From NCBI GenBank assembly GCA_003167415.1, contig PMTF01000009.1, positions 180,065 through 244,064 on the forward strand: a stretch of DNA of 64,000 nt, read 5' to 3'. Positions 1 through 64,000 of this stretch are shown piece after piece; position 1 is the stretch's first letter; every line of letters starts with the position of its first letter. The DNA comes from Acidimicrobiaceae bacterium (GTDB lineage: Bacteria > Actinomycetota > Acidimicrobiia > Acidimicrobiales > RAAP-2). The translations under genes and the position numbers were made by a program. The notes beneath the pieces were generated by a model. It was not told the origin of the DNA and ran no database searches. It saw only the letters and a list, made by a program, of their open reading frames with translations.

Positions 1-1590
<1,590 letters not shown>

Positions 1591-1622
1591 TGCTCCTCCT
1601 TTCTCGCTAGTTCTTTGGTGGG

Positions 1623-3143
1623 CTACTTCGTGGTGACGGCGAAGCCGTTCACGAACGACTGCATCGCCGCGTCGAGCGCCCGGGTTTCGGGCAGGGCGCC
1701 GGTCTCTCGAATCGCGTAGAGCAGGTCGGAGTGTTGCGCGCGGAAGTTGGTCAACAACTCGGATTCGAATCGACGCACGTCCTCGACGGGAATCGTGTCG
1801 AGCCAGCCCTTGGTGCCAGCGTAGATCGCGATGCACTGCTCTTCGACCGGCATCGGCGCGTTCAGGCCCTGCTTCAGCAGCTCAGTGAGGCGATAGCCCC
1901 GGTCGAGCTGACGCTGCGACGACTTGTCCAGCTCCGAACCGAAGGTCGCGAAGGACTCCAGGTCGCGGAACTGGGCGAGGTCGATCTTGAGTGTTCCGGC
2001 GACCGCGCGCATGGCCTTGATCTGAGCGGCGCCGCCGACGCGCGACACCGAGTTACCCACGTCGATGGCGGGACGCACACCGGAGTAGAAGAGGTCGGAC
2101 TGCAAGAAGATCTGGCCGTCGGTGATGGAGATCACGTTCGTCGGGATGTAGGCCGAGATGTCGCCGGCCTTGGTCTCGATGATCGGCAATGCGGTCAACG
2201 ATCCCCCGCCACGCTCGTCGCTCAGCTTCGCGGCGCGCTCGAGCAGACGACTGTGAAGGTAGAAGACGTCGCCGGGGTAGGCCTCGCGACCCGGTGGTCG
2301 ACGCAGCAACAACGAGATCTGTCGGTAGGCCTCGGCCTGCTTCGAGAGGTCGTCGTAGACCACGAGGGCGTGCTCGCCACCATCCATCCACTCCTGACCG
2401 ATCGCGCATCCGGCGTAGGGGGCGAGGAACTTGAACGGCGCGGGGTCACCGGCCGAGGCGACCACCACGACGGTGTACTCGAGCGCGCCGAAGTCCTCGA
2501 GCACCTTCACGGTCTGGGCGACCGACGAGTTCTTCTGACCGACGGCGACGTAGATGCACTTCACGCCCTGGCCCTTCTGGTTCAGGATCGTGTCGATGGC
2601 CACCGTCGTCTTGCCGGTCTTGCGGTCGCCGATGATCAACTCGCGTTGTCCGCGACCGACCGGTGTCATGGCGTCGATCGCCTTGATGCCGGTCTGCAAG
2701 GGCTCGGAGACGGGCTGGCGCCCGGTGATGCCCGGTGCTTGGATCTCCATGCGGCGCTCTTTCGGATTGACCAGCGGTCCCTTGCCGTCGATCGGTTCAC
2801 CGATGGCGTTCACCACGCGGCCGAGCAGCGCGTCACCGACCGGCATGTTCAAGATGCGACCGGTCGCGCGCACGACCTGCTCCTCTTCGATCGTGTCGAC
2901 CGACCCGAGCACCACGGCGCCGATGGTGGCCTCGTCGAGGTTCATCGCCAGTCCCAACGTGCCGTCTTCGAACTCGAGCAGCTCGTTCACCTTGGCCGAG
3001 GGTAGACCGGAGACGCGCGCGATACCGTCGCCGACCTCGACGACCCGACCGACCTGCTCGGCGCCGACGGCGGGGTTGAACTCCGTCACGTGCTTGCGCA
3101 GGGCCTCGGTGATCTCGTTGGCGCTAATGGTGAGCTCTGTCAT
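1623..3143 (-). CDS. atpA: F1Fo ATP synthase alpha subunit
   Basis: Non-catalytic nucleotide-binding subunit of F1, 506 residues, the usual length. The P-loop GDRKTGKT is at residues 172-179, and the beta-barrel (about 30-95), central and C-terminal domains are complete. GTG and ATG codons are adjacent at the start. The ATG at 3143 is chosen because AAGGA then sits at about 7 bases spacing. It lies 15 bases downstream of atpH in the operon. Confidence 0.97.
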
Positions 3144-3158
3144 CACAGATTCCTTTTC

Positions 3159-4070
3159 TTAGTCATTTCGATTCAAAGACGATTCGTACAAGTGGCTCGG
3201 CGAGACGGCGTCACGCAGGGCCCCGAGACGCGCGCGGGTCGTAGCGTCTAGTCGTAGGTCGCCGATCTCGACGAGGACTCCGCCCAGCAATTCGGGACGA
3301 TCGGCGATCTGCAGTTCGACGTTTTTGCCGGTGAGCAAGGAGAGCGACGCAACGAGGTCGGCTCGACTCTGCTCGTCAAGGGGACGCGCGGTGTACACGC
3401 GCGCGACGCGCCAGTCCCGGGCCCTGGCGACGTAGTCCACGAGGTAGTCCAGCGTGCCGACGACGTCTCGCGCGCGGCCCCCTTCGATAACAAATCTCGC
3501 GAGCGACAAGGTGACGGTGTCGACTTTGTCGCCCAACAGAGCCTGCACCGTGCCGACCCGCGATTCGAGTTCGGCGTCGCGGTCGAGCAGCAGGCGTCGC
3601 AAATCGAGATTGCCCTCGACGGTGCGCGCCCAGCGAAAGAGCTCGTCTTCGATTTCGTCGAAGTTCTGCGCCTCGACCTCATCGAGCAAGGCGTCAGCGA
3701 ATCCGCTGACGCGCTGGCGCGACGCCATCAGGCCGAGACCGCCGAGCGGGAAGGTGCCGTTGTTCGCTAGATCTCTCGCGGCGAGGGCGAGTTCTCCCAG
3801 AGCGTGAGGAACGTCCGGGGCCGAAGCGTGGCTCGCGGCGTAGACCGCGACCTGCAGGGTGACGTCGTGGACTTTTCTGGCGAGGACGTCGTGCACGATC
3901 AGACCACGCGACGCGGCGGCGATGGAGGTGTCGGTAAGTACGGCTCGTAGGTCGGCGCGGCCCAGGACGGTCTGCTCGAGCGACGCGAGTTCGCCGACGA
4001 CCGTCGCGAGCGCGGCGGCGTCCAATGAACCCAAGCGGGCGGCGGCGTATCCTTCGAGCTTGGGCAGCAT
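3159..4070 (-). CDS. atpH: F1Fo ATP synthase delta subunit
   Basis: Peripheral stalk subunit joining F1 to the b subunits. At 303 residues it is longer than the roughly 180 of many bacteria, as is common for actinobacterial delta subunits. The C-terminal half carries the family pattern (YTARPLDEQSRADLVASL, then LLGGVLVEIGDLRLDATTRARL). The N-terminal part is helical and weakly conserved. It starts 2 bases after the atpF stop, so the two are probably translationally coupled. It is a separate gene, not fused to b as in mycobacteria. Confidence 0.93.
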   Translation of the reverse strand: MLPKLEGYAAARLGSLDAAALATVVGELASLEQTVLGRADLRAVLTDTSIAAASRGLIVHDVLARKVHDVTLQVAVYAASHASAPDVPHALGELALAARDLANNGTFPLGGLGLMASRQRVSGFADALLDEVEAQNFDEIEDELFRWARTVEGNLDLRRLLLDRDAELESRVGTVQALLGDKVDTVTLSLARFVIEGGRARDVVGTLDYLVDYVARARDWRVARVYTARPLDEQSRADLVASLSLLTGKNVELQIADRPELLGGVLVEIGDLRLDATTRARLGALRDAVSPSHLYESSLNRND

Positions 4071-4072
4071 GA

Positions 4073-4594
4073 TCAGTTACTGGATCCCCTGGCCGCTTCA
4101 ACATTCAGTGCGGCGACGGCTTCGCGAACCAGGTCCTGGTGCGAGCTCTCGTCCACCTCGCGTCCGACGATCTGATTGACGAGTTCAAAAACAACCTCGC
4201 CAATTCGGGCCGACGCTTCGTCGATGGCACGCTGGCGGGCAGTGTCCACTTCGGCGTTGGCATTGGCGATGATGCGCTCGTATTCGGCCTGACCCCGGCC
4301 GGTCGATTCGGCCTTGACCTGATCGGACGTCGCCTGGGCCGCGGCCACGATCTCCCGGGCCTGGTCCCTGGCGGCGGTCAGGAGTTGCTGGCGTTCGTCG
4401 CCGGCGGCGGCCGCTTCGGCTTTGGCCGCGTCGGCGGCGGCCAGTGACTCGCGAATCTTCTCTTGACGACTCTCCAGCGCCTTGTTCAGGGGCGGCAAGA
4501 AGTACTTCGTCATGAGCAGCAGAATCACCGCCACCGTGACGAGTTCAATGAAGAACGTGCCATTGGGGAGGAGGAAGACTGACGTAGCGATCAT
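4073..4594 (-). CDS. atpF: F1Fo ATP synthase b subunit
   Basis: Peripheral stalk b subunit, 173 residues. One N-terminal membrane helix (about residues 12-32, FIELVTVAVILLLMTKYFLP) is followed by a long charged, alanine-rich coiled coil (SRQEKIRESLAAADAAKAEA) typical of the dimeric stator. It lies between atpE and atpH. There is a single copy of b-type sequence here and no b' gene. Confidence 0.95.
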   Translation of the reverse strand: MIATSVFLLPNGTFFIELVTVAVILLLMTKYFLPPLNKALESRQEKIRESLAAADAAKAEAAAAGDERQQLLTAARDQAREIVAAAQATSDQVKAESTGRGQAEYERIIANANAEVDTARQRAIDEASARIGEVVFELVNQIVGREVDESSHQDLVREAVAALNVEAARGSSN

Positions 4595-4662
4595 CTCAAT
4601 GCCCTTCTATGTGAATAGCGATCTTCGGTCCGTTCCACGAACGCGGAACGCATCCGGCAGAG

Positions 4663-4929
4663 TTACTTAATCTTGGCGAAAACGTAAACGAACACAATCA
4701 TGAACAGCAAGTTGATGAAGTACATCGCCTCGACGAGCCCGACCGTCAAGAAGAAATACGTACGGGCTTTGTTCTCCACTTCCGGTTGACGGGCGATCGC
4801 CGCGATGGTCTGGCTACCGGCCAGGCCGTCGCCTATTGCCGCGCCAATCGCGCCACCGCCGAGGGCCAATCCGCCACCGACGAGGGCACCCGCAATGCCG
4901 ATCGCACCTGCCACTGTTTGTGCTGCCAT
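4663..4929 (-). CDS. atpE: F1Fo ATP synthase c subunit
   Basis: Proteolipid of the rotor ring, 88 residues with two membrane helices. Helix 1 is rich in glycine and alanine ([16 protein letters not shown]). The polar loop has ARQPE (residues 46-50). Helix 2 carries the ion-binding carboxylate Glu67 in VGLVEAMYF. Helix 1 lacks the glutamine that helps bind Na+ in sodium-coupled c subunits, so proton coupling is the likely mode (inference). An AGGAGGAATAG ribosome site precedes the start. Confidence 0.97.
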
Positions 4930-4951
4930 TTTCTATTCCTCCTGGTTGGTG

Positions 4952-5737
4952 TTACTGCGAATTCTCGAGTACTGCGTGGTGCTTCAATTCGTGCTCCTCG
5001 TCGTGCTGTTCGTCGTGGCTCATCGCCAATCCGAAGTAGATGATCGTGAGCAACATGAAGATGTAGGCCTGGATTGCACCGATCGCGAGGTCAAAGGGCT
5101 TCCAGATGATTTCGAACGGACCGATCGCCTTGGCCATCAGGGCCGCCACCACGACGATCATCAGACCGCCGGAGAAAAGGTTGCCGAAGAGACGAAGGGT
5201 CAACGTGATGGGCTTAGTGACCTCTTCGACAAGGTTGATTGGTGTCAGCGCCGCGTACGGTTTCCCATAGTGCCTGAAGTAACCCCCGATGCGGCGCGCC
5301 CGCACCGATTCGATGTGAACCCACGTGATGACGAAAAGGGCCAGCGCCAACGGCAGATTCACGTCGCTCGTCGGGGCGGGGAAAATCTCGCCGGATTGGC
5401 CAGGGTGCATGGCCGTTGGCAAGAAGCCAATCCAGTTGCAGACCAGGACGAAGATGAACACCGTGACGCCGATCGGAACGAATTTCTTGCCCTTCTCTCC
5501 CACGGCCGAGGTGGCGAGGTCGCCCACGATGTCGACGACGAGTATCTCCCACAGCAGTTGAAATTTCCCGGGCACCCCGTCGGTGACTTTGGCGCGCAGG
5601 CGAAGGCCCATGAAGATGACGATGGCCAAAGCGAGCAGCGTGGACGCTGCAATGTCGGTGTCGATGGTGAGGCCAAAGAGGCTGAGGTGGGGGTGCACCC
5701 CGACAGTGATCGTCTTCGCGGCGTACAGCGTCTTCAC
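4952..5737 (-). CDS. atpB: F1Fo ATP synthase a subunit
   Basis: Membrane stator subunit that forms the proton half-channels against the c-ring, 261 residues with about five or six hydrophobic segments. The essential arginine is visible as Arg182 in LTLRLFGNLFSGG. The C-terminal tail is short and charged (HDEQHDEEHELKHH). The start overlaps the atpI-like stop by 4 bases (ATGA arrangement), consistent with coupled translation. Confidence 0.96.
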   Translation of the reverse strand: MKTLYAAKTITVGVHPHLSLFGLTIDTDIAASTLLALAIVIFMGLRLRAKVTDGVPGKFQLLWEILVVDIVGDLATSAVGEKGKKFVPIGVTVFIFVLVCNWIGFLPTAMHPGQSGEIFPAPTSDVNLPLALALFVITWVHIESVRARRIGGYFRHYGKPYAALTPINLVEEVTKPITLTLRLFGNLFSGGLMIVVVAALMAKAIGPFEIIWKPFDLAIGAIQAYIFMLLTIIYFGLAMSHDEQHDEEHELKHHAVLENSQ

Positions 5738-6147
5738 TCCACTCCTCCCTGACTCGTTACGACGCGCATGACGTTCGCCACAAACACGAGCTGATAAAGC
5801 ACGAGCCCAGACACAATACCGATTCCGAGGGGGGCATTCAGGAAGACGGCGACCAGGACAACGACCGTCATTAAGAGCAATCGGGCCGTCGTCCGACCGC
5901 CCAGTTGACGTCGAACCGCCTTGGTGCTCTGTTCACCGCGCAGTTCGACCTTGGCGGCCTGGCCATCCAGGAATCGCAGGTTCATGATCGCCATGACCAC
6001 TCCGAGCACGACGCCGAGCGCGGCCAAGGGCGGGGCAAGGACGATGGCCACGATGAAACCCAGGGCACCGGCGATGACCGCTGAAAGTGTGGTGCGACGG
6101 AGGAGGCGCGGCAGTGTGTCGGTTGGGAGGTTTTCTAGCACGAGCAA
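5734..6147 (-). CDS. atpI: ATP synthase subunit I-like membrane protein
   Basis: Small protein of 137 residues with about four hydrophobic helices (near 20-50, 88-105 and 108-128). Its size, topology and position directly before atpB match the ATP synthase protein I family, thought to help assemble the c-ring or insert Fo subunits. Sequence similarity in this family is weak, so the call rests mainly on context. It overlaps atpB by 4 bases and lies 7 bases after the AtpZ-like gene. Confidence 0.75.
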   Translation of the reverse strand: MLVLENLPTDTLPRLLRRTTLSAVIAGALGFIVAIVLAPPLAALGVVLGVVMAIMNLRFLDGQAAKVELRGEQSTKAVRRQLGGRTTARLLLMTVVVLVAVFLNAPLGIGIVSGLVLYQLVFVANVMRVVTSQGGVE

Positions 6148-6154
6148 TGGGTTT

Positions 6155-6412
6155 CTAAAGGAAACGCCGGACTTGCTTAACCACGCTCACCACGGCGGCG
6201 ACCGTTCCTAATGTTATCCCGATTAACAGACCCCACGGCGCGGTCCCCCAGGTGCGGTCGGCCCAAATACCGAGCACCACGAAGACGGCGATGATGATCG
6301 CGACCGTAGTTCCCATGGTCAAAAGGACGACCACTCCAGGTAAGTCTTTCACCTGGTCATTAGCCTGTTCAGGAGGTGTGGGCGGCTCGTGTTCGCCTGC
6401 ACGATCGTTCAC
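6155..6412 (-). CDS. AtpZ/AtpI-type small membrane protein (ATPase_gene1 family)
   Basis: 85 residues: a proline-rich cytoplasmic N-terminus (EPPTPPEQAND) followed by two membrane helices (about 28-50 and 60-78). The glycine-rich pattern ending in GLLIGITLGTVAAVVSVVKQVRRF is typical of the AtpZ family that precedes ATP synthase operons and has been linked to ion uptake or assembly. It overlaps wecA by 4 bases and begins the Fo-associated part of the operon. Confidence 0.75.
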   Translation of the reverse strand: MNDRAGEHEPPTPPEQANDQVKDLPGVVVLLTMGTTVAIIIAVFVVLGIWADRTWGTAPWGLLIGITLGTVAAVVSVVKQVRRFL

Positions 6413-7551
6413 CGGCGCGTACTCTCACGCACCCGCTTGGCCTCTTCTGCTCGGTAGTACAAACGATTGACCAAGGGGCTGAACCACGTCATCAGTCCGA
6501 TCAACAAGAGTCCGACGCCGAGCGGGATAAAAACGTTCGCCTGGGTGTCGAAGAGTGGAAGCAAAACAAAGCCACAGAGCAACGCCGTCCAGAGCCACAA
6601 GATCACCACCGTGCGACGATGACCGTGGCCCAGGCGCATCAGTCGATGGTGAATGTGGTTCTTGTCCGGGGTGTGGAACCCCTGCCCCGAAGCGGTGCGG
6701 CGCACGAAGGCCCAGACCGCGTCCATCAGCGGGACGCCGAGGATGAACACGGGAATCAACAGCGGCGCGAAGAAGAAGAACGTCACGCCACTCGCCGGTG
6801 GTGTTCTCCCCCCGATCACCATCGTCGAGGCGCTCATCAGGAGTCCCAATAACAGGGCTCCGGCGTCGCCCATGAACAGCTTGGCCGGATGAAAGTTGTC
6901 GCGCAAGAAACCAAGACAGATACCGCAGGTCAGGGCCGCGATCAGTGGACCCACGTTGTTGCTCGGCAGTAGTCCGAGGTCTTCCAGACGCAACCCGTAG
7001 AGACAGAGCGTGCCCGAGGCGATCGCCACGATGCCGCCGGCCAATCCGTCGAGGCCGTCGATGAGATTGACCGCGTTCGTAAGCGCGAAGACCCACACCG
7101 CGGTGATGATCGGCAGGATCGACGGGCCGAGCACGATGAATCCAGCGAAGGGCAGTTTCAGTTGGTACATCGTGGCGCCCGAGAAGTAGAGGATCGACGC
7201 CGCGAGGAACTGACCGGCGACCTTCGCCGGGGCGCTCATCTCTCGAAAGTCATCCAGTACGCCCACGACGAAGATCACGCCCGCCGCGAGCAAGACGCCG
7301 AGCATCTCGTGCGAGGAGAGAATGATGTTGCGCAGCGTCGGTATGGCCATGGCGACCAGGAGCGCCACGCAAAAGCCGACCAGCATGGCCGCACCGCCGC
7401 CGTAGGGCGTCGTGACCTGATGGACCTTCCGATCGTCCGGCAATGCGGTGTAACCAATGCGCAGCGAAATCTTTCTCGCCGGCACGTTCGCCACCAAGGT
7501 CACGACCGTTCCCACGGCGATGATGGCGACGTACGCGAGAATGTTGTGCAT
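6409..7551 (-). CDS. wecA: MraY/WecA-family undecaprenyl-phosphate sugar-1-phosphate transferase
   Basis: Integral membrane enzyme of 380 residues with about ten helices, moving a sugar-1-phosphate (likely GlcNAc-1-P) from a UDP donor to undecaprenyl phosphate to start cell-envelope polysaccharide synthesis. Diagnostic motifs are DDRKVHQVTTPYGGG near the N-terminus, a DD pair in VGVLDDFRE, AVNLIDGLDGLAGG, FMGDAGALLLG and the basic cytosolic HIHHRLMRLGHGH. The last resembles WecA/TagO rather than MraY. The exact sugar is inferred. It starts one base after glyA stops, an order conserved in Actinobacteria. Confidence 0.92.
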   Translation of the reverse strand: MHNILAYVAIIAVGTVVTLVANVPARKISLRIGYTALPDDRKVHQVTTPYGGGAAMLVGFCVALLVAMAIPTLRNIILSSHEMLGVLLAAGVIFVVGVLDDFREMSAPAKVAGQFLAASILYFSGATMYQLKLPFAGFIVLGPSILPIITAVWVFALTNAVNLIDGLDGLAGGIVAIASGTLCLYGLRLEDLGLLPSNNVGPLIAALTCGICLGFLRDNFHPAKLFMGDAGALLLGLLMSASTMVIGGRTPPASGVTFFFFAPLLIPVFILGVPLMDAVWAFVRRTASGQGFHTPDKNHIHHRLMRLGHGHRRTVVILWLWTALLCGFVLLPLFDTQANVFIPLGVGLLLIGLMTWFSPLVNRLYYRAEEAKRVRESTRR

Positions 7552-8844
7552 CTACTGCTTCGTGAAGTTGGCGTAGGGGTTGAACGACCCGCACAGCTCG
7601 GCGACGTCGGCGCGAACCTCGGCCACGATGGCGTCGTCCTCGCGGTGCCGAAGAGCGCGCGACATCAACGCCGCGATCGCTTCGAACTCGCCCTCTTTCA
7701 TGCCGGCCGTCGTCTCAGCGGCGCTGCCGACGCGCAGTCCCGAGGTGATGAACGGGCTTCGCGGGTCGTCGGGGATGGTGTTGCGATTCGTGGTGATGCC
7801 TGCCCGATCGAGCACCTCTTGGGCCACTTTGCCGGTCAACTCTGCGTCGAACTCACGCAGGTCCAACAGCACCATGTGGTTCTCCGTGCCGCCCGAAACG
7901 TTGCGGAAGCCCTCTTTCGCGAGGGCGGCACCGAAGGCTTGCGCGTTCGCGACGATCTGATCCGTGTACGTGGCGAAACTCGGCTGCGCGGCCTCCTTGA
8001 ACGAGACGGCCTTGGCGGCGATCGCGTGTTCCAGCGGACCGCCCTGTTGGCCGGGAAAGACGGCCGAGTCAATCTTCTTGGCGTGCTCCTCGCGACAGAC
8101 GATCGCGCCACCGCGGGGACCGCGCAACGTCTTGTGCGTCGTGAAGGCGACCACGTCGGCGTAGGGCACCGGGTTTGGATGCGAGCCGCCGACGATCAGT
8201 CCGGCGACGTGCGCCGAGTCGAACATCAACAGCGCGCCGATTTCGTCGGCGATCTCGCGAAAGGGAGCCGGTTCGATGAGGCGCGAGTACGCCGTCGCGC
8301 CGGCGAGGATCATCTTCGGTCGGTGCTGAAGAGCTAACTCGCGCACGTTGTCGAAGTCGATCAGTTCACCGGGGTTCGCGGGATCGTCCGATCGCGGCGT
8401 CACGCCGTAGGAGACGAAGTTCCACCATTTCGACGTGATGGAGGCAGGCGAACCGTGGGTTAGGTGGCCGCCCTGATCGAGTCGCATGGCGAGGATCGTG
8501 TCGCCCGGTTCCAGGAGCGCCTGATAGACCGCCACGTTGGCGTTGGCCCCACTGTGGGGCTGCACGTTGGCGTGGTCGGCGCCGAAGAGCGCGGTGAGGC
8601 GACGCCGGGCCAGGTCCTCCACTTCGTCGACGACCTGGTTGCCGCCGTAGTAGCGACGGCCGGGATAGCCCTCGGCGTATTTGTTGGTGAGAATCGAGCC
8701 GGTCGCGGCGAGCACGGCCGGCGAGGCGAAGTTCTCACTTGCGATCAACTGCAGCGTGGTCGTTTGACGGTGCCACTCCTGGGCGAGCAGTGACGTCACC
8801 TCGTCGTCGTTTCTGATCCACGCGTCAAAGGGTGAGGAGGTCAT
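7552..8844 (-). CDS. glyA: Serine hydroxymethyltransferase
   Basis: PLP enzyme that interconverts serine and glycine while charging tetrahydrofolate with a one-carbon unit; 430 residues, full length. The N-terminus has LIASENFASPAVLAATGS and KYAEGYPGRRYYGG. The PLP lysine lies in FTTHKTLRGPRGG, and the C-terminal signature TSGLRVGSAAETTAGM is present. It sits between rpiB (3 bases upstream) and wecA (adjacent), so transcription is likely shared. Confidence 0.97.
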   Translation of the reverse strand: MTSSPFDAWIRNDDEVTSLLAQEWHRQTTTLQLIASENFASPAVLAATGSILTNKYAEGYPGRRYYGGNQVVDEVEDLARRRLTALFGADHANVQPHSGANANVAVYQALLEPGDTILAMRLDQGGHLTHGSPASITSKWWNFVSYGVTPRSDDPANPGELIDFDNVRELALQHRPKMILAGATAYSRLIEPAPFREIADEIGALLMFDSAHVAGLIVGGSHPNPVPYADVVAFTTHKTLRGPRGGAIVCREEHAKKIDSAVFPGQQGGPLEHAIAAKAVSFKEAAQPSFATYTDQIVANAQAFGAALAKEGFRNVSGGTENHMVLLDLREFDAELTGKVAQEVLDRAGITTNRNTIPDDPRSPFITSGLRVGSAAETTAGMKEGEFEAIAALMSRALRHREDDAIVAEVRADVAELCGSFNPYANFTKQ

Positions 8845-8847
8845 GGA

Positions 8848-9309
8848 TTACCTTTCATCGTCGCCGAGTTGTTCATCGAGCTCGTCGAGTTTCGCGATTC
8901 GCGCCACATGGCGACCCGAGGCGGGCGTCGCGTTCAACCAGGCGTCGAGGGCTTCGATCGCCACCGTCGCGCCGGTGAGGCGCGACCCTAAGCACAGAAC
9001 ATTGGCGTGATTGTGCTCGCGCGCGAAATGGGCTGACGTCACGTCGTGGACGACGGCGGCCCGAACGCCAGGAACTTTGTTAGCGGCGATGGAGATCCCA
9101 ATACCCGATCCGCATATTGCAACGCCGAGGTCGCAGTCACCGGAGGCGACGCTTCGTCCGACGGCGGCGCCAAAATCCGGGTAATCCACGGAATCGGTCG
9201 CGTTGTCGGTGCCGAGGTCGAGCGTGTCGAGACCCCAATCCGTCAGCGTTTTGGCCAACACGGTTTTTAAGTCAAAGCCAGCATGATCCGAGCCGAGGGC
9301 AATACGCAT
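8848..9309 (-). CDS. rpiB: Ribose-5-phosphate isomerase B
   Basis: Interconverts ribose 5-phosphate and ribulose 5-phosphate in the pentose phosphate pathway; 153 residues. It begins MRIALGSDHAGFDLK, the RpiB/LacAB signature, and carries GVAICGSGIGISIAANK, which includes the active-site cysteine, and HNHANVLCLGSR. The ATG at 9309 gives the standard N-terminus; an in-frame extension of six residues lacks conservation. The TnpB insertion begins just upstream, so this gene heads the rpiB-glyA-wecA-atp run. Confidence 0.95.
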   Translation of the reverse strand: MRIALGSDHAGFDLKTVLAKTLTDWGLDTLDLGTDNATDSVDYPDFGAAVGRSVASGDCDLGVAICGSGIGISIAANKVPGVRAAVVHDVTSAHFAREHNHANVLCLGSRLTGATVAIEALDAWLNATPASGRHVARIAKLDELDEQLGDDER

Positions 9310-9391
9310 CGATTCAACCCTACACAAGGCTGTTCAGCGTACGAACCCACCGACCAACCCCGAGCGGCGTTGCCACCACCCCTTCCACTAC

Positions 9392-10840
9392 CTACGCCAG
9401 CGGTGACAACTCTCGTGCGGGCTGCGTGGTTCTGCTCTGGTAACGGTCCCCGCGTCCCCGCCTAGGCGGTTTAGTCTCACGGTCCCTCGAAACAGCGTTT
9501 AACGTCTCGGGTTGGTGCCCCGCGACCGTTGAGGCTTCGTTCGTGAGAAGGCGATTTCCTTCATCACGGATGTTGCGCGCGGCGTTCACGTCCCGGTCGA
9601 GACTTATTCCGCAGTTACTGCACTCGAAGACGCGATCACTAATGGTGAGCTTGGCTTTCGTCTCGCCACAGTGAGAGCACATCTTCGAAGAAGGGTAGAA
9701 CCGATTGACCACCAGGACGCGATGTCCACGGTCTTCGGTCTTATAGGTGAGCTGGCGTCGAAGCTCGTAAAAACCGGCGTCCTGAATCGAACGTGACAAC
9801 GCCTTCGCAGTGTTTTTCTTCGTCTTCTTCACCATGCTCGCTACATTGAGGTCCTCGAGCACGACAGTCTCGAAACTTCCGGCCAAAATCGTCGTCAGTT
9901 GGTGCTGGTGGAGGTCTCTCGTTCGAGTGATCCGCCCGTAGAGGCGTTGGCGGCGCTTTACAATCCTGGCGCGGTTCTTCGACCCCTTCACGCAGCGTGA
10001 CAGTTGGCGGTTCAGTTTGGCGAGACGTGCGAGTTGTGCGTCGAGATGGCCAGGGTTCTCTACGTGGCCGTGATCGTCACACAGCCCTTTCACTGTCACC
10101 GTTAAAGTCGCCAGGTATTTAACTCCGAAATCGACGCCCACCAGTGGTCCGCGCAACCGTACGGAGTTTGGTACAGGTATGACGAATTGACGCACTGAGA
10201 ACGAGGCTTGCCAGCGTCCGCTGGTGAACGAGATTGTCACCGCCTGGATGGTCCACTCGCCCGACGTGACCTTCTTCTTGAGGCGACGTAGCGACTCGGT
10301 AGTATGCAGCCTCCGGAGTTGCTCGCGCCGCCGCGTGATCCGGGGGTCCGTGGCGAAGCGCGGCAGAATGAGCCGCACATGTCGGGAGTCCTCGGAGAAC
10401 CAGCCGCACTTCGAGCCGGTCTCGGTAAAGGTCACCGAGAGTTTCGAGCGGCGGTTCTTGAAATTCGGAAACCCGACTGGCAGGCCCCGCCGCAAGCCCT
10501 TCGTCGACTCGTTGTAATTCTTCAACGCGACCGCGGCATTGGTGACCCCAGAGCGAAAGGCGTGCTTAGTGACATCGCGGTGCCACGGCGCGACCTCGTC
10601 CTTTACTGAGTTCCATAGCGGGGTCATTGACCATTCAGACCAAGAGAGAAACGTTAGGTCGGCCCTGTCGATTCCCGCCCGAAGCTCTTCTTCCCGCGTG
10701 TCCAGATTCATCTTGGCAATGGCTACGGTCCAGTTGTAGGCGAAACGCGACGCGCCGCAATAACTACGCAATAACTGCTCCTGGGCCGGCGTTGGGTCGA
10801 GGGGCACGACAACGCCTCGAGTGCGGTAGGGCTCTTCCAC
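9392..10840 (-). CDS. tnpB: TnpB-type RNA-guided nuclease (IS200/IS605 OrfB family), no partner transposase
   Basis: 482 residues, an intact member of the TnpB family, the small RuvC nucleases related to Cas12. The N-terminal helix-turn-helix domain (PTPAQEQLLRSYCGASRFAYN) leads into the RuvC fold. The catalytic acids sit in VGVDFGVKYLATL, VVLEDLNVASM and SLDRDVNAARNI. The zinc finger is CSHCG...CSNCG. No TnpA or serine recombinase gene is adjacent. Experimentally studied TnpBs use an omega RNA made from the 3' end of the gene and element, so the guide would come from about 9330-9450 here (inference). It starts with GTG. Confidence 0.93.
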   Translation of the reverse strand: MEEPYRTRGVVVPLDPTPAQEQLLRSYCGASRFAYNWTVAIAKMNLDTREEELRAGIDRADLTFLSWSEWSMTPLWNSVKDEVAPWHRDVTKHAFRSGVTNAAVALKNYNESTKGLRRGLPVGFPNFKNRRSKLSVTFTETGSKCGWFSEDSRHVRLILPRFATDPRITRRREQLRRLHTTESLRRLKKKVTSGEWTIQAVTISFTSGRWQASFSVRQFVIPVPNSVRLRGPLVGVDFGVKYLATLTVTVKGLCDDHGHVENPGHLDAQLARLAKLNRQLSRCVKGSKNRARIVKRRQRLYGRITRTRDLHQHQLTTILAGSFETVVLEDLNVASMVKKTKKNTAKALSRSIQDAGFYELRRQLTYKTEDRGHRVLVVNRFYPSSKMCSHCGETKAKLTISDRVFECSNCGISLDRDVNAARNIRDEGNRLLTNEASTVAGHQPETLNAVSRDRETKPPRRGRGDRYQSRTTQPARELSPLA

Positions 10841-10943
10841 TTGATCGACCGTACTTAGGTGGTGTGACGGATCCTTGTTTCGTACGCAGGTACCTCGCTA
10901 CCGTTGGGGGCGGAGCCGTCGACGGTGCGGCAATACTTCATGA

Positions 10944-12431
10944 GTGACCGTTCCGCCTCGAACACCTGTGCTCGTCGGAGTGGGCCAGATCACCGAACGA
11001 CCGAGTTCGGGCGCCACCTACGCCACTCGAAAGCAGCCACTCGATCTCATGGTGGCAGCCCTCGAGGCGGCCGCCGTGGATTCTGGTGCGTCATCAATGT
11101 TGGAGAACATTGAAGAAATCGTCGCGGTTTCATCGTTCACGTGGCACACCAACGATCCGGCACTCCTGGTCGCCGAACGACTCGGCCTGCACGTCACGAC
11201 ACGACGACTGAAGGTCGGGGGCAACACCCCGCAGAAGTTCGTGCACGACACCGCGCGCCGGATCCTCGCCGGTGACGTGAGAACCGTCGCGTTGGTGGGT
11301 GCCGAGGCGATGTACGCAAGACTGCTGGCGAAGCGCGAGGGCCGCGAGCTCGACTGGGTTCTCCAACCCGACGAGATTCCGAGTCCGATGATCGCCAGCG
11401 ATGAACCGTCGCCGTTGACGGCGGCCGAATACGGCCAGGGGCTCAACCTCCCCACGAACATCTACCCGTTGTTCGAGAACGCCCGACGGGCCCGCCTCGG
11501 CTGGACTTTAGAGGAGCATCGTAAACACCTCGGTCGACTCTGGTCGAATTTCGCGAGCGTCGCCGCGACGAATCCCTACGCCTGGATTCGCGACGCGCCA
11601 TCGTCAGAGACGATCACCACGCCGAGTGCTGCCAATCGAATGGTCGCCTTTCCGTACACGAAGTTGCTGATGGCCAACATGCCAGTCGACATGGCCGCAA
11701 GTTTCATCATGACCAGTTTCGAACACGCCACGTCACTCGGAGTCGCGCAAGACCGCATGGTCTTCCCTCAGTGCGGCGCCGACGCGAACGATCACTGGCT
11801 GATCTCGGATCGACCGCGACTCGATGACTCCCCCGCCATGCGGGCCATCTGGAGCGCTTTAACGAGCTTCGGAATCAACATCGACGAACTCGCACACCTC
11901 GATCTCTACAGTTGTTTTCCTACGGTGGTCCAGAGCGCCTGCGACGTGCTCGGTATTGACGCCTTCGATCCCGACCGCGTGCCGACGATCACGGGCGGAC
12001 TCACCTTTGGCGGCGGTCCGGGCAACAACTACGTCACGCATTCCATTTCGTCAATGGTCGTCTCGCTCCGAAGCGACCCCACGAGTCAGGGTCTGGTCAC
12101 CGCGCTCGGCTGGTTCTGCACTAAACACTCGTGGGGGGTGTACTCGGCGTCGCCTCCACGAGAGGGATTCCGTTGGGCCGCTCCGCAAAACGAAATCGAT
12201 CGACGGGCGCGTTGCGTCAGTGAGCAGCGCGAAGGAACCGCGACCGTGGAGAGCTACACCGTGACGCACGGGTCCAACGGCGACCCGGAGCGACTCATCA
12301 TCGCGGCGCGAACACCGGACGACATTCGCACGTGGTGCCACAGCACCGATCCGACATTGATTGACGAAGCCGAGAGGGATGATCTGATCGGTCGCACTGG
12401 CACAGTCGAACGCGACGTATTCACGCTGTGA
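10944..12431 (+). CDS. Thiolase-like acyl-CoA acetyltransferase family protein
   Basis: 495 residues with a thiolase-like fold: N-terminal TPVLVGVGQITERPSSG, a middle NANDHWL-type segment (GADANDHWLISDRP), then LDLYSCFPTVVQSACDVLGI and the glycine-rich GGLTFGGGPGNNYVTHSI, which corresponds to the loop around the catalytic histidine. Such long thiolase-related proteins are common in lipid-degrading actinobacteria and are usually annotated acetyl-CoA acetyltransferase. The true substrate is unknown. It starts with GTG at 10944. It stands alone, on the opposite strand to both neighbours, within the stretch that interrupts the sua5-rpiB backbone. Confidence 0.85.
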   Translation: MTVPPRTPVLVGVGQITERPSSGATYATRKQPLDLMVAALEAAAVDSGASSMLENIEEIVAVSSFTWHTNDPALLVAERLGLHVTTRRLKVGGNTPQKFVHDTARRILAGDVRTVALVGAEAMYARLLAKREGRELDWVLQPDEIPSPMIASDEPSPLTAAEYGQGLNLPTNIYPLFENARRARLGWTLEEHRKHLGRLWSNFASVAATNPYAWIRDAPSSETITTPSAANRMVAFPYTKLLMANMPVDMAASFIMTSFEHATSLGVAQDRMVFPQCGADANDHWLISDRPRLDDSPAMRAIWSALTSFGINIDELAHLDLYSCFPTVVQSACDVLGIDAFDPDRVPTITGGLTFGGGPGNNYVTHSISSMVVSLRSDPTSQGLVTALGWFCTKHSWGVYSASPPREGFRWAAPQNEIDRRARCVSEQREGTATVESYTVTHGSNGDPERLIIAARTPDDIRTWCHSTDPTLIDEAERDDLIGRTGTVERDVFTL

Positions 12432-12454
12432 TCATCGTGAGCGATGACATGCAC

Positions 12455-12919
12455 CTAACTGGTCGCACCCACTGCCGCAACGAGTTCATCGTTATCCCTA
12501 CGCTGACCCAGCGTCCGCGAGTAGAGAAACAGACCAAGTGCGGAGACAATAGCGCCAACAAGATCGAACCACAGAACGCTCGTCATCCAAAAACCACCAA
12601 CTGTTTGGGACGGCGTGATGATGAACAATAAGAGGAGAGAAGTGAGCAGATATTGAACTGCGAAAGCCAAATACGCGCGTCGCAGGATCGTACGTTGAAT
12701 GTCGTCGTTGGCCACCAGACGCGTTAACCACCACCACGCGAACACCGCGGCAATGGTAATCAGCGGATTCAGCAGCGGAATCACAATTACTCGCAAACCA
12801 GAGAAGTGATAACCCCGTCGGGTGACGTTGTCGAGATACGAAATCACACCCGACGTGGCGCTGAGGACAAATCCCAGAACCACCAACATTTGGGCTGCGC
12901 GCCGAGCGCTTGCGTTCAT
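12455..12919 (-). CDS. Hypothetical four-helix membrane protein
   Basis: 154 residues with four clear hydrophobic helices (about 9-27, 43-65, 80-101 and 112-133) and a charged C-terminal tail (RDNDELVAAVGATS). I do not recognise a conserved domain with certainty; small tetraspan proteins of this kind are often annotated as DUF families. It converges on the thiolase gene and lies upstream of sua5 on the same strand with a 75-base gap. Confidence 0.6.
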   Translation of the reverse strand: MNASARRAAQMLVVLGFVLSATSGVISYLDNVTRRGYHFSGLRVIVIPLLNPLITIAAVFAWWWLTRLVANDDIQRTILRRAYLAFAVQYLLTSLLLLFIITPSQTVGGFWMTSVLWFDLVGAIVSALGLFLYSRTLGQRRDNDELVAAVGATS

Positions 12920-12994
12920 GGCCCCACGCTAGTGACGACGGTGAACGTGTCCGGATTCGATTTCAATGCCGACAACTTCACTACGTGATCCCGG

Positions 12995-13597
12995 TCAGTT
13001 CAGAACGCGCGCCAATTCGGCCGTCGAGACGGCGCCTTCTCGAAGTACGCGCCACGGAGTAACTGAAAGGTCGACCACACTTGACACGTCGCCCGAACGC
13101 TCGCCGCCGTCGATGGCGCCAGTCAACTCTTCGCGCGAGGCGAATCGTTCGAGCACTTCTTGCGCGCTGTAGCACGGCTTCTCACCGTGTTCGTTGGCGC
13201 TGGTAACGGCAAAGGGACCGAGTACGGCCATCATTCGACGCAAGATGTCGTCATCGGGAATGCGAAAGCCGGCGGTGTCGTTCTCGCCGCCCAACATCAC
13301 CGATAACTCGTGAGGAACGGTGACGATGATCGTCAGCGCTCCGGGCCAGAACGCGTCAGTGAGCCCCTGGGCCTCGTCGGGCCACTCGACACCGAGAAAC
13401 TGGATCTGTTCGACCGAATCGACCATCACGGGAATGGGCACGAACGTGGGCCGATACTTCAACGTGAACAAGGTGGCGACGGCCAACGGTTGGCCCACTT
13501 CGGCGGCCAGTCCGTAGACCGTGTCCGTCGGCACGGCGACGATTCCTCCACCGTCAAGCGCCGCGATAGCGGCCTCGACCTTCATCAGCCTGGGCAT
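12995..13597 (-). CDS. L-threonylcarbamoyladenylate synthase (Sua5/YciO/YrdC family)
   Basis: 200 residues. Makes threonylcarbamoyl-AMP from threonine, bicarbonate and ATP for the t6A modification of ANN-decoding tRNAs. The N-terminal core GGGIVAVPTDTVYGLAAEVG is diagnostic. TLKYRPTFVPIPVMV aligns with the substrate-binding K-x-R-P stretch; the family consensus K-G-R is K-Y-R here. The FWPGALTIIV and TSANEHGEKPC blocks are present. The start overlaps the prmC stop by one base (TGATG), a coupled pair seen widely in Actinobacteria. Confidence 0.93.
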   Translation of the reverse strand: MPRLMKVEAAIAALDGGGIVAVPTDTVYGLAAEVGQPLAVATLFTLKYRPTFVPIPVMVDSVEQIQFLGVEWPDEAQGLTDAFWPGALTIIVTVPHELSVMLGGENDTAGFRIPDDDILRRMMAVLGPFAVTSANEHGEKPCYSAQEVLERFASREELTGAIDGGERSGDVSSVVDLSVTPWRVLREGAVSTAELARVLN

Positions 13598-14418
13598 CAG
13601 CGTTTCGCCATCAGGAATCGCGGATTGCCGAACATGTCGTCCAGGTCTCGGACGTCGACGAACATCGCGTCGTGTGCCGCTCGGAGTACTGCCGCACGAT
13701 GCATATTGCCATGTTCACATATCAGCAACCCGTTTGCCACAAGCCACGGGCCCGATTGTCCAATTATTACTTGGAGGTCGAAGAACCCTTCGGCGTACGC
13801 CGTGTCCTCAGAGACCAGCGCCGCGAACGGCTCGTAGCCGAGCGCCGGGTCGAGCGTCGCGAATTCGGTGGCCCCCACGTAGGGCGGATTGGCGACGATC
13901 AAATCGACGCGACCAAGTAGTGACCGATCCAAAGCGTCGAACCATGAGGAGTGCACCGTCGTGACCCCGTCCAGATCGTGCTTTCGCGCGTTGGCCCGGG
14001 TGACGTCGAGGGCGCCGGGCGACGAGTCGACCGCCACCAGCGTGGCCTGCACGTCCATCTGGCGAAGCTCGTAGAGCAGCGCGAGTCCGATGGCGCCCGA
14101 GCCGCAGCCGAGGTCGACGATGAGCGGTGCGTGGAGCCGTCGCTTCATGAGCTCCTCGAAAGCGAGACCGACGAGTTCTTCGGTCTCGGGGCGCGGGATG
14201 AGCACGCGCGAATCCAGGTCGAGGTCCAGCGAACGAAAGGGCCAGTGTCCGAGCACGTACTGCATCGGTTCGCCGCCGAGTCGGCGCTGGGCGGCGGCGC
14301 GCATGGCGGCCATCGGTTCGGGATCCGTAGGTGAGAACTCTTCGACCAACCACCGGGCCTCTCGACGATTTAGTCCGGCGTCGATGAGTTCGGTTACCAG
14401 ATACGAATTAGCGTCCAT
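13597..14418 (-). CDS. prmC: Peptide chain release factor N5-glutamine methyltransferase
   Basis: Methylates the glutamine of the GGQ motif in release factors using S-adenosylmethionine; 273 residues. The SAM motif VDLGCGSG is at residues 101-108 and the catalytic NPPY at 177-180. The N-terminal release-factor-binding helical domain ends in the typical YVLGHWPF segment. It lies directly downstream of prfA, which encodes its substrate, overlapping it by 11 bases. Confidence 0.96.
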   Translation of the reverse strand: MDANSYLVTELIDAGLNRREARWLVEEFSPTDPEPMAAMRAAAQRRLGGEPMQYVLGHWPFRSLDLDLDSRVLIPRPETEELVGLAFEELMKRRLHAPLIVDLGCGSGAIGLALLYELRQMDVQATLVAVDSSPGALDVTRANARKHDLDGVTTVHSSWFDALDRSLLGRVDLIVANPPYVGATEFATLDPALGYEPFAALVSEDTAYAEGFFDLQVIIGQSGPWLVANGLLICEHGNMHRAAVLRAAHDAMFVDVRDLDDMFGNPRFLMAKR

Positions 14419-15487
14419 CGCTCTCGGCCAGTTGCCGCGCGCGCTTCTCGGCCAGCAGCGCGTCGACGTAGGGATCGAGGTATCCGGCCAGCACGTAATC
14501 GAGCGTATAGGTCGTCAAGTTGATCCGGTGATCCGTCACCCGATTCTCCTTGAAGTTGTACGTGCGAATCTTCTCGCTGCGACCGCCGCCGCCCAACTGG
14601 GAGCGCTTGAGGTCGCCCTGCTCGCTCGCCTGGGCGTCCTGGGCCGCCTTCAACAGGCGCGCGCGCAAGACGATCATCGCCTTGGCGCGGTTTTGAATCT
14701 GACTCTTCTCGTCCTGCATCGACACGACGATGCCGGTCGGCAGGTGCGTGATGCGCACGGCCGAGTCCGTCGTGTTGACGCTCTGGCCGCCGGGACCGGA
14801 CGAACGGTAGACGTCGATCTTGAGATCGCTCTGGTTGAGCTCGACGTCGACCTCTTCGGCCTCGGGCAGTACCGACACCGTCGCCGACGACGTGTGGACC
14901 CGGCCCTTGGCCTCGGTCACCGGCACCCGCTGGACGCGGTGCACGCCGGCCTCGTGCTGCAAGCGGAACCACGCGTCCTCGCCCTTGATGAGATAGATGG
15001 CCTCATCGAGACCGCCCTGTTCGGACTCGCGCTCTTCAATGACCTCGAGCTTCCAGCCCCGAAGGGCGGCGTAGCGACGGTACATCTGGGCCAGGTCCGA
15101 GGCGAAGAGGTTGGCCTCCTCGCCGCCCTCGGCGCCGCGGATCTCCAGGATCACGTTGCGTCCCTCGTTGGGGTCGTGTGGGAGCAAGAGCGTCTCGAGA
15201 CTCTGCTCCAGCTCGGGGATCTTCTCCTCGGCGTTATTCATCTCTTCGCGCCACAGCTCTCGGTCGTCGCCGCTGGTTTCGTTGAACATCTCTTTGGCGG
15301 TCGCGAAGTCCGATTGGGCGGCCTTCAGCTCGATCCAGGCGTGGTTGATCTCGGACAGTTCTTTGTGGCGCCGAGAGAGATCACGCAGGCGCGTGAGATC
15401 GCTAGCGACGTCCGGTTCGGAAAGTTGGGCTTCGACGGACCGCAGTTCGTCCTGAAGGACGTTCAGGGTCTCGTCAACGGAGCGCAC
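14408..15487 (-). CDS. prfA: Peptide chain release factor 1
   Basis: Recognises UAA and UAG stop codons and triggers peptide release on the ribosome; 359 residues. The GGQ motif is at residues 233-235 in SSGPGGQSVNTTDSAVRITH, and HEAGVHRVQRVPVTE includes the class-1 factor signature. The P-V-T tripeptide region and overall length favour RF1 over RF2. No programmed frameshift is present. It lies between rpmE and prmC in one transcription unit. Confidence 0.96.
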   Translation of the reverse strand: MRSVDETLNVLQDELRSVEAQLSEPDVASDLTRLRDLSRRHKELSEINHAWIELKAAQSDFATAKEMFNETSGDDRELWREEMNNAEEKIPELEQSLETLLLPHDPNEGRNVILEIRGAEGGEEANLFASDLAQMYRRYAALRGWKLEVIEERESEQGGLDEAIYLIKGEDAWFRLQHEAGVHRVQRVPVTEAKGRVHTSSATVSVLPEAEEVDVELNQSDLKIDVYRSSGPGGQSVNTTDSAVRITHLPTGIVVSMQDEKSQIQNRAKAMIVLRARLLKAAQDAQASEQGDLKRSQLGGGGRSEKIRTYNFKENRVTDHRINLTTYTLDYVLAGYLDPYVDALLAEKRARQLAESDGR

Positions 15488-15508
15488 GGCGGGTGAGCGC
15501 TCGAGGAC

Positions 15509-15733
15509 CTAAGCCCGGGGAGCGCGCGCCTTGGTCTTTTGCGCGTAGCGACGCTGGAAGCGCTCGACGCGACCTCCGGTATCGACGAGCTTCTGCTTGC
15601 CGGTGAAGAACGGGTGGCATTCGTTGCACAGTTCGACGGTCATCGCGGACTTCGTGGACTGGGTCGTGAAGGTGTTGCCGCACGAGCATTTAACGGTCGC
15701 GTCGCCGTAGTTGGGGTGGATATCAGGCTTCAT
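15509..15733 (-). CDS. rpmE: Ribosomal protein bL31, zinc-binding form
   Basis: 74 residues, a large-subunit protein at the intersubunit bridge. Cysteines at 16, 18, 36 and 39 (CSCGN and CNECHPF) form the zinc site of the zinc-containing type, which is usually replaced by a cysteine-free paralogue under zinc starvation; no such paralogue lies in this window. It sits between rho and prfA, a conserved position. Confidence 0.97.
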
Positions 15734-15771
15734 AGGTGCTCCTCGTTGCGAATGACAAGTTTAGCGGAAAA

Positions 15772-17421
<1,650 letters not shown>

Positions 17422-17840
17422 GGTTATTCCTTTCGCTCCGCTCGACAAAATGACATGAGCAGAGAAGAAAAATCGGGAAACGTCGTCTCGGAAGAGTTCC
17501 TCACACCGGGGAAAGGCCGGGCGTGGACGACTTCTCTAGTGTAGCGGAGTCTGAGATAAATGCCAACATTTGATCCAAAACCGAATTCCCGGTTCTCCGG
17601 AGGACTTTCGACCAACGCGAGAGCAACACATTGGCTTCAGCAATTCCGGTCGTGATGGCACTGCTCAATTTCGAAGGCTGACCACCCACTTCGTGACCTC
17701 TAGAAGAACAAGATTGGCAGTTATCGGACGCGCAATGGTGCTGGCGAACGTCGTCGCCGCGTTACCCGGACGAAGCGCCGCCCGGACGTCGTCAGCGCAG
17801 GTGCTGCGCGGGGAATAGATACGCGCGGGTGCGGACTCTC
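17422..17840. other. Intergenic region between rho and thrC, no convincing gene
   Basis: 419 bases hold the rho promoter and leader near their low end. The remainder has short open frames without codon bias or recognisable products. In many actinobacteria homoserine kinase (thrB) sits between thrC and rho. It is absent here and the gap is too short to hold a decayed full copy. Confidence 0.6.
17538..17566 (-). promoter_or_regulatory. Housekeeping-type promoter for rho
   Basis: On the minus strand TTGGCA (17561-17566) and TACACT (17538-17543) are separated by exactly 17 bases. They match the -35 and -10 boxes of the main actinobacterial sigma factor. Transcription would begin near 17531 and leave a 5' leader of about 110 bases before rho, a place where rho mRNA is often autoregulated (inference). 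Confidence 0.6.
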
Positions 17841-18878
17841 TTACGAGAGTTTCGCGAGCAGCGCCTTCAAGGTCGCGTCCACGACGTCTGGGGTGATACT
17901 CGTCTCGACCGCGGTGTCGGGATCCTTGAGACCGTTGCCGGTGAGCACGCACACGACGGTCGAACCTTTAGGGACGCCGTATTTGATGATGCCGGCGATC
18001 GACGCCGCCGACGCCGGTTCGCAAAAGATTGACTCGTAACGAGCGACGAAGTGGTACGCGTCGAGGATCTCCTCGTCGGTGACCGAGCGGATGTCACCGA
18101 GCGATTCGTGGATGACTTCGAGTGCGGGAACCCAGCTCGCGGGATTGCCGATGCGAATCGCGGTGGCGATCGTCTCGGGGTTCGTGACCGGATGACCGAG
18201 GACAATCGGCGCCGCGCCGGCCGCCTGGAAACCCCACATCTTGGGCAACACCTTGCACCGTTCGGCGAAGTGATACTGCGTGAAGCCTCGCCAGTAGGCA
18301 GTGATGTTGCCGGCGTTGCCGACGGGGATCGACAGAACGTCGGGTGCTTTGCCCAAGACGTCGATGATCTCGAAAGCACCGGTCTTTTGTCCCTCGATGC
18401 GATCGGGGTTGATGGAGTTGACGATGGTGATCGGCATATGTTGGGTCAACTCGCGCGCCAGGTTCAGCGCCTGATCAAAGTTGCCCCGAATCTGCAAAAC
18501 CTGAGCCCCGTAGACGATGGCCTGGGCCAGTTTGCCCTGGGCGATCTTGCCCTCCGGCACCAGGACCACGCAGTCCATGCCGGCCTTGCCGGCGTAGGCC
18601 GCCGCCGACGCTGACGTGTTGCCGGTCGACCCGCAGATGACCGTCTTGGCGCCGCTGGCCTTGGCTTTGGTGATCGCCATCGTCATGCCGCGGTCCTTGA
18701 ACGAACCGGTTGGATTCAGCCCTTCGTACTTCAGCCACACGTCGGCACCGAGTCGCTCAGAGAGTCGTTCGGCGTGTAGGAGCGGCGTATGGCCCTCTTG
18801 CAGCGTCACGATCTCGTTGACCCCCTCGAGGTCGAACCACTGCGCATACTCGAGCAACAGACCCTTCCATCCAATCAC
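17841..18878 (-). CDS. thrC: Threonine synthase
   Basis: PLP enzyme converting O-phosphohomoserine to threonine; 345 residues. The PLP lysine is Lys61 in [12 protein letters not shown], and the phosphate loop [15 protein letters not shown] is present. The GTG at 18878 overlaps the hom stop (GTGA) and follows GGAGG by a short spacer, so this start is preferred to an in-frame start 10 codons earlier that lies inside hom. It forms the threonine branch with hom. The kinase that makes its substrate (ThrB) is not encoded next to it. Confidence 0.95.
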
Positions 18879-20179
18879 GAGCGACCTCCGTCGATCACCC
18901 GCAGACACGCACCAATCGAGTCCACCGACTTGTGCTTCGCGAGGTCCTTGATGGTGGCGTCGACCCGTTCGGTGAGCGCTAAATGCGTCAGGAACGAGAG
19001 ACGGGCCTCGTTGCCGAATCCCGACTGTTCCATCGACTGGATCGACACCCCGTTCTCACCGAAGATGCCGGCAACTGCGGCGAGCACGCCCGGTCGGTCC
19101 AACACGTCGATGCTGATGTAAAAGACGCTCTCCAGTTCCCCGGCCGCCACGCTGTGCAGGGTCCGGTCCACGCTGAAGGGAATATCGTGACGGCCACTGA
19201 AGCGGTTGCGCGCCACGTCGAGCAGGTCACCGAGCACCGCCGTCGCGGTCGCCTCTCCCCCGGCGCCCTGACCGAGCCACATCAGCGGTCCGCTACGAAC
19301 GCCTTCTACGAACACCGCGTTCATGGCGCCGTGAACCGACGCGAGCGGGTGATCGACCGGGATCATGGCGGGGTGGACTCGACGTGAGATCCCCGAGTCG
19401 CCAATGCGCTCGGCGACGCCGAGCAGTTTGATGACGTAGCCCGATCGTCGGGCTATTTCGATGTCGACTGAGCGAATACCGACGATCCCCTGACGCGCGA
19501 TCGCGTCACCCACGAGTTCAGTGCCGAAGGCCAACGACGACAGGATCTGGACTTTCGCCGCGGCGTCGTAGCCCTCGACGTCCGCGCTCGGATCGGCCTC
19601 GGCGTACCCCAGAGCCTGCGCTTCTTTCAGCGCGGTCGCGTAGTCGCTGCCTTCACTAGTCATCTTGGAAAGGATGAAGTTCGTGGTGCCGTTCACAATC
19701 CCCATCACCCGATTGATTCGTTCTCCGGCGAGCGAGGTGCGAAGAGCGCGCAGGATCGGGATGCCGCCGCCGACGGCGGCCTCGTAGAAGAGGTCGGCTC
19801 CGTTTTGGTGAGCCAATTGCGCCAGTTCGGTCCCGCACTCGGCGATCAGGGCTTTGTTGGCGGTGACGACCGAGACGCCGTGTCGAAGGGCCGTCTCTAT
19901 GTAGACCCGCGCCGGCTTAATGCCGCCGGCGAGTTCCACCAGGATGTCGAGATCGTCGTTGTTGACCAGTCCGGCCACGTCGGTCGTGAGCAGGTGCTTA
20001 GGAATCCCCTTACGGCGCTTGGCCGCGTCGCGTACGGCGACGCCCACGAGCTCGATCGGACCGGTCGCCGCGTCGAGGAGCGCCTCGTGACGTTCCGGGT
20101 CACTCAGAAGTCCGACGAGGGCGCTAGCGACGTTGCCGGCACCAATGATTCCGACTCGAACGACCGGCTTGTTCACCAT
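18875..20179 (-). CDS. hom: Homoserine dehydrogenase
   Basis: Reduces aspartate semialdehyde to homoserine with NAD(P)H; 434 residues. The Rossmann motif GAGNVASAL is at about 13-21. The catalytic region includes [20 protein letters not shown] and [13 protein letters not shown]-terminal ACT domain (about 350-430, starting [20 protein letters not shown]) should provide threonine feedback inhibition. It lies 34 bases after lysA and overlaps thrC by 4 bases. Confidence 0.96.
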
Positions 20180-20213
20180 TTAAGGCTAACCGACCCTTTC
20201 GGCGACACTGACC

Positions 20214-21485
20214 TCAAACTTCGAGTCGCGCCATGTCGTCGAAGGTCTCTCGACGCAGCACTTCGCGAGTGAGGCCGTCGCGTACGAAGAGCACCGCCGG
20301 ACGCGGTACGCGGTTGTAGTTCGACGCCATCGAGTATCCGTAGGCGCCGGTGACCGGCGTCGCGATGATGCTTCGCACACCGGTCGACGCGGGAAACCAC
20401 GCCTCGTCGATCAGGACGTCGCCGCTCTCGCAGTGCTTGCCGACCAGTCGCACGTTCTGAGGGCGCGGGGCGAGAGGATCGGCGACGTCGAAAGCTTCGT
20501 AGCCCGATCCGTAGAGGACCGGACGGGGGTTGTCACTCATGCCCCCGTCGACCGCCATATAGGTGCGTTGTGCCACCGGCTTCACCGCCCCAACTTCGTA
20601 GAGGGTCACGGCGGCCTGGGCGACGATGGCCCGGCCCGGTTCCGCCAAGAGACGCACATTCGAGTCCAGTCCGACTTCGAGAGCCGCCACACGGATCGCG
20701 TCGCCCCACTCATGGATCGACGGCGCCGATTCGCCGGCGACGTAAGCCACGCCCAGTCCCCCGCCGACGCAGAGCTCGTCGAAGTCGTCCTCGGCGATGA
20801 ACTTGGCCAAGATCGTGAGCGATTCGACGAAGCCGATGAGTTCGAAGACCTGCGAGCCGATGTGGGCGTGCACGCCGTGCAACGTCAGGCCGGGAATCGC
20901 GCGCAGTTCTTCGATCGCTTTTCGAGCGTCGCCGGTGGCCACCGAGAAACCGAATTTCGTGTCCTCTTGGCCCGTGCGAACGAACTCGTGCGTGTGCGCT
21001 TCGACTCCCGGAGTCACGCGAACGAGACAGTCGAGCGGCGACGTGTGGTTGATCAGTGTCGAGAGCAGGGCGATCTCTTCGAAGTTGTCGACGACCAGTC
21101 GATGCACCCCGACCTCGATGGCCCGTTCGAGTTCATCGGCCGATTTGTTGTTGCCGTGCATGATGACGCGCGCGGCCGGCACACCCGTGCGCAGTACGAG
21201 GTCGAGTTCGCCGCCGGTCGCGACGTCGATGCACAGTCCCTCTTCGAAGGCCAAACGGGCCATTGCTCCACAGAGAAAGGACTTGGAGGCGAAGGCGACA
21301 CCGTCATCGAACGCGCCGGCCGCCTCGCGACAACGAGCGCGCAGGGTCTCCTCGTCGTAGACGAACAACGGAGTGCCGTAGGCCCCGGCGAGACCGCGCA
21401 ACGAGACGCCTCCGATGATGACATCGTTCGAAGTGATCTCGGCCGTGTCGGGAAGCAACGACGCGACAATCGGCTCTGTACTCAT
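20214..21485 (-). CDS. lysA: Diaminopimelate decarboxylase
   Basis: Final step of lysine synthesis, decarboxylating meso-diaminopimelate; 423 residues, fold-III PLP enzyme. The PLP lysine is Lys68 in FASKSFLCGAM. HAHIGSQVFE, the glycine-rich phosphate loop GGGLGVAY and the C-terminal KHCESGDVL, with the cysteine contributed across the dimer, are all visible. It begins the lysA-hom-thrC amino-acid run. In the common actinobacterial order argS would lie immediately upstream; here it is displaced by 25 kb of accessory DNA. Confidence 0.96.
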   Translation of the reverse strand: MSTEPIVASLLPDTAEITSNDVIIGGVSLRGLAGAYGTPLFVYDEETLRARCREAAGAFDDGVAFASKSFLCGAMARLAFEEGLCIDVATGGELDLVLRTGVPAARVIMHGNNKSADELERAIEVGVHRLVVDNFEEIALLSTLINHTSPLDCLVRVTPGVEAHTHEFVRTGQEDTKFGFSVATGDARKAIEELRAIPGLTLHGVHAHIGSQVFELIGFVESLTILAKFIAEDDFDELCVGGGLGVAYVAGESAPSIHEWGDAIRVAALEVGLDSNVRLLAEPGRAIVAQAAVTLYEVGAVKPVAQRTYMAVDGGMSDNPRPVLYGSGYEAFDVADPLAPRPQNVRLVGKHCESGDVLIDEAWFPASTGVRSIIATPVTGAYGYSMASNYNRVPRPAVLFVRDGLTREVLRRETFDDMARLEV

Positions 21486-21574
21486 AGATGAACTTTACGA
21501 GGTGGCGCGGTGATTTTAGAAACCGGTTCGTGAATTATCTCGGAAGTCCGATCCAATCGCTTGTGATCGCAGCG

Positions 21575-21934
21575 TCAGCCCTTGACGTAGGAGAGTTTCT
21601 CGGAGACCTTGCCGTCGCGAACGCGCATAACGTCGACGCCACGAATATGCCCGTCGGACCACGAGTAGCGCCATAGTTGAATGACTCGGTCGTCCACCTC
21701 GATCGTCTCTTCCGCCTCGAACCGGCTCGTCGGGTCATTGAAGATTGGGGCCCAGGCGCTGCGAATGGCGTCACGGCCCACGTACCGGGTCCCGTCGGGC
21801 GCAGGATCGGTGTTGTCAAAGACGCAGTCTTCGGTGATGAGTGCCATGGTGCCGTCCAAATCATGATTGGCCCACGTTTGGCCAAACGCCGCTACCACCT
21901 CGGTGGGAGTGGCCTCTTGAGTGGAGTTCGTCAC
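21575..21934 (-). CDS. SnoaL/NTF2-like protein
   Basis: 119 residues with the cone-shaped NTF2-like fold signature: VVAAFGQTWANHDLDGTMALITEDCVFDN at the N-terminus (a helix then the first strand), followed by GRDAIRSAWAPIF and a C-terminal sheet. Such proteins act as isomerases, hydrolases or ligand binders; no specific activity can be assigned. The GTG start at 21934 overlaps the cupin stop (GTGA), so the two are co-translated and probably act together under the divergent TetR regulator. Confidence 0.75.
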   Translation of the reverse strand: MTNSTQEATPTEVVAAFGQTWANHDLDGTMALITEDCVFDNTDPAPDGTRYVGRDAIRSAWAPIFNDPTSRFEAEETIEVDDRVIQLWRYSWSDGHIRGVDVMRVRDGKVSEKLSYVKG

Positions 21935-22284
21935 TTCGCGTACGAGCTCGCGCCGTACCAATCCACCGTGACCACGGGTTCGTCGCCCACCACCCACGCG
22001 TCGTGACCGCTCGGCAGCGACGTGACGTCCCCGGGCACCGCGGTGAACTCTTGACCGTCGTCCATGAGGATGGCGAGCCTTCCGCTGACGTGATACTGGA
22101 AGTGAGGCGCCTCGCAACTTTCGGTCTTGGCGATGGGCTTCACGTCATTGGACCAACGCCAGCCCGGTTGCAGGACCAATCGTCCAACTTCGCCGCCGCC
22201 AATATTGAGAATTTCGGCTCGTCCGTTGGAAAACTCTCGTATTTCGTCAGCCCCGTCGAAACTCCGGTGCTCGGTTTTCTTCAT
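21931..22284 (-). CDS. Small cupin-domain protein
   Basis: 117 residues with one cupin barrel: LVLQPGWRWSNDVKP, CEAPHFQYHVSGRLAILMDDG and the second motif PGDVTSLPSGHDAWVVGDEP. His residues in the two motifs suggest a metal site. The start at 22284 is chosen because GGAGG lies about 7 bases upstream in the message. It is divergent from a TetR regulator and coupled to the SnoaL-like gene. A small-molecule detoxification or modification role is an inference from this arrangement. Confidence 0.75.
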   Translation of the reverse strand: MKKTEHRSFDGADEIREFSNGRAEILNIGGGEVGRLVLQPGWRWSNDVKPIAKTESCEAPHFQYHVSGRLAILMDDGQEFTAVPGDVTSLPSGHDAWVVGDEPVVTVDWYGASSYAK

Positions 22285-22332
22285 TAGATTTCCTCCCATG
22301 CGGCCCGAGTGGGCTCGCGAAAGAGTAACTTA

Positions 22333-22348
22333 CTTACTACTAGGTAAG
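22333..22348. promoter_or_regulatory. Inverted repeat, likely TetR operator
   Basis: CTTAC-(6)-GTAAG lies in the short intergenic space between the divergent cupin and TetR genes, just upstream of both starts. TetR-family proteins normally bind such palindromes in their own divergent promoters, so control of both directions is plausible. Confidence 0.5.
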
Positions 22349-22375
22349 ATGTCAAGCAGAACGAGAGGAGAGCGA

Positions 22376-23005
22376 GTGGGCCAAGACGAGACGCAGCAAA
22401 GCGACACGGCGACGCGGATTCTTGACGTCGCAGAGAGGCTGGTTGAGGTGCGCGGCTTCAACGGATTTAGCTACGCCGACGTGTCCAGCGAATTGAATAT
22501 CACCAACGCGGCCCTCCATTACCACTTCGCCAACAAATCCGACCTTGGGGTGGCCCTCATTATTCGTTACACCTCACGTTTCGACGACGCTCTCAGCACG
22601 GTAGACGCTCGATCGACGGACGCGCCGGAGCGATTGAAGGCGTACGCCGATCTGTACCTCGACGTCTTGAGGGGAAAGCGAATGTGCCTTTGCGGAATGA
22701 TGGCCGCCGAACTCGAGACGCTGCCCGAGCCGATGCAAGCCGCCGTCCTTGAATTCTTCACGCGCAATCAGGCGTGGCTTTCGCGCGTTCTCAAAGAGGG
22801 CCACGCAAAGGGCACAATCAGTTTCTCCGCTTCCCCGAACAAGACCGCGCGCACGATCATCGGCACGTTGGAAGGCGCGATGCTGCTCGCACGACTCTTC
22901 GGCGACGTTGCTGGCTTTCGTTCCGCGACGACGCACCTGCTAGCAGGACTTCGCCCTGAACCTTCGGAATTCAATTCGGGAAAGTTACGAGTGTCCCAGA
23001 GCTAA
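22376..23005 (+). CDS. TetR-family transcriptional regulator
   Basis: 209 residues. The N-terminal DNA-binding domain is classic: TATRILDVAERLVEVRGFNGFSYADVS followed by the recognition helix in NITNAALHYHFANKSDLG (residues 41-58). The C-terminal helical ligand domain resembles regulators of fatty-acid or xenobiotic genes (LKAYADLYLDVLRG). GTG at 22376 follows a GAGAGGAG site and is preferred to the ATG at 22349, which abuts the putative operator. The target is probably the divergent cupin/SnoaL pair. Confidence 0.88.
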   Translation: MGQDETQQSDTATRILDVAERLVEVRGFNGFSYADVSSELNITNAALHYHFANKSDLGVALIIRYTSRFDDALSTVDARSTDAPERLKAYADLYLDVLRGKRMCLCGMMAAELETLPEPMQAAVLEFFTRNQAWLSRVLKEGHAKGTISFSASPNKTARTIIGTLEGAMLLARLFGDVAGFRSATTHLLAGLRPEPSEFNSGKLRVSQS

Positions 23006-23081
23006 AGAAGGTTACTTATCGTCCCCCGAGCGATTTCGCTACGTTCGATAAACTGACCTAACACGGGCGAAAACCCTTAAT

Positions 23082-23153
23082 GCCCTCGTAGCTCAGTGGA
23101 TAGAGCATTGGCCTCCGAAGCCATGTGCGCAGGTTCGACTCCTGTCGGGGGCA
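23082..23153 (+). tRNA. tRNA-Arg, anticodon CCG
   Basis: A full cloverleaf can be folded: 7-bp acceptor stem GCCCTCG/CGGGGGC, D arm GCTC-AGTGGATA-GAGC, anticodon loop CTCCGAA with anticodon CCG, 4-base variable loop, T arm GCAGG-TTCGACT-CCTGT and discriminator A. CCA is not encoded. It decodes CGG, a common codon here. The top pair of the anticodon stem is a T-T mismatch. A degenerate copy of the 3' half occurs about 2 kb downstream. Confidence 0.95.
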
Positions 23154-23294
23154 CCCAGCACCAATTGCGTCGACAGTGATTTACTCGCATCACTTACGAT
23201 ATTCTCGGACTCGCGAATACGTAGCCGATTGCAGCCAGACCGTTCAGAGCGTGGGCAGCTCGTGGGCAGATGCCATTGGTACAGTCTCGTCAAG

Positions 23295-23783
23295 ATGGAG
23301 CTCCCAATGTTTGACGATCGTGGCGGAAGCCTGGTGTCGTTCGCGCGCCTGGACGACAACTTGCTCGAGGGCCTGTACGGTCCGGCTCGGCCCGTTTGTT
23401 CCCTCGTCGTCGTAGAGTTGGGCCAGCGAGTATTGCTCGGATTCAATGTCGCCCGGCAACAGTGGGAGTTGCCGGGTGGATCGCTCAAGATGGGTGAGTC
23501 GGCGCACGAGGCCGCGATTCGGGAACTAGAAGAAGAGACAGGCATTCGAGCCGACCGGCTTTCGCCGGTCGCGCGCGCCGAATTCTCATTCTCGGGCGAA
23601 GCGACCAGTCTGGCTGTGGTGTTTGCCGTTGTCCTTGACAGTGACCCGAACCTGGTCGAAAGTGACGAATTGAACAACTTTCATTGGTGGGTTCCAACCG
23701 AAGAGTTGTGGGAAGGACTCAGCCCCCTCGACGCGGAGGTCATTCGGCGCTGTCTTCGTCGCGCGTCCGACGACGCTGAGTAG
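23295..23783 (+). CDS. NUDIX hydrolase
   Basis: 162 residues. The Nudix box is complete at residues 62-84 (GSLKMGE ... RELEEETGI), preceded by QWELPGG, so metal-dependent hydrolysis of a nucleoside diphosphate-linked compound is expected; the substrate is unknown. ATG at 23295 is the first start after the tRNA that leaves a normal N-terminus. A second ATG four codons later is possible. The gene lies between tRNA-Arg and its partial copy, in a region that may be an old insertion. Confidence 0.88.
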   Translation: MELPMFDDRGGSLVSFARLDDNLLEGLYGPARPVCSLVVVELGQRVLLGFNVARQQWELPGGSLKMGESAHEAAIRELEEETGIRADRLSPVARAEFSFSGEATSLAVVFAVVLDSDPNLVESDELNNFHWWVPTEELWEGLSPLDAEVIRRCLRRASDDAE

Positions 23784-23808
23784 ATGGCAACGCCAGCGTC
23801 GAGCGAAC

Positions 23809-24906
23809 CTATCGGTCGATGTACGCGGGCTCTTCGGGGCGGAGATTCACGTTGTAAACCGTCGCCAATTGTCGAGCTACGAATGTGCCAATGACCAGTT
23901 CACCGGTCGAGGTGAAGTGAATGCCGTCGGACTTTCGCAGGGCACTTTGCACATTGTTCACGACGGCACCACCCCGGTAGTTGCCGCCTTTCGTTGCCAA
24001 GAGGTGCCACATCGGCTGGAACGTGACGCCGGGCGTCGACGTGGCCACCTGAGTGTAAATGGCGTTGAGCGCCCGAAGACCTTGGCTGTAACTCTTCGGC
24101 GCAGCGATTGGAAGACCAACCCAGAATGCGTAGGCGCCCGCCTTGGTCACCATTCGATCGATCCGACGAACGCGCGCAATGTAGGCACTACGCCACTTCG
24201 GCGAACCGAACGGTTGCGACACCCCATCGACGGCAAGTGCCTGCTCATCGTTCGCGCCAAACATGATGACAACGAGATTGGGATGGTAGTCGTGCAAGTC
24301 AGACTTCAGATGGGCCGGCCAGTTGTAAAACCACGACGCGGAAAGACCGGTCGACGTTTTGTTGCGTTGGATCAGTTTTAATCCCGGCGTCAACTGAAGT
24401 TCATGTCGAATGCCGTATTCGAGGTCGTCACCCAGCGAGTCGCCAATTTCGAGAAGTCGACAGTGGCCCAGTGCGAACGGCGCGTGATGAGGTGTTGTCG
24501 TTGATGTCGAGGTGCTCGTTTGCTCCAGCGCTGACACCGGAGTGAAGCCGCATCCGCGCGAGGGCAGGTGAAACGCAGCGTTATCCGCAACGGGAGTATC
24601 CAACGGGACCTTTGACTTCGAAGTTTTACTTCGTGCCGAGCGTGCCAATGCGTTCGGTGCCGACATTGTGAACTGCGACGTTACTGTCAACGTAACTCGA
24701 TTGACGTGCGAGTTGAGCGACGATGCCTGTCCAGCGTTAATTTTAACGAACTGACCCCCAGCGAGTACCAGCGCAGCCAGGGTCGCCGTCGTCAGGCAGC
24801 GCATCCACAAGCGTCGGGACTTTGGATAAGGAGTCAGGAGGGTCTTCGTAGCGAATTCAACGCTAACAGGCGCGCGGAGTTCCATCGCATCGAATCGTTC
24901 GCGCAC
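23809..24906 (-). CDS. Membrane-anchored SGNH-type hydrolase (DUF459-like)
   Basis: 365 residues. A cytoplasmic basic N-terminus is followed by one membrane helix (about 36-55) and a Ser/Thr-rich linker (near 130-140). The catalytic domain carries the serine in LLEIGDSLGDDL (Ser157), block III in IMFGANDEQ (217-222) and the Asp-His pair in SDGIHFTSTG (327-330). Proteins of this type act outside the membrane on cell-wall or polysaccharide esters, but the substrate here is unknown. An ATG 7 codons downstream is an alternative start. It converges on the NUDIX gene. Confidence 0.82.
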   Translation of the reverse strand: MRERFDAMELRAPVSVEFATKTLLTPYPKSRRLWMRCLTTATLAALVLAGGQFVKINAGQASSLNSHVNRVTLTVTSQFTMSAPNALARSARSKTSKSKVPLDTPVADNAAFHLPSRGCGFTPVSALEQTSTSTSTTTPHHAPFALGHCRLLEIGDSLGDDLEYGIRHELQLTPGLKLIQRNKTSTGLSASWFYNWPAHLKSDLHDYHPNLVVIMFGANDEQALAVDGVSQPFGSPKWRSAYIARVRRIDRMVTKAGAYAFWVGLPIAAPKSYSQGLRALNAIYTQVATSTPGVTFQPMWHLLATKGGNYRGGAVVNNVQSALRKSDGIHFTSTGELVIGTFVARQLATVYNVNLRPEEPAYIDR

Positions 24907-25365
24907 GTGAGACGGGTCGTGGCCAGGTAGGCGTTTCCCGCAACTCGACTCACTGGTTTAGTAAATGCACCGCGGGTATAAACACGCGGCCAATCGTGGA
25001 GTGCTGGTTTCTCGGCACCGACCTTCTGCTCGCACCCGACGCGGTGGGTGAGCAGAAAGCGCGACGATCCGCGACGAAACTATTATTACTCCTCGTCAGA
25101 GCCGTGCGCCCTTCTGTTGAGCATTCAACTCCGACGCCATGTGCAGATTCGACTCCTGTCGGGGCACGAGGCATCATTGTTCCCCGAACTCGAGGTCGGG
25201 TACGCCGCTGCCACGTCGGAGATGGACGTACCAATGCACATTTACATCGGCGTCGAACGGTATCCATAATCGTGAAAATGGGGATTGATGACTGTTTAAC
25301 TCGGCCGACTAGCAATCAAGGTAGGTCGCAATGAAATTCGATCTGAGCATTGCGTCGGCATTCGC
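24907..25365. other. Intergenic region with partial tRNA-Arg copy
   Basis: 459 bases without a convincing gene. The short open frames here lack coding bias. The only identifiable content is the tRNA-like repeat at 25135-25167. Confidence 0.55.
25135..25167 (+). repeat. Degenerate copy of the tRNA-Arg(CCG) 3' half, possible att remnant
   Basis: Matches the tRNA from the anticodon stem to the acceptor end: GCCATGTGC, then TTCGACTCCTGTCGGGG exact, with small deletions. Same orientation as the tRNA. Integrative elements that target tRNA 3' ends leave direct repeats like this. No integrase gene lies between the copies, so if it is an att site the element has decayed. Confidence 0.6.
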
Positions 25366-26229
25366 CTAGAAGATCTGCAACGCAGGCGACTGACTGTAGC
25401 TGGACGCCGAATCGCCACTGAGGTCTTGAATCGCGGCGAGGGGTGTGAAGGTGAAGGTGCTCGCCGGGCCAGCCACGAGTTTGCCCGGATTAGTGGGACT
25501 TCCGGTCACCGTGAACGTCACGGTCGTATTCGCATTGCTAAGACTGAGTGTCCCGGTTGCGGCACTATTGCCCGAGCTTACGTAGGGCGAAGTCACCACG
25601 AAGGCCGCTGAGGTCAGCCCAGTTATCTTGATGGTTGAAGCTGTAAACGCCAACGTCATCGTCTGCGCCCCCGCAATGATCGTGCTTGGATCCACCGGGT
25701 AATTGAACGTCACGGCGAAGGTGTCGCCCACGCCCATGAGGCCCACGGTGTTGCCGGGGGCATTGGTGCTGGTGATGCTCGTTATCACGAACGGCGCGGT
25801 GGTCGTTCCCGAAAAAGTCGAACTCGCGACGCTCGTCCAGTGCGTTCCCACCAGCGCCGTAACGCTATAGGTATAGAGAGTGCTGGCGACCAGACCGTTA
25901 TCGATGCACGAGGTGGTCGTGGAGATGGTCGTGAACGTCGCGTGGCATCCGCTTCCGCCCGGCACGGCCGCGCCATTGCGCGTCACCTTATAACCAGTGG
26001 GCGTTGCGCCAACGCTCGGCATCACCCAACTGACCAAGAGACCGGAAGCGAGGTTGGTCGCCGTACCTCCGGTGGGGGCATTGACGAGGGTGGATTGGCT
26101 CATCGCTGGGTGGGTCCCGTTCGTGAGGGCCACCGTCCACGTCGATGCTCCAGCAATGCCGGCGCATCCGAGGATTGAAACCACCGTTGTCAGTGCCAGG
26201 TGGCGCCATGAACGCCGCGGCGTGAACAT
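25366..26229 (-). CDS. Secreted fibronectin-type-III-like protein
   Basis: 287 residues from the ATG at 26229. A basic start and hydrophobic helix (about 10-30, ending AGIAGAS) form a signal peptide. The mature part begins TWTVALTNGT, resembling the neighbouring secreted protein (NWVVGLNAGS). A domain of about 90 residues with SWVMPSVGATPTGYKVTRNG and LYTYSVTAL has a fibronectin III pattern, followed by a Thr/Ser-rich beta-sandwich region (FAVTFNYPVDPSTII) reaching the C-terminus. No sortase signal or second membrane helix is seen. A surface or extracellular structural role is inferred. Confidence 0.7.
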   Translation of the reverse strand: MFTPRRSWRHLALTTVVSILGCAGIAGASTWTVALTNGTHPAMSQSTLVNAPTGGTATNLASGLLVSWVMPSVGATPTGYKVTRNGAAVPGGSGCHATFTTISTTTSCIDNGLVASTLYTYSVTALVGTHWTSVASSTFSGTTTAPFVITSITSTNAPGNTVGLMGVGDTFAVTFNYPVDPSTIIAGAQTMTLAFTASTIKITGLTSAAFVVTSPYVSSGNSAATGTLSLSNANTTVTFTVTGSPTNPGKLVAGPASTFTFTPLAAIQDLSGDSASSYSQSPALQIF

Positions 26230-26435
26230 CGCCTTTGACTTCGACGAGCGGCTCGGTGCGCCTATCGCGCGTCCGTGCCCGGAGTTGGAACTCAGCGAAA
26301 CAGTAGACGAGGGTGCGCGAAGCCGCAGAGGTCGCACTGCGGTGGCTCGCTCAGCAGCTTTCTCGCGTGTCATCGATCGCTCGTTTCAACAGGACCGCAG
26401 CGTGGCTTGGCCTCGGGAGTCTGCGGTCTCCATCG

Positions 26436-26473
26436 TGGCCGTCGCGCCCTCTCAATGGAGGGAGCGACGGCCA
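26436..26473 (-). other. Strong RNA-like hairpin upstream of the secreted fibronectin-like gene
   Basis: TGGCCGTCGC (26436-26445) and GCGACGGCCA (26464-26473) are perfect 10-base complements. Inside them CCCTC and GAGGG add a second stem. It lies about 200 bases before the start at 26229 on the same strand. It could be a leader element or part of a terminator for the preceding gene. Confidence 0.5.
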
Positions 26474-26484
26474 CCCAGTAACGA

Positions 26485-26520
26485 CCTCAGCTTGACTCGG
26501 GGGAATGAGACAAGCTGAGG
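26485..26520 (-). terminator. Probable terminator hairpin after the secreted protein gene
   Basis: CCTCAGCTTG and CAAGCTGAGG form a perfect 10-base inverted repeat with a 16-base loop, starting 9 bases after the stop codon at 26529. There is no run of T residues after it, so termination may be of the U-less actinobacterial type. Confidence 0.5.
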
Positions 26521-26528
26521 GTTCAGGA

Positions 26529-27218
26529 TTAACTCGTCCAAGCGTCAGTCGCCGGGCTGGTCGTTGCGGTGGCAGCACCACCGGTCGCGACAACACCCGC
26601 TAACGGAAACATAGAAAAGTACGTCGAGACGCAAGCGGCCGGAGCCGCCAAGGCCATCGACGCGTCATTGGTGAACGTCACGACGAGCGAACCACTGGCC
26701 GCCACGGTGAGCGGGGAGGTCAACGCGTGAACGGTGCCCGACACCCCCGTCGAATAGTTCCAAGTCACGTCACTATTCGCCGCGGTGCAGCCGTTGGCGG
26801 TGCCCAATCCCGACGAGGTGTAGCCAATGGCGTTGCTGGTGTTCGCGGGCAGGTCAACGCTCGTGATGGTCACCGGATACGGGTTGGGGTTGGCGATCGT
26901 GGCCACCACGTCACCGTTGCCACCCGGAAACAACAGGTTGGTCGCCGCGGGCGACGCCACCGCAGTGATGGTCAAGTTGGCGATGTTCGCCGATTGGCTC
27001 TCTGCGGTTGATCCGGCGTTCAATCCGACGACCCAGTTGGTGGCGGCGTACGCACCTCCGCCCACCAAGGCCATACCGATGATCGCGGCAACAATCCGGC
27101 GGAGCCATGACTTCGACACTCGATCGGCACCACCACGCTTTATGCGCCGAGTGGTCCGCATCGGGTTGGTCCCAATGCTTGCAATCGTCGCAGTTCGGTT
27201 TGTACGACTTCGCAACAT
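26529..27218 (-). CDS. Secreted SipW-substrate-like surface protein
   Basis: 229 residues from the ATG at 27218, which follows AGAGGAC. A long basic N-terminus (RTTRRIKRGGADRVSKSWLRR) precedes a hydrophobic segment (about 41-58) ending YAATNW, then a beta-rich domain with ANLTITAVASPAATNLLFPGG and ATIANPNPYPVTITSVDLP. This pattern recalls camelysin/TasA-like or other SipW-type exported proteins of actinobacteria. Two cysteines (in NGCTAANS and AACVSTYF) could form a disulfide. It is related in its first mature residues to the adjacent gene. Function unknown; probably extracellular. Confidence 0.65.
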   Translation of the reverse strand: MLRSRTNRTATIASIGTNPMRTTRRIKRGGADRVSKSWLRRIVAAIIGMALVGGGAYAATNWVVGLNAGSTAESQSANIANLTITAVASPAATNLLFPGGNGDVVATIANPNPYPVTITSVDLPANTSNAIGYTSSGLGTANGCTAANSDVTWNYSTGVSGTVHALTSPLTVAASGSLVVTFTNDASMALAAPAACVSTYFSMFPLAGVVATGGAATATTSPATDAWTS

Positions 27219-27243
27219 TTTGTCCTCTTTCTGGTTGGTCTGA

Positions 27244-27336
27244 ACTGGCTTTAACGAAAGGCCAGTCATCCACATAGCTCCCCATCGGGGTGAGCCAGAG
27301 AGTCGAAAGCCCTTGCAGGAGACATATTGGTTTGCC
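27244..27336 (-). other. Structured 5' leader of the secreted protein gene
   Basis: On the minus strand, starting 26 bases before the ATG, a hairpin ACTGGC...GCCAGT (27244-27266) is preceded by a second hairpin CCCC-GAT-GGGG flanked by GCT/AGC (27277-27295) and by GGCAAACC (27329-27336). The GGCAAACC box recalls the start of class I c-di-GMP riboswitches, but the other conserved blocks do not match well. I call only a structured leader. Confidence 0.4.
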
Positions 27337-27739
27337 TCAATCAAGTGGTCCTCTAGGAATTCACAATTTCTGTCCAACTCTGGATGTCTTGTGTACTAAG
27401 AAAGCTGCGTTTGCGCGACGAAACCGCGTCGCCAGCTCGGACTCTGAAGGTGAGCACTCGAATTTCGTGGTCGCCATTGAGCAATCGGCAATATCTCACC
27501 GACCGCGATTGCGGCCAACGGATCACGGCGCGACTAGTGGCGGATCGCGATCCAGGGACTGACGAATGGACGAACGGCGTAGGAATTGGCGCCGGTGAAA
27601 CGTCGAAGAACAACTTCATTCGCTCGTTGACCAGCGTCTCCTTGAGCGTTCGATTCCTAATGCTGACAGCCTTTCTTCGTAAATACGCCGACGTCAAGGC
27701 GTGGCTATCGTCGGGGCACACGTCGAACGGGAGACAGAA
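27337..27739. other. Gap between the divergent secreted protein gene and mscL
   Basis: About 400 bases beyond the structured leader. Short open frames on both strands have no recognisable product and no consistent third-position GC. It probably holds the promoters of the two divergent genes. Confidence 0.5.
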
Positions 27740-28159
27740 ATGATTAAGGGATTCAAGAACTTCCTCATGAGGGGCCAACTGATAGTCATTGCGGTCGGAC
27801 TGGTCGTCGCGCTCGCCTTCAGCGCCCTGATCACGTCCTTCACCTCCAACATCATCACGCCGTTGATCAACGCACTCGCCGGCAACTCCACCAACGGCCC
27901 GGGTCTGGGTTGGACGCTGAACGGTCAATTCATCGCTCTTGGCGCGTTCATTTCGGGGATCATCTACTTCGTCATCTTCATGTCGGTCATCTATTTCGTG
28001 TTGGTCGTGCCGTATCGCTCGTACATGGCGCGTCAAGGGACCGTGGTCTTCGGCGCGCCGACGCCGGCGCCACCAGTGAAGACGTGCCCCGAGTGTCTCT
28101 CGGATGACCTCCCAGCGGCCGCCACCAAGTGTTGGCACTGCGCGAGCGTCATCCCCTAG
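27740..28159 (+). CDS. mscL: MscL-type mechanosensitive channel with C-terminal zinc ribbon
   Basis: 139 residues. It starts MIKGFKNFLMRGQLIVIAVG, the MscL N-terminal amphipathic helix and first membrane helix, and has a second helix at about 70-95 (IIYFVIFMSVIYFVLVVPY). The periplasmic loop is short (NALAGNSTNGPGLGW). The usual charged C-terminal helix is replaced by a proline-rich linker and a CPEC...CWHC zinc-ribbon-like tail. It should release solutes under osmotic downshock. ATG at 27740 follows GGGAG at a proper distance; an upstream in-frame start gives a non-conserved extension. Confidence 0.85.
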   Translation: MIKGFKNFLMRGQLIVIAVGLVVALAFSALITSFTSNIITPLINALAGNSTNGPGLGWTLNGQFIALGAFISGIIYFVIFMSVIYFVLVVPYRSYMARQGTVVFGAPTPAPPVKTCPECLSDDLPAAATKCWHCASVIP

Positions 28160-28223
28160 AGGTTCGATTCGAATCACTACCTTCAATGCGCTGATTCCAG
28201 AGCCGCATTTCAGCGAGAACGAC

Positions 28224-28817
28224 TCACCACACCTTGGGAATCAGTCGCGCCCGACTCGCCGAGAACTGTCGATACGGCTCACCGAGCGCCTCCTGCAAGG
28301 CGCGCTCCTCGACGCGGATTCGTATAACCAGACCGATCGTCGGCACCACGACGAGGACCGCCAGGGACAGCCAATTCTCAAGGGCCACGCCCATGCCCAC
28401 GAAGGACAGGATGATGGCCGTATACGAAGGGTGACGCACCCATCGATACGGGCCGGTGTCGACCACCGTCTGATCGCTCCGCACTCGAACCTGGACCGTG
28501 AAGAACTTTCCCAGGGAGAGGACCGACCACTGACGCAGTGCCACGCCGAGCAGCACGATCGCCAGCCCAATGACCAAGATCGGCCAGCGCGCCACACTGA
28601 TGCCGGCCCCTCGCGTGTCGTGGGCGAAGACGAAGGCCGCGACGACGCCCAGAACGGCCGCGAGAATCACCACGTAAAGACTTCCGCGGTCTCGTTGCGC
28701 GCCACCGCGATTCATCCGACTGCGGTATCGAATGCTCCACTCGGAGGCGCCGAACATTCCGAGCACTGCGTAAAAGGCGTACTGCGCTCCTACGTTGGAG
28801 TACGCCAGAGGGACCAT
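28224..28817 (-). CDS. Isoprenylcysteine carboxyl methyltransferase-like membrane protein
   Basis: 197 residues with about five membrane helices. The C-terminal catalytic signature of the ICMT/PEMT group is clear: VVDTGPYRWVRHPSYTAIILSF, then RIRVEERALQEALGEPYRQF. These enzymes methylate lipids or small molecules with S-adenosylmethionine. In bacteria the substrate is generally unknown. It lies 50 bases downstream of the shikimate kinase gene on the same strand. Confidence 0.82.
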   Translation of the reverse strand: MVPLAYSNVGAQYAFYAVLGMFGASEWSIRYRSRMNRGGAQRDRGSLYVVILAAVLGVVAAFVFAHDTRGAGISVARWPILVIGLAIVLLGVALRQWSVLSLGKFFTVQVRVRSDQTVVDTGPYRWVRHPSYTAIILSFVGMGVALENWLSLAVLVVVPTIGLVIRIRVEERALQEALGEPYRQFSASRARLIPKVW

Positions 28818-28867
28818 CGGCCAAAGTTACTTCCGCCTCGCGCGAGGCGATCTTCGTCTTCGTCGAA

Positions 28868-29389
28868 TTAGTGTTCGCCGCCCAGACCGGTCTCGGCCAA
28901 AATCCGCGCGACGACCTCTTCGGGAGCGAGATCGTCAACATCGATGACGAACCCGGCGACCGAGGCATAGAGCCCATGTCGCGTGCGATAAAGGTCGTGG
29001 AGTGAACGCTTCGGATCCTCACCGAGACGGGGACGCGATCCCCCGCGTGCCAGGCGATCGCCCAGCGTGGCGATCGAGGCCCGGAGCCACACCACGACAC
29101 CCGAGTCCACGAGCAGCGCGCGATTCGCCTCGGAGAGGATAACGCCACCGGCGACCGCGACCACGACCGGCACCGGGTGGGCGATCGCCTCGACCAGTAC
29201 TCGACTCTCCAAGGTTCGAAGGGCTTCGTCGCCGTCAACGTCGAAGATCTCCTGCGCCGTTCGTCCGGTGTCGGCCAGCAGTTGGGCGTCGGAGTCCAAG
29301 AATGACCAGCCGAGCCTCTTGGCGCAGAGCTGTCCGGCGGTCGTCTTGCCGACCGCCATCATGCCGACCAAGAGCAAGCGGTCAGTCAA
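28868..29389 (-). CDS. aroK: Shikimate kinase
   Basis: Phosphorylates shikimate in the chorismate pathway; 173 residues. The P-loop GMMAVGKTT is at 9-17 and the shikimate-binding LDSDAQL and GGV motifs (VAGGVILSE) follow. The C-terminal lid includes RPRLGEDP. It stands apart from other aro genes, none of which are in the window, so another P-loop kinase of this superfamily (gluconate kinase-like) cannot be fully excluded, although the D-x-D and GG signatures favour shikimate kinase. Confidence 0.8.
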   Translation of the reverse strand: MTDRLLLVGMMAVGKTTAGQLCAKRLGWSFLDSDAQLLADTGRTAQEIFDVDGDEALRTLESRVLVEAIAHPVPVVVAVAGGVILSEANRALLVDSGVVVWLRASIATLGDRLARGGSRPRLGEDPKRSLHDLYRTRHGLYASVAGFVIDVDDLAPEEVVARILAETGLGGEH

Positions 29390-29611
29390 CGGTTACTCGA
29401 GGATCGATCGCCACGTCATCTCGACCCATTCTCCTCGATGACACTGCGCCGCGCACTCGAAACACGTTGCCGATAGAAAGCGAGGTTCCAACGGCGAAGG
29501 TACCCTAAGCTCGCCGGACGATTTAGGCACTTCTTAGGTATCCACTAGAACTTGTTCACGTTCGACCTCGATACTGAAGTTTGTTTCGACAGTGCCAAAA
29601 AGGAGGTCCCG

Positions 29612-30898
29612 ATGGATTGGGACGACGAGAGCCCAGTAGTTCCGGTCAATGATGAAGTTCCGATTGCTGCACCGACGGTGCCGACGGTCACCGTGAGCAA
29701 GACCCGTTGGCGGATCGCGAAGGGACTCAGTGCACTCGTGCTGGTACTGGTGATTGCCGGTGCGGGCTTCGTCCTCGGTCACGACATCGTGACACCGACG
29801 CCGATTCGCTCCGCGGCACCGAGATTCTCCCTCCCCACCTTCCCCTCGGGCGGTTTCGACGGCGGTAGCAACAATCCCTCGTTCCCGGTGCCCACGGTCT
29901 CGCCCCAAAACACAAGGGTGAACGCCGCGGCGGCCAAGATCGCCAGCAAGGTCGACCCCGGTTTGGTCGACATCACGACGACTTTCGCCGGTCAAAGCGG
30001 TACCGCCGAAGGAACCGGAATGATCCTTAGCGCCAACGGCCTCGTGCTAACCAACAATCACGTCGTCGAGGACGCCGCGACGTTATCCGTGCGCGACGTG
30101 GCCACGAATACCATCTACGTCGGTACCGTGGTCGGCTACGACCTCACGGACGACGTCGCCCTGATCCAACTGAAGAACGCCAGTGGACTCACCACGATCA
30201 AGACGGCGAACTCCGACAAGGTCGCCTCGGGCGAGAAGATCGTGGGCGTCGGCAACGCCGGTGGAGTCGGCGGCACGCCGAGCTACGTGGCCGGAAGCGT
30301 CGTCGCGCTCAATCAAGCGATCACGGCCGGCGACGAGACGAATCCGGCGGGCTCCGAGAGCTTGAGCGGTCTCATTGAGGTGAACGCCGCGATCCAACCC
30401 GGTGATTCCGGTGGACCGTTGGTGAATCAAAAAGGAGCCGTGGTCGGAATGGACACCGCAGGCTCGGACCTCAGCGGTGGCTTCGGCTTCAACCCGGGCG
30501 GCTCGTCCAGTTCCCGCGGCTACGCCATCCCCATCAACACGGCCCTGTCGATTGTCTCGTCGATCAAGGACGGCAACGCCGTCGCGGGGGTCCACATTGG
30601 ACGGACAGCGTTCTTAGGTGTCGAATTTGATTCGGCCGCCGCGTCCTTCGCGGGCGCGAACGCCCCGAGCGGTGTCACCATCGCCGGCACCATCGTCGGA
30701 ACACCGGCGCAAAAAGCCGGACTGGCCGCTGGAGACGTCATTACTTCGATCGACGGTCAGTCCGCCACGACGGGCAGCGAACTACAGACCATCCTGTTGA
30801 CCAAGAAGCCCGGTGACACGATCCACGTGAACTACATGAACGTGAGCGGCGCCGCCAACACCGTGAATGTCAAACTCGCGTCCGGACCGGCGCAGTAA
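29612..30898 (+). CDS. HtrA/DegP-like membrane-anchored serine protease with PDZ domain
   Basis: 428 residues. An acidic cytoplasmic N-terminus and one membrane helix (39-57) place the protease outside the membrane. The trypsin-like triad is visible as His150 (LTNNHVVED), Asp181 (LTDDVALIQL) and Ser266 (QPGDSGGPLV). A PDZ domain (about 330-425) has AQKAGLAAGDVITSIDGQ. Such proteases degrade or process misfolded exported proteins. The ATG at 29612 follows a strong AAAAAGGAGG site. It stands as a single gene. Confidence 0.93.
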   Translation: MDWDDESPVVPVNDEVPIAAPTVPTVTVSKTRWRIAKGLSALVLVLVIAGAGFVLGHDIVTPTPIRSAAPRFSLPTFPSGGFDGGSNNPSFPVPTVSPQNTRVNAAAAKIASKVDPGLVDITTTFAGQSGTAEGTGMILSANGLVLTNNHVVEDAATLSVRDVATNTIYVGTVVGYDLTDDVALIQLKNASGLTTIKTANSDKVASGEKIVGVGNAGGVGGTPSYVAGSVVALNQAITAGDETNPAGSESLSGLIEVNAAIQPGDSGGPLVNQKGAVVGMDTAGSDLSGGFGFNPGGSSSSRGYAIPINTALSIVSSIKDGNAVAGVHIGRTAFLGVEFDSAAASFAGANAPSGVTIAGTIVGTPAQKAGLAAGDVITSIDGQSATTGSELQTILLTKKPGDTIHVNYMNVSGAANTVNVKLASGPAQ

Positions 30899-30925
30899 GG
30901 CCAAGAATTAATTGCTGGATCGCGG

Positions 30926-31060
30926 CTACACCCAGGTGACGTGCGTGACCTGATTGGGTCGCACGTCGACGACGTCGGCTATCAAACCGTCGACGTCCAA
31001 GATGGCGTAGTCACGACGCGTGAATCCGGATGTCGCCCGGGACGATTTCTTAGTGAATGT
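30926..31060 (-). pseudogene. Possible 3' remnant of an unknown gene
   Basis: An open stretch of 44 codons without a good start codon, ending DVRPNQVTHVTWV then stop. Third positions in its last 28 codons are almost all G or C, like real genes in this genome, so it may be the tail of a decayed coding region. I do not recognise it. The rest of the 260-base gap between htrA and pyk holds nothing identifiable. Confidence 0.25.
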
Positions 31061-31158
31061 TCAAAATCACTACGTCGCGCTCGCCACGAACCGTCGAACT
31101 AACGAGTCTTCAACAAAGGGCGGTGCCCGGCGCGACGAAAGAGCTCCGAAAGAACCGT

Positions 31159-32574
31159 TCAGGGAACGATGAGCATGCGCACGGTGTCAGTCACCTGTGC
31201 GCCGCCCGAGGTGGAACCGGCCATGATCACGACCGGGTCGCCGGACATGGCGATGCCCGACTGCTTGAGTCGCGTGACGGCGACTTCGCACAGTTCGTCG
31301 ATGTCCTGGGCCGGCGAGACGTAGATCTCTTGCACGCCCCACGACGAGTGCAGCTGCCGCGCGGTCGCGTCACTCGGCGTGATGGCGACGATCGGCATGG
31401 GCGGTCGAAAACGTGAGATGGCCCGAGCGGTCATGCCGGAACGGGTGCACGCGACGATAGCCACGGCCTTTTCTTCCATCGCGGCGCGCCAGGCGGCACC
31501 GGTGATCGCGGCCGTGACGCGCGTCGAGCGTGTCCCGGTGCCAATCTGCTGGACGCCGAGGCTGGCGCCCCACCCCTGATAGTCGAAATACTCTTCGGCG
31601 CGACGAACGATGCGGTCCATCGTGGTCACCGTCGCGACGGGGTCGTCGCCGATGGCCGTCTCACCGCTCAACATGACCGCACTGGCGCCGTCGAGGACCG
31701 CGTTGGCGACGTCGGTCACCTCGGCGCGCGTCGGGACCTGGGAGTGCGTCATCGATTCGAGCATCTGCGTGGCCACCACCACCGGTCGGGCGTAGCGCAC
31801 GCCGAGTCGCACGATCTGCTTCTGGAGGTGCGGGACCTCTTCGATCGGCATACGCACCCCGAGGTCGCCGCGCGCGACCATGATGGCGTCGGAGACCGTG
31901 ATGATCTCGTCGAGATTCTCCACGCCCTCGCCGGTCTCGATCTTGGCCATCAGCATGACGTCGTCACGCCCCAGCGCCGTGCGAACCGAGACCATGTCGA
32001 AAGCCGATCGCACGAAGGAGACCGCGAGGATCTCGAAGGACTCGGTGTGGAGCGCTTCCAGGCGCTCGCGGTCGTCGTCGGTGGGCAGGCGATCGTTCAG
32101 CAACGACGAGGGCAGCGACAGACCGGGCTTGCCCATGACGGTCCCGCCGGAGGTGACTCGGGCGCGGGCCTTGGATCCAATCTGCTCGACCAGGAGCGAC
32201 ACCCCGCCGTCACCGATATGAATCTTGTCGCCCTCGTTGAGTTGGGCCAACACGTGGAGTCGTTCCACGACGATGTGATTCACGCTCGAGGTCTCGTCGA
32301 ATCCCTCACTCAACTCGATCTCGTCACCCACGCTGAGCACGACCGGCGTGGTGCCGAAGGAGCCGGCCCGGATCTTGGGACCGGGGATATCGACCATGAT
32401 CGCGCGGTCGGGCACCAGGGCACGTAGTCGACGGAGTCGCGCGATCCCGGAGGGGATGTCGCCGTGGGCGAAGGAGAGTCGAAAGACGTCCACGCCGGCC
32501 ACGGCCAGCGCCTTGAGGACCTCGTCGCTCTCTGAGGCCGGACCGATGGTGGCTACGATTCGCGTGCGTCGCAC
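31159..32574 (-). CDS. pyk: Pyruvate kinase
   Basis: Last step of glycolysis, making ATP and pyruvate from phosphoenolpyruvate and ADP; 471 residues. It begins RRTRIVATIGPASESDEV. The active-site segment VMLMAKIETGEGVENLDEII and MVARGDLGVRMPIEEVP are present, as is ATQMLESMTHSQVPTRAEV. The C-terminal regulatory domain is complete. The GTG at 32574 is preceded by AAGGGAACC; a longer in-frame start is less likely. It is followed by no co-directional neighbour within 260 bases. Confidence 0.96.
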   Translation of the reverse strand: MRRTRIVATIGPASESDEVLKALAVAGVDVFRLSFAHGDIPSGIARLRRLRALVPDRAIMVDIPGPKIRAGSFGTTPVVLSVGDEIELSEGFDETSSVNHIVVERLHVLAQLNEGDKIHIGDGGVSLLVEQIGSKARARVTSGGTVMGKPGLSLPSSLLNDRLPTDDDRERLEALHTESFEILAVSFVRSAFDMVSVRTALGRDDVMLMAKIETGEGVENLDEIITVSDAIMVARGDLGVRMPIEEVPHLQKQIVRLGVRYARPVVVATQMLESMTHSQVPTRAEVTDVANAVLDGASAVMLSGETAIGDDPVATVTTMDRIVRRAEEYFDYQGWGASLGVQQIGTGTRSTRVTAAITGAAWRAAMEEKAVAIVACTRSGMTARAISRFRPPMPIVAITPSDATARQLHSSWGVQEIYVSPAQDIDELCEVAVTRLKQSGIAMSGDPVVIMAGSTSGGAQVTDTVRMLIVP

Positions 32575-32632
32575 GTGGTTCCCTTCGTTGCTTTGGACAA
32601 GTCTAAGTGATGGCAATTGTTCCTTCCGACGT

Positions 32633-33427
32633 TCACGCGCCGTTCACGTGGGGGGTGTGACGAACCGGCACGACGACGTCGGCTCCGTCAACGTCGACGA
32701 CGCGCAGGGCCATGCCGTAGTGCTGCGCCAGCTCGTCGCTGCGAATAACCGTCGCGGCCGCGCCGTCGAGCACCATCTCGCCACCGTCGAGCAGCACGAG
32801 ACGGTCAGCGAACTGTCCGGCCAACGTGAGGTCGTGCAGCGTGGCCACGATGGTGAGACCGCACTCGTGGACTTCGCTCTTCAACAGTTCGAGCAGGTCC
32901 ATCTGGTGACGCAGGTCCAGCCCGGTGATCGGTTCGTCCAGCACTACGACCATGGTCGACTGCGTGAGGGCTCGCGCGAGAACCATTCGCTGTCGCTCGC
33001 CCCCCGAGAGTGTCGCCACGTCGCGTTGGCGGAAATCGACCAGGGATAGTCGCTCGAGGACCGATTCGACGACCCGGCGATCACCGGCGCTGGGCGGGTG
33101 GAACAGTCCGTGATGGGCCACGCGTCCGAGGGCGACGTAGTCATAGACGCTCATGCCTGCGGGCACCACCGGGTGCTGCGGGACCAGGGCCACGCGATGA
33201 GCGCGCTCCCGTTCGTTCATCGCGGCGACGGGTTGACCGAGGATCGACACCGAGCCGTGCGACGGACGTCGAAGACCGGCAATCGTCTCGACCAGCGTCG
33301 TCTTACCAGCCCCGTTCGGTCCGATGATCGTGCACCAGGTCCCCGGCTCGATCGCCAACGACACGTTAGAGACGAGCACCTTGGCGCCCGCGCGCACGCT
33401 CAGTTCAATCAGCTCGACCGAACTCAT
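32633..33427 (-). CDS. btuD: Vitamin B12 ABC importer, ATP-binding protein
   Basis: 264 residues, ABC ATPase of the FecE/BtuD type: Walker A GPNGAGKTT at 36-44, signature LSGGERQRM at 140-148, Walker B VVVLDEPITGLD at about 160-171 and the H-loop in ATLHDL. The start at 33427 overlaps the permease stop by 4 bases (ATGA); the long upstream open frame is antisense-like sequence within the permease gene. The cobalamin riboswitch before the first gene argues for B12 rather than iron-siderophore transport. Confidence 0.9.
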   Translation of the reverse strand: MSSVELIELSVRAGAKVLVSNVSLAIEPGTWCTIIGPNGAGKTTLVETIAGLRRPSHGSVSILGQPVAAMNERERAHRVALVPQHPVVPAGMSVYDYVALGRVAHHGLFHPPSAGDRRVVESVLERLSLVDFRQRDVATLSGGERQRMVLARALTQSTMVVVLDEPITGLDLRHQMDLLELLKSEVHECGLTIVATLHDLTLAGQFADRLVLLDGGEMVLDGAAATVIRSDELAQHYGMALRVVDVDGADVVVPVRHTPHVNGA

Positions 33428-34464
33428 ACCGCGACCGGTCGACGAAGGCTGAGGATGATGACGAAGACCGGTGCGCCGATCAACGCGGTCACCACGCCGA
33501 GCGGCAACTCCGAGGGCGCGATCACGGTTCGAGCGATCGTGTCGGCGAAGACGAGAAACGCGGCACCGAAGATCACCGAGATCGGAAGTATTCGCCGATA
33601 CGACGTACCGACAAGGAGTCGCACGATGTGCGGCACGATGATGCCGACGAAGCCGATCAGACCGACGGCCGAGACGATGGCCGCCGTGCCGAGCGACGAG
33701 GCCGCGATCACGATGAAGCGCACGCGCCGAACCGGCACGCCGAGCGAGCGCGATTCGTCTTCGCCCACGCTCATGACGTCGAGAGCCCGACCGGCGCCGA
33801 CGCAGATGATGATGCAGACGACCACGTACGGCAGGACCAACCAGACCGTGCCCCACCCGGCACTGGCGAGCGATCCCAGCAGCCAGATGTAGACCCGCGT
33901 GATCGAACCGGCGCTGGACTGCTGTTGGAGAAATGTCTGGGCACTGGTGAGTAGCGACGCCACCGCGACACCGGCCAGGATCAAGGTCGAGGTATTCGAA
34001 CGCATTGAGCGTCCGCCGATCAACCACGTCACGATCACCGCGCCCATTGCGCCAACGAACGCCAGCAACGGCGTCCAGGTCGGCGTGCCGTTGCCGTGGC
34101 TGATGTCGATGATCGCGAACGTGGCACCGAGCCCGGCGCCGGAGGCGACTCCCAATAGATACGGATCGGCCAAGGGATTGCGAAAGACGCCCTGGTAGGT
34201 CCCCCCGGCGACCGCCAGCATCGACCCGGCCAGCAGTCCGATCACCATCCGTGGTGCTCGGAGCGTCCAGACGACGGTCGACTGCAGCGGCGTGAGTGTG
34301 TTGTGACCGATTCCGACGTGTGCGAATATGTCGCCCACCACTCGCCACGTGGGAACCGACGTAGGTCCGATGACCAGTCCGCACACGATCGCGACGAAAA
34401 GCGCCACGACCGTACCGGCCGCGACCAACGCCACTCGACGTTTCGTGGGCGGATTAGAACTCAA
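33424..34464 (-). CDS. btuC: Vitamin B12 ABC importer, FecCD/BtuC-family permease
   Basis: 346 residues with about ten membrane helices. FecCD-family features include LRAPRMVIGLLAGSMLAVAGG, QGVFRNPLADPYLLGVASGAGLGA, the coupling region SRSLGVPVRRVRF and GFVGIIVPHIVRLLVG. It should form the translocation channel as a dimer with two BtuD subunits. It starts 4 bases after the binding-protein stop and overlaps btuD. Confidence 0.9.
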   Translation of the reverse strand: MSSNPPTKRRVALVAAGTVVALFVAIVCGLVIGPTSVPTWRVVGDIFAHVGIGHNTLTPLQSTVVWTLRAPRMVIGLLAGSMLAVAGGTYQGVFRNPLADPYLLGVASGAGLGATFAIIDISHGNGTPTWTPLLAFVGAMGAVIVTWLIGGRSMRSNTSTLILAGVAVASLLTSAQTFLQQQSSAGSITRVYIWLLGSLASAGWGTVWLVLPYVVVCIIICVGAGRALDVMSVGEDESRSLGVPVRRVRFIVIAASSLGTAAIVSAVGLIGFVGIIVPHIVRLLVGTSYRRILPISVIFGAAFLVFADTIARTVIAPSELPLGVVTALIGAPVFVIILSLRRPVAV

Positions 34465-34468
34465 CGGT

Positions 34469-35386
34469 TCACTTCCAGAGCTTGGGGTTCTTCAGCGCGC
34501 CCTGGACCGCCGCCGTGAGCTGATTCATGAGCAGGCTCAGGCGCGGGCCCCAACGAGACGCGATGTCGTCGTTCAGTCCGATCACTTCATGATCGTGGAC
34601 CGCCGCGACCTTGGAGAATCCCGGCCGCTTGGCCACCGTCGAGGCCGACGCCTTGCCAGAGATCGTGTCGGCGAGGAAGATCATCTTGGGATTCGCACTG
34701 ACGATGTACTCCGCGCTCAACTGCGGGTAACCCGCGTCGGCCGTCGTGTTCTTCGCGTCGGCGATGTTGGCCACCCCGAGTGCCTTCAAGAGCGACCCGA
34801 CGAAGGTAGAGCTGGTGAGTGAGTAGTACGTCGTGTCGAGCTCGTAGTACGCGGTGAGGGACTTGCCCGGGTGCTTGGGCACCGACGCGATGTCCGCGTT
34901 GATGGTCTTCTTGATCGACGCGGACAGCGCGTCGGCGCTCTTCACGTGACCGGTGAGCGCGCCGAGCTGGTCGATCTGCTCGAGCGCTCCGGCGACATTC
35001 GACGGTGGGTCTTGCTCGACGACCTTGACCTTGAGTGCGGTGAGCTTCTCCTTGATGTCATTGGCGTCGAAGGAGATGATCACTAAGTCGGGCTTAGTTG
35101 AAGGGTGGGCCGACGACGTTTTGCAGATGCCGATGATGGCCTCAATACTGGGATTGAGGCCATTGATGCGCTTCTTGGGTAGACCGGTCGTCGGATAGTC
35201 GGAGTCGGTATCGACTGCTTGCACCTCTTTGCCGGCACCGATGGCGTACAGGGTCTCGGTGGCCGTGGGTGAAAGCGACACGACGCAACTCGGTTTCGTC
35301 GCGGCGCTAGCGCCGCTCGAAACGATGAGGGGCAGGGCCAGAGCGCTCAAAAAGAGCGCGAAAACCAACCGTAGGGACTTGAACAT
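34469..35386 (-). CDS. btuF: Vitamin B12 ABC importer, periplasmic-type binding protein
   Basis: 305 residues. An N-terminal hydrophobic segment (about 5-28, LVFALFLSALALPLIVSSGASA) is a signal sequence; there is no lipobox cysteine directly after it. Two lobes linked by a long helix follow: VSLSPTATETLYAIGAGKEVQAV, PSIEAIIGICKTSSAHPSTKPDLVI, and a C-terminal lobe with NPKMIFLADTISG. The family binds cobalamins or siderophores; the upstream cobalamin riboswitch selects the former. It is the first gene of the btuFCD operon. Confidence 0.88.
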   Translation of the reverse strand: MFKSLRLVFALFLSALALPLIVSSGASAATKPSCVVSLSPTATETLYAIGAGKEVQAVDTDSDYPTTGLPKKRINGLNPSIEAIIGICKTSSAHPSTKPDLVIISFDANDIKEKLTALKVKVVEQDPPSNVAGALEQIDQLGALTGHVKSADALSASIKKTINADIASVPKHPGKSLTAYYELDTTYYSLTSSTFVGSLLKALGVANIADAKNTTADAGYPQLSAEYIVSANPKMIFLADTISGKASASTVAKRPGFSKVAAVHDHEVIGLNDDIASRWGPRLSLLMNQLTAAVQGALKNPKLWK

Positions 35387-35469
35387 GGATATCTCCTTTC
35401 CGTCGAAGTGGGTTGGGCGACGGATGGATATCCGAACGACCGCTCCTTACCTCGAGAGCTGTCTTTCAC

Positions 35470-35590
35470 ATCTCCTCGCGGAAGGCGACCTGGCTACATG
35501 GTCCTGATGCACGACCACTTACAGTTGCGGGACAGCGTTGGAATCTCACCAACTTCGCTGCCGCGAGGCGAATTCGACCTTACTGCATTC
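35470..35590 (-). ncRNA. Cobalamin riboswitch
   Basis: Minus-strand leader of btuF. The core is unmistakable: GTTGGTGAGATTCCAAC (35534-35550 region) followed by GCTGTCCCGCAACTGTAA, and the B12 box with AGCCAGGTC at 35487-35495. Outer stem CCTCGCGG (35561-35568 on the opposite reading) pairs with CCGCGAGG (35474-35481). A GCTC/GAGC hairpin follows toward the gene. Binding of adenosyl- or methylcobalamin should lower expression of the transporter. The exact ends are approximate. Confidence 0.93.
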
Positions 35591-35639
35591 ACTGAGTCGA
35601 CACCAAGAAATTGATGTACCGCGACCTAATGTGGGGCTA

Positions 35640-36176
35640 ATGGACCAAGCCCCGAAACGGTCAGTCGGCGAAACGATCGGCCAACTCGCCGTCATCGTGG
35701 TGCTGATCGGGATCCTGGTCGGCGCCGTCATCCTCTTGCGCGACTACGTCGACTCGCACAACGCCCCGCCCCCGTCCTCGACCAAGGCAACCTTCAATTT
35801 CAAATGCTGCACAGCGTTCAATCCCGACGTCGTCTATCACCCCGGCGAGATAGTGCGCTTGGCCTGGACGCCCGTCGAGGCCCTGCCCGGCGTGTACCCG
35901 TCGAGGACGATCACGCTCACCGCGCTGTTGTCGAAGTCCTTCCCCAGCGCCCTAGCCATCAAATCAAGCACCAAGTCCGGCGCCTTCAGCATCACGAGCG
36001 GGCCGTTCATCGCCGCAGCAGGGCAACTTCATGTTTCGAACCGTTCGGGCGCCACGCCCGTCATGAGCTTTCAGATCCCCGGCAACGCTCGAACGGGTTA
36101 CTACGACCTCGTCACCACGGCCTCGCAGAAGGGCTTTTCGGTGACCGGCGGCTCGATCATCGAGATTCGACGGTAG
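35640..36176 (+). CDS. Hypothetical membrane-anchored protein
   Basis: 178 residues. One N-terminal membrane helix (about 14-36, IGQLAVIVVLIGILVGAVILL) is followed by an extracytoplasmic domain with a Cys-Cys pair (FNFKCCTAFNPDVV) and predominantly beta structure (HPGEIVRLAWTPVEALPG, ending GFSVTGGSIIEIRR). The latter resembles a small beta-sandwich carrier or adhesion module; I do not recognise a family. The ATG at 35640 is chosen because upstream in-frame sequence overlaps the riboswitch promoter region. It is divergent from btuF. Confidence 0.6.
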   Translation: MDQAPKRSVGETIGQLAVIVVLIGILVGAVILLRDYVDSHNAPPPSSTKATFNFKCCTAFNPDVVYHPGEIVRLAWTPVEALPGVYPSRTITLTALLSKSFPSALAIKSSTKSGAFSITSGPFIAAAGQLHVSNRSGATPVMSFQIPGNARTGYYDLVTTASQKGFSVTGGSIIEIRR

Positions 36177-36201
36177 CGGCAACCTCAGCGTCAAAGTGGC
36201 G

Positions 36202-36363
36202 TCACTCCGAATCCGTCGTTCACGAACTGAAGTGGCACATTCGGGTCCGGTGGGTGTGAAAAAGACGACGTACTACACCTGCCCAAATGGTGTGGAGGTC
36301 GAGCTCTACGAAATCAAGGGTGAAGGCCACGAGTGTTTCTTCCAGGCTCATCCGTTGCCGTGA
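36202..36363 (+). pseudogene. C-terminal fragment of a PHB-depolymerase/LpqC-like esterase
   Basis: The frame reads TTYYTCPNGVEVELYEIKG then GEGHECF and stops after 54 codons. LpqC-type and polyhydroxybutyrate depolymerase-like esterases end with a CPGG-VELYTIEGGGHTWPG pattern in which the histidine completes the catalytic triad. Upstream codons lose similarity and there is no start, so the N-terminal bulk is gone. A decayed gene beside the mycofactocin locus. Confidence 0.45.
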
Positions 36364-36411
36364 ATCGCTGACACTCAGGCTCTCGTTAAAACAATGGAAC
36401 CGACGTCGCTC

Positions 36412-37197
36412 TCAGCCGACGGTCATGCCACCGTCGACAGCGACGTCGGCGCCCGTGATGGCGGACGCGGCCGGCGAACAGAGCCAGGTAATCGTCGAGG
36501 CGACCTCGACCGGTTCGATGAGTCGGCCGATGGGCTGTTGCTGCGCGAACGCTTCGGCACTCTCGAGTTCGTAGACCTTGGCCGACGCGTCCAGCAACGC
36601 GGTGCGCGTCGAACCGGGACTGACGGCGTTCGCGGTCACGCCGTACGGTGCGAGGTCCATCGCGGTGCCGCGGATTAACCCGACGACGGCGTGCTTCGCC
36701 GCCGAGTAGGCCGCCAGGTGAAAGAGACCGGTGCGGCCCGCGGCCGACGCCACGGCCACGATGCGCCCGTGCGCCTCTTTACCGTTAGCGATCAACATCG
36801 GAGCGGCCGCTTCGATCAGCCGGCGCGTGCCGAGCACGTTCACCGACCATACCGCGTCCCACGCGGCGTCGGTCAGCTCCCAAATCGGTGCGCCGCCCGC
36901 GACCACGCCCGCGCACGCGACGACGGCGTCCAGTCGGCCGAAATGACGCGTCGCGGTCTCGACCGCGAGTTGCATGTCCGAGGCGCTTCGCACGTCACCG
37001 ACGAGACCGAGAACCGACTCGCCGTGACGCGCGACGACGGCGTCCAAGTCACCCGACGTCGCGAGCGCGTACGGGACATCGGGAATGTCGCGACAGCGGT
37101 CGACCGCGATAACTCGGTAGCCGTCGTTCACGAGGGCGTCGACGGTGGCCGCGCCAATACCGCGCGCCGCGCCCGTGACAATGGCGACGCGACTCAC
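36412..37197 (-). CDS. Mycofactocin-coupled short-chain dehydrogenase
   Basis: 261 residues, SDR fold. The dinucleotide motif TGAARGIG is at 8-15 and the catalytic Ser-Tyr-Lys is in AVASAAGRT and AYSAAKHAVVG. An insertion after the second strand (DRCRDIPDVPYALATSGDL) is the hallmark of SDR subfamilies found only in genomes with mycofactocin, where it is thought to hold the NAD tightly so that mycofactocin, not free NAD, accepts the electrons. It overlaps mftD by 4 bases and is the last gene of the mft operon. Its substrate alcohol is unknown. Confidence 0.85.
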   Translation of the reverse strand: MSRVAIVTGAARGIGAATVDALVNDGYRVIAVDRCRDIPDVPYALATSGDLDAVVARHGESVLGLVGDVRSASDMQLAVETATRHFGRLDAVVACAGVVAGGAPIWELTDAAWDAVWSVNVLGTRRLIEAAAPMLIANGKEAHGRIVAVASAAGRTGLFHLAAYSAAKHAVVGLIRGTAMDLAPYGVTANAVSPGSTRTALLDASAKVYELESAEAFAQQQPIGRLIEPVEVASTITWLCSPAASAITGADVAVDGGMTVG

Positions 37198-38366
37198 GAA
37201 CCCAACCTTCGAAAGAAGTCATCGGGCGCGACGACGTCACTTCGCGACAGTTCGCTCACGTCGGATTTGCCGAGCGCGAGGAGCGCCGAGTCGATTCCGC
37301 CGCGCAACACATCGAGCACGTTCTCCACGCCGGCTTGGCCCTCCGCCGCCAGTCCCCACAGATAGGCCCGCCCGATCATGACCGCGCGGGCGCCCAGCGC
37401 CAGAGCCTTCACGACGTCGCTGCCGCGTCGAACGCCGCCATCCAGCAGTACTTCGATCTGGTCACCGACCGCGTCGACGACGGCCGGCAGCGCGCGAATT
37501 GGCGCCGGCGTTCCGTCCAGGTTGTTACCGCCGTGATTCGAGACCGACAGCGCCGTGGCTCCGAGATCGACGACGCGTTTGGCGTCGTCGACGCGACTGA
37601 CGCCCTTGACCATGAAGGGCCCCTCCCAGTTCGATCGCAGCCACGCCACGTCGTCCCAATCGGGCAGCGGACTTTGCATCCACTCGTAGTAGGCACCGAA
37701 GAACGTCGGGGGCCTCTCACCGGGTTTGGCCATGTTCGGCGTCAACAGCTCCGGCAGGTGACCGGTCTTGGCGTAGGACCAGAACCAGCCTGGGCGCAGC
37801 GCCACCTCCGGCGCGAGTTTCACCACCGCCTTCCAGTCGATCTTGTCGGGGATCCACGGACTACCCCAGTCGCGTCCGTTGGCGAAGGACCAGTCGAGCG
37901 TGAGGATGATGCCTTTGGCACCGGCGTCGCGGGCCCGGGCCAGGCGCGCGAGCATCGTGTCGCGGTCCCCCGACCAGTACATCTGGAAGAGGACCTGTGA
38001 GTTCACGGCGCAGACCTCTTCGATCGAGCGACTGGCGAAGGAACTGAGCCCCATCGCCACGCCCCGATTGGCCGCGGCTTTAGCGACCGCCACTTCGCCA
38101 TCCGGGTGGACCGCCTGCACCCCCGTCGGCGAGATCACCACGGGCATCGAGACCGACTGGCCCATGACCGTCGTCGCCATCGTGCGCTCGCGTTTGTTGC
38201 CGGCCACGTGCGGTGCGAAGCCCAACAGATCGAAGGATTCCAAGTTGTCCCTGGAGGAGAGCCCTTTTTCCGATCCGGCAATGAGCGCGGCGTAGACGGA
38301 TTTGGGGAGGCGTTTCTCAGCCCGACGTTGGGCGACGGCTACCGACTCGAACCACTTGCTCGCCAT
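37194..38366 (-). CDS. mftD: Mycofactocin biosynthesis FMN-dependent dehydrogenase MftD
   Basis: 390 residues, an alpha-hydroxy-acid oxidase-type FMN barrel protein. Family features include PVVISPTGVQAVHPDGEVAVA, the active-site SNHGGNNLDGTPAPIRALP and LLDGGVRRGSDVVKALALGARAV. MftD oxidises and deaminates the AHDP intermediate to give pre-mycofactocin. The last codon overlaps the SDR start (ATGA). A 57-base gap separates it from mftC. Confidence 0.93.
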   Translation of the reverse strand: MASKWFESVAVAQRRAEKRLPKSVYAALIAGSEKGLSSRDNLESFDLLGFAPHVAGNKRERTMATTVMGQSVSMPVVISPTGVQAVHPDGEVAVAKAAANRGVAMGLSSFASRSIEEVCAVNSQVLFQMYWSGDRDTMLARLARARDAGAKGIILTLDWSFANGRDWGSPWIPDKIDWKAVVKLAPEVALRPGWFWSYAKTGHLPELLTPNMAKPGERPPTFFGAYYEWMQSPLPDWDDVAWLRSNWEGPFMVKGVSRVDDAKRVVDLGATALSVSNHGGNNLDGTPAPIRALPAVVDAVGDQIEVLLDGGVRRGSDVVKALALGARAVMIGRAYLWGLAAEGQAGVENVLDVLRGGIDSALLALGKSDVSELSRSDVVAPDDFFRRLGS

Positions 38367-38423
38367 GACAACCCCGTTCCCGACTCAGTGCGACCTTAAC
38401 CGAGCGCTCAATTTCGTCCCGAG

Positions 38424-39539
38424 TCAGCGCGCGGAGATAGCTACCGGGACCTTTCGTGAGTGGTCGGGCGACGACGTTGGTCGAATCGTGAGCTTCTTGG
38501 CGGCGAGCGCGGTCTCGCCGTGACCGAAGACGCACTCCGGGTCGGGGTCGCTCATCTCGAGTCCGGTGAAGAACTTCGCCGCCATGCATCCGCCGCGACA
38601 CGCGTCGTACGAACCACACGACCCGCACGCACCGGCGTTGCCCGGTTCGCGAAGAACACGAAACAGTTCGCTGTTCTGCCACACGTCGCGAAACCCCGCC
38701 GGGCGTACGTTGCCGGCTCGGAACTCCTCGTGGATCACGAAGGGACAGGCGTAGACCTCGCCGACCGGATCGATGAGACAGACGACGCGCCCGGCGCCGC
38801 AGAGGTTCAGACCCGAGAGCGGTTCGCCGAGCGCCGAGAGGTGAAAGAACGAGTCGCCCGTCAGAACATTCGGGCGCTCGAGGAGCCATCTATACAGACG
38901 CCGGTTTTGCTCGAGCGTCGGGTGCAGCTCCTGCCATACGTCGACACCCCGGCCCGAGGGACGAAAACGCGTGAGACGAAGTTCCGCGCCGTAGGCCGCG
39001 GCGAGCGCCTCGAATTCGGGGAGCTGTTCAATCGACTCTCGGGTCATCACAACCGAGATCTTGAACTGACCGAAGTCGGCGCTCTTAAGGTTGTCCATGG
39101 CGCGTCGGGCGCTGTCGTAACTGCCCGCGCCGCGGATCCGATCACTCGTCGCCGCGTCGACGCCGTCGATCGAGACCTGGATGTCGAGATAGTCGATGCT
39201 CGCCAGTCGACGCGCGGCTGCTTGGTCAATCCGGGTTCCGTTCGTCGAGAACTTGACGCCGACGTGTTGTCCGACCGCGTGTTCGATGAGTTCAAAGAAG
39301 TCACGGCGGATCATTGGCTCGCCACCGCCAATGTTGAGGTAGAAGATCTGCATCGCCGCGATCTCGTCGATCAACGCTTTGGCTTCTCCAGTACTCAACT
39401 CATTCGGGTCGCGTCGTCCGGAAGAAGAGAGGCAGTGCGTGCAGGCGAGGTTGCAGGCGTAGGTCAATTCCCAAGTGAGACAGATCGGCGCGGCGAGACC
39501 TCGCTCGAATCGATCACGTAACGAACGCTCAGCGCCCAC
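38424..39539 (-). CDS. mftC: Mycofactocin radical SAM maturase MftC
   Basis: 371 residues. The radical SAM cluster ligands are Cys29, Cys33 and Cys36 in YACNLACTHC. The SPASM domain (about 270-350) has further cysteine groups (CGAGRVVCLID, YACPF, CGSCGSYDACRGGC) for two auxiliary clusters. MftC decarboxylates and cross-links the C-terminal Val-Tyr of MftA. GTG start, 11 bases within the end of mftB, so the two are translationally coupled, as expected since MftB presents the peptide to MftC. Confidence 0.95.
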   Translation of the reverse strand: MGAERSLRDRFERGLAAPICLTWELTYACNLACTHCLSSSGRRDPNELSTGEAKALIDEIAAMQIFYLNIGGGEPMIRRDFFELIEHAVGQHVGVKFSTNGTRIDQAAARRLASIDYLDIQVSIDGVDAATSDRIRGAGSYDSARRAMDNLKSADFGQFKISVVMTRESIEQLPEFEALAAAYGAELRLTRFRPSGRGVDVWQELHPTLEQNRRLYRWLLERPNVLTGDSFFHLSALGEPLSGLNLCGAGRVVCLIDPVGEVYACPFVIHEEFRAGNVRPAGFRDVWQNSELFRVLREPGNAGACGSCGSYDACRGGCMAAKFFTGLEMSDPDPECVFGHGETALAAKKLTIRPTSSPDHSRKVPVAISAR

Positions 39540-39810
39540 AGAGAATCTCCGATCGAACGAGCGACGTCAGCGCGGTTAGATAGCGACCGCGTTGGTCCGC
39601 GGGCACCAGCGCATCAATAGCGTCGTCGGCGCTCTCGAAATCTCCTACGCGGCGAACGACGTCGACCAGCTCGCGGGATTTCAAAAAAACCAGTCGTCGC
39701 GTGTCGTGGTGGTACGCCAAGGCACCAAAGGACTCGTCACGAAGTGAAACCTGCTCGTTCAATTGCCACGGCGCGGTCGGGTCAAATATGACGTCGGTTA
39801 ACAGCGTCAC
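39529..39810 (-). CDS. mftB: Mycofactocin peptide chaperone MftB
   Basis: 93 residues, a RiPP-recognition (PqqD-like) protein. WQLNEQVSLRDESFGALAYH followed by RRLVFLKSRELVDVVRRV fits the winged-helix-like recognition fold that binds the MftA leader. GTG start 2 bases after the mftA stop; the end overlaps mftC. In other bacteria it is essential for MftC action. Confidence 0.92.
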   Translation of the reverse strand: MTLLTDVIFDPTAPWQLNEQVSLRDESFGALAYHHDTRRLVFLKSRELVDVVRRVGDFESADDAIDALVPADQRGRYLTALTSLVRSEILCGR

Positions 39811-39812
39811 GT

Positions 39813-39917
39813 TTAGTAGACGCCGCAGAGTCCGTCGATGGAGACCTCTTCGACGAGCAGCTCCTCGCTCTCTTCAGTCTCGACAACCTGTTCTTCGATC
39901 AGTGTTTCGGTCGGCAT
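39813..39917 (-). CDS. mftA: Mycofactocin precursor peptide MftA
   Basis: 34 residues: a Glu-rich leader (MPTETLIEEQVVETEESEEL) and the conserved C-terminal core SIDGLCGVY. Canonical MftA ends IDGMCGVY; here Met is Leu. The last Val-Tyr is the part MftC modifies and which becomes the cofactor. It is too short for ordinary gene finding but is preceded by a very strong GAGGAGGAACG ribosome site and lies directly before mftB. A strong ribosome site ahead of a substrate peptide is typical of RiPP precursors. Confidence 0.96.
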   Translation of the reverse strand: MPTETLIEEQVVETEESEELLVEEVSIDGLCGVY

Positions 39918-39991
39918 CGTTCCTCCTCGAACCTCTCCATTCTGACCGGTGCCACAACCGTCGCCGGACCAAATCGTGTCAGACTCCACTC

Positions 39992-41443
39992 GTGAGCCAA
40001 CTTCTCCCCCTAGCCCCTCTACCGGTCGAGGTCCCCATCCCTACCGGTACCAAGGTGACGCTCGACGACGGGGCGAAGTTCCTCGACCGCGATCTTCTGA
40101 GCGGCGGATCACCGTGGCGGCTACTACGTTTGCCGGGCGGTTCCCGAGCGGTGGCCGAGCGATGGGTGCACGGCAATATGGTCCAGGCCGGCGAGGAGCG
40201 ATTTGCTCGTACGCTCGTGCAACAAGGTCTCTTGCATCCCCATTTTCGCAGCGCCGCGAGCGTGGACGAGGTGGACGTCATCGTGCCGATTCGCAATGAC
40301 GTTGACTCGCTCGCTCAATTGCTGGATTCCTTGCGAGGACTTCACGTAACCGTTGTCGATGACGCCTCGAGTGATGGCGAAGCAGTCGCTCGTTGCGCGC
40401 GGAACTTCGGTGCCGACGTCGTGCGTTTGGAAGAGAACCTGGGGCCCGGTGGCGCGCGCAACGCCGGAGCTCGCGCCACGTCGCGACCGCTATTGTGGTT
40501 CATCGACGTCGACGTCACCATCGATAACGCCCTTGACGTGCTGTCCCGGTTGCAGGCGCACTTCGAGGATCCTCTCGAAGGCGCTGTCGCACCGCGAATT
40601 CGCGGCACTCAGGGTCCGTCGCTTCGCGACCGATTCGAAGAGCAGTTCAGTCCTTTGGACGTGGGAGAACGCAGCGCGCTCGTCATTCCCAATTCGAGTG
40701 TCCACTTCGTACCGGGTGCGTGCCTGCTCGTTCGACGCAGCAGTTTCGGCGACGGCTTCGACGATTCCTTGCGCTACGGCGAAGACGTCGACCTCGTATG
40801 GCGACTTCACGATCGAGGATGGCTCGTTCGCTACGTCGCCGACGTTGTCGTCCTTCACAAAGCCCGAGGTACGTGGCGCGGTTGGTGGGGCCAACGCGTC
40901 CGCTACGGGCAGTCCTCGAGCGAACTCGCCAAGCGACACGGCAGGCGACTTGCGCCTTTTCGAGCTGACACTTGGACGCTCCTTACCTGGACGAGCGCAC
41001 TGGTCGGCAAACCGATGGTGGGGCTTCGCATCATCGGCGCCGCCCGCGATCAATTACGAGAACGAATGCTCACCACGACCGACAACGCCGACCAAGTCGC
41101 GGGCGAACTCGTCGGACGGGGCATGGTTCGTGCCGGCCCTCTGATGGCGCGCGCGGTGGTACGGACCTTCGGCATCCTGGTCGTGGTGTGCGCACTACAC
41201 CCGATGCTTCGCCGTCGCGCCCTGATGCTCTTCGTGGTCGGAACGGCGTATCGATGGCGCTCGGCTCGCCTTCACGTCGTCGACATCCCGCTCGGAGTGG
41301 CCGATGACGTCGCTTACGGGGTCGGCGTTATGACCGGCGCGGTTCGTTCGCGCTCTCTCGGCGCACTGAGGCCACACATCACGAAGTCGACGCTCGGGCT
41401 ACGCAACGTCCTGGGGCTGAAACCGGGCGCGAGCAACCTTTGA
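39992..41443 (+). CDS. mftF: Mycofactocin glycosyltransferase MftF
   Basis: 483 residues from the GTG at 39992. GT-A fold of family 2: VDVIVPIRNDVDSLAQLLDS, VVDDASSDG, NLGPGGARNAGARA and the metal-binding DVDV (WFIDVDVTI). C-terminal hydrophobic helices suggest membrane association. MftF adds a beta-1,4-glucan chain to pre-mycofactocin. The open frame extends further upstream, but there it lies antisense to mftA and mftB and is not coding. It is divergent from mftA, with a 74-base shared promoter region; in mycobacteria mftF is co-directional. Confidence 0.93.
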   Translation: MSQLLPLAPLPVEVPIPTGTKVTLDDGAKFLDRDLLSGGSPWRLLRLPGGSRAVAERWVHGNMVQAGEERFARTLVQQGLLHPHFRSAASVDEVDVIVPIRNDVDSLAQLLDSLRGLHVTVVDDASSDGEAVARCARNFGADVVRLEENLGPGGARNAGARATSRPLLWFIDVDVTIDNALDVLSRLQAHFEDPLEGAVAPRIRGTQGPSLRDRFEEQFSPLDVGERSALVIPNSSVHFVPGACLLVRRSSFGDGFDDSLRYGEDVDLVWRLHDRGWLVRYVADVVVLHKARGTWRGWWGQRVRYGQSSSELAKRHGRRLAPFRADTWTLLTWTSALVGKPMVGLRIIGAARDQLRERMLTTTDNADQVAGELVGRGMVRAGPLMARAVVRTFGILVVVCALHPMLRRRALMLFVVGTAYRWRSARLHVVDIPLGVADDVAYGVGVMTGAVRSRSLGALRPHITKSTLGLRNVLGLKPGASNL

Positions 41444-41483
41444 TTCATATTCGTACGCAGCGAAAGGCACGCTCGATTTGGCA

Positions 41484-44003
41484 TCACTCGATTGGTTGAC
41501 GACCCAACACGGCTGGTTCGCGGCTGGCGAAGAGCCAACCCACGACCGCCGCAATGGCTGGCATACCGAAGAGAATGAGCGAGAGGTCACCGAAGGGAAC
41601 GTTGCCGAGCGCGGAGATCCCGCCGTTGAGCGAGTTGCTCCGCAACCAACCGATCATGGCTACGTAGCCACCCACCACTCCGAGGAGCGCCCCGAGAAAA
41701 CCGAGCGCCCCAGCCGTCACGGCGGTCAACGTGCGACGCGTGTAACTCGACGCTCCCGTCGCCGCCAGTGTTCGCAGTTCGCTCGAGGTTTCGCTGCGAA
41801 CCAGACCAACGGACATCGCCAGGACGCCGAGGGCGATAATGATTCCGAAGAGCGTCGCCCAATTGATGATCGTCGAACCCGAGGGAATGTCATTCCTCGA
41901 TTCGACTTGGAGCTGTGCCGTTGACGCGGTGAGCTGGGCGCTGCTGATCTGGTCCGCGGTGAAGCTTTGCGTGCCGAACACCAGCCAGTCGCTGGCGTCG
42001 CTCGAGATATGGAACTTCTTCATCGCGTATTCAGTGATGATCGTGTTCGGCGCCGAGGTGCCACTGGGCAGCGCACTGACCTCCTGGATCAACGGATCCC
42101 TGACACTTCCTCCGTTGCCGTTCTGGTTGGCCCCCCGCTTCGGATTCCCGCTCCCGTAGTCCATGACGAGTCCCGAGACACCAGAGAGGCCCGGACGCGA
42201 CGTCAAGACGTCCGCCTTCGGGTTGATTTCGGACGCCTTGATTCCGAACTCACGCAACAACTGCGGCGTCGCGACATAGATCTGCCCGCTCCAGCTGCGG
42301 CCACCCTGCGTGCCACTCAAATAAGCGTTCGGCGATTCGAGAGCGAGGAGTTGTGCGTCCAGTCCCTTGGCGATCTGCTCAGCCCCCGCGGCGAGCTGCG
42401 CCGGAGTCGCGGTTTCCGTTTTGTGATGCCGCACCCGGACGAGTTGGCCCTTGGCGTTGCGATGTACGAGGATCACACCTTGCGGTGGGAAGCCAGTGTG
42501 GAGCGCGAGTTGATTCGAAGCGAGGTTGGGCCCCGCGTAGTCGAGCACGTTACTGAAGCGCGACGCCGCCGCGAGCACCACGATGACCGATATGAGGACG
42601 CCGATGCTGATCGCCGAGAGGGCCGATCCTGATCGTGCCCGATACCGAGCGAGGTCGCGCAGCGCGAGCCTCGCCGCTATAGGCGCACGGCGACTGACGC
42701 GTTCGGTCAGCGACAAGAAGAATGGCGCGAGCAGGATCAATCCGGGCATGAGGAAGACCAGTCCGAGGAGGAGTTCGGGCGCCCCACCGCTGCCGTTGCC
42801 GCCACCGGTTCCGCCGGAATAGCCGAGCAATACGAACGCCGCGACGAGCAGGACGATGCCCGGGAGTGCGGAGCGATGGATCTGACGAGGCGGCGCCGGG
42901 CGACCGGACAACGCGTGGACGATCGGGATCTTGGTCACGGCGCGCGCCGGCCGAGATGACGCGAAGTACGCCGCCAGGACGGCGAGGACCATCGCCAGGA
43001 GTACAACGAGCCACGGAAGTGCGAACGCGCCGACGAGGTGATGCGCGCTCTGTTCGAAGCTCGGACGATACGCCAACCAACCAGCGAACCCGACGACGAA
43101 GCCGAGGATTGCGCCGACGATGCCAACGACGGTGCCGTTCGCACTGACGACCAGTCGCACGTGACGGTCCGTCGCGCCGATCGACTCGAGCATCCCAATG
43201 GAACGCATGCGACGTTGCGCCAGTACCGTGAAGCCGCCGATCGACACGAGCGCGATCAGCAGCATTCCGAGGACCAGGGCCGCGAGCGAGATTGTCTCCG
43301 GATTCAGCGGATTGGACGCCGCGACGGAAGCCGGCGTACTGATCTGAACTCCCTTGCCGAGCGCTCGCAGCGCGCTACTCGGAACTCGAAAGAGCACCGT
43401 GACTTGCGAAGGGTTCGGGACTTGGCCCGGTACGACCAGCGCGAAGGCATCGAGAAGGCTCTGCGGGTTCTGAACGATACCCACAACGTCGCGAGTAACG
43501 CCGCCGACTTGCCAGGACTTGCCGACCGAAAGATGGAAGGCCGACGCCACACCACTCGTGACGGCGACCTCGTCAGCGCCCGAAGGGTAGTGACCGCTAA
43601 CGAGCGAGAGTATCGGGGCGCCGAACGGTCCGGGAGCGTTCTGTGATCGGAGTTGATACGTGTTGATGGATCCGGGGATCGAGTACGTCGCGTTCTCGAT
43701 CACTTGGACGGTGCCGAGGTGCTCCGCTTTCGCGATGAACCTTTGCGCCTTTGAGCTGTAGGACGCAAAGGACACCGAATAGGGCGCCGTGCCGAAGCCG
43801 GCGTCCTTGGGCGGTGGATTATTCACCGCGACCGACGAGCCGAGGATGGTCGCTGCAACCGCCACGGTGATGAGAGCGAGGATCAGAAACTGTTGACGCC
43901 ATTCTCGCCGAAAGAGGCGCCAGGCCCAGTGCGTCACGGCTCGGCGCGCGGGAAGACCTCCATCGGACGGCCGTCGCTCGGATCGAAGCTGGAAGTCGTC
44001 CAT
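41484..44003 (-). CDS. ABC transporter permease, FtsX/MacB type
   Basis: 839 residues. It has an N-terminal membrane helix (about 36-56) and an extracytoplasmic domain. A first FtsX-like membrane domain (about 255-370) begins with VLAQRRMRSIGMLESIGATDRHVRLV. Linker helices near 395 and 430, a second extracytoplasmic domain (500-700) and a second FtsX domain near the end (ELRTLAATGASSYTRRTLTAV) follow. It pairs with the ATPase gene 2 bases upstream. Such exporters act on lipoproteins, peptides or antibiotics by mechanotransmission; the substrate is not identifiable. It converges on mftF. Confidence 0.87.
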   Translation of the reverse strand: MDDFQLRSERRPSDGGLPARRAVTHWAWRLFRREWRQQFLILALITVAVAATILGSSVAVNNPPPKDAGFGTAPYSVSFASYSSKAQRFIAKAEHLGTVQVIENATYSIPGSINTYQLRSQNAPGPFGAPILSLVSGHYPSGADEVAVTSGVASAFHLSVGKSWQVGGVTRDVVGIVQNPQSLLDAFALVVPGQVPNPSQVTVLFRVPSSALRALGKGVQISTPASVAASNPLNPETISLAALVLGMLLIALVSIGGFTVLAQRRMRSIGMLESIGATDRHVRLVVSANGTVVGIVGAILGFVVGFAGWLAYRPSFEQSAHHLVGAFALPWLVVLLAMVLAVLAAYFASSRPARAVTKIPIVHALSGRPAPPRQIHRSALPGIVLLVAAFVLLGYSGGTGGGNGSGGAPELLLGLVFLMPGLILLAPFFLSLTERVSRRAPIAARLALRDLARYRARSGSALSAISIGVLISVIVVLAAASRFSNVLDYAGPNLASNQLALHTGFPPQGVILVHRNAKGQLVRVRHHKTETATPAQLAAGAEQIAKGLDAQLLALESPNAYLSGTQGGRSWSGQIYVATPQLLREFGIKASEINPKADVLTSRPGLSGVSGLVMDYGSGNPKRGANQNGNGGSVRDPLIQEVSALPSGTSAPNTIITEYAMKKFHISSDASDWLVFGTQSFTADQISSAQLTASTAQLQVESRNDIPSGSTIINWATLFGIIIALGVLAMSVGLVRSETSSELRTLAATGASSYTRRTLTAVTAGALGFLGALLGVVGGYVAMIGWLRSNSLNGGISALGNVPFGDLSLILFGMPAIAAVVGWLFASREPAVLGRQPIE

Positions 44004-44005
44004 GG

Positions 44006-44734
44006 TTATGACGGGTTCGGAACTTCGGGGTTGAGCAGTTCCTCGGGACTCGGCGGTGGCAACGTTTCGTCAACCGCGTTGCCGTCACGCAAGAAAACCA
44101 CGCGATCGGCCCACGAGGCGAGCTTGGCGTCGTGGGTCACCACGACTGCGGCGACCCCACCGTGACACGCAGCGAGGATCATTCGCATGACGGCTTCGCC
44201 ATTGACCGAATCCAAGGCGCCCGACGGTTCGTCGGCGAGGAGCAGACTTCGCTCGCCCACCACGGCCCTGGCTATGGCGACTCGCTGACGTTCACCACCG
44301 GACAGTTGATCGGGAAAGCTCTCGGCGCGGTCCGCCAGGCCTAGCCCCTCGAGCGCCGCCATTCCTTTGGCCCTCGCCTTCTTCATCGATATCCCGTCCA
44401 ACTCGAGCGGCAGGGAGACATTCTCGACTGCGGTGAGACCGGCGAGCAGGTTGAAGTCTTGAAAGACATATCCGACGGATCGTCGTCGAAGACGGGCTTT
44501 GTCGTTTCGCGACATTCCGGACAGACGAGCGCCGTCGATCATGACGTCGCCGGTCGTCGGCTCTTCGAGGCTCCCCGCGATCGTGAGGAGTGTCGATTTA
44601 CCCGACCCGCTCGGTCCCATGATCGCGACGAGCGAACCGCGCTCGACCGCGAGGTCAATGTCGGCGATGGCGTCCACCTCGTTGGCGCCCTGTCCGTACC
44701 TCTTAGACACTTGTCGTAGTTCCAACATGCTCAT
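44006..44734 (-). CDS. ABC transporter ATPase, LolD/MacB type
   Basis: 242 residues: Walker A GPSGSGKST at 40-48, signature LSGGERQRVAIARA, Walker B LLLADEPSGALD. The GALD ending and the SVGYVFQDFNLLAGLTAVENV Q-loop are typical of the FtsX-partnered ATPases. It overlaps the padR gene by 4 bases at its start and is followed by the permease, so padR-ATPase-permease form one operon. Confidence 0.92.
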   Translation of the reverse strand: MSMLELRQVSKRYGQGANEVDAIADIDLAVERGSLVAIMGPSGSGKSTLLTIAGSLEEPTTGDVMIDGARLSGMSRNDKARLRRRSVGYVFQDFNLLAGLTAVENVSLPLELDGISMKKARAKGMAALEGLGLADRAESFPDQLSGGERQRVAIARAVVGERSLLLADEPSGALDSVNGEAVMRMILAACHGGVAAVVVTHDAKLASWADRVVFLRDGNAVDETLPPPSPEELLNPEVPNPS

Positions 44735-45312
44735 CGGTGGGCTCCAGTCCTTCGGTGAATACTCGGCAGTGCAACAGGGTTCTCCGGCGCCGGTTCGTAC
44801 GCGGCCCGGCGTAGTCGACCGTCGGCCGCGTCAAGCCAGCGCACGACGGAGTCCAGGCGAAAGAGTTCGGCGTCGACCGCCAGCGCGAAGGCGAGATCGA
44901 AACGAGATTCATCTTCTTTCAGGTGAGTCCATTGCTGCATCAGTTGCACGATGTAGCGCCGGTGAACCTGGATGACTTCGTACACGTCGACGTCCGGCAG
45001 TCGCGACGCTACAAGTACCTTGATCACCAACTCGTCCCTCGGCGGTTCCGACAGGTCGGGCGGCGTACGGAGCCAATGAGAGAGCTCTTCACTTCCCTCG
45101 TCGGTGATTCGGTAGTTCTTTTGGCGTTCATCCACCTCGACGTCGTCTGACCGGGCCAGGCCGTCGCGTTCGAGTCGCTGCAGCGTCGTGTAGACCTGAC
45201 CGACATTGAGGGGCCACACTTCGCCAGTGCTCATTTCGAACTCCTGGCGGAGCTGAAAGCCATATTTTGGGCCCTCGCTCAAGAGAGCCAGTAACGAATG
45301 ACGGATGCTCAT
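44731..45312 (-). CDS. PadR-family transcriptional regulator
   Basis: 193 residues. N-terminal winged helix MSIRHSLLALLSEGPKYGFQLRQEF and VGQVYTTLQRLERDGL with the basic wing (VDERQKNYRITDEG); the C-terminal helical dimerisation domain extends to about 175. PadR repressors often control efflux genes next to them. A perfect palindrome lies 20 bases upstream and overlaps the promoter, suggesting autorepression of the whole exporter operon. Confidence 0.9.
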   Translation of the reverse strand: MSIRHSLLALLSEGPKYGFQLRQEFEMSTGEVWPLNVGQVYTTLQRLERDGLARSDDVEVDERQKNYRITDEGSEELSHWLRTPPDLSEPPRDELVIKVLVASRLPDVDVYEVIQVHRRYIVQLMQQWTHLKEDESRFDLAFALAVDAELFRLDSVVRWLDAADGRLRRAAYEPAPENPVALPSIHRRTGAHR

Positions 45313-45331
45313 TTTGACCTCGTGAAGTTTT

Positions 45332-45370
45332 GCATACTGAGTATGCTACTCCATATGCAGGGTCCGTCAA
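45332..45370 (-). promoter_or_regulatory. padR promoter with overlapping operator
   Basis: GCATAC-TGA-GTATGC (45332-45346) is a perfect palindrome on a 3-base centre. On the minus strand TTGACG (45365-45370) makes a -35 box, and TAGCAT at 16 bases spacing touches the palindrome, so a bound dimer would block the -10 region. Binding by the adjacent PadR protein is inferred. Confidence 0.55.
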
Positions 45371-45655
45371 ATCGTTAAATGGTCAATAACCCTGAGTCCG
45401 ATAGGGGCAATTTCGCGATACGGCGTCACGGAGAATTGGTGCGTCTCTTCCACGTCACGTTCCGTTGTCCGACTAAGTCGATCCATAGAAGCAGGGTACG
45501 CGGCGCTCGGTCGACGCACAATCCGGAATCTCCACTACTTCGAACGAGCTTGAGCGCCTCGCGTCGGGGTTTACCCTTACCGAATCTGGACGTCGTTGAG
45601 ACGAAGAACTCTTGAGCGATCGAACAAAAAAGCCGTCATAAGCAACCGCTTAATG
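45371..45655. other. Gap between padR and the alcohol dehydrogenase gene
   Basis: About 285 bases. A 78-codon open frame on the plus strand has no recognisable product. Nothing else identified. Confidence 0.45.
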
Positions 45656-46807
45656 TTAGAAACGGACGACCCCACGAATGTTCTCGCCGGATTCCAAGTC
45701 GTCGTAACCCTTTTGCACCTCATCGAGCGAGTACTCCCGGGTGACCAGCTCATCGATCATGAACTTGCCTTCGTGGTGGAGTCGAAGGAGTCGAGGAATC
45801 TGCAAACGTGGTGCTTCGGAGCCGAAGACGGTCCCGCGCAGTTCCTGATTCATCATCGAGAACATGAAGAGATTGAGTTCCACCGACGTCTGATCCCATG
45901 CCGCCAGCCCTGCGGCGACGACGACACCGCCCTTCGCGGTGATGGAACGGGCCTGCTCGATGATCTCGCTAGTGGCCTCGCCGACCGTGATGATCACTAC
46001 GTCACAATTCTTGCCCCACGTCAGGTCAGGCAGGATCGTGAAGGCCGCCTCGAGCGTCGTGGTCGAGCCGTGCGTAGCGCCAATCTTCATGGCGCGGTCG
46101 ATCTTGGACTGATTTGTGTCAATCGCGACGACGGCGCGCGCACCGGCGTGCAGCGCTCCCTGGATCGCGGCCGATCCGAGACCGCCGCATCCGATGACCG
46201 CCACCACGTCGCCGGGCTTCACGCCACCGCGGTTGACAGCTGCGCCGAATCCGGTTGAAATCCCGCACGAGAGTAAGGCCGCGGCTCGAAGGTCGTACCA
46301 CGACTCGACACGGATCACCGAGGCTTCGTGGACCACGATGTACTCGGCGAACGTTCCCAGGTTGCACATGCGATTGACGTTGGTCTCGCCCAAGTGATGG
46401 CGCCACGTTCCGTCCGAGATCATCGGCCCGGCCAGCGTGCCGGCGGCCATGTCGCAGATGTACGGTCGCCCCGAGACGCAGTATTCGCACTTGCCGCACG
46501 AGGGAATGAACGACGTGGCGACGTGGTCACCGACCGTGACCGACGTCACGCCGTCGCCGACCGAGTCCACGACGCCCGAGCCCTCGTGTCCTCCGATGAT
46601 CGGGAACATGCTCGGGCGCCCCGAGATCATCTCCAGGGCGACGGTTGACTGCGCGAGCGCGCCGGTCTGCAAGTGCAGGTCCGAATGGCACAACCCGGAG
46701 AACGCCATCTTGACCCGTACCTCGTAGGCGTGGGGATCGTCGATCTCGATGGTCTCGGTGTGCCACGGACCGTGAACTTCACTAAGGATTGAGGCCCTGA
46801 CGTCCAT
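45656..46807 (-). CDS. Zinc-dependent alcohol dehydrogenase, NDMA-dependent (mycofactocin-associated) type
   Basis: 383 residues, medium-chain dehydrogenase. Catalytic zinc ligands are Cys40 (GLCHSDLH) and His74-Glu75 (GGHEGSG). The structural zinc cysteines are 104, 107, 110 and 118 (CGKCEYC...C), and the NAD motif GCGGLGSAAIQ is present. The insert DGTWRHHLGETNVNRMCNLGTFAEY resembles the family of dehydrogenases that keep NAD tightly bound and need an artificial acceptor such as NDMA, which is associated with mycofactocin genomes. It lies about 4 kb from the mft genes. The alcohol substrate is unknown. Confidence 0.82.
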   Translation of the reverse strand: MDVRASILSEVHGPWHTETIEIDDPHAYEVRVKMAFSGLCHSDLHLQTGALAQSTVALEMISGRPSMFPIIGGHEGSGVVDSVGDGVTSVTVGDHVATSFIPSCGKCEYCVSGRPYICDMAAGTLAGPMISDGTWRHHLGETNVNRMCNLGTFAEYIVVHEASVIRVESWYDLRAAALLSCGISTGFGAAVNRGGVKPGDVVAVIGCGGLGSAAIQGALHAGARAVVAIDTNQSKIDRAMKIGATHGSTTTLEAAFTILPDLTWGKNCDVVIITVGEATSEIIEQARSITAKGGVVVAAGLAAWDQTSVELNLFMFSMMNQELRGTVFGSEAPRLQIPRLLRLHHEGKFMIDELVTREYSLDEVQKGYDDLESGENIRGVVRF

Positions 46808-46886
46808 AACTTCCCCCGTTCAATGGGTCCTTCGACCCGCGAGTTCACTTTACCGATGAAGAGGCGATCGTGACCAGCCCGAAGGA

Positions 46887-48602
46887 TTACATCTGCTCCG
46901 GCGCGTCGATGCCTAAGACCGAGAGTCCGCTCGACAGCGTGCGGGCGGCGAGGTCGCACAACGCCAGTCGCTGCTCGCGCAGGGCGCCTACGGAGGTCAG
47001 GACCGGACAAGCGTCGTAAAAGGCGGTGAGGCGCTGCGCCACGTCGAAGAGGTAGACGCACAGTCGATGCGGTTGGAGTGACGCCAGCGACGCTTCGAAA
47101 GCCTCGGGGAACGCGAGCAGACCCAGCGCCAGGTGACGTTCCTGAGGGGCGTCGAGTGAGAACGCGACGGACGCCGGCTCCCACGGCGAACCGAGGCGAC
47201 GAAAGATCGACCGGAGACGAGCGTGCGCGTACTGCAAGTACGGACCGGTGTCACCCTCGAAGGCGATCATGCGATCGAGATCGAAGATGTAGTCGTGATG
47301 ACGATCGGTGGAGAGGTCGGCGTACTTAATGGCGGCGCGCGCGATCTCGACGGGCAACTGCGTCCGGGCCGTCTCGTCGAGGTCGGTGTTGCGTTCCTTC
47401 AGCGCCGCGTCGGCGCGCTCGATTGCCTCGTCGAGCAGCGAGGCCAGTTTGACGGTCTCGCCGCTGCGCGACTTGAACATCTTGCGATCGGGGCCGAGCA
47501 CGTTGCCGAAGGTGACGTGCTCACAGCGCACCCGATCGGGTAGCCACCCCGCCATGCGCGCGACGGCGAAGACCATTTCGAAGTGCTGGGCCTGGGGTAC
47601 GCCGACGACGTAGAGCATCTCGTCGGCGTGGAGGTTATCAACGCGGTCGCGCACCGCGGCGAGGTCACTCGCGGCGTAGCCGAAACCCTCGTCGCTCTTT
47701 CGAACGATGAGCGGCAACGCCTCTCCGTCGCGGTTGGTGAAGCCCGGAGGAAAGACGCACAGCGCGCCGCCGCTCTCGACGATCAGTCCCGCGGATTGGA
47801 GATCGGTGACGACGTCGTTCAGCATGTGGTCGTAGAAGGACTCGCCGACCACATCATTGACCGTCAGGGTGATGCCGAGGTCTCGGTAGACGAGGTCCAG
47901 GTACGCGATTGACTGGTCCACGATGATTCGCCAGAGACGTAGGGTCTCGGGGTCTCGCGCCTGCAAGGCGACCACGCGCGCGCGGGCGCGCTCTTTGAAC
48001 TCGTCGTCGGCGTCGAACTTGATGCGAGCGTCCTTGTAGAAACCGTCGAGGTCGCCGATGGAGAACGTGGCTCCCCCTCCCTCTTCGCGGTCCAGGAGAT
48101 GTTCGATCAACATCGCGAACGGGGTGCCCCAGTCGCCCACGTGATTGCGAGCAATGACGCGGTGTCCGGCGAATCGGTACATGCGCGCGAGCGCGTCGCC
48201 GATGACCGTCGAACGAAGGTTGCCGACGTGCATCTCTTTCGCCATGTTCGGCGCGGAGTAGTCGACGACCACGGTCTTGGAATGCGACACCGATTCGATT
48301 CCCAAGCGATCGTCACCGCGTAGCCGAGTCAACTGTTCCCCGAGAAACCCCGGGCTGAGCGTCAGATTCAAGAATCCCGGTCCCGCGATCTCCATGGTCG
48401 CCACACCGGACAAATCGGCTCGACCAACGATTGCTTCGGCGACGTCGCGAGGAGATCGCCTGAGGCGCTTGGCGAGCGCCATGACGCCGTTCGCCTGGTA
48501 GTCGCTCCGATCCGAGGTGCGTAGCACCGGGTCGGCGCCCACTTCGAGCGTGTCAAAGGCACTTTGCAGCCGTGACGCAAGCGTGTCGTAAGTCGACGTC
48601 AT
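46887..48602 (-). CDS. argS: Arginyl-tRNA synthetase
   Basis: 571 residues, class I synthetase. The HIGH motif appears as HVGN in [14 protein letters not shown] and the KMSKS region as KMFKSRSGE, a degenerate form normal for ArgRS. The N-terminal Add-1 domain (about 1-90) and the C-terminal DALR anticodon domain are present. The ATG at 48602 gives the expected N-terminus; a longer in-frame start runs into the aconitase promoter. It is divergent from acn. In related genomes it usually lies next to lysA, which is 25 kb away here. Confidence 0.95.
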
Positions 48603-48684
48603 GGGCTCAAGTCTCGCACTTTGGTCATGGCGACACCGACTACCAGGCGAAACGCTTACGCGACGAACACGGCAGAATGGGTGC

Positions 48685-51363
48685 ATGACCTCACTCAACT
48701 CCTTCGGCTCCCAGATGACACTCAATGTTCAGGGCCGTGATCTCACCTACTACTCGCTGCGCTCGGACGCGCTGTTGGCGCTCGGCGTCGACCGACTCCC
48801 GTATTCGATCAAGGTGCTGTTGGAGAACCTCCTTCGACACGAAGACGGCGTGAAGGTCACCGCCGCTGACATCGAGGCACTCGCGCGCTGGGGCGAGAAT
48901 CCGTCACACCACGGTGAGGCCGCGGGCGAAGACGCCAAGGAGATCGCCTTCACACCCGAGCGCGTCCTCATGCAGGACCTCACCGGAGTACCGGCGGTCG
49001 TTGACCTGGCCTCGATGCGCGACGCCATCATCGCCTTGGGCGGTGACCCGAACAAGATCAATCCCTTGGTCCCCGTGGAACTGGTCATCGACCACTCGGT
49101 GATCCTTGAGCGCTCCGGCACCGCGGAGAGCTTCGATCAGAACGTGGTGATCGAGTACGAGCGCAACATCGAGCGCTACACGTTCTTGAAGTGGGCCCAG
49201 AGCTCGTTCGAGAAGTTCCGTGTCGTGCCCCCGGGCATGGGTATCTGTCACCAGGTGAACCTCGAACACCTCTCGCGCGTCGTCTTCGAACAAGACGGCG
49301 TCGCCTACCTCGACACGTTGGTCGGTACGGACTCGCACACGACGATGGTGAACGGCCTCGGTGTGCTCGGTTGGGGTGTGGGCGGCATCGAGGCCGAGGC
49401 CGGCATGCTCGGTCAACCTACCTCGATGCTGATTCCACCGGTCGTCGGGCTGCGTCTCTCGGGCGCCCCGCGCGAAGGCGTCACCGCAACGGACGTTGTG
49501 CTGACGATCACGCAGCTACTTCGCAAGCACGGCGTCGTCGGTAAGTTCGTCGAGGCCTACGGACCCGGCGTGGCGTCGCTCTCGCTCGAGACGCGCGCCA
49601 CCATCGGCAACATGTCACCCGAGTACGGCGCGACCTGCGCGATCTTTCCCATCGACCAGTTGACGGTCGACTACCTCGCCTTCACCGGTCGGCCGAAGGA
49701 TCAGCTCGACCTCGTGGAGGCCTACGCCAAGGTGCAGGGCCTGTGGCACGACCACAGCGCGACCGAACCGATTTATTCGGAGTTCGTCGAACTCGACCTC
49801 ACCTCGGTGGAGCCCAGTCTCGCCGGACCGAAGCGGCCCCAGGACCGCGTGTCCCTGTCGGGCGCGCGTGGCGCGTTCCTCGACGCCCTCGGTCGCGAAC
49901 CCAAAGAGGTCCACGGGGTGGACATGGCCGAAACCCTTCGCGAGGGCGCCGTCGTCGTCGCGGCCATCACGTCGTGCACCAATACCTCCAACCCGTCGGT
50001 GTTGGTAGCGGCTGGCTTGGTCGCCAAGCGCGCCGTCGAACTGGGACTGAGCGTGAAGCCCTGGGTGAAGACGTCACTCGCTCCAGGCAGTCGCGTCGTC
50101 ATGGACTACCTCGAACGGGCCGAACTGGTGAAGCCCCTCGACGCCTTGGGCTTCTATCTCGCCGGCTACGGATGCACCACGTGCATCGGCAATACCGGCC
50201 CGTTGCTGGCCGGCGTCTCCGAAGCGGTCAACGAGCACGACCTCTCGGTCGTGTCGGTGCTGTCGGGCAACCGAAACTTCGAGGGTCGCATCCACCCCGA
50301 CGTCAAGCAGAACTTCCTCGCGAGTCCTCCGCTGGTCGTCGCTTACGCGCTGGCCGGGACGATGGAGATCGACCTCGCCAGCGAGCCGCTCGGCATCGGC
50401 ACCGACGAGAAGCCGGTCTTCTTGGCCGACCTATGGCCGAGCGACGCCGAAGTGGCCGAGGCCGTGCGCTCGTCGATCACCCCGGCGATGTTCGAGGAGC
50501 GTTACGCCAGCGCCTTCGGCGGCGACGAGCGTTGGCAGAAGGTACCGACCACCAACGCCGTCACCTACGCCTGGGACAACGCGTCGACCTACGTGAAGCT
50601 CCCGCCGTACTTCGACGGCCTCACCATGGAGCCGGGCGTGGTCACGGACTTCTCGGGCGCGCGCGTGCTCGCCAAGCTCGGTGACTCGGTGACGACCGAC
50701 CACATCTCGCCCGCCGGCAACATCCGCGCCTCCTCGCCGGCCGGGAAGTACCTCATCGACGGCGGCGTCGTCGCGGCCGATTTCAACAGCTACGGCACGC
50801 GTCGAGGCAATCACGAGATCATGGTGCGCGGCACGTTCGCCAACATCCGCATCCGCAACCAGCTGGCGCCCGGCACCGAAGGTGGCGTGACCTTGAAGCT
50901 GCCCGAGGGCACCGAGATGTCGATCTTCGACGCCGCGATGGCCTACCAGGCCGAGGGCACGCCGCTCATGATCATCGCTGGCAAGGAGTACGGCACCGGA
51001 TCGAGTCGTGACTGGGCGGCCAAGGGCACCAAGTTGCTCGGCGTGAAGGCGGTGCTGGTCGAGAGCTACGAACGCATCCACCGCGCCAACCTCGTGGGTA
51101 TGGGTGTGCTGCCCTTGCAGTTCCAGGCCGGTGAGAGTGCCGCGACCTACGAGCTCGACGGCACGGAGACCTTCGCGATCTTGGGCCTCGACGCACTCAA
51201 TCGCGGCGAGACCGTGCCGACGGTCGCCTTGAGTGCCGCGCGTACGAATGGCGAGGCGGTCACGTTCGACGTGCGATTGCGCATCGATACGCCGACCGAG
51301 GCCGAGTACTTCCGACACGGCGGCGTACTCAACTTCGTGCTGCGACACCTCGCCCAGAGCTAA
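48685..51363 (+). CDS. acn: Aconitate hydratase (AcnA/IRP1 type)
   Basis: 892 residues, converts citrate to isocitrate through an iron-sulfur cluster. Cluster ligand blocks [21 protein letters not shown] and [14 protein letters not shown] are visible. The N-terminal [28 protein letters not shown] and C-terminal swivelling domain ([15 protein letters not shown]) complete the fold. ATG at 48685 gives the usual IRP-like start; the frame is open further up but into argS promoter sequence. It overlaps the sulP stop on the opposite strand by 4 bases. Confidence 0.96.
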
Positions 51364-53072
51364 CTCTTCAACGCGGCCTCGGCCGCAACCGCGGCGGCGT
51401 CCGTGCTGTCATAGAGCGCGATGGATTTGATGGCGGCGTTGGTCGACTTCTTCAGGCGCTCTTTCACGGCGTCATTGGCTCGCGAGAACGAAAAGGAGAT
51501 CTTGTCCCCTCTGAGGTCAGCCACCACCTGACTGAGAGCGATCATGCCCGTGTAGTCGATGTCGGCGATCGCGACGGCGTCCACGATGACGTGTTGGGTC
51601 TCGGGAGCCTTGGCGAGCACGTCGTGCATCTCGCGACGAAAAATACCGGCGTTGGCGAAGAACAGCTCTTCGCCGAACAGCAACGCCAGGATGTGGTCGA
51701 CGCGCTCGACGCCCTCCTCTTCTTCCGGCTCCCAACTAGTGCTGCCCGTTCGCCGGCCCAGCTCGACCATCCTCGGACGCGCCGATCGCCACGTCTGATC
51801 CAGGATCGCGAGTCCCACGGCGATGCCGAGACCCTGCTCCACGCCGATGAAGATCACGCCGAGAGCGGAGATGAGCGCGAGCGCGAACTCCCAGCGACTC
51901 GCCGCCAGAATCTTTCGAAATTGGGCGACTTTGATGAGTCGCCCTCCGACGAAGAGGAGCACGCCGGCCAGCGCCGCCAAGGGAATCATGTGAGCGAATT
52001 TGGCGAACGGCGAGAGGACCAGAGCGCCGACCCCGGCCACCAGCAAGACCAGCTTCGTGCGGCCGCCGGCCAGCTTGGTCACCGTCGTTCGAGCGGGGCT
52101 GGCGTTGACCGGGAACGCGCCGACCAGTCCGCACGCGACGTTCGCCAAGCCAATGCCCACGAAGTCGCGACTGATGTTGTCGGCGATCGCCAGGTCATCG
52201 GCGGTCGTGCGACAGGTCGCGGCACTCTGACTCAGGATTACGACGACCAGGGTGAGGGCCGTCGTGCAGACGACGCCCCATTGGGAACCGCTCAGCCAGT
52301 GAAGACGCCAGGTCGGAAGCCCGGCGTTCACGGTGCCGAGCTGCTCCACGCCGTGACTCGCGAGGGAGCCGACGGCCGTAAGTACTGTCGCGGCCAGTAC
52401 CGCGGCCAGCGCCCACGGCAACTTGGCGTTGATCTTCTCGCCCACCACCATGACGACGAGCGTGCCCACCGCAATGATGATCGACCACGAGCTCAGGTGA
52501 CCGAACTGGTGGCTGATCCATTGGAGGCGCGAGATGAAAGACTCACCACCCGAGGGGACGCCGAGGACGCGGGGCAGCTGATGGGTGATGATGATGACGC
52601 CGATCCCGGCCATGAAGCCGGCGACGATCGGCAACGACAAGAAGTCGGCGAGCCAGCCGAGCTTGAGAAGCCCGATGCCCATCACGATGATTCCAGCCAC
52701 GACGGCTGTCGCGGCGACCAGTTCCATATACTCGGGCGACGACGCCGGCGCGAGACGAAGGAGTGCCACGGCGAAGAGGGGCGCGATCGTCGAGTCGGCG
52801 CCGACCGAGACAATCGGATTCGAGCCGATCACGAAGAAAACCAGCGAAGCGGTGATGAAAGCGATCATCGCGGTGAAGGCCGGCACCCCGGCCAGCTGTG
52901 ACGTGGCGAGCTGCTCGGGGATCGCTATGGCCAGCAGCGTGATACCGGCGAGGAACTGACCGGGAAAGTTGGCGCGTGTGAGACCGGCGAAGATCTGATT
53001 TAGTCCGCGGGTGTCACGACGTTGAGCAATCGGTGTTCGATTGGTGACGGGCGCGCGATCCATTGACGACAC
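51360..53072 (-). CDS. SulP-family anion transporter with STAS domain
   Basis: 570 residues. About eleven to twelve membrane helices hold the family blocks [23 protein letters not shown] and [44 protein letters not shown]-terminal STAS domain (about 445-560) has [24 protein letters not shown]. SulP proteins carry sulfate, bicarbonate, nitrate or dicarboxylates. The anion is not predictable from this sequence. It is convergent with and overlaps acn. Confidence 0.92.
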
Positions 53073-53093
53073 ACTATGACCGCCCAGCTACGA

Positions 53094-53837
53094 CTACGAG
53101 GTGATGACGACCTTGAAACCCTCGGCGAGACGACCCTTGTCCATGCCCGCGTTCTTCGCGACGGACCGGGCCCACTGCTTCAACATCTTCTTCAGACCCT
53201 TGTTGTCGCTGACTTGACTGACGTGGCGCTTCAAGGCGGCGTGCTTGTACTTGAAGCGCTTGGTGATGTCGACGACCATCGTGGCCTGGCTCCCGCTCAA
53301 CCACACGACCGGCACCGAGTGCGGGGTCAGACCTTCGCGCAGCAGTTCGGGAAAGGCGTGGGGGTTTCTGGCGTCGGGATAGACCGCGCGCATGGTCGCC
53401 TCGCCCGAGGCCATGTGGTCGGGGTGGCTCGCGCGCATGCGCTCCCAGTTGCGCTCCGGGCTTTGCGTGATGACGAGGTCCGGTCGGTGGGTACGAATTA
53501 CTCGTGCGATTTCACGACGCAGCAACAACGTCGGCTCCACCTGGCCGTCGGGCCAGCGCAGGAATGTGATATTCGTCACTCCGAGCTCGCGACCGGCAGC
53601 GCGCTGTTCGGTCTCTCGAATCTCCGAGCGTTCCTCACGAGTGTGCGTGGAACCGTCACCACCGGCGTCGCCCGAAGTGACGAGGCAGTACGCAACATCG
53701 ACGCCCTTACCGGTCAAAGTTGCAATCGTTCCGGCGGAACCGAAATCGACGTCATCAGGGTGAGCAACGACCACGAGCGCGCGTTTCATCGACTTGTTGT
53801 ACTTAAAGACGGGCAACGCTTGCTTCTTTTTGCTCAC
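53094..53837 (-). CDS. PIG-L/LmbE-family deacetylase
   Basis: 247 residues. The zinc motif AHPDD (VVVAHPDDVDFGSAGT) and the later HPDHMASGEATMRAVYPDARNP with its H-x-x-H are conserved. Members remove acetyl groups from GlcNAc conjugates (MshB, Mca) or other amides; this one lacks features that would fix the substrate. The start overlaps the helicase stop by 4 bases. A second ATG 16 codons on, just before RALVVVAHPDD, is an alternative. Confidence 0.88.
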   Translation of the reverse strand: MSKKKQALPVFKYNKSMKRALVVVAHPDDVDFGSAGTIATLTGKGVDVAYCLVTSGDAGGDGSTHTREERSEIRETEQRAAGRELGVTNITFLRWPDGQVEPTLLLRREIARVIRTHRPDLVITQSPERNWERMRASHPDHMASGEATMRAVYPDARNPHAFPELLREGLTPHSVPVVWLSGSQATMVVDITKRFKYKHAALKRHVSQVSDNKGLKKMLKQWARSVAKNAGMDKGRLAEGFKVVITS

Positions 53838-55084
53838 AGTACCGAGTCCTCCCTGGTCGGATCCCAGCTAGACAGGTCCTTCAAGTGTGGGTCGTTTGAA
53901 AAGACCTCCACGATCGGCCGCTTGAGCCCCAATCGACGCATGATCACCTCAGCCTCAATAATTTGGTTCCACAGTAACAAAGACACGACAACGCCGGTCG
54001 AGCCGGCTCGGGCCGTCCGACCGGAGCGGTGGAGGTAGGCCTTTTGGTCTTCGGGGGGATCGAAGTGGATTACGCAGTCTACTGCGTCAATATGCAGGCC
54101 CCGGGCGGCGACGTCGGTCGCCACCAGAACGGCCAGGCGGTCCCCCGAGAAGTCCGCCAGGGCCTTCTCGCGCTGGCTCTGGCGCAGGTCCCCGTGGATT
54201 GCCGCGGCGTCGACGCCCTCTTTTTGGAGCTGTTCGACGAGCCGGTCGGCCCCGCGCTTGGTGCGACAGAAGATCAGCGTTTTGCCGAAGGACGAGCAGA
54301 TGGTGGCGGCGACCTTGATCCGGTCCATCTGGTGAACGTTCAAGAAGTGGTGCACCATCAGCGAGACCGTCTGAGTGTCACTGGCGACCTCGTGGAAGAC
54401 GGGGTCGGTGAGATAGCGCTTCACTAGTCGGTCGATGGCGCCGTCCAGCGTGGCCGAAAAGAGCAGCGTCTGGTGGGGCCGATCAGCGATGCGCCGCAGA
54501 ACCCACTCAACCTGGGGCATGAAGCCCATGTCGGCCATGCGGTCGGCCTCGTCGAGGACCAGCACGTCGAGGTCTTCGACGTTCACCTCACCGCGGTCAC
54601 CGAGGTCGATGAGGCGACCGGGAGTGGCGATGATGACGTCACAGCCGCGTCGAAGCGACTTCACCTGGCGTTCAATGTCGGCCCCGCCGTAGACGGCGTT
54701 CACGTGCAGTCCGAGCGCGGCCCCCAGCGGTTTCAGGACCTCGTGGACCTGAACGCAGAGTTCACGAGTTGGCAGGAGCACCAGACCGCGCGGTCGCGCC
54801 GGCCCGCCCTCTTTGGCCTTGTAGGTCTCTCCGGCGGAGATCCGCTGGAGCATGGGGAGACCGAACCCGAGCGTCTTGCCTGATCCGGTCTTGGCTTTAC
54901 CGCAAACGTCGCGACCGGCCAGCGCGTCGCTGATCGTGAGGGCCTGGATCGGGAAGGCGGTCGAGATTCCTTGCTCGGAGAGCACCGCCACTAACTCGGG
55001 CAACACCCCCAATTCGGCGAAGGTTTTATTGGTGGCGTACAAGTCCGGTGCCGACGGCACGGTCTCTTTGATTTCACTTCTCAC
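53834..55084 (-). CDS. DEAD-box RNA helicase
   Basis: 416 residues from the GTG at 55084. The Q motif (TFAELGVLPELVAVLSEQGI...FPIQ), motif I AKTGSGKT, PTRELC, TPGRLIDL, motif II DEAD (VLVLDEADRMADMGF), motif III SAT and the C-terminal HRSGRTARAGSTG are all in place. It lacks a long basic C-terminal tail. An in-frame TTG 21 codons upstream is possible. RNA remodelling or ribosome assembly is the likely role. It shares a 4-base overlap with the deacetylase gene. Confidence 0.92.
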   Translation of the reverse strand: MRSEIKETVPSAPDLYATNKTFAELGVLPELVAVLSEQGISTAFPIQALTISDALAGRDVCGKAKTGSGKTLGFGLPMLQRISAGETYKAKEGGPARPRGLVLLPTRELCVQVHEVLKPLGAALGLHVNAVYGGADIERQVKSLRRGCDVIIATPGRLIDLGDRGEVNVEDLDVLVLDEADRMADMGFMPQVEWVLRRIADRPHQTLLFSATLDGAIDRLVKRYLTDPVFHEVASDTQTVSLMVHHFLNVHQMDRIKVAATICSSFGKTLIFCRTKRGADRLVEQLQKEGVDAAAIHGDLRQSQREKALADFSGDRLAVLVATDVAARGLHIDAVDCVIHFDPPEDQKAYLHRSGRTARAGSTGVVVSLLLWNQIIEAEVIMRRLGLKRPIVEVFSNDPHLKDLSSWDPTREDSVL

Positions 55085-55215
55085 GGGACAACGACGTTTC
55101 TCGGTTGGACCCGGAACCGGCGTTCGAAAGTGTGGGCCCAAGCTCAATTCCTAGAGCTTCGTCCTAAGTCTACGACAAAATGTTAGATTTTCGACGCTAA
55201 ACGCGAAGGAGAGTC

Positions 55216-55680
55216 ATGGCACGTCTACAGATTGGCGCCAAAGCGCCGGGATTTGCCCTTTCGAATCAGGCTGGAAAGACCATTTCCTTGAAGGATTTCT
55301 CAGGTGAGCGATTCGTCATCTACTTCTACCCGGCCGACGACACCCCCGGCTGCACCAAAGAGGCCTGCCAGTTCAACGACGGTCTGGGGGCCTATCGCAA
55401 ACTCGGAGTCCAGGTCATCGGTGTCTCGCCCGACGGCGCCGAGAAGCACGTCGCTTTTCGCAAGAAGTACGGACTGACCTTCGACCTCTTGAGCGACCCC
55501 GAGAAGAAGGTCATGACGAGCTACGGCGCCTACGGCGAGAAGATGATGTACGGCAAGAAGGTGACCGGCGTGATTCGCTCGACCTTCGTGATCGGGCCGA
55601 AGGGCCACATCGAGCACGCCTGGTACAACGTTCGCGCCGACGGCCACGCCGACAAGGTCCTCGCGACGCTGAGCAGTTAG
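55216..55680 (+). CDS. bcp: Thioredoxin-dependent peroxiredoxin, Bcp/PrxQ type
   Basis: 154 residues. The peroxidatic Cys46 and resolving Cys51 lie in DDTPGCTKEACQFND, the five-residue spacing of the PrxQ class. It reduces hydroperoxides using thioredoxin. A GAAGGAGAG site precedes the ATG at 55216. Its end overlaps the dedA stop on the other strand by 4 bases. Confidence 0.95.
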   Translation: MARLQIGAKAPGFALSNQAGKTISLKDFSGERFVIYFYPADDTPGCTKEACQFNDGLGAYRKLGVQVIGVSPDGAEKHVAFRKKYGLTFDLLSDPEKKVMTSYGAYGEKMMYGKKVTGVIRSTFVIGPKGHIEHAWYNVRADGHADKVLATLSS

Positions 55681-56288
55681 CTGGCGCGCTCTCTTTGTAT
55701 CGTGCGCCAGCGGTGCCAGAACGCGTAGGCCAGTCCGAGGACCACCACGACGATGATTGGGTACTCCGACGCATGGAAGTCACTACTCACGTGCTTCCAG
55801 TTCGAGCCGGCCGCGTAGCCCAGTCCGGCGAGCAGCGCGACCCACACGGCCGAGCCAATTGTCGTAAGTACCGCAAAGCGCACGCGATTCATTTCGGCGA
55901 TTCCCGCGGGCACCGAGATGAAACTGCGCACCACCGGGATTACCCGTCCGAGTAGTACCGAGGCCGAACCGTAGCGCTCGAACCAGTGCTCGGCGCGGTC
56001 GAGGTCCTTCGTCGAGAGCAACAGCCATTTGCCGTGGCGTTCCACGATCGTTCGCCCGGCGCTTCGCCCGACCTCGTAGGCGATGACGGCCCCGACCAGA
56101 GACCCGACGGTTCCCACGACGATCACGGCCCAAAGAGAGAAGCGCACGTGGCCGGTGACGGCCGTGGTGCATAGAGCTCCGGCAAATCCGTAGGCCACTT
56201 CCGAAGGGATCGGGATGCACGCCGAGGAGAGTATCGAGAGGACGAACAGCGCGAAGTAACCGTAGTGAGTGATGAAGGATTGCACCAC
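55677..56288 (-). CDS. DedA-family membrane protein
   Basis: 203 residues from the GTG at 56288, preceded by GAAGGGTAAG. Family markers: LFVLSILSSACIPIPSEVAYGFAGAL, GSLVGAVIAYEVGRSAG, and the R-x3-P-x-R-S motif in GRVIPVVRSFISVPAGIAEMN. About four or five membrane helices. DedA proteins are implicated in recycling undecaprenyl phosphate or other lipid flipping. The longer open frame upstream has no conserved sequence and crosses the divergent fragment. Confidence 0.88.
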   Translation of the reverse strand: MVQSFITHYGYFALFVLSILSSACIPIPSEVAYGFAGALCTTAVTGHVRFSLWAVIVVGTVGSLVGAVIAYEVGRSAGRTIVERHGKWLLLSTKDLDRAEHWFERYGSASVLLGRVIPVVRSFISVPAGIAEMNRVRFAVLTTIGSAVWVALLAGLGYAAGSNWKHVSSDFHASEYPIIVVVVLGLAYAFWHRWRTIQRERAS

Positions 56289-56358
56289 GACATTCTTACC
56301 CTTCGATACCGGAGGGACTGGGAGGGCCGATGGGGCAGACTGATTGGGGGGGTTTGCA

Positions 56359-56577
56359 ATGACGTTGGTGCCATCAATCGACGAACTCGACGTCACGTGG
56401 CTTGCGCAACACCTGGATCTCGTCGGTGCCACGGAGGTCTGCGTCTCATCAATCGGCCAAGGTCAGGTGGCGAACTGCTATCGGTTGACCATTCAACACG
56501 CCGCGGGCACTTCCAGCGTCATCGCGAAGGTACCGTCACCGCACAGGGAGCAGTTGGGCTTTCGTCTCTACCCATAG
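56359..56577 (+). pseudogene. N-terminal fragment of a phosphotransferase-family protein
   Basis: 72 codons starting after a G-rich site. The pattern TWLAQHLDL ... SIGQGQVANCYRLTIQ ... SSVIAKVPSPHREQLGF matches the N-terminal lobe of the aminoglycoside-phosphotransferase/ecdysteroid-kinase-like family, in which the lysine of AKVPS binds ATP. The frame then stops; the catalytic lobe is missing and a Fpg/Nei gene follows on the other strand. A truncated remnant. Confidence 0.55.
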
Positions 56578-56587
56578 GACACACGCT

Positions 56588-57370
56588 CTAAGGCTGGTGC
56601 TTCGAGCACCAGTAGGTCGTTCGTCCTCCGATAGTCGCTACGAGCATGGGCGCGCCGTCGCGGGGACAGAAGGCCCCCGGAAAACGGCCTTCCATGTGAT
56701 CGCCCAAGTGCGAACCTCCCCGACGTTGCAGCGTGCGCATGGTCTGCCTGAACGTCTTATAGAGCGCGGCGCGCTGCTCGAGACTCAAGAGTCCGGTCGG
56801 CGTACGGGGATCGATGCCAGCGCGATAGAGCATCTCGTCGGCGAGCAGGTTGCCGACGCCGGCGACCGCTGACTGGTCCAATAACCTCGCCTTGATCGCC
56901 GGTCCGTCGCCGCGCGTGTGCACCAACTCATCAAACTGCTTGCGCGTCAGTGTCAACGCGTCGGGACCGAGTTCACTCAGGTCCGGGGCGATCTCGAAGC
57001 GACCCATCCGTCGCGGGTCGTGCAGAATCAACTTTCGTCCGTCGCCGAACGCCAGTCCCCCCCGAATCCACTCGGAGCGAAAATCGTGAGGACCGTAGAA
57101 TAGTCCGTCGATGCCGGCGTCACCGTCGATCAACAACACGCCCGTCATTCCGAAGCGCACCCCGAGTCGCACTCCATTGGTGTCGAGGAGCAGTAACTTC
57201 CCGCGGCGACCGGTGCCGGTCACCGTGAGGCCCTTCACCGCTCGGGCCCACGCGCCGACGCTCGTCAGTTTCTTCGCGGTGTAGGCGTCGGCCCAACCGC
57301 GCACGATCGTCGCGCCGACGACGCGATCGGCGAGTTGGCGATAGGACTCGACTTCGAGAATCTCGGGCAC
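56588..57370 (-). CDS. Fpg/Nei-family DNA glycosylase
   Basis: 260 residues. It starts M-PEILEVE: Pro2 is the nucleophile and Glu3 the general acid; Lys58 in GRRGKLLLLD contacts the phosphate. The helix-two-turn-helix segment VAGVGNLLADEMLYRAGI is present. The C-terminal zinc finger is unusual: CPRD...CSKH in place of CxxC...CxxC, so ligands would be Cys235, Cys255 and His258 with Asp238 or a loss. This variant recurs in actinobacterial Nei-like proteins. It removes oxidised bases and nicks the DNA. Confidence 0.88.
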   Translation of the reverse strand: MPEILEVESYRQLADRVVGATIVRGWADAYTAKKLTSVGAWARAVKGLTVTGTGRRGKLLLLDTNGVRLGVRFGMTGVLLIDGDAGIDGLFYGPHDFRSEWIRGGLAFGDGRKLILHDPRRMGRFEIAPDLSELGPDALTLTRKQFDELVHTRGDGPAIKARLLDQSAVAGVGNLLADEMLYRAGIDPRTPTGLLSLEQRAALYKTFRQTMRTLQRRGGSHLGDHMEGRFPGAFCPRDGAPMLVATIGGRTTYWCSKHQP

Positions 57371-57423
57371 GCGGCGAGCGTATCGGCAAATCGATATTCG
57401 TTCTTCGTCTGTAAGGTTTACCT

Positions 57424-58548
57424 ATGCCACTCGAGAAGCCGCAATGGAAAGAACTCTTCAGTGAGGTCGTGACCTCGGGGCTGTGTACCGGGTGCGCGGC
57501 CTGCGTCATCGCCTGTCCCCACCCGGTGCTCGACTACGAGACCGACAATGGCGTCTACCGGCCCTTTCACTTCGACATCGACGGGGGACCCGAGGACTGC
57601 ACCCATGGTCAAAAGGGCTGCACCATGTGCACCAGGGCCTGTCCGCGCTTTCGCAACTGGGAGTCCGAGATCGACACGCACAAGTTCGCGCGCGAACGCA
57701 CCGAGGACGAGGTCTGGGGCATCGGCGACGTCCTGTTGGCGCGCGCCACCGATGAATCACTGGTCGAAAACGGCCAGGACGGCGGATTCGTCTCGGCGCT
57801 GCTGATCTACGCGTTGGAGAACGACGTGATCGACGCCGCGCTGGTGAGCGGACTCGAAGGCGACGGCTCGACGTGGCGAGCGGTGCCCCAGGTGGCGCGC
57901 ACGCGCGAAGACGTCATCGAGACCGCGAAGTCGCGCTACACCTACAGCGCCAATCTGCTCGCCTACCCGGAAGCGGCCGAAGGCGGCGCCGAACGCATCG
58001 CGCTCGTGGGGATGGGGTGCATGGCGTCGGCGCCCGGGGCGATGCAGTCGCGCAAGGCCGGCAAGCTCGCGCGGCGTCTCTGTCTCACGATTGGCCTGAT
58101 GTGTTCCAAGACGTTCGACGACTCGATCTTCGAAGAGCTCTTCGAAGCGAAATACCAAATCAAGCGCGCCGACATCTTGAAGATGAACATCAAGGGCGTC
58201 TTCCAGATCTGGACGACCGACGGCGCGTTCCACGAGGTGCCGCTCAAGGAGGCCCACGCCTACACCCGTGAAGGCTGCAAACTGTGCCCCGACTTCGCCG
58301 CCGAACACGCCGACATCTCCACCGGCGGCATCGGCGCCTTCGGCGATTGGACGCTCGTCATCGTGCGCACCGACCAAGGTCGCGAGCTGATGAGCGCGAT
58401 GAAAGAAAAGGGTCTGATCGAAACTCGACCGGGTGACGACGACCCCGGCGCGGTGGCGCTGTTGCACAAGTTGGCGACCGTATCGCGCAAGCGCTGGCCC
58501 GAGACCGCGCCTCCGGGACCGCGGCGGATCCCCATCATCGTCAAGTAG
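57424..58548 (+). CDS. Coenzyme F420 hydrogenase/dehydrogenase beta subunit-like protein
   Basis: 374 residues. An N-terminal ferredoxin motif CTGCAACVIACPHP (Cys21, 24, 27, 31) is followed by a second cysteine cluster (CTHGQKGCTMCTRACP). The FrhB N- and C-terminal domains bind flavin and F420 (about 95-330, with AKSRYTYSANLLAY and EGCKLCPDFAAEHADISTGGIGAFGDW). FrhB-like proteins move electrons between F420 and iron-sulfur partners. No alpha or gamma subunit is nearby, so it probably acts in a different oxidoreductase. Confidence 0.88.
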   Translation: MPLEKPQWKELFSEVVTSGLCTGCAACVIACPHPVLDYETDNGVYRPFHFDIDGGPEDCTHGQKGCTMCTRACPRFRNWESEIDTHKFARERTEDEVWGIGDVLLARATDESLVENGQDGGFVSALLIYALENDVIDAALVSGLEGDGSTWRAVPQVARTREDVIETAKSRYTYSANLLAYPEAAEGGAERIALVGMGCMASAPGAMQSRKAGKLARRLCLTIGLMCSKTFDDSIFEELFEAKYQIKRADILKMNIKGVFQIWTTDGAFHEVPLKEAHAYTREGCKLCPDFAAEHADISTGGIGAFGDWTLVIVRTDQGRELMSAMKEKGLIETRPGDDDPGAVALLHKLATVSRKRWPETAPPGPRRIPIIVK

Positions 58549-58636
58549 TCGACCGTTCCCCTACGGAAAACTGTGAGAGTGAATGAGTAAGGCATCTACC
58601 GCATCTTCACCTTCACATTTCAATCCGAAGTATCTC

Positions 58637-59962
58637 CTACACGCCGACGAGAGTCGAAGTTTTGGTTGACGTTTCGTCGGGGTGAGCCGTTGCATCAAGT
58701 CTCTGATGCTTCGGTCTTACCTCCCCTCCACGTCCAGTAACGGAGTCTGTCGCCGCCAGGCCGTGTCGGGCCAGGTTGATGGCCGCATTGAGATCGCGGT
58801 CGATTGCAAGGCCACAGGCCCCACACTCAAACACCCGTTGATCGAGGGAAAGTTTGGCTTTCACTGTTCCACATTGATTACAGGTTTTCGAAGAAGGGTA
58901 GAACCGGTCGACTTTCACGAGGGTCGAGCCGTACCACCGGGTCTTGTATTCCAATTGGCTCGCGAACTCACCCCAAGAGGCGTCACTAATGTGCTTTGCC
59001 AGAAAAGGGTTCTTCATCATCCCGACCACGTTGAGATCCTCGATCACAATGACGTCGTAGTTCTTTGCCAGTCGAGTTGTGGTCTCGTGGATCAGATTCT
59101 TGCGGGAGTTGGCGACGTGCGCGTGGATCTTCTGGACCCGTCCGTTGGCTTTCTTCCAACGGTTCGACGGCGCGACGCCCTTGCGCGGACCACTTCGTCG
59201 GGAAGCGATTCGTTGTGCGTGGGCGAGCGAGCGCTGAGCGCCGACCAGGTGACGCGGATTGTCGAGAGCCAGTATTGGTACTCCCTCCGGTGTGGCGCAC
59301 GTGTAGAGGGTAGTTAGACCGAGATCGACGCCGACAATCATTTCGGGAATTCTTGTCGGTGGAAGTTGACGTTGGACCTCGACGGTGAAGGAGATTGACC
59401 ACGCACCATTGCGTTGCGTGACAGTTGCCGCCACTATCCGCCCGGTGCCGCGTTCGAGGTGGCGAAAGAGCTTGCGAGTCGACTCGTAAGTCTTCACCTC
59501 ACCGATCCGGGAGATTCGCACGTGGTGGGAGTCGCTCAGTCGAACCGCGTCTTTCTTGAATCTCACCGATCCAACTTGGCCCCGGCATTTGAAGCTAGGG
59601 AACTTGGCTCGTTGCCGGTGGAAATTTTGAAAAGCCTTGGAGAGCCGCTGGGCGGCGTCGTTGTAGGTGCTGACGCCGTTCTCACTCCACCAGGGCGCAA
59701 GTTCGTCACGCTTTTCTGCCCAGAGGTAGAGAAGGCCGAAGTGACTGGTACTGAGATAGTCGTCCTTTGTGACATTAAGACCGGACGCCTTCTTGGCTCG
59801 GTTCTCGTCCCAGTTAGCCACGACCAGTTCAAGCAGGGCGTTATAGGCGAAGCGCGATCCTCCAATGTGGCTCCGTAAATGATTGGCCTGCACAGGCGTC
59901 GGGTCGATGGCGAAGCGGTACGCCTGAGTCAGGGTGGTGAGCGTGCAATTCGACCTAGTCAC
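58637..59962 (-). CDS. tnpB: TnpB-type RNA-guided nuclease, second copy, no partner transposase
   Basis: 441 residues, intact and only distantly similar to the copy at 9.4 kb. The RuvC acids are in VGVDLGLTTLYTC, VIEDLNVVGMM and AIDRDLNAAINLA, and the zinc finger is CNQCG...CGACG. The C-terminal GRGGEVRPKHQRLDA recalls IS605/IS607 OrfB endings. No TnpA lies beside it. The omega RNA would be read from the 3' end, about 58570-58720 (inference). It separates the FrhB gene from the phosphatase trio. Confidence 0.92.
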   Translation of the reverse strand: MTRSNCTLTTLTQAYRFAIDPTPVQANHLRSHIGGSRFAYNALLELVVANWDENRAKKASGLNVTKDDYLSTSHFGLLYLWAEKRDELAPWWSENGVSTYNDAAQRLSKAFQNFHRQRAKFPSFKCRGQVGSVRFKKDAVRLSDSHHVRISRIGEVKTYESTRKLFRHLERGTGRIVAATVTQRNGAWSISFTVEVQRQLPPTRIPEMIVGVDLGLTTLYTCATPEGVPILALDNPRHLVGAQRSLAHAQRIASRRSGPRKGVAPSNRWKKANGRVQKIHAHVANSRKNLIHETTTRLAKNYDVIVIEDLNVVGMMKNPFLAKHISDASWGEFASQLEYKTRWYGSTLVKVDRFYPSSKTCNQCGTVKAKLSLDQRVFECGACGLAIDRDLNAAINLARHGLAATDSVTGRGGEVRPKHQRLDATAHPDETSTKTSTLVGV

Positions 59963-60025
59963 AAGGTCAGTATCGGCTCCGGGTGTGACTTATGACCCAA
60001 CTCCGGCGACCGTTAACTTGTAATA

Positions 60026-60664
60026 GTGTCTCCACGCCCGACATTCACGATGATGCTGCTCGTTCGCCACGGCGTCACCGCTTCGACCGGCATCATCTTG
60101 CCGGGACGGGCGCCTGGTCTGCATCTCTCCGAACGCGGTGTCGCCCAGGCCGAGCGCGTCGCCGAGCGATTGGGCGAACTGGCGCGTAAGCCGGTCGCGC
60201 TCTACGCCTCACCGCTCGAGCGCACGCGCGAGACGGCCGCGCCGATCGCAAGGGTGCTCCGTCTTCGTACCCACGTTGATCGCGGACTCCTCGAGTGCGA
60301 CTTCGGCCTCTGGACGGGAAGGAAGTTGAACCTGCTCGCGAAGAAACCGGAGTGGCGCGCCGTCCAGCACGCCCCGAGCACGTTTCGTTTCCCCGAGGGT
60401 GAATCGTTCACCGAGATGCAACTGCGGATCTGGACGACGTTGGAACGAATCGCGGCCCAGCACCGCAACCGCACCATCGTCGTCGTGAGTCACGCCGACC
60501 CCATCAAGGCCGCCGTCACCTACGCCCAGGGCGTGCCGCTGGACCTCTTCCAGCGCACGGTGATCTCGACCTGTTCGATCAGTGCCATCGGTTTCACCAA
60601 CGGCGCGCCGGTGGTCTTGAGCGTCAACAACACCGATTCGCTGAAGGATCTCGCGCCCTCGTGA
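60026..60664 (+). CDS. Histidine phosphatase family protein (MSMEG_4193 type)
   Basis: 212 residues with the phosphoglycerate-mutase-like fold: LLVRHGVTASTG (phosphohistidine), ASPLERTRETAAPIARVL, LECDFGLWTGRKL and the second histidine in VVVSHADPIKAAVTY. The order phosphatase-DUF3090-SCO1664 protein is conserved across Actinobacteria (Rv2135c-Rv2134c-Rv2133c in M. tuberculosis). GTG start. The stop overlaps the next gene by 4 bases. Confidence 0.9.
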   Translation: MSPRPTFTMMLLVRHGVTASTGIILPGRAPGLHLSERGVAQAERVAERLGELARKPVALYASPLERTRETAAPIARVLRLRTHVDRGLLECDFGLWTGRKLNLLAKKPEWRAVQHAPSTFRFPEGESFTEMQLRIWTTLERIAAQHRNRTIVVVSHADPIKAAVTYAQGVPLDLFQRTVISTCSISAIGFTNGAPVVLSVNNTDSLKDLAPS

Positions 60665-61140
60665 ACTACCTCTTCGCCAATCCCGACAAGGTGATGGTCG
60701 GCGTGCGAGGTGAGGTCGGCAGTCGCCTCTTCCTCCTGCAGGCGCGCGAGGGCCGGCGCCTGGTGATCGTGAAGTGCGAGAAGCAACAACTAGCCGCGCT
60801 CGCCGAATGGCTCGCCCAAGTGATCGGCGAGATGGGTCGGCCGGCCGAACTCCCCGACGACCTGGCCCTCGAACCGGAGTACGAATCGGACTTCGTGGCC
60901 GGCGACATCGCCGTGGCGATCGACGAAGAGGCCCACACCATCGAGGTCACGATCGAATCGCTCGAGGGCGACGACGAACTGGTCCTGACGCTGACGCGCG
61001 AGTGGGCCGGCGGCCTGGCCATCGCCATCGCACGTCTGGTGGAGGCCGGCCGACCGACCTGTCCGCTCTGTGGCGGACCGCTCGATCCCAAGGGCCATGA
61101 CTGTCCGCGCACGAACGGCCACGCTCCCCCGATCCGATAG
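60661..61140 (+). CDS. DUF3090 family protein with zinc-ribbon tail
   Basis: 159 residues, function unknown. The N-terminus MNYLFANPDKVMVGVRGEVGSR and the C-terminal CPLCGGPLDPKGHDCPRTNGH are family traits. The latter is a CxxC-type zinc ribbon. GTG start overlapping the phosphatase stop (GTGA), and 3 bases before the kinase-like gene: the three are one translational unit. Its role may be to link the other two proteins (inference). Confidence 0.88.
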   Translation: MNYLFANPDKVMVGVRGEVGSRLFLLQAREGRRLVIVKCEKQQLAALAEWLAQVIGEMGRPAELPDDLALEPEYESDFVAGDIAVAIDEEAHTIEVTIESLEGDDELVLTLTREWAGGLAIAIARLVEAGRPTCPLCGGPLDPKGHDCPRTNGHAPPIR

Positions 61141-61143
61141 CCC

Positions 61144-61851
61144 ATGAACCGCGACGAACAACAGACACTGCTGTTGAAGGGAACGATCGAAGTAGAAGGT
61201 CGCGTCGTCGCGTCGTCCAACCAAGCGCTGCTGGTCACAGTCTCCCTCGACGGCGTCGAAGGACAGGCCTGTTACAAGGCCGAGGCCGGCGAGCGGCCGC
61301 TGTGGGACTTTCCCGACGGCCTCTGGCGCCGCGAGGTCGCAGCCTACGAACTCGACGTCGCGCTCGAATCCAACCTCGTGCCTACGACGGTCGGCCGGGA
61401 GGACGGGCCTTTCGGCATCGGCTCACTCCAGTGGTGGGTCGACGACAACGAAGAAGACCACTACTTCACGCTGCGCGACCATCCCGAGTTCCACGAGTGG
61501 TTCGCCGAACTCGCGGCCTTCGACGTCGTCGCCAACAACGCCGACCGCAAGGCCGGCCACGTGATCTATGACGGGGACCGCTGTTGGGCGATCGACAACG
61601 GACTGTGCTTTCACGAACAGGACAAACTGCGCACCGTCATCTGGGAGTACGCCGGGCTCGACGTGAGCGCGCACCTGCTCGAACGCATCGACCGCTTCGC
61701 CCAGGGCGACACCGGCCACGTCGGCGACTGGCTCAATCCCATCGAATTGGCGCTCGCCCAGATGCGCGCGCACGGACTGGTGGAGAACGCCACCTACCCG
61801 ATTCCCGACGGCGACTCGGACTGGCCGCCGTATCCGTGGCCGCTGATCTAG
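61144..61851 (+). CDS. SCO1664-family protein, PI3/4-kinase-like fold
   Basis: 235 residues. ACYKAEAGERPLWDFPDGLWRREVAAYEL holds a candidate ATP lysine (Lys45) and a partner Glu. VVANNADRKAGHVI (residues 128-141) followed by AIDNGLCF (149-156) mirrors the catalytic D-R-x3-N/H loop and the D-x-G metal site of PI3/PI4 kinases and HipA-like kinases. No activity is known to me for the family. Last gene of the phosphatase-DUF3090 trio; it overlaps the MFS stop on the opposite strand. Confidence 0.85.
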   Translation: MNRDEQQTLLLKGTIEVEGRVVASSNQALLVTVSLDGVEGQACYKAEAGERPLWDFPDGLWRREVAAYELDVALESNLVPTTVGREDGPFGIGSLQWWVDDNEEDHYFTLRDHPEFHEWFAELAAFDVVANNADRKAGHVIYDGDRCWAIDNGLCFHEQDKLRTVIWEYAGLDVSAHLLERIDRFAQGDTGHVGDWLNPIELALAQMRAHGLVENATYPIPDGDSDWPPYPWPLI

Positions 61852-63329
61852 CTCTGTGCCGCGAGGTCCCCGTCGTGCTCGGGAACACCGGATTCCAGTA
61901 ATCCGAAGGTGAGGATTGCGCCGACGCCAAAGAAGCCGGCCGCCCACCAGAACGCCACGGCGTAGCCGTGCAACGTAGCGAGCACCGCCGCGTTATGCAT
62001 TTGAACTTTGCGGCTGAGTTGCCCCGAAAGGGCGGCCGGCACCCTGTTGGCGCGGGCCGTCACCGAAACGGCGATGGTGTTGAGGAGCGCCACGCCCATC
62101 GATCCGCCGACCTGCTGCGTGCTGTTGACGAGGGCCGAGGCTGCGCCAGCGTCACTGGCGCGCACCCCGGCGGTCGCGCTGGCAATCGCCGGAGCGAAGA
62201 TGAGACCGAGGCCGAGGCCGGTCACGATGAGGCCCGGCAGAACGTTGGCGAAATAGTCCGCGTGCGGCGTCAGTTTGGTGAAGAGCACCATGCCCATCAA
62301 AGAGAGCAACATGCCGGTCGGCACGAGCGGACGCGGTCCGTTCACCGCGAGGAGCCGGGCACTGGCGATGAACGCCGAGAGCGCGATCGCTCCGACGAGC
62401 GGCAGGAAAGCGACACCGGTGCGAAGCGGGGAGTAGCCGAGCGTTCCCTGCAAGTAGTACGCGAGAAAGAGCGTGATCCCGAAGATCCCGATGCTGGTGA
62501 GAAAGAGCGCCACGAGTGAACCTCCGCGCACCCGATTGATGATCAAGCGAAGCGGCAACAAGGGGTGCTTCGAGCGCTGCTGCCAGCGCACGAACGCGAC
62601 CAGCAAGACCACGCCGATCACCAGACTCCCCCAGGTCACGTCGTTGCCCCAGCTCGCCGTGACCGCGTGCGCGAAGCCGTAGACGACGAAGAAGAGCCCC
62701 GCGCTGCCGAGCAGCGTGCCGACGACGTCGAGACTCGCCTCGTGTTCGCTCTTTCCCCCGGCGACGAACAACGCGACGCCGACGATGGCGATCGCCGCGA
62801 ACACGAGGTTGATGAAAAGGCACCAGCGCCACGTCGCCCACTGGGTGAGCGCGCCGCCCAAGAGGAGACCGATCGCGGCCCCCGAGGCGCCGATCGCGCC
62901 ATAGATCGAAAAGGCCCGGGCGCGCTCCTTGGGATCGCCAAAGGTCGTGGAGAGCGCGGCCAGAGCGGCAGGCGCCAGGACCGCGCCGAAGACCCCCTGC
63001 ACCGCGCGGGCCGTGACCAGCGTGGTGAAACTGTGCGCCGAGCCACCGAGCGCCGACGCCAGAGCGAAGCCGGTCAGCCCGACGTAGAGCGAGGTTCGAC
63101 GTCCCCACAGATCCGAGAGCCGTCCCCCGACCAATAACAGCGATCCGAACGAGAGGGCGTAGGCCGTGATGAGCCACTGTCGGTTGGCGAGAGAGAAGTG
63201 AAGGTCACGCTGCGCGTGCGGCAACGCGATGTTGATGACCGTTGCGTCCAGGGCCACCATCAACTGCGTGATGCTGAGTACTCCGAGCGCCCACCAGCGG
63301 CGATCCGACGAGGACATGGGGCTGCTCAT
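61848..63329 (-). CDS. MFS drug exporter, DHA2 (14-helix) family
   Basis: 493 residues. N-terminal WWALGVLSITQLMVALDATVINIALP is the DHA2 signature with its acidic residue in helix 1. LLLVGGRLSDLWGRR is motif A, and AIGASGAAIGLLLGGALTQWATWRWCLFIN is motif C with the preceding proline-rich stretch typical of EmrB-type antiporters. About 14 helices. It exports unknown drugs or metabolites with proton uptake. A second start four codons in is possible. Confidence 0.9.
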   Translation of the reverse strand: MSSPMSSSDRRWWALGVLSITQLMVALDATVINIALPHAQRDLHFSLANRQWLITAYALSFGSLLLVGGRLSDLWGRRTSLYVGLTGFALASALGGSAHSFTTLVTARAVQGVFGAVLAPAALAALSTTFGDPKERARAFSIYGAIGASGAAIGLLLGGALTQWATWRWCLFINLVFAAIAIVGVALFVAGGKSEHEASLDVVGTLLGSAGLFFVVYGFAHAVTASWGNDVTWGSLVIGVVLLVAFVRWQQRSKHPLLPLRLIINRVRGGSLVALFLTSIGIFGITLFLAYYLQGTLGYSPLRTGVAFLPLVGAIALSAFIASARLLAVNGPRPLVPTGMLLSLMGMVLFTKLTPHADYFANVLPGLIVTGLGLGLIFAPAIASATAGVRASDAGAASALVNSTQQVGGSMGVALLNTIAVSVTARANRVPAALSGQLSRKVQMHNAAVLATLHGYAVAFWWAAGFFGVGAILTFGLLESGVPEHDGDLAAQS

Positions 63330-63412
63330 GGTTCCCCCAGCCTAAATTCACTAGCGCGTCGAAAGAGGAACGATACCGAGACCCGGTGGGTCCTCCAGTC
63401 TTCAAGGTATGA

Positions 63413-64000
63413 CTAGGCCCGCGCCTTGAGGGCCGCGATGAGAGCCGGGAGAACCTTGTTCACGTCGCCCACGATCCCGAAGTCCGCGATCTGGAAGATC
63501 GGAGCGTCCGGGTCCTTGTTGATGGCCACGATGTTCTTCGAGCCCTTCATGCCGACCATGTGTTGGGTCGCTCCCGAGATGCCGCACGCGATGTAAACGG
63601 TCGGCTTGACGGTCTTGCCGGTTTGACCGACCTGGTGCGAATAGGGAACCCAACCGGCGTCGACGATGGCGCGACTGGCGCCGGCGGCGCCGTTGAGCAG
63701 TTTCGCGGTCTCTTCGATGAGCGCGTACTTCTCGGCCTCGCCGAGTCCCCGTCCGCCGGAGACCACGACCGCCGCCTCTTCGAGCTTCGGCCCCACGCGC
63801 TCTTCGACGTGGGTCGCGGCAATGATCGCGCCACCGGTGGCGCCGACGTCGCCCGAAGGCGCGGCGACCACTGATGCCGCCGTGCCGCCACCGGACTCGG
63901 CCGCGAAGGACTTCGCGCGAATGACGTAGATCCCCGGACCCTCGCCGGTGAAACGGGCCTTCACGGTCTGGCTGCCACCAAAGATCGGATGCTCGGTCGC
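63413..64000 (-). CDS. etfA: Electron transfer flavoprotein alpha subunit, C-terminal part
   Basis: Only the last 195 residues are in the window; the gene enters across the right edge. The FAD-binding domain is clear: [41 protein letters not shown] and [20 protein letters not shown], ending [15 protein letters not shown] passes electrons from acyl-CoA dehydrogenases to the quinone pool. A GTG at 63964 could look like a start, but the same frame continues upstream with ETF sequence ([14 protein letters not shown]), so the gene is longer. Confidence 0.95.

Follow-up and report, generated by a model that had tools for sequence, protein, structure and literature searches.

MftE is described as the step of the mycofactocin (MFT) pathway that frees the mycofactocin redox core. 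In M. smegmatis and M. tuberculosis the cluster runs mftABCDEF, with mftF following mftE (PMC6529628). When mftE is deleted from M. smegmatis, mycofactocin production is reported to drop without ceasing, Gly-AHDP forms build up, and growth on ethanol is slow; the authors infer that an unknown peptidase is at work, for which an aminopeptidase would in theory be sufficient (PMC7491314; PMC6529628). Haft 2011 found mftE in most, but not all, mycofactocin systems (PMC3023750). The non-universality of mftE is thus already in print, and what is new here is a variant lineage without MftE.

The Mycofactocin Locus and Its Source Genome

The window, a stretch of 64,000 nucleotides, carries the mycofactocin locus listed in Table 1. 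All four marker models of Haft 2011 (TIGR03962, TIGR03965, TIGR03967, and TIGR03969) score above their curated cut-offs in a contiguous block at 38424-41443, and MftD, also a criterion for a mycofactocin system, is above the TIGR03966 cut-off. Linked nicotinoprotein oxidoreductases are present as well, namely a TIGR04504 SDR and a TIGR03989 NDMA-dependent alcohol dehydrogenase (NDMA-ADH), both above cut-off. A preliminary description had given the order SDR, mftD, mftC, mftB, mftA on one strand with mftF divergent, and all six genes are found in that place and orientation, each above its curated cut-off.

Table 1. Features of the mycofactocin locus in the window, and inserts between mftC and mftD in three related genomes.
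Feature	Position or size	Strand	Profile match or content
Mycofactocin-coupled SDR oxidoreductase	36412-37197	-	TIGR04504, 340 bits (cut-off 250)
mftD, pre-mycofactocin synthase (FMN enzyme)	37194-38366	-	TIGR03966, 677 bits (cut-off 471)
mftC-mftD gap, 57 bases	38367-38423	-	Between ORFs
mftC, radical SAM/SPASM maturase	38424-39539	-	TIGR03962, 587 bits (cut-off 265)
mftB, chaperone / RiPP recognition element	39529-39810	-	TIGR03967, 92 bits (cut-off 33)
mftA, 34-residue precursor, C-terminus IDGLCGVY	39813-39917	-	TIGR03969, 43 bits (cut-off 25); PF23709, 41 bits (cut-off 27)
mftF, glycosyltransferase, divergent	39992-41443	+	TIGR03965, 289 bits (cut-off 280)
NDMA-dependent alcohol dehydrogenase (mycofactocin-linked nicotinoprotein)	45656-46807	-	TIGR03989, 462 bits (cut-off 440)
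mftC-mftD insert, G342	1.5 kb		CobB/CobQ-like gene
mftC-mftD insert, G284	4.1 kb		Transposases
mftC-mftD insert, G319	4.4 kb		LysR regulator, L,D-transpeptidase, D-alanyl-D-alanine carboxypeptidase family S11

With the mycobacterial cluster the window shares mftA, mftB, mftC, mftD, and mftF, all above NCBIfam equivalog cut-offs, together with the order A-B-C-D (PMC6529628). The two differ in that mftF is divergent in the window, and in that the searches of its source genome gave no mftE, no mftR over the cut-off, and no mftG match. The gap between mftC and mftD is too small for mftE or a sizeable remnant of it.

The source assembly is a draft of 2.66 Mb in 29 contigs, 96.58% complete. The preliminary description had noted that mftE, mftR, and mftG are missing from the window and had suggested a search of the whole genome. 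In this search, TIGR03964 detected no MftE at E<=0.001, nor did PF02633 detect any creatininase-family protein at E<=1, so the absence of mftE extends genome-wide. A standard mftE nearby beyond the window, which would have made this a merely rearranged locus, is excluded in this assembly by the same two models.

The absence of mftR and mftG likewise holds for the whole genome. The best MftR match reaches 69.5 bits against the TIGR03968 cut-off of 224.9 and, judging by this score, is most likely a generic TetR protein; MftG has no match at 1e-20 to TIGR03970, the one model used, besides which TIGR04542 and NF038210 exist for Gordonia and Dietzia. These absences are unremarkable because TIGR03970 is without a match at 1e-20 in all 25 family genomes searched, MftR exceeds its cut-off in 4 of the 29 genomes covered, with all 16 members of the genus in that set below it, and mftG is reported missing from about 25% of mftC genomes (PMC11778925). 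According to Haft 2011, MftR is not universal (PMC3023750). For annotation, the warning is that MftE, MftD, MftR, or MftG is unsuitable as a required mycofactocin marker.

Distribution of MftE in the Genus and Family

The genus consists of uncultured Acidimicrobiaceae actinobacteria of soil and bog. MftE is missing from 63 of its 70 mftC-bearing genomes and found in the other 7, whereas in other genera of the family it is present in 41 of the 44 tested genomes and missing from 3 (Fisher p 4e-20, relatedness ignored). An artefact, with MftE either encoded on a contig absent from the assembly or beyond the reach of the model through divergence, might be entertained for a single 29-contig draft at 96.6% completeness, but is hardly credible here. 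Incompleteness predicts about 2 absences among the 39 mftC genomes of the genus that are at least 90% complete, whereas 33 lack MftE and 6 have it. Furthermore, the same TIGR03964 model detects MftE in seven genus relatives at 152-240 bits, and the PF02633 search at E<=1 was negative in the source genome. MftE loss is lineage-wide, rather than a gap in a single assembly. The option raised in the preliminary description that the missing genes lie elsewhere is therefore excluded for MftE, by the completeness of the genome together with the genus-wide pattern. A distant creatininase relative (49-90 bits) occurs in six MftE-less genomes and could act in those six only.

Selection on the Retained Genes and the MftA Processing Site

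A pathway that is decaying, or that ends at a leader-bound product for which leader removal is unneeded, would also be missing MftE. This reading is compatible with the genes found in two pieces, mftD in G285 and mftC in G275, which reflect decay or sequencing error. However, the retained mycofactocin genes are under purifying selection, with dN/dS of 0-0.26 for mftA, mftB, mftC, mftD, mftF, and SDR in comparisons of the window with six MftE-less relatives. The gene set also recurs across the loci fetched (from 56 of the 70 genus mftC genomes), adjoined in most by SDR and NDMA-ADH. Decay or a leader-bound product is thus quite improbable.

All seven MftA peptides from MftE-bearing genomes share the C-terminal 14 residues LVEEVSIDGLCGVY, and in the 48 MftE-less peptides the sole departures are V/I at two positions and L/I at one. 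The MftA cleavage region does not change with the loss of MftE. Compensating changes elsewhere were sought as internal columns more than 90% identical in MftE-less rows and shared by no more than one third of the MftE-bearing ones, with G332 and G333, whose loci end before the position after mftC, labelled by default as MftE-less with mftD in that position, here as in the tree and clade test below. No column passed this filter in MftB or MftD; MftC and the SDR each have one that did, and MftF has four. With only 6-7 MftE-bearing rows available, these columns carry little information.

These data bear on whether MftE has a specific substitute in the genus, a dedicated non-creatininase peptidase whose gene lies at another place in the genome. 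Loss of MftE from 63 of 70 genomes with the other genes kept in the fetched loci would suit such a substitute, and other RiPP pathways employ peptidases outside the cluster, according to the M. smegmatis study (PMC7491314). Against it, neither MftA nor its processing site carries a change tied to MftE loss, and an unchanged site gives no pointer to a new specificity. The neighbourhood of the locus argues in the same direction. For the fetched loci, the ORFs lying up to 9 kb from mftC were grouped into clusters, and the 25 widest of these, except cluster 23, were each scanned with Pfam through one representative. No peptidase family was found among these 24 clusters; 8 match a family and 16 have no match, many of the latter probably being antisense ORFs. 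A dedicated replacement is therefore a possible but unlikely account.

The families matched are aconitase, arginyl-tRNA synthetase, saccharopine-dehydrogenase domains, periplasmic binding protein, ABC ATPase, FecCD permease, pyridine-nucleotide-disulphide oxidoreductase with a rhodanese domain, and pyruvate kinase. The saccharopine-dehydrogenase-domain protein, about 485 residues long, is the one encoded downstream of SDR in 21 MftE-less loci. Two individual candidates were set aside. The S11 D-alanyl-D-alanine carboxypeptidase of G319, although a peptidase in the formal sense, was seen in a single locus, and carboxypeptidases of this family act on cell-wall peptides. The HtrA-like trypsin/PDZ protein of the window (29552-30898) has an N-terminal membrane anchor, as read by eye.

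Probable Processing Without a Dedicated Peptidase

On balance, the mycofactocin locus of the window is probably functional despite the loss of MftE, its dedicated peptidase, and probably leaves leader removal to one or more general peptidases. By homology, MftB would present MftA to MftC, which would decarboxylate and cyclise its C-terminal Val-Tyr. General cytoplasmic peptidases would then remove the leader, for which the M. smegmatis mftE deletion provides the precedent; in the simplest version, aminopeptidases would trim MftA from the N-terminus down to the blocked AHDP core. Homology further predicts that MftD would convert AHDP to pre-mycofactocin and that MftF would glycosylate it, and the families of the adjacent mycofactocin-coupled SDR and NDMA-type alcohol dehydrogenase suggest that these enzymes use the product.

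The preliminary description had offered takeover by another peptidase as its second option, and this is the likeliest one remaining, given the M. smegmatis precedent (PMC7491314). The lack of a candidate among the scanned neighbours counts against general peptidases. Moreover, the substitute activity in M. smegmatis is inefficient, and reliance on it throughout a genus would therefore be surprising without some adaptation. That mutant likewise has an MftE-less pathway and, in the same account, retains some product (PMC7491314), whereas here the absence is natural and extends across most of the genus. With its mostly MftE-less species, the genus amounts to a set of natural knock-outs, and comparing their peptidases with those of the few MftE-bearing sisters is a straightforward way of looking for the missing enzyme.

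Gene Order After mftC

In the genus and family, loci that carry mftE (e.g., G110, G193, and G225) resemble the window in the layout F(divergent)-A-B-C-x-SDR, with NDMA-ADH near mftF. In these loci x is mftE, while mftD sits several kb upstream of the cluster or at another place in the genome altogether, whereas in the window x is mftD, which thus directly follows mftC in the place of mftE. Across the fetched genus loci, 47 genomes, every one of them MftE-less, have mftD as the first mycofactocin gene to follow mftC, and 7 have mftE there. SDR comes after mftD in 46 of the 47 genus loci with mftD in this slot and after mftE in 7 of 8 with mftE there; the loci of G353 and G358 end first. Of the 44 genus loci showing both NDMA-ADH and mftF, 34 have them less than 250 bases apart; in the window the distance is 4.2 kb.

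This arrangement invites a reading in which MftD itself frees the core. MftD would oxidise the N-Calpha bond of the leader-attached AHDP residue, and the resulting acyl-imine would hydrolyse to pre-mycofactocin and a C-terminally amidated leader. Such oxidative, non-proteolytic leader removal would make mftE dispensable and keep mftD beside mftC. The 47 MftE-less genomes in which mftD is the first mycofactocin gene to follow mftC would fit, as would the retention of MftD above cut-off in 32 of the 33 MftE-less genomes that are at least 90% complete, the 33rd having MftD in two pieces. However, MftD has no internal column specific to MftE-less species, and in the sample from the taxonomic order MftE and MftD occur independently, with MftD in 7 of 10 MftE-less and 40 of 66 MftE-bearing genomes (Fisher p 0.73). 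G031 and G049 lack both MftE and MftD. Release by MftD is consequently very improbable.

A swap of mftD for mftE after mftC was the first reading of the gene order. The order D-E-SDR downstream of mftC in L120, L129, and L138, along with the mycobacterial C-D-E, suggests instead an ancestral set C-D-E-SDR from which either mftD or mftE may later have been lost or relocated. In trees that exclude rows of 300 residues or fewer (e.g., both G285 mftD pieces and the partial G286 mftC), the best MftC topology requires 4 changes of the label for mftD after mftC; a single clade of the rows so labelled is not rejected on the MftC tree (p-AU 0.252; G142 and G315, long branch, left out).

Mycofactocin Locus of the Window

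The preliminary description had proposed a split mycofactocin gene order with a divergent mftF, and this was borne out. Genes on the minus strand are transcribed in the order A-B-C-D-SDR, where SDR is the mycofactocin-coupled oxidoreductase, mftF diverges on the plus strand, and all six genes score above the curated cut-off of their respective NCBIfam models, mftF narrowly so (289 bits against a cut-off of 280). Among loci of the window's own uncultured Acidimicrobiaceae genus in which both mftF and the NDMA-type alcohol dehydrogenase gene are visible, the two lie at most 250 bases apart in 34 of 44; the gap in genomes G293 and G299 is the same size as in the window.

Features of the mycofactocin region in the window
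Feature	Position	Strand	Description
Mycofactocin locus	36412-41443	-/+	SDR, mftD, mftC, mftB, mftA on -; mftF on +
mftA	39813-39917	-	34 residues, C-terminal end IDGLCGVY
FtsX-type permease, ABC ATPase, PadR regulator	41484-45312		between mftF and the NDMA-type alcohol dehydrogenase gene
NDMA-type alcohol dehydrogenase	45656-46807		family tied to mycofactocin

Absence of MftE

The peptidase MftE, which the preliminary description had noted as absent from the window, is not detected in the whole genome either (G000; 2.66 Mb, 29 contigs, 96.58% complete): profile searches returned no match to MftE (TIGR03964) at E ≤ 0.001 and none to the creatininase family at E ≤ 1. Furthermore, only 57 bases separate mftC from mftD in the window, and this interval therefore contains neither mftE nor a sizeable remnant of it.

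This absence is not private to the G000 assembly. mftC is present in 130 of the 172 family genomes searched, of which 70 belong to the window's genus. MftE occurs in seven of these 70 (G193, G286, G361, G339, G110, G074, and G358; 152-240 bits), with two copies on separate contigs in G286; the matches in G074 and G358 are below the model cut-off of 172, yet directly follow mftC. In another six genomes (G280, G311, G314, G296, G288, and G309) the sole match is a distant relative of the creatininases (49-90 bits), and 57 have no match at 1e-5. When only those of the 70 that are at least 90% complete are considered (n = 39), six carry MftE and 33 lack it, whereas incompleteness predicts about two absences in 39. 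The MftD, MftE, and MftR families were reported to be present in the majority of mycofactocin species without being universal (Haft 2011; PMC3023750). Genus-wide loss of MftE with the other genes retained was not found described in our limited literature survey, which is not a claim that the literature lacks it.

Outside the genus, MftE was found in 41 of the 44 mftC genomes of the family that were tested (of 60), and not in G223, G224, and G248, all from other genera. In the order sample, mftC is present in 76 of 198 genomes drawn, and 66 of these have MftE: 64 above the cut-off, G074 (counted at 169 bits; adjoining mftC), and G143, where the gene is split across two contigs. The ten without it are G000, G142, and G168 from the window's genus, G056, G098, and G130 from one other genus, and G031, G049, G154 (85% complete), and G063 (78%). 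A sub-cut-off match (119-136 bits) lies on another contig in G056, G098, G130, and G063, and in the first three of these mftD directly follows mftC, as in the window. G031 and G049 (loci L183 and L184; 95-96% complete) feature mftA, mftB, and mftC, with no MftE, no MftD above cut-off, and no mftF recognised alongside. In the phylum outside the order, 34 of 38 mftC genomes have an MftE match at 1e-40; G528, G571, G646, and G660 do not, and the mftC match itself is weak (325-340 bits) in G528, G646, and G660.

The further absences of MftR and MftG noted in the window are ordinary. MftR scores above cut-off in four of 29 genomes searched (G204, G206, G233, and G255, all from other genera of the family) and in none of the 16 genus genomes among them. 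None of the 25 family genomes searched has an MftG match at 1e-20, which agrees with published work in which about 25% of mftC genomes lack it (PMC11778925).

Selection on the Locus and Conservation of MftA

For mftA, mftB, mftC, mftD, mftF, and SDR, comparison of the window with six MftE-less relatives gives pairwise dN/dS values of 0-0.26. A gene in two pieces was noticed in the loci looked at for mftD of G285 and for mftC of G275. MftE-bearing and MftE-less species share one C-terminal MftA sequence, except for V/I and L/I changes. The Leu of IDGLCGVY is found in 46 of 48 MftE-less genus peptides (Ile in two) and in 7/7 MftE-bearing ones; the ten outside-genus peptides of the same list read IDGMCGVY, and the L146 peptide has Ile at this position. 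The Leu/Met change does not follow MftE loss.

Probable Leader Removal Without MftE

In M. smegmatis, MftE releases the cyclised core of MftA. An mftE deletion mutant of this species can still grow on ethanol, though slowly (PMC6529628), and continues to make mycofactocins at a lower level, accumulating glycylated forms (Gly-AHDP) of the cyclised Val-Tyr core, AHDP; its authors concluded that an unknown peptidase can substitute for MftE and that an aminopeptidase would in theory suffice (PMC7491314). The simplest reading is that the genus may have made this mutant mechanism permanent. General peptidases would trim modified MftA, the cyclised C-terminus would withstand further digestion, and MftD and MftF would then complete the molecule. 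No peptidase family was matched in 24 scanned clusters of conserved neighbours.

Gene Order and Mobility of mftD

MftD scores above cut-off in 47 of the 76 order mftC genomes and does not in 29, an absence commoner than that of MftE and not associated with it (Fisher p 0.73). G204, G206, G233, and G255 have MftE and MftR above their cut-offs and no MftD above cut-off, a gene set that is the reverse of the window's.

Loci were fetched for 56 of the 70 genus genomes. Reading on from mftC, the first recognised mycofactocin gene is mftD in 47 of them and mftE in seven, and lies off the contig in two. The seven MftE-bearing genomes have mftD at another site, which in some of them is on the mftC contig but several kb upstream. 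The two genes are therefore mutually exclusive at the post-mftC position, although one genome may hold both. Because loci L120, L129, and L138 have the order D-E-SDR downstream of mftC, an ancestral C-D-E-SDR set is suggested, with later loss or relocation of either mftD or mftE.

The MftC tree requires four changes of the label for mftD in this slot, and the AU test does not reject a single clade of such loci (p-AU 0.252). In the MftD phylogeny, copies in the slot are intermixed with copies outside it, and therefore mftD has changed position repeatedly or passed from one lineage to another. Copies from other genera (L178-L181, from G022, G223, G225, and G229) are also placed among the copies of the window's genus, a hint that mftD was transferred on its own. 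In G319 (L062 9924-14310, oriented with mftC on +), a 4.4-kb insert encoding a LysR regulator, an L,D-transpeptidase, and an S11 D-Ala-D-Ala carboxypeptidase separates mftC and mftD, and the corresponding gap in G284 (L191) contains transposases.
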